A stretch of DNA of 24,433 nucleotides from a virus. The translations under genes were made by a program, and so were the position numbers. Each line of letters starts with the position of its first letter. Position 1 is the first letter of the stretch. Below are positions 1 to 24,433 of this stretch, in pieces. The notes under the pieces are model-generated. The model did not search any database and was not told where the DNA came from. It saw nothing but the letters and a program-made list of their open reading frames with translations. Location: the IMG/VR virus record IMGVR_UViG_3300042564_002264, positions 1 through 24,433 of that record; one strand, written 5' to 3'.

Positions 1-95
1 TTCGCTTGTAGCATCATCGTTAACGACACGCCGCCCCGCCACACCTGTAGTGAGAACACGATTGCTGCATCGCCATTGTCAAAGAGCGAGGTCAT
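1..95 (-). CDS. Possible partial hypothetical gene, cut by window edge
   Basis: A reading frame opens with ATG at 95 and runs without a stop off the left edge (31 codons visible, beginning MTSLFDNGDAAIVFSLQVW). It follows the gene ending at 148 in the same direction after 52 bases. The ribosome site is weak (CGGAT just upstream). I recognise no family. It is kept because this operon is otherwise filled end to end with small genes, but the short open stretch could be chance. Confidence 0.35.
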   Translation of the reverse strand, partial: MTSLFDNGDAAIVFSLQVWRGGVSLTMMLQA

Positions 96-147
96 TATCC
101 GAAACGAAAACACTTTTGGTAAATGTAAATGCACTACAGACCGTATG

Positions 148-426
148 TTATCCATTGCCCTGCTCCCTCAAACGCGCCTCAAAAAACTTATGCAGCGCCG
201 CAAGCAAGGCATTGGATCCATCTCTTGCATCAATGAAGCGCTTATTGTCAGGCTCACTGCTCACTGGGGTGGTCGCGGTATTCCGGGAAACATATACCTC
301 AACATTGCGCCTGCTGATCTGCTTACGCAGATTGGAAACACGCCTCACATCGACACCGTGATAGGATGCGATATACTTGTCGTCCGTTATGTATCCAATC
401 GTGCGAATGATTTCCCTGTCGCTCAT
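148..426 (-). CDS. Hypothetical protein, possible helix-turn-helix
   Basis: This encodes 92 residues. The N-terminal part (residues 2-45, SDREIIRTIGYITDDKYIASYHG through VRRVSNLRKQISRR) reads as alternating helices with a basic second helix. That is compatible with a small winged or helix-turn-helix DNA-binding domain. The C-terminal half (DARDGSNALLAALHKFFEAR) is a probable amphipathic helix. It starts three bases after the stop of the exported-protein gene at 430, in the same operon. No family is recognised, and the DNA-binding role is inferred from the shape of the sequence only. Confidence 0.7.
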   Translation of the reverse strand: MSDREIIRTIGYITDDKYIASYHGVDVRRVSNLRKQISRRNVEVYVSRNTATTPVSSEPDNKRFIDARDGSNALLAALHKFFEARLREQGNG

Positions 427-429
427 GGC

Positions 430-612
430 TCAATCGCACTCGATCTCGCGGGTCGCAGTCCATACGAAGGGCATGTAGCAGATGTCCTCGCCGTCCTTGG
501 TCACGCTCCAGCCGAACAGGTAGCCAGTATCGCCAACAAGTTTAGCTGCTGCTGCCGGAACCGCTGCGCCTGCAGCCAACCCAATCATAAATCCAATCGC
601 CAACTTTTTCAT
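430..612 (-). CDS. Small exported protein with signal peptide
   Basis: The 60-residue product begins MKKLAIGFMIGLAAGAA, a textbook Sec signal peptide: two lysines, a hydrophobic core, then an Ala-rich cleavage region near residue 23. The mature part is only about 37 residues, with cysteines at 45 and 59 that could form a disulfide in the periplasm, and a WTATREIECD end. An upstream in-frame ATG exists, but the start at 612 is chosen because AGGAGGAACC lies just before it and the signal peptide begins there. It overlaps the previous gene's stop by four bases. Small phage proteins ending in a similar W-x-x-T-x-E-I-E-C-D pattern are familiar, but I know no function. Confidence 0.75.
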   Translation of the reverse strand: MKKLAIGFMIGLAAGAAVPAAAAKLVGDTGYLFGWSVTKDGEDICYMPFVWTATREIECD

Positions 613-824
613 TTCGGTTCCTCCTTTATGTGCGCGCACTCTTCGATCTGTATGCTGATCAAGTCGCTTATCACGGTGGCAACATCATCACGCAGCCACG
701 CCACGATGCGGGCGCGCTCGATCTCCGCGCCTCGTTCCATAGCGCGCTCAAGAAATTGCGGTAGATTGTGGCCGGACACATACAACTGCCCGTCAATGTC
801 CATTGCCTCGACTATATCACTCAT
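609..824 (-). CDS. Hypothetical protein, 71 aa
   Basis: The protein begins MSDIVEAMDIDGQLYVSGHNLPQFL. The middle is a charged helix (ERAMERGAEIERARIVAWLRDD) and the rest is predominantly helical. The pattern RGAEIERARIVAWLR resembles short phage proteins with a leading helix pair, but I cannot name a family. The start at 824 is preferred over the longer reading from 893 because the longer version would lie inside the upstream gene. From 824 it overlaps that gene's stop by only eight bases, the spacing seen repeatedly in this operon. It overlaps the next gene by four bases (ATGA). Confidence 0.7.
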   Translation of the reverse strand: MSDIVEAMDIDGQLYVSGHNLPQFLERAMERGAEIERARIVAWLRDDVATVISDLISIQIEECAHIKEEPK

Positions 825-1044
825 AGCGCCAGACCCGGACGCCACCTTCGGACTCACGGGCAATGAACTTCTTGCCGTTGCGACGGCCAGCATGGGACGC
901 AGTGCTGCTCATCGAGCGAAGCGCAACATCCTTAACAAAGAAGCTCTGGCCCACATCCAGCTGCGACCAAGGGTATTTTTCTCGGCGTCCACTATGTTGC
1001 CGCGCAGCAGGGATCGCATGTTCATCTTCAATTTCAAAACTCAT
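817..1044 (-). CDS. Small phage protein, DUF7303-like
   Basis: This encodes 75 residues. The signature is a Y-P-W-x-x-L-x-V-G-x-S-F-F-V segment (residues 24-37) followed by a Ser-rich stretch, a basic GRRNGKKFIAR segment and a C-terminal GGVRVWRYE. This layout (P-x-x-x-M/L-x-V-G-x-S-F-x-V ... G-x-R-V-W-R) is common in small phage proteins that I recall as DUF7303. Its function is unknown; the basic middle may touch nucleic acid. The start at 1044 is backed by GGAG six bases upstream. It is separated by 53 bases from the gene ending at 1098. Confidence 0.75.
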   Translation of the reverse strand: MSFEIEDEHAIPAARQHSGRREKYPWSQLDVGQSFFVKDVALRSMSSTASHAGRRNGKKFIARESEGGVRVWRYE

Positions 1045-1097
1045 ATCATTCTCCGGTTGTTTTTATCAATCTCGCACATTCATCACTGTAATTCAAC

Positions 1098-1265
1098 TCA
1101 GAAATTACGGCGACGACGCTCTTCTTTCAACAGTCTTTCAGCAGTATCCAAGCTAATGCCAAACGCCGCAGAAACTTGGTGCGGACGCTTGCCCAGAAGC
1201 GTAGTGTCCGGCCAATCGCGGATGATCTGGAAGGCTAATTCAGTGCCTTCGTGTTTATTCTTCAT
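1098..1265 (-). CDS. Short helix-turn-helix-like protein
   Basis: The product has 55 residues. The C-terminal part (RPHQVSAAFGISLDTAERLL then KEERRRRNF) looks like one helix-turn-helix unit with a basic tail, similar to the DNA-reading half of small phage regulators. The start is set at 1265 because its ATG shares four bases with the primase stop (ATGA) and AGGA sits eight bases upstream. Longer readings add residues inside the primase gene. Being coupled to the replication gene, it may help load or regulate replication, but that is a guess from position. Confidence 0.65.
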   Translation of the reverse strand: MKNKHEGTELAFQIIRDWPDTTLLGKRPHQVSAAFGISLDTAERLLKEERRRRNF

Positions 1266-3676
1266 TCCCATAGTCCTACTGGCCACTCCTGTTTAGGTAG
1301 ATAAATCGCTCGTGAGGTCGCGCCCCCGAAGCGAACACTCTCGGTGCTCTTCTTGGCGTATGGGTGGCGCAGCAAGACACCAGCCCAGCCCTCGAAATAG
1401 ACAGACGTTTGCATGATCCGGTTCATCGGCTGGATGCTCTGGCCTATCCATACTCCTACGACATTCCCATATTCACGTTCGATCTTCATTCCATAACGGG
1501 AAAGCGTGGACTCTGCCACCTTCAACCGAACGTCCGTCGTGTCATCGCGGGTAAAGCAAACTATCAGCAGCTCGCCAATCGTCCGCTCCTGTGCGCCGTG
1601 AACAGTCTCAACGCGGATCATGCTCCCCACGATGTGATGCAGCAGCGATATGTCCTCGCGCTCCGACTTCACCTGCAGGAACTCATCGAGGTTCACCGTG
1701 TTCAGATATTTCTCGCACTGCTTCATGTCCAAACGCTTCGTGCTATACAGGCTATAGCAGCCAGCCATCAGCGTCCCCAGCTGATCGCCAATGCGTCGGT
1801 TCGCCAGCACAGTAGCAATCGTTTCCTTGAATATCTCCACGTTGTGACGCAGCGTAAATATGTTATGCAACTGCCGTGCCAACAGGCGCTGCGGCATATC
1901 CTGCGGTATCTCCGATGCAAGGCTCAGGAAGTCCTTGAACTCCTGCTCCTTCTTCTTCCGCTCGTCATGGCTGTAACTGTCCAGCGGCTTAATCGTCAGC
2001 ACTGCCGTTCGCGTAAGGTCAGCCGCTTCCTTCAGGCCAACACCAATCGATGACATCAGGAACGACGACCGCATCGTAAACGCCTGTGCGCTATGGTTCG
2101 CCGACCCCTTCAGAATGCGGCCACGCCCCTCGCTCGAAGCCTGCCGCATCAGATCCAAAACAGCCTTGCGCCGGGCCTCGGCCTGCATCTTCTGCTTATC
2201 GTCGGCCTCGCTCTCATCGAACACCACTGGCATAGCATCATTACGCACCACCTGACGGATGCCAGCCTCGGTGGTTGCCCCCAATGGATAGATAGCCAAG
2301 TCCCCAAGGCAAGCGCCCGCAATCTCATTGACCACTGTCGATTTACCCGAACCCTGATTGCCCGTAACCCAAGCGTGCGTCCGCCACTGCAGACCACCGC
2401 AAACCACCGCCGTCGCAATCCAGCCAGCCAACAGGTCGCCATAGATCGGCGCGTCCCAGCGCACCTTATTGCACAGCTCACGGATCATGCGGCCATCGTC
2501 ATCGCTGGCCCGTGTGTTATAGTCGTCCACATCCAAGATCAGGTCGGCGTTCTTCTCGTAAATCCAGCGGCTCTTGAACCGAACAAACGGAATCTCCCGT
2601 GTCGCACCACCAGACCGACTGACCACCAGCTTACTGCCCGTGTTCATCACTGCCCGCTCGACGTTATCTTCAGCCTTATCAATCCAAATGCCACGCCCGC
2701 GCAGCCGCTTCGGATCATAGACGCCTAGCTCGTGGCAGCGGTTCATGATCGTGATGCCTGCCTGCACCCAGTCAACGCCCTTCCCATCAGGCTTGCCCTG
2801 CTGGCCGCCCCAATAGGTCGCGTCGCCATAGATATTCATGCAGCCCTTCTGCCCCATCAGGCGGTCGGGATCGAACACATCCACCTGCTCCCGATGCTGC
2901 GTCATCAGCATATATTTCATGTGGTCATAGCCCAGCGGTCGCCACTCGCGCTCCGTGTCCTCGTCATAGTCAACAACCCGCTTCTCTTTCACAGGCTCCG
3001 GCGCATCCGGCGTAGCCACAGCAGCTCGCTTCAGCTCCCGCCGCAGCAGGCCCGTGATGTTCTCCGGCTTGACCTTCGCAGGCAGCTCGTCGCCCAAGTC
3101 CCAGCCATCAGGAAACGCAGGGCTCAACCCGACAATCGAAACCGGAACGGCATGACGCGCCAAAATGTTCTGAATATCAATCGCCGCCTGTGCCCCAGCA
3201 CCATCATTGTCAGGCCAGACAACAACGCTATGCCCCTCCAGTATGTCCCAGCTGGTCTGATCCACAGCGTTCGCACCACCCTGCCACGTCGTGACAACCC
3301 AACCCTCCGGTAGATACTGCGGCGCCGCATCCGCAGCTTTCTCGCCCTCGACAATCAGCACAGGGGCATTCGGCGCGGACGCAATCATGTCGCTGTTATA
3401 CAGCGGACGATTGGGCCCGAACCCAGAAGTGATAAACTTCTTGCCGTCCCAGATGATCGGTCTGATCTCTTTCTTCTTGCCCACCGGATTCCAACGCGCC
3501 ACCGCACCAAAGGCAGAGCCATCGGCAATGCGGTAAATCCACATCGCATCAGGCTCACCGCCCAGTGCAGCCTTCAGCTTCGCAGGAACCTCAATCGGCT
3601 CCGGCATGGGCGTGACTAAAATCGGGGCGTCCGTTATGTCCTCGGCCTTAACCGCCGTCAGGTCTATCTTACGCAT
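1262..3676 (-). CDS. TOPRIM primase fused to P-loop helicase-type ATPase
   Basis: This 804-residue protein is the replication enzyme of the phage. Residues 105-165 form a TOPRIM fold: VLIVEGEKAAD supplies the catalytic Glu110, and VVVWPDNDGAG supplies Asp156/Asp158, the metal-binding pair used for primer synthesis. Residues 430-570 form a P-loop ATPase: Walker A is GNQGSGKST (439-447), Walker B is MPVVFDESE (Asp487/Glu488), and Arg556 is a possible arginine finger. The family normally unwinds DNA and lays primers at the fork in the host cytoplasm. The zinc-binding N-terminal domain usually found on such proteins is absent here. A related stretch is encoded by the gene just upstream, which overlaps by eight bases (ATGCGTAA). 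The exact helicase superfamily is uncertain. Confidence 0.9.
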   Translation of the reverse strand: MRKIDLTAVKAEDITDAPILVTPMPEPIEVPAKLKAALGGEPDAMWIYRIADGSAFGAVARWNPVGKKKEIRPIIWDGKKFITSGFGPNRPLYNSDMIASAPNAPVLIVEGEKAADAAPQYLPEGWVVTTWQGGANAVDQTSWDILEGHSVVVWPDNDGAGAQAAIDIQNILARHAVPVSIVGLSPAFPDGWDLGDELPAKVKPENITGLLRRELKRAAVATPDAPEPVKEKRVVDYDEDTEREWRPLGYDHMKYMLMTQHREQVDVFDPDRLMGQKGCMNIYGDATYWGGQQGKPDGKGVDWVQAGITIMNRCHELGVYDPKRLRGRGIWIDKAEDNVERAVMNTGSKLVVSRSGGATREIPFVRFKSRWIYEKNADLILDVDDYNTRASDDDGRMIRELCNKVRWDAPIYGDLLAGWIATAVVCGGLQWRTHAWVTGNQGSGKSTVVNEIAGACLGDLAIYPLGATTEAGIRQVVRNDAMPVVFDESEADDKQKMQAEARRKAVLDLMRQASSEGRGRILKGSANHSAQAFTMRSSFLMSSIGVGLKEAADLTRTAVLTIKPLDSYSHDERKKKEQEFKDFLSLASEIPQDMPQRLLARQLHNIFTLRHNVEIFKETIATVLANRRIGDQLGTLMAGCYSLYSTKRLDMKQCEKYLNTVNLDEFLQVKSEREDISLLHHIVGSMIRVETVHGAQERTIGELLIVCFTRDDTTDVRLKVAESTLSRYGMKIEREYGNVVGVWIGQSIQPMNRIMQTSVYFEGWAGVLLRHPYAKKSTESVRFGGATSRAIYLPKQEWPVGLWE

Positions 3677-4061
3677 GGTTCATGCCCAGCATATCTGCGA
3701 ATCCTTTTAATGTTTCATGCAGGCTATCCCCGAATAGCCTCATAGACAGGTCGATCATGTCGCCATGCTCCCCAGTCGCGAAGTCTTTCCAACGCCCAGT
3801 GCTAAGGGAAACCCCCAGCGAAGCGTTGCGGTCGTCGCGCCAAGGGGCGCTGCAAACAAACCACCCGCCTTGCCGCTTGCCATTGGGCAACCAAGCCTTG
3901 CACAGTGCTTCGATATGTGAGGAACTCAAGCGATCCTTGATGTCGCTTATAGATATTGACCGGAAGTTGACGGCCTTGCCAGCGGCGGGGAAGGGTGTCC
4001 GCTCACTGGAAGCTATGTGGTTTTTAGGCAAGCCTTGGACATCGCCACATTTCCCGGTCAT
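3669..4061 (-). CDS. CHC2-like primase N-terminal domain as a separate protein
   Basis: This encodes 130 residues. Residues 66-104 (GGWFVCSAPWRDDRNASLGV, then TGRWKDFATGEHGDMIDL) match the core of bacterial and phage primase N-terminal domains, where a C-P-x-R-x-x-x-x-P-S-L strand is followed by W-x-D-F-x-x-G-x-x-G-D-x-I-D-L. The usual four zinc ligands are not all present: only Cys54 and Cys70 are nearby, so zinc binding is doubtful. The start at 4061 is chosen for GAGAGG ten bases upstream; the longer reading to 4247 runs into the previous gene. It overlaps the TOPRIM-helicase start by eight bases, so the pair probably works as a split primase. Confidence 0.75.
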   Translation of the reverse strand: MTGKCGDVQGLPKNHIASSERTPFPAAGKAVNFRSISISDIKDRLSSSHIEALCKAWLPNGKRQGGWFVCSAPWRDDRNASLGVSLSTGRWKDFATGEHGDMIDLSMRLFGDSLHETLKGFADMLGMNHA

Positions 4062-4140
4062 GTTGTTATTACCTCTCTTAAAACGCGCCGTCAAACGCAC
4101 AAACACCAATGCTGGCAGACCAAAACGAAACTTACAAGCT

Positions 4141-4473
4141 CTAACTCTCGCTGTCGTAAACACCGCCCACAAAACTGTAGCGATGGAAGCGGATCGGAAT
4201 AGCCTCGGTGCGATACACCTTTCCCGCTGCATCCTTCCATTTCCCATGCTTGTCCAGCCGGATACGGAACGTCAGTGCTTGCGGGTCAGGTGCTATCGTC
4301 CAGTCCTGCTCTTCCTCGTTCGTGCAATGGCCCATGATCATGGCTGGCCGCCAACCTTTCTTCAGGTCAGCCACCATCTCTCGAATCACAAGCTCGTGCC
4401 CACTTATATATTCAACGACCTCGAAGGGAATAGTCCCTTTCTCATCGTATCGATTGGCAAACCCATGAACCAT
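4141..4473 (-). CDS. Hypothetical protein, 110 aa
   Basis: The product begins MVHGFANRYDEKGTIPFEVV and contains beta-rich segments (ALTFRIRLDKHGKWKDAAGK, VYRTEAIPIRFHRYSFVGG) in its C-terminal half. There is no membrane segment or recognisable catalytic motif. The gene starts six bases after the stop of the previous gene, with only a distant GAGG as ribosome site, so translation may rely on coupling. A 79-base gap separates it from the split-primase subunit. That is the largest gap in this part of the operon and could hold an internal promoter. I do not recognise it. Confidence 0.7.
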   Translation of the reverse strand: MVHGFANRYDEKGTIPFEVVEYISGHELVIREMVADLKKGWRPAMIMGHCTNEEEQDWTIAPDPQALTFRIRLDKHGKWKDAAGKVYRTEAIPIRFHRYSFVGGVYDSES

Positions 4474-4479
4474 GTCGGA

Positions 4480-4674
4480 TCAAGCCGCCTCGCCCAGCCG
4501 CGCACGAACCGCCTGCCTAAGCATTAGCGCCGTGAAGCCCCAGACCTTAGTCGCCAAGCTGTATTCCTTGACCAGCTCCTTGATCTCGCCATCGATCTGC
4601 TGCAACTCACGCGCCGCCCTATCACGTTCTTTAAATGCGGCAGCCGCTTTCAGTATAACTTCAGTTTCCGTCAT
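4480..4674 (-). CDS. Hypothetical helical protein, 64 aa
   Basis: This is almost entirely helical: residues 1-40 (TETEVILKAAAAFKERDRAA, RELQQIDGEIKELVKEY) show heptad spacing of hydrophobic residues typical of a coiled coil. A second helix follows with WGFTALMLRQAVRARLG. Such small proteins often dimerise or bind a partner. It shares ATGA with the stop of the gene before it. I do not recognise the family. Confidence 0.7.
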   Translation of the reverse strand: MTETEVILKAAAAFKERDRAARELQQIDGEIKELVKEYSLATKVWGFTALMLRQAVRARLGEAA

Positions 4675-4952
4675 CCCACTATCTCCAATATCTCCGGCTT
4701 GTCCGTGCAGTCCGCGACCACCTCGTCAGCGTCATTGCCATAGACCAGAAAGATCGTGCCGATCCTCTTGGCATCAGCGTTCGCCACCAGCAGCCAATCC
4801 TCGTCGCAGTGACCCAGCTCGGCCATCACAGCTTCAGGGTCATTGCTATACCGGATAGGATATTCCTCGCCGTCAAACACCGACAACAGGTAGCCCTTGT
4901 CCAGTGCGCGCCCAACTATCTGCTTCACCACGAAGCGTTCTTCCGTGTTCAT
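4671..4952 (-). CDS. Conserved small phage protein (LVYGNDxDEV type)
   Basis: This encodes 93 residues. It carries ISVFDGEEY-like (LLSVFDGEEYPIRYS, residues 22-36) and IFLVYGNDADEVVADCTDKP (residues 67-86) segments. I recall this combination from a widespread hypothetical family in proteobacterial phages and prophages, typically with S-V-F-D-G-E-E near the start and V-Y-L-V-Y-G-N-D-x-x-E-V-I-x-D-x-T near the end. No function is known to me. It shares ATGA overlaps with the genes on both sides, so it is translated as part of a coupled chain. Confidence 0.75.
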   Translation of the reverse strand: MNTEERFVVKQIVGRALDKGYLLSVFDGEEYPIRYSNDPEAVMAELGHCDEDWLLVANADAKRIGTIFLVYGNDADEVVADCTDKPEILEIVG

Positions 4953-5137
4953 CTCTTCCTCCTTGGCTCTCTGCGGCCATACTCAATCAGCGTGTCAAAC
5001 GCCGTGTAGTAATCATCCCATAACGACGGATCGATATACGGGCTGTCATCGCCATTAACGTGCTCATCAATCGAATTGACAATCAGATCCAGCACATCGA
5101 GCAGCTCCAGTGCGTCTGCGCCATCTAACTCTCTCAT
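4949..5137 (-). CDS. Hypothetical acidic protein, 62 aa
   Basis: An acidic helical protein (MRELDGADALELLDVLDLIV, then SIDEHVNGDDSPYIDPSLWD) with a short basic tail REPRRKR. There are no cysteines and no membrane span. It is linked by ATGA overlaps to the AT-hook protein before it and to the 93-residue protein after it. An acidic small protein next to a DNA-binding one could be its partner or a DNA mimic, but nothing in the sequence proves this. Confidence 0.65.
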   Translation of the reverse strand: MRELDGADALELLDVLDLIVNSIDEHVNGDDSPYIDPSLWDDYYTAFDTLIEYGRREPRRKR

Positions 5138-5400
5138 GGCTGCACCTTCGGCTTGTTCTTGCTACCCAGAGGGCGGCCACGCTTCGGCTTCGGCGGGATA
5201 GGCTTCCAGCTGTGGATGCCTACGCTATCCTTGCGTCCAGCCGGACGGCCAATCTTCTTCTTGGCAATCGACGCCTTCCACGGATCGTCGATCTTCCACG
5301 AATCATCAATCACAACAAAGAGCTTCGCCGCCTGCACAGCTGCATCCCAGTCCAGCCGAACAGCCAGATCGACCAGCTTACCTGCTAACCACTTACGCAT
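5134..5400 (-). CDS. AT-hook DNA-binding protein
   Basis: The 88-residue product has an N-terminal helical part (MRKWLAGKLVDLAVRLDWDA) and a basic tail with two AT-hook motifs. One is KKKIGRPAGRK (GRP at residues 51-53). The other is a canonical KRGRPLGSKNKPK (RGRP at residues 74-77). AT-hooks insert Arg-Gly-Arg-Pro into the minor groove of AT-rich DNA. The start at 5400 is chosen over 5403/5421 because GGAG lies seven bases upstream and the ATG forms the eight-base ATGCGTAA overlap with the preceding small gene, as at the primase. The AT-rich stretch at 8440-8560 is an obvious possible target, though this is inference. Confidence 0.75.
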   Translation of the reverse strand: MRKWLAGKLVDLAVRLDWDAAVQAAKLFVVIDDSWKIDDPWKASIAKKKIGRPAGRKDSVGIHSWKPIPPKPKRGRPLGSKNKPKVQP

Positions 5401-5545
5401 CATCCTTCTCCTCATCCACAATCTGCATTGCCCACAAAATCTCTTCCTTGCTAATCGACTTTAGCAATTCCTTCAGCTTAACCCGTGCGTCCAGCTCGTG
5501 ATTAGCCATCACGGAAAACGCCAACGTAAAATTAAAAACCCTCAT
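5393..5545 (-). CDS. Small hypothetical protein, 50 aa
   Basis: A short gene reading MRVFNFTLAFSVMANHELDA, then a lysine-rich helix, and ending EEILWAMQIVDEEKDDA. The ATG at 5545 has GGAG seven bases upstream (TTGGAGATAGCAAATG), and the frame overlaps the previous gene's end by 14 bases. A second start at 5509 (MANHELDARVKLKELL) would give 38 residues and looks natural as a protein N-terminus, but its ribosome site is poor. Its stop overlaps the AT-hook gene start in ATGCGTAA. Without it there would be a 131-base hole in an otherwise gap-free operon. No family is recognised. Confidence 0.65.
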   Translation of the reverse strand: MRVFNFTLAFSVMANHELDARVKLKELLKSISKEEILWAMQIVDEEKDDA

Positions 5546-5762
5546 TTGCTATCTCCAAGCTCGTTACCATGTCCTCGACGGACACACCCAATGCTCCCGC
5601 CTCTTGCCATGACAGATCACTTTCATCATCCAACTCAGGCACAGCCCAAATCTTAATCACCTGTCCATCAGGCAGAACCCAGCCGCGCCCACCTGCCATG
5701 TCCATCGACGCGCTGCCATCAGGCAGGGTCAGCGTCACTTCCAGCGTCATATTCACAACCAT
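5532..5762 (-). CDS. Hypothetical protein, 76 aa
   Basis: A beta-rich N-terminal half (MTLEVTLTLPDGSASMDMAG, then GRGWVLPDGQVIKIWAVPEL) is followed by an acidic helical C-terminal half (DDESDLSWQEAGALGVSVED). It starts one base after the previous gene's stop, with GGAAGG nine bases upstream. A second ATG, at codon 5, is possible. There are no motifs I recognise. Confidence 0.65.
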   Translation of the reverse strand: MVVNMTLEVTLTLPDGSASMDMAGGRGWVLPDGQVIKIWAVPELDDESDLSWQEAGALGVSVEDMVTSLEIANEGF

Positions 5763-5763
5763 A

Positions 5764-5937
5764 TCAATATGCCTTCCCGTTCCTGTATTCGATCACTGTA
5801 GGCTCGCGCTCGCGCTTGTCCGTCACAGTCCACAGCCTGTCATCCTCAAGGCTCAACAAACGCGCCGCCCACATGGCGTGACTGCCATATTCAAACCGCG
5901 CAACTTCCTTGCAATCCAGCTCCAGTATTACGTTCAT
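5764..5937 (-). CDS. Small hypothetical protein, 57 aa
   Basis: The product is MNVILELDCKEVARFEYGSH, AMWAARLLSLEDDRLWTVTD and a basic TVIEYRNGKAY end. The start at 5937 is preferred over the longer frame from 5997, because the longer version would cover the 45-residue gene upstream while 5937 gives the ATGA overlap. AGGAGG lies about seven bases before it. The strand-helix-strand pattern suggests a compact fold; no family is recognised. Confidence 0.65.
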   Translation of the reverse strand: MNVILELDCKEVARFEYGSHAMWAARLLSLEDDRLWTVTDKREREPTVIEYRNGKAY

Positions 5938-6071
5938 GCCAATGCCTCCTGCTTCAATGCTTCCCAATCCTCGCGGTTCACCCTGATCCAGAGGCAATCC
6001 TCGAACTCCTCCATAACATCGGCGCTCTCCAGCACATCGAAGGCCAGCGCCACCCTATCCCAATCAGTCAT
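5934..6071 (-). CDS. Small hypothetical protein, 45 aa
   Basis: This short gene, easily missed by length cut-offs, begins MTDWDRVALAFDVLESADVM, continues EEFEDCLWIRVNREDWEALK, and ends QEALA. It is bounded by ATGA overlaps on both sides (with the gene ending at 6068 and the one starting at 5937) and exactly fills a gap in the operon, which is the main evidence that it is real. It is acidic, helical and contains one Cys. It is unrecognised. Confidence 0.65.
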   Translation of the reverse strand: MTDWDRVALAFDVLESADVMEEFEDCLWIRVNREDWEALKQEALA

Positions 6072-6328
6072 CCGTCTATCTCCTGCAAAATCCGTCCGAC
6101 ATCGGCCACGAAGTGATCCGTCACCCGCCCGAAATGCGCGTAATTGTAAACCAAGCTCTCCAACGCAACATACATCCGGGCATAGTTCTTCTCCATCACC
6201 AGCAGCCGCGTCAGGTTCGCCACGCTATCGTCATACAGCTTGCCTTCCGTGTTCACGGCATTGCCCATCAGCACGCAATCGCTGCTCTCCAGCAGCTCCC
6301 GCACTGTGCGGAATATATCGTCAGTCAT
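6068..6328 (-). CDS. Hypothetical helical protein, 86 aa
   Basis: Reads MTDDIFRTVRELLESSDCVL, then EGKLYDDSVANLTRLLVMEK and VALESLVYNYAHFGRVTDHF, so a helical bundle is likely. The start at 6328 (or 6331, adjacent ATG) overlaps the stop of the DUF1281-type gene by eight bases; the much longer frame to 6508 would bury it in that gene. No family is recognised. Confidence 0.7.
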   Translation of the reverse strand: MTDDIFRTVRELLESSDCVLMGNAVNTEGKLYDDSVANLTRLLVMEKNYARMYVALESLVYNYAHFGRVTDHFVADVGRILQEIDG

Positions 6329-6797
6329 CATCCCACTCCTCAAACGCAAACGCGAAAGTATCGCGCAGCTCTTCGTCCTCGCACTCGTCAATCTTCGAGA
6401 TCGCCTCAACGCCCGCGCCATAGCGCCCAACGAAATCAACGCCTGTCTCGCAATACATCGCCGCCACAGCCAAGCCCTGCTCCTCCTCGGCATAACGATA
6501 CGCCTCAACGGGTGGCGACCATGCGCTATCGAAACGGAACGTCACGCTCTCGCCTTCGTCCTCAACGTCAACGTCACCAACATCCCACTTCGTCCCCCAA
6601 TGCTCAACGCTCCAGTCATACCAGTTATTCGAGCCATGCTCCTCGCGCTCGGCCCTGCCGACGTTCCCCCGAAAGACGCTCTCCGGCATCGGGCGGATCG
6701 TGTTCAACAATTCACCCTTGCCAGCGCCCTCAATCAGCGCGTCCAGTTTCGCTCTCGGCCCCGTAAACGTCACTACATTTTCACACCAATTCGGCAT
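6321..6797 (-). CDS. YubB/DUF1281-type ferredoxin-like-fold protein
   Basis: The 158-residue product starts MPNWCENVVTFTGP, the hallmark of DUF1281/Api92-like proteins carried by phages and plasmids (M-P-N-W-C-x-N-x-L-x-I-x-G). Later segments fit the family: TIRPMPESVF (about residues 34-43), NNWYDWSVEHWGTKWDVGDV (W-Y-x-W-x-x-x-x-W-G-T-K-W motif), and a C-terminal strand-helix region with FDSAWSPPVEAY. The family has a ferredoxin-like fold and unknown function; it travels on mobile DNA. The start at 6797 (ATG) is favoured over the GTG at 6800 because MPNWCEN begins there, with GGAGAGG upstream. It overlaps the previous stop by one base (TGATG). Confidence 0.9.
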   Translation of the reverse strand: MPNWCENVVTFTGPRAKLDALIEGAGKGELLNTIRPMPESVFRGNVGRAEREEHGSNNWYDWSVEHWGTKWDVGDVDVEDEGESVTFRFDSAWSPPVEAYRYAEEEQGLAVAAMYCETGVDFVGRYGAGVEAISKIDECEDEELRDTFAFAFEEWDDD

Positions 6798-7075
6798 CAC
6801 GCCTCTCCCTCTCCATGCTCATCCAATATAATACACGCCTCGCGATGCAGGTTCGCCGCCGCGCTATCGCCCCGAAAAGCCATGTCGCGCAAGTATTGCT
6901 CCGCCATCCGGACAAATCCAAATATCTCCTCGTAAATAACCTCTTTCACATAGAACGCATCGCCATCGTTGCGCCGGACTATATCCGCCAGCAATTCCAA
7001 GAGGCCATCCCGTGCCTCATCCAAGCTATCCGCACCGACATATAAATCCGTGCTAAAAACATACGTCGCAGCCAT
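6797..7075 (-). CDS. Hypothetical protein, 92 aa
   Basis: Begins MAATYVFSTDLYVGADSLDE and continues with a helix-strand-helix arrangement, ending REACIILDEHGEGEA. The first 25 residues (a strand, then SLDEARDGLLELL) resemble small phage proteins with a ferredoxin-like half, but I cannot assign a family. The ATG at 7075 overlaps the preceding stop (TGATG). An in-frame GTG one codon earlier is less likely. Confidence 0.7.
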   Translation of the reverse strand: MAATYVFSTDLYVGADSLDEARDGLLELLADIVRRNDGDAFYVKEVIYEEIFGFVRMAEQYLRDMAFRGDSAAANLHREACIILDEHGEGEA

Positions 7076-7347
7076 CACTCGTCTCCCTCTTCAGCCTCTG
7101 GCCGATAATCCTCAATCATATGCTCCGCTATCTCGCGCCAATTCACATCGCCCAGAAACGCCAAGGCATAATCCAATGCCCAGCCCTCGGCCTGCGCTCC
7201 AATCGTCTCCGATGCCATCTCCAGCAAATACTGGCCCAGATCGTAAGCATCTAAGTCATTGTCGCTGCAATAATCGCCATCGAACATCTCAAGCCGAACC
7301 CGCCATGTCGCGTAATTCGTCCAGCCGTTATACGTCGTGTCAGTCAT
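7075..7347 (-). CDS. Small phage protein, DUF7249-like
   Basis: This encodes 90 residues. The opening MTDTTYNGWTNYATWRVRLE matches a common phage family (Y-N-G-W-x-N-x-x-T-W-x-V-x-L) that I recall as DUF7249. The rest is acidic and helical, with a long DYALAFLGDVNWREIAEHMI segment. The family often appears in early operons with DUF1281-type proteins; its function is unknown. GAGGGG upstream supports the start at 7347, one base after the previous gene's stop. The much longer frame from 7431 is an artefact of an upstream overlap. Confidence 0.8.
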   Translation of the reverse strand: MTDTTYNGWTNYATWRVRLEMFDGDYCSDNDLDAYDLGQYLLEMASETIGAQAEGWALDYALAFLGDVNWREIAEHMIEDYRPEAEEGDE

Positions 7348-7348
7348 C

Positions 7349-7555
7349 TCAATTCCCCTCAACAGCATTAACAATCTCCGCGATAACGTCCGCAGTCGCA
7401 GAACCCGCCTCAAAGCCGCAATAGCCATCATCCTGCAGCTTGTTATGCAGCGCCCCTATCAGCAGATACATAAGCCCCGCCTGTTCAACCTTGCGCCTCT
7501 CCCGCGCCCCGCCCTCGATGACGTTATAAACGTCCGGTTCAAAATCCTTGCTCAT
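7349..7555 (-). CDS. Hypothetical protein, 68 aa
   Basis: Reads MSKDFEPDVYNVIEGGARER, RKVEQAGLMYLLIGALHNKL and ends ADVIAEIVNAVEGN. It is helical, with a hydrophobic GLMYLLIGAL patch that is too short to be a confident membrane span. It overlaps the upstream stop by one base (TGATG). A TTG codon one position earlier is not needed. It is unrecognised. Confidence 0.7.
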   Translation of the reverse strand: MSKDFEPDVYNVIEGGARERRKVEQAGLMYLLIGALHNKLQDDGYCGFEAGSATADVIAEIVNAVEGN

Positions 7556-7833
7556 CAAATATCTCCCTTCGCCTTCGCAATAACCGCCAGTGCTGCGTCT
7601 ATCGCTTCATCATCTAGCGGCCCAAAATCGTCCGCTGCGTGAAAGCCGCGCAAGCAAGCGGTCACTGCCTCCAAAGCCGCCAGCATATCAGGCGCAGCCG
7701 CTATCAATCGCGCATGGGCCTCGGCCTCATCCAGATTAACCCCATACGTCCCGCCGCAATGGGCACGGGCAACATTGCGCCCCCGTGCGTCCATCACTTC
7801 GGTTTCATTCCCAGCGTTCAATCTCCAAGCCAT
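7555..7833 (-). CDS. Small phage protein with ARLIAAAPDMLAAL motif
   Basis: Ninety-two residues. Residues around 40-62 (EAEAHARLIAAAPDMLAALE) carry the A-x-L-I-A-A-A-P-x-x-L-A-A-L motif found in many small phage and prophage proteins. The N-terminal part (MAWRLNAGNETEVMDARGRN, VARAHCGG) is a predicted beta-hairpin, as usual for those proteins. No function is known to me. The start at 7833 overlaps the upstream stop (TGATG); the longer frame from 7875 lies inside that gene. Confidence 0.8.
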   Translation of the reverse strand: MAWRLNAGNETEVMDARGRNVARAHCGGTYGVNLDEAEAHARLIAAAPDMLAALEAVTACLRGFHAADDFGPLDDEAIDAALAVIAKAKGDI

Positions 7834-8141
7834 CACGCCGCCTCCTTCGTCACATAACGGCGGACGGAATCCCATGCCCGTTCAACCTGCTCGGCACCAA
7901 AAAACTCCGGAAACGAAACAACAACGCACTGCGCCGCGCAATCCTCTTCAAACCATTGCGACGATCCCGACCAATACTTAGCGTAATCGCGCATCTCTTT
8001 CGTGATACGGGGAAGCAATTCACGGGCAACCCAGATGCCGCCGTGCGATGCAGTCGAAACATAAATGATACCCTCGGCAATGACTTCTTCGTCCTGCACG
8101 ATGCCCCAAGGGGAAGATTTACCAATCAACGATAACGTCAT
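7833..8141 (-). CDS. DUF7007-like protein, first gene of the left operon
   Basis: The product has 102 residues. The motif SPWGIVQDEEVIAEGIIYVS, then TASHGGIWVARELLP (residues 10-44) is typical of a family I recall as DUF7007, which has a conserved W-G-x-x-Q...G-I-x-x-V-S-T-x-x-H-G-G core. The C-terminal half (DYAKYWSGSSQWFEEDCAAQ) is acidic and helical. The family occurs in phages and conjugative elements and has no known function; the conserved His-Gly-Gly hints at a binding or catalytic site. GGAAGG sits nine bases before the ATG at 8141. It is the promoter-proximal gene, with a candidate promoter at 8199-8228. Confidence 0.8.
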   Translation of the reverse strand: MTLSLIGKSSPWGIVQDEEVIAEGIIYVSTASHGGIWVARELLPRITKEMRDYAKYWSGSSQWFEEDCAAQCVVVSFPEFFGAEQVERAWDSVRRYVTKEAA

Positions 8142-8198
8142 TTAAATTATCCTTCCAATGTCAGTCGGTTGTCAACGTCACATTGCAACCTATCGCCA

Positions 8199-8228
8199 GT
8201 CATAGTTTATCGGATTTACATATGTCAA
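8199..8228 (-). promoter_or_regulatory. Candidate promoter for the left early operon
   Basis: Read on the minus strand, TTGACA (8228-8223) is followed after 18 bases by TATGAC (8204-8199), a reasonable sigma-70 match about 60 bases before the first start codon at 8141. A second TTGACA (8175-8170) with GATAAT 18 bases further on would place the transcript start almost on the ATG, so it is less likely. The boxes are seen; activity is inferred. Confidence 0.5.
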
Positions 8229-8283
8229 CATCAAAACGACAACAAAAATGCAATCCATCAATTAAACCGATAAAATACCAAAA

Positions 8284-8656
8284 TGTCACGGATTTGCCTA
8301 AAAATGTCACGGAAAGCGTGACAAGCAAGTCATTGATACTAAACGATATTATTAGGGCCGATTCGGACCTGTGACAAGTTTGTGACAGATATGTCGTTGT
8401 TTTTATTAGATAATCCGGAAAATGTCACAGAAACGGGGAAAAGATAGCCCTATATATATCCCCCTCCCCTGTATACACTATGTATACACTTATTTTTTCA
8501 TGGGGTTGTATATATATAAATATCGTTACATTTATAAATATATATAAAAAAGGGCGGTTTTCAGCCGTTTTTTCTGTCACATCGTCGTGACATTTTTAAA
8601 AAATCCGTGACAAATCACCCTCAAACCCGCAGAAATCCTAGGGTTTTTCTGTGACA
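8284..8656. repeat. Array of ten GTGACA/TGTCAC boxes, candidate origin or operator
   Basis: Ten exact copies of TGTCAC or its complement GTGACA occur in 373 bases, starting at 8284, 8305, 8318, 8371, 8382, 8423, 8575, 8587, 8607 and 8651. By chance about 0.2 would be expected. The wider consensus is roughly YYGTGACATTT. Some copies form inverted pairs (TGTCAC-7-GTGACA at 8305-8323; TGTCAC-6-GTGACA at 8575-8592). Others are direct pairs 11, 20 or 21 bases apart, about one or two helical turns. Between the left six and right four copies lies an AT-rich segment (about 8449-8550) with TATATA runs and GTATACACT twice. Iterons plus an AT-rich block are typical of replication origins; an operator array is the alternative. 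Confidence 0.75.
8449..8550. other. AT-rich segment with TGTATACACT repeats, possible unwinding element
   Basis: Within this stretch GTATACACT occurs twice (8471-8479 and 8482-8490), and TATATATATAAATAT is followed by TTTATAAATATATATA. The base content contrasts strongly with the GC-rich genes either side. It sits between the two groups of GTGACA boxes. The sequence is what a duplex-unwinding region or a set of AT-hook targets would look like. A weak hairpin with a T run follows at about 8548-8572. No gene is seen. Confidence 0.45.
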
Positions 8657-8668
8657 TTGCCAAAAAAC

Positions 8669-8765
8669 CGCGCCTTCCTATCTAATTCAACCAATAGCGT
8701 CAGCAATTGCCAACCTATGCCAGCAATCAGGATCGGCTGGACGCGCCTTCCTATGTAATTCAACC
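8669..8765. repeat. 24-bp direct repeat, two copies 73 bp apart
   Basis: The first copy at 8669-8692 and the second at 8742-8765 agree at 23 of 24 positions. Both begin CGCGCCTTCCTAT, then C or G, and end TAATTCAACC. Nothing coding overlaps either copy. They lie between the last GTGACA box and the terminator of the second early operon. Repeats of this kind can be regulator sites, recombination junctions or remnants of duplication; the sequence does not decide between these. Confidence 0.7.
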
Positions 8766-8792
8766 CAAGCGGTCGGTCGGTGGCGGGCAAAT

Positions 8793-8816
8793 AAAAAGGG
8801 GAGCCGAAGCCCCCCT
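8793..8816 (-). terminator. Intrinsic terminator of the second early operon
   Basis: On the minus strand AGGGGGGC-TTCG-GCTCCCCT forms a stem of eight pairs (one mismatch) capped by the extra-stable TTCG tetraloop, followed at once by TTTTTATTT. It sits just after the stop codon of the last gene of the 10519-8821 operon. This is a textbook factor-independent terminator and separates the two early operons. Confidence 0.85.
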
Positions 8817-8820
8817 GATT

Positions 8821-9111
8821 TCAGTTATAGATTAGATTGGGACAGGGCGGGAATGATTGCCAAGGGTTGCCTTGGAATGCTGGTCTGTCCGCTTCCATCC
8901 AGCAAGCGCCATAGGAGCCATGCTCAACGCTCTGACGGGTGTATCTGGTATCGAGGGATAGCCACAGGTCTTTGATGCGCTCACGCACCTCCTGAGGGGC
9001 TTCACGGGCGCGGGCGGAAAGCTCTATCATCACTTCCTCTAGGTTGTCGCCTTCGACCGATAGCGGGCGATACTTGCCCAGAAAATAGATTGTGCCGATG
9101 TAGTGCGTCAT
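8821..9111 (-). CDS. Hypothetical protein, 96 aa
   Basis: Begins MTHYIGTIYFLGKYRPLSVE, a predicted strand pair, then a helix (GDNLEEVMIELSARAREAPQ), and a C-terminal part rich in Trp, Pro and Cys (CWMEADRPAFQGNPWQSFPP). It resembles small beta-alpha-beta phage proteins but has no motif I can name. It is the last gene of the operon, overlaps the previous one by ATGA, and is followed immediately by the terminator. Confidence 0.75.
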   Translation of the reverse strand: MTHYIGTIYFLGKYRPLSVEGDNLEEVMIELSARAREAPQEVRERIKDLWLSLDTRYTRQSVEHGSYGACWMEADRPAFQGNPWQSFPPCPNLIYN

Positions 9112-9335
9112 GCTGCCACCTCCTCGAATAGATGGTCGGCTGGTTGCCCGTGCCGGAAGTAATTCGGCTCGGAGCCTTCACGCTCGACGCGCACGAATCG
9201 TTCATAGTTATCTGCCTTGCTCATGCGGAGCGCATAGTCCCGCGCATCAGCGAACCAACGGAAGGCGGCACGTTCGCGCCATTCGCCTTGAAAGCCAGCG
9301 TCCTGATGGCTCACAACGTAGTGCAGCGCGCTCAT
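9108..9335 (-). CDS. Hypothetical protein, 75 aa
   Basis: Reads MSALHYVVSHQDAGFQGEWR, ERAAFRWFADARDYALRMSK, ending YFRHGQPADHLFEEVAA. The first two-thirds suggest a strand-helix-strand unit, with AFRWFADARDYALRMS as the helix. This resembles small phage proteins that place an F-x-D-A-x-x-Y-A helix after a strand. ATGA overlaps exist on both sides. The function is unknown. Confidence 0.75.
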   Translation of the reverse strand: MSALHYVVSHQDAGFQGEWRERAAFRWFADARDYALRMSKADNYERFVRVEREGSEPNYFRHGQPADHLFEEVAA

Positions 9336-9586
9336 GCTGCGCCTCCTATCTTGATGGGTTCCCAGTCCGTGCCGTCATGCTCCAAGATGCTGTAAACATC
9401 CTCGCGATGATAGGCTCGCGTATCGGGTTCGGATTGGCGCAGGGTTGAAAGCGTCATGGCAACAAGCGTGTTCCAAAGGCTGTCATCCTCTATTGTCTCG
9501 CCGTTCAGCGTCCCGACGATTTCATAGTCGCAATCGTCCCCGCAGCGCTGCCAAGCGAACGTGATATAGTTTGGGTAACGTGTCAT
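9332..9586 (-). CDS. Hypothetical protein, 84 aa
   Basis: Begins MTRYPNYITFAWQRCGDDCD, with two cysteines at 15 and 19, then YEIVGTLNGETIEDDSLWNT and a C-terminal strand region ending EPIKIGGAA. GGAAGGG lies about eight bases upstream of the ATG at 9586. A 67-base spacer separates it from the small membrane peptide gene before it. I do not recognise the family. Confidence 0.7.
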   Translation of the reverse strand: MTRYPNYITFAWQRCGDDCDYEIVGTLNGETIEDDSLWNTLVAMTLSTLRQSEPDTRAYHREDVYSILEHDGTDWEPIKIGGAA

Positions 9587-9625
9587 ATTGATTTCCCTTC
9601 CTTGTTGGCGCTAGTGCCAGCCTCG

Positions 9626-9643
9626 GCGCGGATTGCTCCGCGC
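9626..9643 (-). other. Perfect GC-rich hairpin in an intergenic gap
   Basis: GCGCGGA-TTGC-TCCGCGC on the plus strand (and its complement on the minus strand) gives a perfect seven-pair stem with a four-base loop. It lies in the 67-base gap between the stop at 9654 and the start at 9586. No T run follows on the minus strand, so it is more likely an mRNA stability or processing element than a terminator. Confidence 0.55.
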
Positions 9644-9653
9644 TCCGGTGGTG

Positions 9654-9752
9654 CTAGTCTCCCCTGATGGTGTGCTTCATAGCCAGAACAATTATGAACA
9701 GGACGCCCCAGAAGAACGATATAATCCCGATGTGGCTGAGATAGGCAATCAT
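9654..9752 (-). CDS. Single-span membrane peptide, 32 aa
   Basis: A tiny gene beginning MIAYLSHIGIISFFWGVLFI and ending AMKHTIRGD. Residues 2-24 are a confident transmembrane helix with positive residues at the C-terminal side, so the N-terminus is likely outside. Its ATG overlaps the previous gene's stop (ATGA), which is the main sign that it is translated. It could insert in the host inner membrane as an early host-takeover or exclusion factor; nothing shows which. It is too early in the genome to call a holin. Confidence 0.6.
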   Translation of the reverse strand: MIAYLSHIGIISFFWGVLFIIVLAMKHTIRGD

Positions 9753-9985
9753 GCGATGCGCTCCGCGTCCAGCTGGCAGGCGTCAATGAAGCGCTTGTGG
9801 TCGAACCTTGAATTGTCGTTCCGCAGCTTCTCGGCGAGCCTGTGGGCGATTGTGTAGGTCGCCAGTCGTTCGCCGGATAGGATTGCCTTAGCTCTATCTG
9901 ACAGGTTGTCGGATTGCTCCTGCGCGATTTCGCGGCGAACCTGCGCGATGGTGTCGGCAATCAATACATAATCTTTGCGTGTCAT
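9749..9985 (-). CDS. Small phage protein of the MTRKDYxLIA type
   Basis: Seventy-eight residues. The opening MTRKDYVLIADTIAQVRREI and the closing SRFDHKRFIDACQLDAERIA fit a family seen in many phages and prophages, where M-T-R-K-D-Y-x-x-I-A-x-x-I at the start pairs with F-D-x-x-R-F-x-x-A-C at the end. The family is helical with unknown function. The start at 9985 overlaps the upstream stop (ATGA); the longer frame from 10174 would run through two other genes. Confidence 0.8.
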   Translation of the reverse strand: MTRKDYVLIADTIAQVRREIAQEQSDNLSDRAKAILSGERLATYTIAHRLAEKLRNDNSRFDHKRFIDACQLDAERIA

Positions 9986-10083
9986 TGTGTGGCTCCAGTC
10001 ATTGCATAAAGGTTGGCGGTGATTACTATCAGGGCGAAGAGGCCCAAGCGGATTGCTAGGTGCAGCTGTCCGTCGGTCATCAT
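9982..10083 (-). CDS. Single-span membrane peptide, 33 aa
   Basis: Begins MMTDGQLHLAIRLGLFALIV and ends YAMTGATQ. Residues 8-28 form one hydrophobic helix. The first ATG overlaps the previous stop (ATGA), and its own stop overlaps the next gene's ATG in the same way, so it is part of the coupled chain. It is similar in size and position to the 32-residue peptide downstream, but the two share no obvious sequence. The function is unknown. Confidence 0.6.
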   Translation of the reverse strand: MMTDGQLHLAIRLGLFALIVITANLYAMTGATQ

Positions 10084-10331
10084 GCGTCCTCCCGCTCGAC
10101 TCGATAGAAGCAGTATCCGTCATCCTTCGCGCTGCGGGCCATCGTGTATTCGACGCGCTCGTCGCCGCTGTCATCCATCAGGATAAGCATCAGCTTCTCA
10201 GCTGCTAGGGCGTGAGCGTCCTCGACGTTCAGCTCGTAGGGATAGGGGATTGTCACCTGACGCGCCCCGTTCGTTGCCTTGATGCGCGAGCCTCGCGTGT
10301 CGGTCGGGCCTTGATAGCGTGTCCGTATCAT
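10080..10331 (-). CDS. Small phage protein with TRGSRIKA motif
   Basis: Eighty-three residues. The start MIRTRYQGPTDTRGSRIKAT carries the T-x-x-R-G-S-R-I-K-A motif shared by a family in many phages of Proteobacteria, followed by a predicted helix (VEDAHALAAEKLMLILMDDS) and a strand-rich end GYCFYRVEREDA. The Arg/Lys-rich motif suggests nucleic-acid contact, but no function is established as far as I know. The ATG at 10331 overlaps the upstream stop by one base. Confidence 0.8.
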   Translation of the reverse strand: MIRTRYQGPTDTRGSRIKATNGARQVTIPYPYELNVEDAHALAAEKLMLILMDDSGDERVEYTMARSAKDDGYCFYRVEREDA

Positions 10332-10519
10332 CAGTTGAGCCCCTTCATTGCAGCGCCAGTGTGAAGCGCGTCCTCGGCATCGCTGGTGTAATAGGCGATT
10401 GCCTCCTCCCGCGCTGGTGATAGGTCGGGCAGCGTTACCCGATACTCTTCCCAATCCCGCGAGTAGGTGGCCTTGCAGCCGATAGCCTTAAGCTGGGCCA
10501 GTGTTTGCTTGATGCTCAT
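10331..10519 (-). CDS. Small phage protein, first gene of the second early operon
   Basis: Sixty-two residues: MSIKQTLAQLKAIGCKATYS, then WEEYRVTLP, then AREEAIAYYTSDAEDALHTG. The pattern (helix ending L-K-A-x-G-C, strand with E-x-R-V, then E-A-x-A-Y-Y-T-x-D-x-x-D-A-L) is one I have seen in many phage early regions. It probably forms a small helix-strand-helix fold of unknown function. AAGGA lies eight bases before the ATG. It is the promoter-proximal gene. Confidence 0.8.
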   Translation of the reverse strand: MSIKQTLAQLKAIGCKATYSRDWEEYRVTLPDLSPAREEAIAYYTSDAEDALHTGAAMKGLN

Positions 10520-10588
10520 GTTGTGTTTCCTTAGAACTGTGGCGGGCAGTGAGCCGCGCCGTTGATGATAGGCTAAAAGCCTTCCCCG

Positions 10589-10616
10589 TAAATAATAGTG
10601 TCAGCGCGTATGTCAA
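10589..10616 (-). promoter_or_regulatory. Candidate promoter for the second early operon
   Basis: On the minus strand a perfect TTGACA (10616-10611) precedes the operon. The best-spaced second box, TATTTA (16 bases on, 10594-10589), is weak. A better box, TATTAT (10597-10592), is only 13 bases away. The location, some 70 bases before the start at 10519, is sensible. A phage regulator may compensate for the poor second box. Confidence 0.4.
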
Positions 10617-10789
10617 CAGCATTGTCATCAGGTGCGCCATCGGTTCGTCGCATTGTGTCATCATCTCACCGCGCAGGGATGCAATCGCTTTGCAATCGCA
10701 GGCGGAGGCACTGCCTCGACCGCCAGAAATCAGAGCAGGTCGGCCCCAGCTGCAGCCAGACACCCCCACCCACCCAGTTTGCCCAGCTT

Positions 10790-10818
10790 GTGGGTATTTT
10801 ATATCTATATATACCCAC
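10790..10818. promoter_or_regulatory. Inverted repeat GTGGGTAT / ATACCCAC
   Basis: Two eight-base arms match perfectly and flank a 13-base spacer rich in TATA sequence. Arm centres are 21 bases apart, two turns of DNA, as for operators bound by dimeric regulators. As RNA it would be a hairpin with a large loop. It sits between the divergent early and late operons, where a switch would be expected. Confidence 0.45.
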
Positions 10819-10912
10819 TCAGCCTCACATTTTCCGCCAAAACAGTTTGCCTTCTTGGCCGACCCCCCATCCCCTGATATTGCAGCTGAACCGGGGGCTT
10901 GTTTTTTATGGG

Positions 10913-10926
10913 TTTAAAATTTTAAA
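10913..10926. promoter_or_regulatory. Perfect AT palindrome TTTAAAATTTTAAA
   Basis: A 14-base perfect palindrome made only of A and T, a few bases upstream of TATAAG (10935-10940) and of the structured leader. It could be part of a late promoter, or a site for an AT-rich-DNA binder such as the AT-hook protein encoded at 5134-5400 or host H-NS-type proteins. Palindromy in such low-complexity DNA is weak evidence. Confidence 0.3.
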
Positions 10927-10952
10927 TTTTGGGTTATAAGCATGTGGCGTGG

Positions 10953-10975
10953 GTGCGCGTGGGACTACAGCGCAC
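10953..10975 (+). other. Hairpin just upstream of the hammerhead
   Basis: GTGCGC (10953-10958) pairs with GCGCAC (10970-10975) across an 11-base loop, six perfect GC-rich pairs. It is the first of a series of stems in the late leader RNA. It may insulate the ribozyme's folding from upstream sequence. Confidence 0.45.
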
Positions 10976-10984
10976 ATCTAGCCC

Positions 10985-11048
10985 GGAACTTGAAACGCCT
11001 GATGATTGCCTGAGATGGCATGAAACCAAGAATGGTCGCGTGGAGTCC
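10985..11048 (+). ncRNA. Hammerhead self-cleaving ribozyme, type I
   Basis: Every core element of the hammerhead is present in order. Stem I 5' arm is ACGC (10995-10998). The core CTGATGA follows (10999-11005). Stem II pairs 11007-11010 TGCC with 11017-11020 GGCA, with loop TGAGAT. GAA is at 11022-11024. Stem III pairs ACCA (11025-11028) with TGGT (11033-11036), with loop AGAA. The cleavage base is C11037, then the stem I 3' arm GCGT (11038-11041). Stem I extends beyond an internal loop (TGAA/GG) through GGAACT with AGTCC (one bulge), as expected for loop-loop contacts with stem II. Cleavage is predicted between 11037 and 11038. One oddity is that the first stem II pair is a T-T mismatch (11006/11021) where G-C is usual. 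It lies upstream of the terminase operon on the coding strand. Confidence 0.85.
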
Positions 11049-11082
11049 TCCGATCCGGGGAACAACTGAGGACCTGATCCCC
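11045..11082 (+). other. Hairpin or pseudoknot after the ribozyme
   Basis: GTCCTC (11045-11050) pairs perfectly with GAGGAC (11068-11073). GGGGA in its loop (11057-11061) is complementary to TCCCC just downstream (11078-11082), so an H-type pseudoknot is possible. The first arm overlaps the outer part of hammerhead stem I (11044-11048), so the two folds compete. This structure could form after cleavage and protect the new 5' end. CACATTTTTAA follows, but the T run is weak as a terminator. Confidence 0.5.
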
Positions 11083-11104
11083 ACATTTTTAACCCGCGCC
11101 TACA

Positions 11105-11124
11105 CCCCCCCCCCCGGGGGGGGG
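11105..11124. other. C11G9 homopolymer palindrome
   Basis: Eleven C are followed directly by nine G, the most extreme low-complexity block in the window. It could fold as a very stable hairpin in RNA or DNA, and lies 86 bases before the first late start codon. It may equally be an assembly or library artefact joining two fragments. No gene crosses it. Confidence 0.6.
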
Positions 11125-11210
11125 CCGCCCTGATATGACCCCCCTTTGTTTTGATCTGCGGTTCCATAAAAATTTATATATTGTTTTAACTTGGATGATG
11201 ATTATAAAGG

Positions 11211-11750
11211 ATGGATATGGATTGGGATGATGACGATTTTGGGTTGGGTTCGCTGATCAGCGAGGATGCTGAGATTGCGATGCGGGATGACCGTGACTTG
11301 GTTTTTGCGCGTGAGTATGTGCGTTTGAAGGCGGTGAAGTCGAAGAACGCTGCGGAGCTGGCGTGTGTTCGCGCTGGGATTACGAATCCGGAATATCACA
11401 TCAAGGTAGTTGCGGAACGCCAGCTGGCGCGGGTGGAGGTTCAGCGGCTGATTGCTGAGGCTGAGACTTCCGGGCTGGTGATTGAGCGGACGGAGTACAC
11501 GCGGGATTTGTTTCTGGATGAGCTGCAGGCGGTTCATGAGCGGGCTTTGGATGCAAAGAACTTTACGAGCGCGATTAGTGCGGTGAAGACGCAGGCACAG
11601 TTGCTGGGGATGATGGATCAGACGCTGAATATCAATCACACGGTGACGGCGAAGGATCTGGATTTGCAGACGTTAAGGGCGATGGTTGCGGATCGGGCCA
11701 AGCCGGTGGCGGCGGTTATAGATGCGGATTATAGGGAGGTTGAGGGATGA
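11211..11750 (+). CDS. terS: Terminase small subunit
   Basis: The 179-residue protein recognises phage DNA and hands it to the large terminase. After an acidic start (MDMDWDDDDFGLG), residues 28-85 form a helix-turn-helix-like domain with the small-terminase pattern: FAREYVRLKAVKSKNAAELA, CVRAGITNPEYHIKVVAE, then RQLARVEVQRLIAEAE. The rest is helical (LFLDELQAVHERALDAKNFT, TQAQLLGMMD), as in oligomerisation regions. It directly precedes the packaging genes. Either ATG at 11211 or 11217 may be used; AAAGG has better spacing (six bases) to 11217. The assignment rests on pattern and position beside the large subunit. Confidence 0.8.
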   Translation: MDMDWDDDDFGLGSLISEDAEIAMRDDRDLVFAREYVRLKAVKSKNAAELACVRAGITNPEYHIKVVAERQLARVEVQRLIAEAETSGLVIERTEYTRDLFLDELQAVHERALDAKNFTSAISAVKTQAQLLGMMDQTLNINHTVTAKDLDLQTLRAMVADRAKPVAAVIDADYREVEG

Positions 11751-12007
11751 AGATTCACCAGTGTTTTTTGCGTGGGTTTGCGGGCGGTCTTATGGGCGAC
11801 AGCAGCGGGCTGCATATGCCGCTCACCATTGTCGGGGATGAGAACTCAATCACGCTGACCAAGGGTGAGGGCTTTGACGAGTGGTTGGCAGATGACACCA
11901 AGATTGTTCTGCACGACGATATTGAGACCACTTACACGGACCAGAACCAAGAGACGCTTCGCCGGATTGTGCTGGCATGGCTGCACGGCGAAGAGTTTGA
12001 GGGATGA
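11747..12007 (+). CDS. Hypothetical protein, 86 aa
   Basis: Begins MKIHQCFLRGFAGGLMGDSS, then LHMPLTIVGDENSITLTKGE and an acidic helix ending IVLAWLHGEEFEG. A beta-rich centre is likely. It is coupled to the small terminase by ATGA and lies between the two terminase genes, where phages often place small accessory proteins. I do not recognise it. Confidence 0.7.
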   Translation: MKIHQCFLRGFAGGLMGDSSGLHMPLTIVGDENSITLTKGEGFDEWLADDTKIVLHDDIETTYTDQNQETLRRIVLAWLHGEEFEG

Positions 12008-12180
12008 TATATATCCGCGACGATGGGCAGCTGATTCGCAATGGGATTAACGTGTACCCGCGTCGATCCAGCAGTGTTGGGTTTATTGTGGCTCTGGGTC
12101 GGTTCCGGTTTATGCTGAGGTATTCGCGGGTTTTGGGTCGTCTGTATTGTATTGTGGTGTGGTGTCGCGATGAACGCTGA
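12004..12180 (+). CDS. Small basic hypothetical protein, 58 aa
   Basis: Reads MIYIRDDGQLIRNGINVYPR, then RSSSVGFIVALGRFRFMLRY and a Cys/Arg-rich end IVVWCRDER. Its start makes an ATGA overlap with the previous stop, and without it a 162-base gap would exist in the operon. It is strongly basic. The stop at 12178-12180 lies inside the next gene's first codons (11-base overlap). No family is recognised. Confidence 0.6.
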   Translation: MIYIRDDGQLIRNGINVYPRRSSSVGFIVALGRFRFMLRYSRVLGRLYCIVVWCRDER

Positions 12181-12463
12181 TGGTGCTAAGAATATGCGAC
12201 GTATCGAGCGCGGATCGCATTGGGCGATAGGTCGTTATGTGATTGCTGAAACGCGCACTGTTGAGGGCGGCGATGGGCGGTATAGGGAGACGTGGACGCG
12301 GAGCCTGTTCCCGAAGAATCAGGTGCGGCACACTCTGCACAGACGAGCGCCATCGGGCTATTGCGTGGAGACGGGTAAGGTGAACGGGAGTTTTTCATCG
12401 AGCTGTTCGTTTTACGGCGCGCTTTGCAAATATGGCGAGTTTACGTGGGGTAGTTCTGAATGA
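12170..12463 (+). CDS. Hypothetical protein, 97 aa
   Basis: Begins MNADGAKNMRRIERGSHWAI, continues with YVIAETRTVEGGDGRYRETW, and has a Ser/Cys-rich stretch FSSSCSFYGALCKYG near its end. A beta-strand pattern is likely. The ATG at 12170 is chosen over the TTG at 12152, although the ribosome site is weak. It overlaps the large terminase start by four bases (ATGA). Curiously, both genes begin with the same 11 bases, ATGAACGCTGA. It is unrecognised. Confidence 0.65.
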   Translation: MNADGAKNMRRIERGSHWAIGRYVIAETRTVEGGDGRYRETWTRSLFPKNQVRHTLHRRAPSGYCVETGKVNGSFSSSCSFYGALCKYGEFTWGSSE

Positions 12464-13992
12464 ACGCTGACCTATCGATGGATGACTTGCTGGCGGAGCT
12501 GGTGGCCCGCGAGGAGGCGATGGCATCGTTTGCGGCGTATATTGAGTATGTGAGCGGGATGAAGCCGCCGCCGCACTTGAAGCTGATTTGCGACAAGCTT
12601 GATGAGGTTGCGAATGGTAAGATTCAGAGGCTGATGATTTCGATGCCGCCGGGGCATGGTAAGTCGTTTGCCGCGTCGCATTACTTCCCGGCCTATTACC
12701 TCGCGAAGAACCCGACGAAGAACGTGATCTTTGCGACGCACAAGCAGGAGCTGTCGGACAGTTTCGGTCTGAAGGTGCGTAACGTGATTAAGGGCGACGA
12801 ACATCGGCGCTTGTTCCCGGATGTGGGTATTAGTGCGGACAAGACGGCTGCGGGCGAGTGGATGACGACGCAGGCTGGTGGTTATCACGCGACTGCGGTT
12901 GGCGCGAACGTGACGGGTCGGCGCGGGGATATATTGATTGGGGACGATTTGCTGTCGGGTATTCAGGCGGCTGAGTCGGACAGTGAGCGGAACAAGTTAT
13001 GGGCATGGTACGGCGCGGATTTTTTCACGCGCCGTAAGAACAAGGACACGCCGATCATCCTGATTGGAACGCGCTGGCATCTGGGGGACCACATGGGTCG
13101 CTTGGATCAGGGCGAGCGGGATGGTGAGGGCGAGAAGTGGGAGCGGGTGATTTTGCCCGCGCTGGCGGTGGATAACGACATTTTGGGGCGAGAGCCCGGA
13201 GATGCACTGTGGCCGGAACAGTTCCCGAAAGAGGAACTGGAGAAGATCCGCCGCCAGCCTTCCACGACGAGCCGTATCTGGTCGTCGCTGTATCAGCAGA
13301 ATCCGGTTGTGGATGATGGTGGTATTATCGATCAGACGTGGTTTAAGTGGTGGCGGTCGCCCGATCCGCCGGAGGTGAAGTACGTTATACAGGCGTGGGA
13401 TACGGCGCTGACGGCGAACAAGACATCGGCGTATAGCGCGTCAACGACGTGGGGCGTGTTTGATGACGATAACGGGATACCGAACCTGATCCTGTTATCG
13501 GTGTGGCGCGACCGTGCTGAGTGGCCGATACTGCGGCGAATGGTGCAGCGGATGGCGACGGATTACAGGGACGATAACTATCGCACGCCGATCAAGGCAT
13601 CGAAGAACCGGATGCCGGATACGGTGCTGGTGGAGGCGAAGGCGAACGGTCAGATGCTGATTCAGGACTTGGGTCGTGCAGGAATTGTTGCAACGCCGTT
13701 TAATCCTGATAAGTTTGGTGATAAGATAGCGCGTGTTCGTTTGGTTACGGATTTGATCGAGAACGGGCGTGTGTGGTTGCCGGCGATGAAACCGGCGTAT
13801 GATCAGTTGAGGCCGTGGGCGCGTGACTTTATGGAGCAGTGCGTTCAGTTTCCAGCGGCTGATTCGAGGGACTGGGTTGATACGATGACGATGGCGTTTT
13901 TGCGGGTCAAACAGTCTGGGTGGGTTCACAATACAGAGAACCCGTATGAAGAGGTATATGACGTACCGCTTGAACGCGCATCGTTTTATTGA
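12460..13992 (+). CDS. terL: Terminase large subunit (packaging ATPase and nuclease)
   Basis: This 510-residue motor pumps DNA into the prohead and cuts it. Walker A is SMPPGHGKS (61-69), and the phosphate loop is followed by a motif FATHKQELSDSF. Walker B is DILIGDD (157-163), with IGTRWHLGD (202-210) as the coupling motif. The C-terminal RNase-H-like nuclease has Asp313 (IQAWDTA), Glu392 (VEAKANG) and Asp474 (DWVDTMTMAF) as the likely metal ligands. The arrangement is that of the Terminase_6 family used by many tailed phages. The gene is coupled by ATGA to the one before it and followed by the portal gene after 30 bases. Confidence 0.95.
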   Translation: MNADLSMDDLLAELVAREEAMASFAAYIEYVSGMKPPPHLKLICDKLDEVANGKIQRLMISMPPGHGKSFAASHYFPAYYLAKNPTKNVIFATHKQELSDSFGLKVRNVIKGDEHRRLFPDVGISADKTAAGEWMTTQAGGYHATAVGANVTGRRGDILIGDDLLSGIQAAESDSERNKLWAWYGADFFTRRKNKDTPIILIGTRWHLGDHMGRLDQGERDGEGEKWERVILPALAVDNDILGREPGDALWPEQFPKEELEKIRRQPSTTSRIWSSLYQQNPVVDDGGIIDQTWFKWWRSPDPPEVKYVIQAWDTALTANKTSAYSASTTWGVFDDDNGIPNLILLSVWRDRAEWPILRRMVQRMATDYRDDNYRTPIKASKNRMPDTVLVEAKANGQMLIQDLGRAGIVATPFNPDKFGDKIARVRLVTDLIENGRVWLPAMKPAYDQLRPWARDFMEQCVQFPAADSRDWVDTMTMAFLRVKQSGWVHNTENPYEEVYDVPLERASFY

Positions 13993-14022
13993 CGCCGAAT
14001 ATGGCGCATGTTAGGAGGCAGA

Positions 14023-16374
14023 ATGGCCCGTAAACCAATGACACTCGAAGATACGCTGCGTCCTCAGTTTGAGGGCATTGGCGGCGTTGACGTTGACATG
14101 CCTGAGGGCGACGCGGAATACGAAATTGAAATGGGCGGCCCTGAGATGGTCGATGGCGCTGAGATCACCGAATTGGATGATGGTGGCGTTGAGATTGATT
14201 TTGAACCATCGGAAGATGAAGAAGAAGAAATCACGCACGAATCGAACCTCGCGCTGTACATGGACGATATGGACCTGAATGGTCTGGGTGAGATGCTGCT
14301 GAGCGGCGTTGAGGAAGATAAGCAGAGCCGCAGCGAGTGGGAGACCACGATGTCTGAGGGCATCAAGCTGATGGGTCTGAAGATCGAAGACCGCCAGACG
14401 CCGTTCAAGGGCGCATGCGGCGTTTACGATCCGTTGCTGGCTGAGGCAGTGGTGCGCTGGCAGGCTGTGGCTTGCGGCGAGCTGTTGCCGGCGGGTGGTC
14501 CGGTTAAGACGCAGATCACGGGCGTAGCGAACGAGCAGCTGGAGGCGCAGGCGTCGCGGGTTAAGGACTTCATGAACCTTTACCTTACGGAATTGGCCCC
14601 TGAGTTCTACGAAGAGTTCGACCAGATGCTGTTCTGGCTGGCGCTGGTGGGTTCGACGTTCAAAAAAGTTTATCAGGATAGGCTGCTGGGACGCCCGGTG
14701 AGCCGATTTGTTTTGCCGGATAACTTCATTGTTTCCTATGGCACGACGGATTTAGAGACATCGCCGCGTTTCTGCCACATTACGCCGATGACGCGCCGGA
14801 ATTTCCGCTTGGCGCAGCTGGCGGGTGTGTATCGCGATATCAAGGTTGGCGATCCGCAGCCGGATGATGAGGGCCAGAGCCCGATTCGCGCAGAGGTTGA
14901 CGGCGTTCAGGGCGTTGAGCCGGGCGCTGAGGGCACGGAAGAGTATCGGATCTATGAGGTTTATGCGGATCTGAACCTCGAAGGCTTTGAGAACGAGGAT
15001 GGTATTCCTCTGCCGTATATCGTGACGATTGATGAGGGGACTCGCAAGGTTCTGTCGATCTATCGGAACTATGAAGAGAATGACCCGACGTTTAAGCGTC
15101 AGGATTGCTTCGTTCACTATAAGCTGATGCCCGGCGTTGGCTTCTATGGCCTTGGCTATGCGCACTTGTTGGGCAACTCGGCGAAGACGGCGACATCGAT
15201 CCGTCGTCAGCTGATTGACGCGGCGACGTTGAACAACTTCCCCGGTGGCTTGCGCGTTAAGGGTATGCGTCTCGACGACAACAACATTGGGATTGGCCCG
15301 ACTGAGTTCCGTGAAATTGACACGGGCGGTATGCCGATTCAGAACGCGATCATGACGATGCCGTATAAGGAACCTTCGCAGGTTTCTTTGGCGCTGCTGA
15401 AGGAAACGTATGAGAGTGCGCGGAATCTTGCCAACACAGCCGAAATTGCGGTGGGTGAGGGCAGACAAGATGCTCCAGTTGGAACGACTGTGGCTCTTAT
15501 GGAAGCGGCAACCCGACTCCAGTCGGCGACGCTCAAGCGGTCGCATAAGGCGTTCAATCGGGAACTGAAGATGATTGCGAATTTGTTTGGCAAGTATCTG
15601 CCAGACGAACCGTATCCATTCCCAGTTCGCGGCGGCATGTCTGCGATTATGCGGGAAGACTTCTCGGACAACATAGACGTTATTCCTGTAAGCGACCCGA
15701 ATATTTCATCGTCCGCGCAACGCATGATGCGTGCGGAAGCTCTGTTGCGGTTTGCGACACAGCAGCCTGACCAGCACAATCTGCGCGCAGCCTATCGTCA
15801 GATGTATGTCGAGATGGGCATTGACGAAGAGAAGATTGAAATGCTCCTGTTGCCTGAGCAGGCCAAGCCGAAGCCACTGGATCCTCTGTCTGAGAACCAG
15901 AATGCGCTGACAGGCAAGCCATTGGTAGCCGGCGCGTATCAGGATCACGATGCACACATCGCGGCGCACGCTCCGATTGCTGAAGAGAATCCAGCGTTGC
16001 AGGCGCACATCAACGAGCATTTGGCTCTGAAGATGCGCTTGCAGGTTGAGCAGATCATTGGCCAGCCGCTTCCGCCTCCGGGCCAGCCGCTGCCGCCTGA
16101 GATTGAGAACCAGCTCGCGGTTATGGTTGCGCAGGCCATGCAGCAGTTGGCACCATCCTATAAGCCGCAGCCTCCGGGCCCTGATCCGATGCTTCAGGTG
16201 GAGCAGATGAAGATTCAGCAGCGCGATGCTGATAGCAAACTTGACGCCCAAGTCGAAATGACGAAGGCGCAAATAGAAGCACAGACTGACGCGGAAGACC
16301 GTGCTTCGAGAGAGCGGATTGCAGCAATGAAGCTCCAGTCCGAAGCCCTGCGTAATAATGGAGGTTTCCAATGA
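14023..16374 (+). CDS. P22-like portal protein
   Basis: The 783-residue product forms the twelve-subunit ring through which DNA enters and leaves the head. The size and architecture (acidic N-terminus of about 80 residues, long mixed core, then a Pro/Gln-rich region and a coiled-coil tail) are those of P22-type portals rather than the 400-500-residue HK97 kind. Recognisable segments include GVYDPLLAEAVVRWQAVACG and YKLMPGVGFYGLGYAHLLGN and FPGGLRVKGMRLDDNNIGIG. The C-terminus (QVEMTKAQIEAQTDAEDRAS) is a likely coiled coil or barrel helix. The start at 14023 is set by TAGGAGG just upstream. It implies a short-tailed virion. Confidence 0.9.
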   Translation: MARKPMTLEDTLRPQFEGIGGVDVDMPEGDAEYEIEMGGPEMVDGAEITELDDGGVEIDFEPSEDEEEEITHESNLALYMDDMDLNGLGEMLLSGVEEDKQSRSEWETTMSEGIKLMGLKIEDRQTPFKGACGVYDPLLAEAVVRWQAVACGELLPAGGPVKTQITGVANEQLEAQASRVKDFMNLYLTELAPEFYEEFDQMLFWLALVGSTFKKVYQDRLLGRPVSRFVLPDNFIVSYGTTDLETSPRFCHITPMTRRNFRLAQLAGVYRDIKVGDPQPDDEGQSPIRAEVDGVQGVEPGAEGTEEYRIYEVYADLNLEGFENEDGIPLPYIVTIDEGTRKVLSIYRNYEENDPTFKRQDCFVHYKLMPGVGFYGLGYAHLLGNSAKTATSIRRQLIDAATLNNFPGGLRVKGMRLDDNNIGIGPTEFREIDTGGMPIQNAIMTMPYKEPSQVSLALLKETYESARNLANTAEIAVGEGRQDAPVGTTVALMEAATRLQSATLKRSHKAFNRELKMIANLFGKYLPDEPYPFPVRGGMSAIMREDFSDNIDVIPVSDPNISSSAQRMMRAEALLRFATQQPDQHNLRAAYRQMYVEMGIDEEKIEMLLLPEQAKPKPLDPLSENQNALTGKPLVAGAYQDHDAHIAAHAPIAEENPALQAHINEHLALKMRLQVEQIIGQPLPPPGQPLPPEIENQLAVMVAQAMQQLAPSYKPQPPGPDPMLQVEQMKIQQRDADSKLDAQVEMTKAQIEAQTDAEDRASRERIAAMKLQSEALRNNGGFQ

Positions 16375-16847
16375 AAATGTCTGATATGCGGGCCAAGGCT
16401 CGTGCAATTTTCGGCCCAGCAATCGCTGAGCCTATGCCTAAGCAACCAAACGGTGCGAAGGCGCTTCAGGAGCGTGCAAACGCCCGTCCTATCCCGACCT
16501 ATAAGGTTGGCGGTGCTGTGAAGAAAAACATGCCTCCTCAGCCGACTGCAGCTGAGCGTGAAGCAGATCGCAAAAGTCGCGAAGAGTATGCGAAGATGAA
16601 GCCTACGAAGGAACAGGCTGCAGCAATTACCCGTGGCAATCGCGCTGCCGATATTGAAGGCGGTCGTTATAAGGATGGTGGCAAGGCGAAGAAAGACGGC
16701 GGCAAGGCGAAGAAAGACGGCCTCGCTGTTATGATCGCTATTGGTACGCCGAAAAAGGCTGCCAAGAAAATGGACGGCGAGATGATGAAGCCGGTCAAGC
16801 GTGCAGTTGGTGGCGCTGGCAAAACCCGCAAAGGCATGTGCAAGTGA
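16371..16847 (+). CDS. Small Lys/Gly-rich protein with tandem repeat
   Basis: A basic 158-residue protein (MKMSDMRAKARAIFGPAIAE) with little regular structure. Near residues 102-119 is a direct duplication of GGKAKKD, encoded by a 21-base tandem repeat (16677-16718, one mismatch). Its end, AVGGAGKTRKGM, resembles the KGGVGKVRKGM of the following gene. Such Lys-Gly repeat proteins occur beside portals in many aquatic phages, and an internal head or DNA-binding role is plausible but unproven. GGAGG precedes the start, which overlaps the portal stop by four bases. Confidence 0.7.
   Translation: MKMSDMRAKARAIFGPAIAEPMPKQPNGAKALQERANARPIPTYKVGGAVKKNMPPQPTAAEREADRKSREEYAKMKPTKEQAAAITRGNRAADIEGGRYKDGGKAKKDGGKAKKDGLAVMIAIGTPKKAAKKMDGEMMKPVKRAVGGAGKTRKGMCK
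16677..16718 (+). repeat. 21-bp tandem duplication inside the Lys-rich gene
   Basis: Two copies of a 21-base unit (GGYGGCAAGGCGAAGAAAGA plus C) lie side by side, differing at one base. They keep the reading frame and repeat GGKAKKD. A recent slippage duplication is likely. Confidence 0.8.
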
Positions 16848-17089
16848 AGGGCGGCTGCTCAGTCAAGGCTTACGGCGACATAATCAAGAAGGCGGCTGGG
16901 GGAAAAGTCCAAACGTCTGCTGATACTGCGCGCAAGCTGGCCACAGAAATGGGCGGCATGAACATGGGCGGCAAGCCTGTAAAGAAAGCCAAGGGTGGGG
17001 TCGGAAAGGTCCGCAAGGGCATGATGTCCCCATCCGGAAAGATGCTCCAGCCTGTGAAGCCTAAGACTGGTCTGGGGTCGTCCTACTAA
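16844..17089 (+). CDS. Small Lys/Gly-rich protein, 81 aa
   Basis: Begins with GTG, reading MKGGCSVKAYGDIIKKAAGG and later KKAKGGVGKVRKGMM. The GTG at 16844 is chosen because it overlaps the previous stop as GTGA, like the neighbouring pairs; a GTG at 16838 is possible. It shares the GGxGKxRKGM motif with the preceding gene's C-terminus, suggesting duplication of a short module. It is basic and probably head-internal or DNA-binding by analogy with similar proteins in other phages, but this is not shown. Confidence 0.65.
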   Translation: MKGGCSVKAYGDIIKKAAGGKVQTSADTARKLATEMGGMNMGGKPVKKAKGGVGKVRKGMMSPSGKMLQPVKPKTGLGSSY

Positions 17090-17277
17090 TGCCAAGTCGG
17101 TCGAAGCGGCAGTTCAGATTAATGGCCGCCGCTTCGGCCAACCCGGCCTTTGCAAAGAAGGTTGGTATACCGACGAAAGTCGCAAAAGAATTCCACGCGA
17201 AAGATCGCGGGATAACATATAAAAAACTACCGGAGAAAAAAGTTGAGCGCAGAGGAACTAAGCCGCAGAGCGGTTGA
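17089..17277 (+). CDS. Small basic protein of the MPSRSKRQFRLM type
   Basis: Sixty-two residues beginning MPSRSKRQFRLMAAASANPA, then FAKKVGIPTKVAKEFHAKDR. The pattern S-K-x-Q-x-R-x-M near the start with a later V-A-K-E-F is that of small phage and bacterial basic proteins (related to the DUF3008-type layout). A virion role is likely from position. The ATG shares a base with the previous stop (TAATG). It overlaps the next gene by 35 bases, which is unusual here. Confidence 0.7.
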   Translation: MPSRSKRQFRLMAAASANPAFAKKVGIPTKVAKEFHAKDRGITYKKLPEKKVERRGTKPQSG

Positions 17278-17524
17278 GCGTATCAGTGAGCTGCGAGATC
17301 GCGCCACCGAATACTCATTAAATGCACGTTTTAGGCCGTCCAGCCAAGGGGAGAAATACTTCCCGGCATCGACGGCGGAAGAGATTGCCCTTCAGGTTCT
17401 GGAGGGGAATGCGTTGGTGCGTGGCTATACAGCTGCAATTCAGGTCATTGCCGACGAGTATAAACGTATGATGCAGCCTGACGATGATAAAATACCGGAA
17501 CAAAAAACAAGGAGTCATTACTGA
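17243..17524 (+). CDS. Hypothetical protein, 93 aa, TTG start
   Basis: Reads MSAEELSRRAVERISELRDR from a TTG codon; GGAG lies seven bases upstream, and no better start fits the protein. The protein is helical (ERISELRDRATEYSLNARFR, EEIALQVLEGNALVRGYTAA) and ends in a charged tail. It lies between the Lys-rich proteins and the co-chaperonin. I do not recognise it. Confidence 0.65.
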   Translation: MSAEELSRRAVERISELRDRATEYSLNARFRPSSQGEKYFPASTAEEIALQVLEGNALVRGYTAAIQVIADEYKRMMQPDDDKIPEQKTRSHY

Positions 17525-17982
17525 TGAGCATGAGTAACATTGAGCCGCATGAAGAAGAGCTTGCGAAGCAATTCATAGACGGGCATTTTGTGGAGATGAC
17601 GGGTCAGCCGTTTGATATGCGCCCAGCTGGGTATCTTGTGGCTGTAAAAATTTACATCCGCCCTGAAGAGCTGAAGACGATCAAGAAGGAAGACGGCACG
17701 GAAGTGACGCTTTACCTGCCTGACACGGTTCGCGCTGAAGATAAGTTCTCATCGGTTTCGGCTTTGGTATGCGCTGTTGGACCGGAAGCCTATCAGGGTG
17801 AGAAGTTCGAACGCTCTGGGCCTTGGTGCAAGGTCGGGGACTGGATCCTGATCCCACGCTATGAATCGACAATGGTTTCTTATCGCGGCGTTGCAATGGC
17901 GCTTCTGCCTGATGATCGCGTTATGGCGGTTATCACTGGCCCAGAAGATGTCGAATCAGGCAAGGCTGCTAATAATTATTAA
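17524..17982 (+). CDS. GroES-like co-chaperonin
   Basis: The 152-residue protein matches the GroES (Cpn10) beta-barrel layout. A first strand (RPAGYLVAVKIYIRPEEL, residues 33-50) is followed by the mobile-loop region with LYLPDTVRAEDKFSSV (about 64-79). The roof/strand pair comes next (SALVCAVGPEAYQ, 79-91), then CKVGDWILIPRYESTMVSYR (102-121) and a final strand (DDRVMAVITGPE). These correspond to V-x-A-V-G-x-G-x and V-x-V-G-D-x-V-L in cellular GroES. Phage co-chaperonins (such as T4 gp31) help the host GroEL fold the capsid protein. It is placed just before scaffold and capsid, which supports this. AAGGAG precedes the start. Confidence 0.75.
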   Translation: MSMSNIEPHEEELAKQFIDGHFVEMTGQPFDMRPAGYLVAVKIYIRPEELKTIKKEDGTEVTLYLPDTVRAEDKFSSVSALVCAVGPEAYQGEKFERSGPWCKVGDWILIPRYESTMVSYRGVAMALLPDDRVMAVITGPEDVESGKAANNY

Positions 17983-17992
17983 GGAATAGAGC

Positions 17993-19018
17993 ATGGATGA
18001 AGAAAACGAAATTCCAGAACTTCCGTTGACGGAAGATGGCCCCACCGAAGACATCGAAATCGAGATAACCGAAGACGATCTTGGTGAGAGCCTCGCGGAT
18101 TACGAGGAAGAAGAATCCGAAGAAACCGTTGAGGAAGAAGAGCCTGAGGAAGAAGAAGAGCCCGAAGAAGAGCCTGAAGAAGAGGCTCCTAAGCGGAAGC
18201 GTTCACCTGACAAGCGCATAGCTGAGCTGGCCCGCAAGGCCGCTGACGCTGAGCGCCGTGCGCAGGAAGCTGAGTCTCGCCTGCAGAACGAAGCCCAGAT
18301 GCGTCAGCAATCTGACTTCGCCATGATGACGCACTACAAGAACAACCTCATCAACGAGGCTGGTGCGGTCAAGCAGAAGCTCATGGATGCGCATTCTATG
18401 GGCGACAGCGAACAGATTGTTGAGCTGCAGAGCATTTACTACAAACTGCAGAATGATCTGGCCGGCGTTGAGAACTGGGAAGCTGAGCAGAAGGTTTCTG
18501 CACCAGAGGTGCAAAAGCAAGCTCAACCAAAATCTCAGCCCCAGCCTTCACTGGAGCCTCGTACAGCGGGATGGATTCAGAAGAACGAGTGGTTCCAGCC
18601 ACAGTCCCCTGAGTTCGATCCTGAGATGCACGAAGAGGCAACGCTGTATGCACGCCGCATCGAGCGTCGGTATCGTTCTGAGGGACGTGACGACGAAATC
18701 GGTGGCGTTGATTACTTTACGGAAATCGACCGTCACATGCGTAAGGAATACCCTGACGCATTCTCAGCCGTATCAACCCCAAGCAAGAGAACTCCACCGA
18801 TGTCTCGTGAATCTAATGTTGCCCCTGTCCAGCGCAGCGCGCCAAACCAGCAAGGCAAAAGCGCCAAGACCATACGACTAACAGCCGATCAGCGTCGCAT
18901 GGCGCACCAGTTGGCCCAGTCTGGGGCTATTCGCAATCAGAAGGGAGGTCGCATGACCGATCTTGAGGCGGAAAAATATTACGCAGTTCACATGATAAAA
19001 CAGAGTAAAGGATCTTAA
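17993..19018 (+). CDS. Scaffolding protein
   Basis: The 341-residue protein has a very acidic first 65 residues (EEEEPEEEEEPEEEP type), then a long coiled-coil region (KRIAELARKAADAERRAQEA, ESRLQNEAQMRQ). A Pro/Gln linker follows, then a basic C-terminal part near KTIRLTADQRRMAHQLAQSG. This is the usual layout of scaffolding proteins that nucleate capsid assembly and are then released; the basic C-terminal helix normally binds the coat protein. AAGGAA lies about seven bases upstream of the ATG. It sits between the co-chaperonin and the head genes. Confidence 0.8.
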   Translation: MDEENEIPELPLTEDGPTEDIEIEITEDDLGESLADYEEEESEETVEEEEPEEEEEPEEEPEEEAPKRKRSPDKRIAELARKAADAERRAQEAESRLQNEAQMRQQSDFAMMTHYKNNLINEAGAVKQKLMDAHSMGDSEQIVELQSIYYKLQNDLAGVENWEAEQKVSAPEVQKQAQPKSQPQPSLEPRTAGWIQKNEWFQPQSPEFDPEMHEEATLYARRIERRYRSEGRDDEIGGVDYFTEIDRHMRKEYPDAFSAVSTPSKRTPPMSRESNVAPVQRSAPNQQGKSAKTIRLTADQRRMAHQLAQSGAIRNQKGGRMTDLEAEKYYAVHMIKQSKGS

Positions 19019-19020
19019 TA

Positions 19021-19500
19021 ATGGCACGAGCATCAAGAGTCTCGCAGAGCCGAGCAGCAGAATCACGCGAATCAAGCATGCGCAAGCGGCCTGAGACGCA
19101 CTTCCAATCCAAGCTATATGTTCCAAAGGATAAAATTCCTTTGGGCATGACCTATGCTTGGGTTCGCGAATCAACCCTCAACGAACCCGATCCAGACAAC
19201 ATGACGGATCGCATGATCAAGGGCTGGGCTCCAGTTCCTGCGTCACGCCACCCTGAGATGGTCCCTCCTCCGCTTCCCGGCTACGAAGGCTTGCAAGTGC
19301 AGGTAATCCGTCGCGGCGGTCTAATGCTCTGCGAATGCCCGACGCGGGACGTTAATGAGCGCAACGAAGATCGCGATCTGGAAAACATCGAAACCCTACA
19401 GGACGTGGCATGGACTGGTCAGAGCGATCCGAACCTTCCGCGCTTCGAGGACAAAGACAGCGGCGTATCGTTCGAGCGCGTCACGTCGTTTAAGGATTAA
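19021..19500 (+). CDS. Head-associated hypothetical protein, 159 aa
   Basis: Basic Ser/Arg-rich N-terminus (MARASRVSQSRAAESRESSM) followed by PLGMTYAWVRESTLNEPDPD, MIKGWAPVPASRHPEM and a beta-rich middle LQVQVIRRGGLMLCECPTRD. Proteins with G-M-x-Y-x-W-V-x-x-x-x-x-x-x-x-D-x-x-N-x-x-x-x-x-x-x-x-G-W-x-P-V are often found between scaffold and coat genes of podophages, probably as virion components. The gene ends just before a terminator. The role is inferred from position. Confidence 0.7.
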   Translation: MARASRVSQSRAAESRESSMRKRPETHFQSKLYVPKDKIPLGMTYAWVRESTLNEPDPDNMTDRMIKGWAPVPASRHPEMVPPPLPGYEGLQVQVIRRGGLMLCECPTRDVNERNEDRDLENIETLQDVAWTGQSDPNLPRFEDKDSGVSFERVTSFKD

Positions 19501-19539
19501 TCTCCGGCCACAGTGCACTGATACGCGCTGTGGGAACTT

Positions 19540-19572
19540 CCCCTGCCCGGGCAACTGGGTGGGGGTTTTTTT
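19540..19572 (+). terminator. Intrinsic terminator before the capsid genes
   Basis: CCCC-T-GCCC (19540-19548) pairs with GGGT-GGGG (19557-19564), with one bulge and one wobble, around an eight-base loop, and runs directly into seven T. It lies 40 bases after the stop of the gene ending at 19500. Late messages either stop here in part, or read through to the capsid genes. Confidence 0.85.
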
Positions 19573-19575
19573 ATG

Positions 19576-19604
19576 CTGTTGACGTAGGTATTGAATTAAG
19601 TTAT
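19576..19604 (+). promoter_or_regulatory. Possible promoter for the capsid genes
   Basis: TTGACG (19579-19584) is followed after 17 bases by TATTTC (19602-19607), immediately downstream of the terminator and upstream of the decoration and major capsid genes. The first box is near perfect but the second is poor. The position is logical, since the coat proteins need extra supply; the strength cannot be judged from sequence. Confidence 0.35.
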
Positions 19605-19620
19605 TTCTGATGTCCTCGAC

Positions 19621-19709
19621 GCAGGTCACGTATCCTGCACCTCGATAGTGGTCACGTACCCACTCCTACGGCGGGTAGCCGATTCGATATCGCGTCACGT
19701 ATCGCGGTA
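19621..19709 (+). repeat. Three hairpins with a shared loop TCACGTA(T/C)
   Basis: Three stems each close on the same eight-base loop. GCAGG/CCTGC encloses TCACGTAT (19621-19638). AGTGG/CCACT encloses TCACGTAC (19647-19664). TATCGCG/CGCGGTA (with one wobble) encloses TCACGTAT (19688-19709). The loops are kept while the stems have entirely different but self-complementary sequences, which is the signature of selected RNA structure. A fourth hairpin, CGGC-GGGTA-GCCG (19669-19681), lies between the second and third. The block sits between the terminator and the start at 19761. A protein- or RNA-binding translational or antitermination control element is likely. Confidence 0.7.
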
Positions 19710-19760
19710 CCTAGCAGGCAGGTTAAAGCCGAATCATTCATTTTAGCATGGAGAAACCGT

Positions 19761-20357
19761 ATGTCTTACGGAACGAATGCGCCTAATGGTTTTCAGCCCG
19801 TCAAGAAACTTGATGGATCTGCTTGGACTGGCGCGACAAATCCTTATCAGATTGTTACCACCTACGCGACTGCCATTTTCCGTGGCGATCCTGTCACCAT
19901 CGGCTCGTCTGGCTACCTCGAAGTTGGCACTGCTGGCGCAACCTGCGTTGGCGTGTTCTGGGGTGTTAAGTACACCGACAGCACTGGCGTCGTAAAGTTC
20001 ATGAACTACTGGCCGGGCAACCCGGGCGTTCTCACCGGCTCTGCCGTTGAAGCACTCGTGATTGACGATCCGAACACAGTGTTCTCGGTTCAAGAAACCA
20101 ACGCTTCCGGCGCTGCAGGCACTCCGCTTGCTCTGGCCGACCGTGGTTTGAACATCAACTTCTTGTACACTGCTGGTTCGACTTCGACGGGCTCATCCGC
20201 CGTTTCGATCAACAATGCGTCGGAAGCCGACACGAGCACGCTGAACTGCAAAATCCTCCAGCTTGACCCGACTCCGGGTAACGCTGTTGGCGCTTTTGCT
20301 AACTGGCTCGTTGTCTTCAACAACCACCTGTATAAAGGTGGCGTGACCGGCCTCTGA
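19761..20357 (+). CDS. Probable head decoration protein
   Basis: The 198-residue protein reads MSYGTNAPNGFQPVKKLDGS, then a Gly/Ala/Ser/Thr-rich, beta-rich sequence with regular strands (GDPVTIGSSGYLEVGTAGAT, WLVVFNNHLYKGGVTGL). The composition and M-S-Y-G-x-N-A-P-x-G-F-x-P-V start are common in small structural proteins that sit next to the coat gene of podophages from aquatic samples. It may stabilise the shell. GGAG lies seven bases before the ATG. The control element at 19621-19709 precedes it directly. Confidence 0.75.
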   Translation: MSYGTNAPNGFQPVKKLDGSAWTGATNPYQIVTTYATAIFRGDPVTIGSSGYLEVGTAGATCVGVFWGVKYTDSTGVVKFMNYWPGNPGVLTGSAVEALVIDDPNTVFSVQETNASGAAGTPLALADRGLNINFLYTAGSTSTGSSAVSINNASEADTSTLNCKILQLDPTPGNAVGAFANWLVVFNNHLYKGGVTGL

Positions 20358-20380
20358 TACGCCAGTAGGGAGAATTTAAA

Positions 20381-21286
20381 ATGGCTATTAATACAACCGC
20401 AATCCGCGATCTGCTCCGGCCCGGTTTGGCCGCCGTTTTCGGCGACTACCCGATGTACCCCGGTCAGTGGTCGGAAATCTTCGAGAAGCACACATCCGAT
20501 AAGGCTGTTGAAATCGAAGTCGAAGTCAAGCTGCTTGGCTTGGCGCAAATCAAGGCAGAAGGTGCCTCGACCGCTTACGGCGAAATGGGTCAGCGCTATG
20601 TAACGAACTATGTAAACCGTTACACCAGCATTGGTTTCATCATCACCCGTCAGGCGATCAAGGACAACTTGTACCAATCGTCGTTCCCACTGCAGGCGAA
20701 GGCTCTTCGTCAGTCGATGGAACAGACCAAAGAAGTTCTCGGCGCATCCGTTTTGAACAACGGCTTCTCGTCGAACTTCCCAATTGGTGACGGCCAGCCA
20801 CTGTTCTCGACGGCTCACCCCATCGAAAACGGCACGGTTGCCAACACCTTCTCGGTGCAAGCTGACTTGAACGAAACGTCGCTTCAGGATGCCATCGTTG
20901 GCGTTCAGCGCTTCCGTGATGCTGCGGGCCTCCGCATCATGACGAAGCCTACGAAGCTCATCGTTCCAGCCGAACTGCAGTGGACCGCGACTCGCTTGCT
21001 GCAATCGCAGTTCCGCGTCGATACGGCGAACAACGACATCAACGCGATCTATAACAACTCGGCGGTTCCGCAGGGTCATCGCGTCAACATGTTCTTGACG
21101 GACACGAACTCGTGGTTCTTGCTCACCGACGCTCCAAACGGCTTCAAGCACTATGAGCGTGAAGCTCTCGAAACCGATGTCTACACGGACTTCGACACCG
21201 ACAACCTCAAGGCGAAAGCCATTGAGCGTTATTCGTTCGGCTGCTCGAACTTCCGCGCAGGCTGGGGTTCACAGGGCGCTTCCTAA
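20381..21286 (+). CDS. Major capsid protein
   Basis: The 301-residue protein (MAINTTAIRDLLRPGLAAVF) has the HK97-fold style of phage coat proteins of the Mu gpT-like type: long N-terminal helix, LGLAQIKAEGASTAYGEMG as E-loop-like region, YTSIGFIITRQAIKDN, and the diagnostic GDGQPLFSTAHP segment (about residues 130-144). PTKLIVPAELQWTATRLLQS and a C-terminal domain with TDAPNGFKHYEREALETDVY follow. It should make up the icosahedral shell. GGGAG lies upstream of the start. It is followed by a hairpin (21295-21318) before the next structural gene. Confidence 0.9.
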   Translation: MAINTTAIRDLLRPGLAAVFGDYPMYPGQWSEIFEKHTSDKAVEIEVEVKLLGLAQIKAEGASTAYGEMGQRYVTNYVNRYTSIGFIITRQAIKDNLYQSSFPLQAKALRQSMEQTKEVLGASVLNNGFSSNFPIGDGQPLFSTAHPIENGTVANTFSVQADLNETSLQDAIVGVQRFRDAAGLRIMTKPTKLIVPAELQWTATRLLQSQFRVDTANNDINAIYNNSAVPQGHRVNMFLTDTNSWFLLTDAPNGFKHYEREALETDVYTDFDTDNLKAKAIERYSFGCSNFRAGWGSQGAS

Positions 21287-21294
21287 TCGGACTC

Positions 21295-21318
21295 AGGGGG
21301 TGGCATCCGTCACCCCCT
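21295..21318 (+). other. Perfect GC-rich hairpin after the capsid gene
   Basis: AGGGGGTG pairs perfectly with CACCCCCT around an eight-base loop, eight base pairs, with no T run after it. It lies nine bases downstream of the coat gene stop and upstream of the next ribosome site. A stabilising or processing element for the coat message fits better than a terminator. Confidence 0.6.
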
Positions 21319-21335
21319 AACTATGGAGAAAATTC

Positions 21336-22001
21336 ATGACTCACTTCTCTGATGGTGTCCGGGTTGGGCGTAGTTTCAGCCTCAATGGGGCCGCTCCGAT
21401 TCCGGGTGCTCCCATGTCTCCGATGTTCGTCTATGACGTTACTCCGGTGGCTTTGGATGCAGATGGCATCTGCGCTCAGCAGACGCTTGCTGCGGCAGGC
21501 AATGCCCTGATCAACGGTGCTTTGGCATCCAGTGGCGTTGTAACCCTCGACGTTCCTCGCAACGTCATTGTTGACGCTGCCGGTGCGGCTACTGCTGTTC
21601 TGACGGTTACTGGTACGGACGTTTATGGCGTTCCGATGTCGGAAGCTATCACCCTGAATGGCACGACTGCTGTTGCTGGCAAGAAGGCATTCAAGACAAT
21701 CACTAGCGTAGCGGCTTCGGCTGCAGCCACCGATTTCTTCGTTGGTACTGGTGATGTGTTTGGGCTGCCTTTCCGCTCGGATAGCCGTAACTACTGCTTG
21801 ACCGCTTGGAATAGCGCATTTGTTACGACCGGCACGTTTGTGGCAGCTGTAACGACGGACCCCGCGACCACCACTACTGGCGACGTTCGCGGAACCTACG
21901 CGGTTCCAGACGCAGCTGATGGCTCGAAGCAACTGACTGTTTGGATGTTCATTGAAAATCCAGACTCAGTGACCGGCCTCTATGGCGTGACACAAGCCTA
22001 A
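21336..22001 (+). CDS. Decoration-like structural protein, 221 aa
   Basis: The protein is Ala/Thr/Val-rich and beta-rich (ALASSGVVTLDVPRNVIVDA, TAVLTVTGTDVYGVPMSEAI, TSVAASAAATDFFVGTGDVF), like immunoglobulin-type or fibre-like head decorations. It has the low-charge composition of secreted or surface phage proteins. The N-terminal MTHFSDGVRVGRSFSLNGAA may bind the shell. It starts after GGAGAAAATTC and ends at a hairpin with a TTCG loop. Its end and the end of the 19761 gene share GTGACCGGCCTCT, possibly by chance. Confidence 0.7.
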   Translation: MTHFSDGVRVGRSFSLNGAAPIPGAPMSPMFVYDVTPVALDADGICAQQTLAAAGNALINGALASSGVVTLDVPRNVIVDAAGAATAVLTVTGTDVYGVPMSEAITLNGTTAVAGKKAFKTITSVAASAAATDFFVGTGDVFGLPFRSDSRNYCLTAWNSAFVTTGTFVAAVTTDPATTTTGDVRGTYAVPDAADGSKQLTVWMFIENPDSVTGLYGVTQA

Positions 22002-22007
22002 TGATTG

Positions 22008-22027
22008 GGGCGGCCTTCGGGTCGCCC
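22008..22027 (+). other. UUCG-loop hairpin between structural genes
   Basis: GGGCGGCC-TTCG-GGTCGCCC forms eight pairs (one wobble) with a very stable tetraloop, just after the stop at 22001. No T run follows. A 3'-end stability element or a weak attenuator is likely. Confidence 0.6.
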
Positions 22028-22046
22028 TAGTTACATGGAGACGGTG

Positions 22047-22292
22047 ATGCGGGCGAAGAAGGACTTTCAGTTTAAGGCGAAGCATAAGAACCCTAAGGGC
22101 GGTCTCAACGAGGCTGGTCGTAAGGCGTATAATGCAGCCACTGGATCGAACCTTAAGCGTCCGCAGCCGGAAGGTGGAAAGCGCAGGGATAGTTTCTGTG
22201 CGCGCTCTGCCGGACAAATGAAGATGTACCCTGAGGCCGCCAAAGATCCGAAGTCACGGCTTCGGCTGGCCCGTAAAGCGTGGAACTGTTGA
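22047..22292 (+). CDS. Small basic phage protein, DUF6321-like
   Basis: Eighty-one residues. The motif NPKGGLNEAGRKAYNAATGS, then NLKRPQP, then KRRDSFCARSAGQM, then RLRLARKAWNC is that of a family I recall as DUF6321 (G-G-L-N-x-x-G-R...S-F-C-A-R...A-L-x-x-W-x-C). The motif looks like a small Cys/basic DNA- or protein-binding unit; the function is not known. Starts at 22035 and 22047 are possible; 22047 is favoured because GGAG is six bases before it. It lies in the head-assembly cluster, so it is probably in virions. Confidence 0.75.
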   Translation: MRAKKDFQFKAKHKNPKGGLNEAGRKAYNAATGSNLKRPQPEGGKRRDSFCARSAGQMKMYPEAAKDPKSRLRLARKAWNC

Positions 22293-22293
22293 C

Positions 22294-22473
22294 ATGCGTG
22301 GAAAAAAGAATTTCATCGCCGAAGCTATTAAAAAGCCCGGCGCACTTCGTAAAGCGCTTGGCGCTAAAGCTGGCAAGCCAATCCCTGCAGGAAAGCTGGA
22401 GGCAGCAGCCAAGAAGCCCGGCAAAATGGGCCAGCGCGCTCGCCTCGCTATGACACTTAAAGGAATGAAATAA
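22294..22473 (+). CDS. Small basic phage protein, 59 aa
   Basis: A short gene reading MRGKKNFIAEAIKKPGALRK, then LGAKAGKPIPAGKLEAAAKK, then PGKMGQRARLAMTLKGMK. The pattern F-I-x-x-A-I-K-K-P-G-A-L-x-x-x-L-G-x...K-L-x-x-A-A-K-K-P-G-K-x-G-x-R-A-x-L-A-x-T-L is repeated across many phage head-gene clusters. It is strongly basic, with a probable virion or DNA-binding role. Its ATG follows the previous stop by one base, and its own stop overlaps the next ATG (TAATG). Confidence 0.75.
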   Translation: MRGKKNFIAEAIKKPGALRKALGAKAGKPIPAGKLEAAAKKPGKMGQRARLAMTLKGMK

Positions 22474-22874
22474 TGGCTGACGCAGTTAATTCCCAGACTC
22501 TATTTGACGGCGAAAGCCAAGCTGTCATGAAGTTCAATAACGTGTCCGATGGCACGGGTGAGAGCGCTGTTCTCAAGGTTGATGTATCAGCTTTGACTGC
22601 GAACAATGTCGGAAAGGCATGCTCTGCCGTTTCAATTCGTCGGATTACAGCGATGGTTAACGGCATGTCGGTTAACCTCCTGTGGGATGCAGATACTGAC
22701 GTGAGCGCGGTTATTCTTGCTCCGGGCATGTACACCCTGAACTTTGATGACACAGCTATTCTGGGCAACAATGCCGGCACGGGTAAGACTGGCGACATTC
22801 TTTTCACAACCGTCGGCGCTTCGTCCGGCGATACATACAGCATCATCCTTGAGATGATCAAAACTTACGCCTGA
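22473..22874 (+). CDS. Hypothetical structural protein, 133 aa
   Basis: The start MADAVNSQTLFDGESQAVMK is followed by a strand-rich sequence (ESAVLKVDVSALTANNVGKA, RRITAMVNGMSVNLLWDADT) ending in SGDTYSIILEMIKTYA. It looks like a beta-sandwich structural protein, as found beside head decoration genes in related phages. Its place between head proteins argues for a virion role, but I know no name for it. Confidence 0.7.
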   Translation: MADAVNSQTLFDGESQAVMKFNNVSDGTGESAVLKVDVSALTANNVGKACSAVSIRRITAMVNGMSVNLLWDADTDVSAVILAPGMYTLNFDDTAILGNNAGTGKTGDILFTTVGASSGDTYSIILEMIKTYA

Positions 22875-22886
22875 TAGGAGTTTATT

Positions 22887-23156
22887 ATGATTCTTCGTAG
22901 ATACACAAACGCAAATGGTGACCAGCAGGAAATCAGCCTTTCTCAAGAAGATTGGGAAAAGGTGACTGAAGAGTCGCTTGAAATGATGCTCGGCTTTAAG
23001 GATGCGCCTGAACCTGCTGCTGAGGCCGCTGTCGTTGAGGAAGCTCCCGTCGTTGAAGAGGCTCCTGCCGCTGAAGAAGCTCCCGTAGCTGAAGAAGCTC
23101 CTGTCGCTAAAGAAGCTCCAGCAGCTGAAGAAGCGCCGGTTAAGAGCAAGAAGTAA
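22887..23156 (+). CDS. Acidic repeat protein, 89 aa
   Basis: The first 35 residues (MILRRYTNANGDQQEISLSQ, EDWEKVTEESLEMMLGF) look folded. The rest is six repeats of a six-residue unit, VEEAPV and near variants, closed by KSKK. The repeats come from six 18-base units (23031-23138). Such Glu-Ala-Pro linkers are rigid and extended and often join domains or coat surfaces. The unit count may vary between relatives. GGAG lies before the ATG. The function is unknown. Confidence 0.7.
   Translation: MILRRYTNANGDQQEISLSQEDWEKVTEESLEMMLGFKDAPEPAAEAAVVEEAPVVEEAPAAEEAPVAEEAPVAKEAPAAEEAPVKSKK
23031..23138 (+). repeat. 18-bp tandem repeat, six units
   Basis: Six in-frame 18-base units encode VEEAPV, VEEAPA, AEEAPV, AEEAPV, AKEAPA and AEEAPV. 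Third-codon positions differ between units, so the array is old enough to have diverged and is kept at protein level. Confidence 0.85.
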
Positions 23157-23344
23157 TGCGTGGGCGTAAAGAGTCGCGTGTGAACGAGGCTGGCAACTAT
23201 ACGAAGCCAGACCTCCGCAAGCGGCTCTTTAACAGCATCAAGGCGCGTGAAACCCAAGGTACTGGCGCTGGAAAATGGTCAGCCCGTAAGGCGCAGCTCT
23301 TAGCCAAGCAGTATAAGGCCAAAGGTGGTGGCTATGCCGATTAG
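23156..23344 (+). CDS. Small basic protein, DUF5872-like (WSARKAQL)
   Basis: Sixty-two residues: NYTKPDLRKRLFNSIKARET, then GAGKWSARKAQLLAKQYKAK, then GGGYAD. The K-W-S-A-R-K-A-Q-L-L-x-x-x-Y-x-x-x-G-G-G-Y motif is one I connect with DUF5872-type proteins in phages and some giant viruses and plants. Its positive charge suggests DNA contact. It overlaps the preceding stop by one base (TAATG) and the next gene by 11 bases. Confidence 0.75.
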   Translation: MRGRKESRVNEAGNYTKPDLRKRLFNSIKARETQGTGAGKWSARKAQLLAKQYKAKGGGYAD

Positions 23345-23573
23345 AAAGCCTCAGCAGTCTCTCAAGGATTGGACGGATCAGAAGTGGTCCACAAAGTCCG
23401 GCAAGCCCTCCAGCAAGACTGGTGAGCGTTATCTGCCTCAGGCCGCAATTAAATCGCTGACGCCTGCAGAATATGCTGCTACAACCAAAGCCAAGCGCGA
23501 AGGTAAGAAGGCTGGAAAGCAATTTGTTGCTCAGCCCAAATCCATCGCTAAGAAAACGGCGAGGTTCAGATGA
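23334..23573 (+). CDS. Small basic protein, DUF5872-like (KDWTxQKW)
   Basis: Seventy-nine residues beginning MPIRKPQQSLKDWTDQKWST, then SGKPSSKTGERYLPQAAIKS, then a basic tail ending KSIAKKTARFR. The motif S-L-K-D-W-T-x-Q-K-W-x-T-K-S-G-K-P-S-S...G-E-R-Y-L-P occurs in the same protein group as the WSARKAQL motif of its neighbour; in other genomes both can sit in one chain. The ATG at 23334 is preferred over the earlier GTG-type reading at 23325. It overlaps the gene before it by 11 bases and the next by four. Confidence 0.75.
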   Translation: MPIRKPQQSLKDWTDQKWSTKSGKPSSKTGERYLPQAAIKSLTPAEYAATTKAKREGKKAGKQFVAQPKSIAKKTARFR

Positions 23574-24253
23574 GCAGTAGCGGACAATATACATTCGGTG
23601 ACACCGAACAGATTGATATCATCACTGAGGCGTATGAGCGCGTCGGTCGGCTTCCGTCTACGCTTGCGTCCAATGACATCGATAGTGCGCGCCGCTCCAT
23701 TAATTACATGTTCTCCGACTGGGCCAACAACGGCCCAAACCTGTGGGCTGTGGATCTCCAGAGCATCACTCTGACTCCGGGCACACTGTATTACGAACTT
23801 GAGCCGCGCACGGTTTCAATCCTTCAGGTGTACACGCGCACCACATCTGGTGGCATAAACACTGACCTGATGATGTCGCCGATTAGTCGGGCGGAATACG
23901 ACGCTATTCCAAACAAGGCGCAGCTTGGCCAGCGCCCTTTCCAATACTATTTCCAACGCACCATCACTCCACGCCTGTATATTTGGCAAGCTCCGCAGGA
24001 TGCTGGCGTTACGCTATTTTATCACCGCATGAAAATCCAAGAGGATGCCGGTGACTTCACTGATAGCATGGATGCGCCAAACCGTTGGATGGAGGCTATT
24101 GCCGCCGGCCTTGCCGCTAAGCTCGCGGTGAAGTTTGCGCCGGATCGACTTAGCTTCCTTCAGGGTTTAGCGGATAGTTCATACGAACGCGCCGCAGCCG
24201 AAGATCGCGAAAAGGTTCCGCTTCGTATCACCATTAATCCTTGGGGCTACTAA
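23570..24253 (+). CDS. P22 gp4-like tail adaptor / head completion protein
   Basis: The 227-residue protein begins MSSSGQYTFGDTEQIDIITE, then AYERVGRLPSTLASNDIDSA, RRSINYMFSDWANNGPNLWA. The middle holds PRTVSILQVYTRTTSGGINT and LYIWQAPQDAGVTLFYHRMK, and the C-terminus is helical with MEAIAAGLAAKLAVKFAPDR. This is the layout of the P22 tail accessory factor gp4 group, which fits on the portal and seals the packaged head. It is coupled to the gene before it by ATGA. It supports a podovirus-type virion. Confidence 0.85.
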   Translation: MSSSGQYTFGDTEQIDIITEAYERVGRLPSTLASNDIDSARRSINYMFSDWANNGPNLWAVDLQSITLTPGTLYYELEPRTVSILQVYTRTTSGGINTDLMMSPISRAEYDAIPNKAQLGQRPFQYYFQRTITPRLYIWQAPQDAGVTLFYHRMKIQEDAGDFTDSMDAPNRWMEAIAAGLAAKLAVKFAPDRLSFLQGLADSSYERAAAEDREKVPLRITINPWGY

Positions 24254-24433
24254 TGCAGTACGGATTCGGACGCGGTAAAAAACATCGGACGCAACCGAAG
24301 TTTGCCGTAAAGTCGCCGCAGGGTCTTGCGATATGTGACGGCTGCGGCTTTATGGTTCAGCACACGGAGCTGCGTCAGAAGCAAGACTATCGTGGCGGCT
24401 CAACTCCTGTGGGCCTAAGCCTGCAAGTATGCG
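24253..24433 (+). CDS. Zinc-ribbon protein, truncated at window end
   Basis: Sixty codons are visible: MQYGFGRGKKHRTQPKFAVK, then QGLAICDGCGFMVQHTELRQ, then SLQVC and the edge. C-D-x-C-G-F with a later V-C suggests a four-cysteine zinc ribbon whose second pair lies beyond the window, as in small phage proteins placed after the tail adaptor gene. The ATG shares a base with the previous stop (TAATG). Confidence 0.75.
   Translation, partial: MQYGFGRGKKHRTQPKFAVKSPQGLAICDGCGFMVQHTELRQKQDYRGGSTPVGLSLQVC

Follow-up and report, generated by a model that had tools for sequence, protein, structure and literature searches.

The window analysed here is a stretch of 24,433 nucleotides of a virus (IMG/VR record IMGVR_UViG_3300042564_002264, positions 1 to 24,433), and all the features given below lie on its plus strand. 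A match of the covariance model R1 delimited a conserved RNA of about 140 nt at 10948–11087, composed of a half A, a hammerhead insert, and a half B. The next gene on its 3' side (11211–11750) is a probable small terminase gene, so named by its position alone, before the large terminase gene; its frame matched no entry of Pfam or PHROGs. Two copies of a 9 bp direct repeat, CCCTGATAT, were found on either side of the RNA (10872–10880 and 11128–11136), at the edges of the insertion. In addition, a self-complementary run of eleven C followed by nine G (11105–11124) lies just 3' of the RNA; this run is missing in the related locus L100, and may be either a strong hairpin or an artefact of the assembly.

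The hammerhead insert (10995–11041) was delimited by a descriptor and by the family parse, and it is open at stem I, which is the type I topology. Its stem I pairs ACGC (10995–10998) with GCGT (11038–11041) and is followed by the core letters CTGATGA (10999–11005). Stem II (11006–11021) pairs TGCC (11007–11010) with GGCA (11017–11020) around the loop TGAGAT, and carries at its base, as first pair, the mismatch T11006·T11021. The segment 11022–11036 includes GAA (11022–11024) and stem III, in which ACCA (11025–11028) pairs with TGGT (11033–11036), including the A11025–T11036 pair, and is closed by AGAA. The predicted cleavage base is C11037, with the cut expected between C11037 and G11038. The invariant letters CUGANGA, GAA, A15.1–U16.1, and H17 are therefore all present and in order, just where the sequence-only reading had placed them. 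When both strands of the window were scanned with a descriptor that has stems of at least four pairs and a free first stem II pair, this was the single site found, and 1,500 dinucleotide shuffles of the window gave no site, whereas the descriptor that required the first stem II pair gave no match on either strand. The U-U pair of the window counts as a mismatch known in natural hammerheads, the Watson-Crick form being absent: a U10.1–U11.1 mismatch has been reported among them and is the best tolerated one, and the U3–A8 covariation has likewise been described as natural and active (PMC3088659). Together with the descriptor and the covariation in the family, predicted folds support the three stems around the core, all of them appearing in the minimum-free-energy structures of 10985–11048 and of 10948–11087. 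When 10985–11060 was folded, another structure was preferred, with a stability no greater than that of shuffles (z −0.13), so the folds predicted for this stretch differ with the length of the segment.

The Rfam search that had been proposed as a check returned no hammerhead, neither at the gathering score anywhere in the window nor in permissive scans (E ≤ 10) of 10800–11250 and 10985–11048. Similarly, 17 loci carrying relatives of the RNA matched only tRNA and tmRNA families at the gathering score, with no hammerhead among them, and the scaffold formed by halves A and B matched no family of Rfam 15 at this score in the same 17 loci or in the window. Among six loci scanned at a lax threshold, the best was EhYP, with 28.7 bits for RF00163 against a gathering score of 34, and Karkharias reached 20.9 bits for RF00008 against 48.5. 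The gathering threshold is a detection rule and not a biological definition, and by the Rfam test alone the hammerhead would have been discarded. The lack of an Rfam match in the window also speaks for a chance resemblance to a hammerhead, but the empty result in 1,500 shuffles and the dozens of relatives with covarying stems rule this out, leaving it a vanishingly small probability. By these comparative tests, the motif of the window is read as a hammerhead, of a kind already known.

The hammerhead occupies the middle of a larger structure. Half A (10948–10987), as defined by alignments, contains CGTGGG, the hairpin P1 (10953–10975; GTGCGC at 10953–10958 with GCGCAC at 10970–10975), the stretch ACATCTAG, and the 5' strand of helix P2 (CCCGGA, 10982–10987), which pairs with TCCGGG (11054–11059). 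Half B (11039–11087), also defined by alignments, contains in order CGTGGAG, the 5' strand of P3, the 3' strand of P2, the stretch GAACAACT, the 3' strand of P3, and the 3' strand of a further helix, Pb. P3 (11045–11073) is a pseudoknot between GTCCTC (11045–11050) and GAGGAC (11068–11073), and the 5' strand of Pb, GTGGG (10959–10963), would pair with CCCAC (11080–11084). The scaffold thus consists of a pair of interlocked pseudoknots, one formed by P2 and P3 and the other by P1 and Pb, and its letters outside the hammerhead are as conserved as those of the hammerhead. Two statements of the sequence-only reading change in this light. Its interval, 10985–11048, folds with all three stems and yet covers under half of the whole RNA, and the pairing it took as a continuation of stem I does form, between CCCGGA and TCCGGG, as the scaffold helix P2. 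Model R1, built from 30 other members of the family (excluding the window and L100, and including L114 and L120, whose letters are close to those of the window), matched the window with 120.4 bits and E 5.1e-36, a value to be taken as rough, as the tool itself states. On this comparative evidence, the RNA of about 140 nt is a larger fold of which the hammerhead is one optional piece.

Covariation was measured on 62 dereplicated members from a first set of 71, with 372 cells per helix. P1 was paired in 99.5% of the cells, against 71.4% after shuffling, with 102 two-sided changes; P3 in 98.1%, against 73.7%, with 75 such changes; and P2 in 100%, against 95.3%, with 14. Far fewer two-sided changes appeared in the shuffles for the three helices. 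For Pb, which joins the loop of P1 to the 3' end, the mean score was 19.1 with the own partner and 10.6 with swapped partners, and relative to all 3,782 swapped pairs, 54 of the 62 members lie at the 95th percentile or higher. The window is among the weakest in this respect: its five Pb pairs score 14, which is equalled or beaten by 19% of the swapped pairs, so that this helix is supported by the family and weak in the window. In 30 aligned members with a hammerhead, pairing was complete over the 748 lettered cells of stems I and III and of P1, P2, and P3, against 82% when shuffled and 35–41% when slid, and 127 two-sided changes were observed; on one measure, that of further pair types, 23 of 500 shuffles did as well as the alignment. 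Stem II was excluded from this count because of its variable length; in L100, it shows TGTC/GACA as a compensatory change for TGCC/GGCA of the window. The predicted fold of the scaffold is shown by this covariation, and the identity of the hammerhead, as proposed from the window letters, finds support in 59 related copies and in the covarying stems of these 30 aligned members.

A blastn search with 10700–13000 against phage records gave three matches, all of them over 10974–11075 (74%, E 9e-6), in the Arthrobacter phages Karkharias and Constance, the latter with two records. Their copy has a G-C first stem II pair, and its three stems differ from those of the window by compensatory changes. 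Exact half-B patterns were found in 27, 40, and 93 IMG/VR contigs (80 of the 93 listed), a half-A pattern in 65 contigs, and an exact half-B pattern in three records of a genome collection covering 84,980 species, which points to an RNA that is mostly a phage feature, the collections and patterns being different ones. A plasmid search gave two short matches only. Whole-genome searches with R1 found no carrier besides the starting genome among 398, 398, and 80 genomes, a weak negative given that at most 7, 7, and 39 candidates per genome were scored among the matches listed, under strict filters. Two phages with tested hammerheads, PaP3 (positions 1–45000 of 45503) and Bcep176 (1–44800 of 44856), were rejected as members, as they showed no scaffold by motif and no R1 match better than E 0.05; phiSASD1 gave 15 bits only and was left uncounted.

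The final set contains 89 distinct members, 86 from viral contigs or phage records and three from genome contigs; the hosts are very different bacteria, those named including Arthrobacter, Mycobacterium, Microcystis, Enterobacter, Pectobacterium, and Escherichia. In 79 of them the halves follow the order A-B and in 10 the permuted order B-A. Members were kept only if P2 and P3 form in the register used; L100 is among the 89 and the window is not. The wider census had 96 rows, from which seven were dropped: L016, L071, and one of the two rows of L225 as false or incomplete matches to loose patterns; L172, L175, and L181 for a P3 of fewer than five pairs in register; and L235 for a shift in the register of P2. 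Two of those dropped, L172 and L235, carry hammerheads. In addition, 10 of the 33 loci of one later batch gave no row, either because the A+B pair had already been seen or for lack of a half-A match, and one row of L195 that joined two tandem copies was dropped. On this contig of 4,160 bases, two tandem copies of the RNA were found, each of them with its own hammerhead.

A hammerhead was present in 59 of the 89 members (50 A-B and 9 B-A) and missing in 30. For a copy to be accepted, the parser demands TGA, the final A, GAA, and either C or T at position 3, together with a standard 15.1–16.1 pair, at least three of the four stem I pairs, and two pairs each in stems II and III; these features are thus partly selected, whereas no condition was set on positions 7, 8, or 17 or on the first pair of stem II. 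CTGANGA was found in 58 of the 59 copies, the remaining one being that of Gaia (TTGATAA), with a paired change at positions 3 and 8. A15.1–U16.1 was found in all 59, where the parser demanded GAA and some standard pair. At the free position 17, C was counted 44 times, A 12, T 3, and G never, and at the free position 8, G 58 times and A once. The first stem II pair was G-C in 29 copies, A-A in 21, U-U in 6, C-A in 2, and A-G in one, so that the T-T of the window, already suggested to mark a variant, has company in 30 of 59 relatives likewise lacking a Watson-Crick pair there. These are 30 natural hammerheads that break the rule for this pair. Such irregularity, and the absence of the whole arm in 30 of the 89 members, would suit a three-way junction that serves as a structural arm only and does not cut. 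This is, however, a very improbable explanation, as G is absent from position 17 in all 59 copies and present at position 8 in 58 of them, neither being required by the parser, and Gaia keeps its 3–8 pair as U3–A8, a change that is natural and active according to PMC3088659. A hammerhead that cuts is preferred over such an arm: cleavage, as predicted from the conservation of the core, is very likely across the family and somewhat less so, though still quite likely, after C11037 in the copy of the window.

The hammerhead behaves as a removable insert. In the first set, a hammerhead was parsed in all 41 linkers from A to B of at least 40 nt and in only 2 of 20,500 shuffled ones; in the final set, it was parsed in 50 of 51 such linkers, with L228 as the exception. 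The A-B members lacking a hammerhead have linkers of 3–6 nt in 21 of 29 cases and of 15–46 nt in the others, and the consensus of both halves is nearly equal with and without it. The 3' strand of stem I overlaps the fixed scaffold letters CGYGG. Since 30 of the 89 members carry no hammerhead, the cut cannot be required for the job of the scaffold. In the permuted order, seen in L171, in seven loci, and in the Escherichia coli locus L207, half B and the hammerhead come first and half A last, with a closing helix that joins the two ends and a loop that closes the other side. The seven loci are alike over half A and the next 60 bases. In these permuted RNAs, the predicted hammerhead cut would presumably form the 5' end of the RNA. 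A tree of the joined halves, of about 80 nt, was weak (43 of 86 nodes at 0.8 or above); on it, hammerhead presence changes 21 times against 25.6 in shuffles (lowest 18), and the order of the halves 4 times against 9.7 (lowest 6). At most, these counts suggest that the order of the halves is inherited and that gain or loss of the hammerhead is frequent.

The permuted type of L207 was found in 15 of 5426 E. coli genomes. L207 is a lambda-like prophage in which Q and the holin gene flank the RNA and are encoded on its strand, and this RNA fills a site at which lambda has a short loop only, which makes its role testable in a model system. In lambda, at 44787–44862 downstream of Q (L211, 1513–1588), a hairpin was observed whose arms are nearly those of the helix that closes the permuted RNAs of E. 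coli prophages, with a different loop, of 37 nt, in place of the RNA.

Concerning the origin of the window copy, close relatives that share its late module offer 22 distinct junctions without the RNA, and the junctions of relatives show a single copy of the CCCTGATAT stretch or a variant of it. Among 104 loci related through the terminase, several of them overlapping stretches of one contig, the insertion recurs only in L100, with an R1 match of E 1e-32; no other match at E ≤ 0.1 was found in the scan of 100 of these loci (the next best, L039, having 11.5 bits and E 0.58), and none in L101–L104. By comparison with these junctions, the window copy of the RNA is an insertion. Genes for HNH endonucleases occupy the same intergenic site in L029 (1686–2411, with a weak AP2 match too) and in L078 (3126–3623), which identifies the site as a cargo spot. 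The edges, the empty junctions, and the HNH genes at one site fit a cargo module with a role of its own. The nine-base direct repeats, the clean empty sites, the HNH gene at this site in L029 and L078, and an HNH gene annotated downstream in Karkharias and Constance could also be explained if the RNA were a selfish insertion module that phage HNH nucleases may mobilise and whose spread the hammerhead would serve. We consider this decidedly unlikely: to judge from the covariation and the fixed unpaired letters, the RNA has a function of its own, the repeat could be a pre-existing sequence, and none of 30 frames scanned (one the gene of the window, the others neighbours of the RNA in other members) matched an HNH family, the frame of L107 not being the annotated HNH gene. 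A cargo module whose RNA has its own function is thus preferred over a selfish one.

The sequence-only reading had proposed that, in this phage, the packaging and head mRNA is shortened at its 5' end by the hammerhead. The position in the window agrees with it, as the RNA lies on the plus strand some 170 bases before the first late gene, and so do the RNA of L207, between Q and the holin gene, and that of L191, between the large terminase and portal genes, both on the strand of these genes. It lacks support as the general role, given the 22 empty junctions with the same late module and the members found in tRNA arrays, beside integrases (L153, L165), or flanked by late genes of the other strand (L142, L146, L208). 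In EhYP, the RNA lies between capsid and tail genes, and across the members no fixed place ahead of late genes on their strand was found. Tailoring of a late leader is not the general role in view of these tRNA-array, either-strand late-gene, and Q-holin settings, and for this phage it is unlikely. A simple sigma-70 scan of 10700–11260 recognised no promoter, and a promoter and terminator scan of the same stretch found no more than in shuffles.

We instead regard the motif as the hammerhead domain of a discrete phage RNA of about 140 nt, cut by the hammerhead, with its halves docked and acting as a stand-alone RNA, a reading that we hold as likely. In most members found, a type I hammerhead is inserted in the loop joining A to B, and after transcription it would cut, in the window after C11037; half A would then end in a 2',3'-cyclic phosphate and half B begin with a 5'-OH. 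P2 and Pb would keep the halves docked as a two-piece RNA after the cut; both this docking and the action as a separate RNA are what we infer. The RNA appears to be cargo that was acquired as a separate module, in the window by insertion next to the terminase genes, and most probably works as a stand-alone phage RNA rather than as the leader of one operon. The persistence of the scaffold without a hammerhead makes the cut an accessory step, perhaps for release of the RNA or relief of strain. Tolerance of both permutation and nicking suggests a compact two-piece core, which might be catalytic in its own right or serve for protein docking beside phage tRNAs.

Hammerheads of phages and prophages had been reported by 2011, with unclear functions (Perreault et al. 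2011, PMC3088659). A host RNA is now identified for one group of them, with natural members having and lacking the hammerhead. The insert resembles the type I hammerhead (RF00163, PMC3088659) in its core of CTGANGA, GAA, A-U, and H17, its three stems, and its open stem I; in contrast to it, the insert here is removable from a larger covarying RNA, 30 of its 59 copies have a non-canonical first pair in stem II, and its stem I overlaps conserved scaffold letters. PaP3 and Bcep176, phages tested in PMC3088659, differ from the phages described here in having no scaffold match. As in the hammerheads with a stem I–stem II pseudoknot described in that article, a pseudoknot lies near stem I; however, in P3 the segment that separates stem I from P2 has its partner further downstream rather than in loop II, and this pseudoknot is kept in members without any hammerhead. 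P3 may replace the tertiary contact between loops I and II. The non-circularly permuted hammerheads of PMC10085705 likewise present a natural permutation of a structured RNA with a hammerhead; here, it is the scaffold that is circularly permuted and the hammerhead has the ordinary type I order. A literature search by letters and by topic, with most subscription journals and bioRxiv outside its reach, found no description of the scaffold; the letters led to a single article, on an unrelated matter. The hammerhead part is thus of a known kind, and the A+B scaffold fits no family found. We lean towards an undescribed class of phage RNA, with interlocked pseudoknots and fixed unpaired letters, linear or permuted, with or without a nicking hammerhead.

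With regard to HDV-type ribozymes, no match to their Rfam families was obtained in the 17 member loci or in the lax-threshold scan. The strand order of the HDV pseudoknot differs from that of the scaffold. The RNA shares with the HDV-like theta ribozymes a location near phage tRNA genes (PMC10879173); unlike them, it lacks an HDV-type match in these loci and the scaffold also occurs away from tRNAs. Searching within the fetched stretches only, 33 of the 89 members were found at 500 nt or less from a tRNA gene, all 33 on the same strand. Such proximity was found in 16 of the 30 members without a hammerhead and in 17 of the 59 with one (Fisher p 0.036, uncorrected for relatedness). As a guess, the RNA may protect or act as a decoy beside phage tRNAs. 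In Karkharias (L107), sequences in which ARAGORN calls no tRNA flank the RNA at 2400–2470 and 2630–2680, and by eye they are degenerate and tRNA-like, with T-arm letters.
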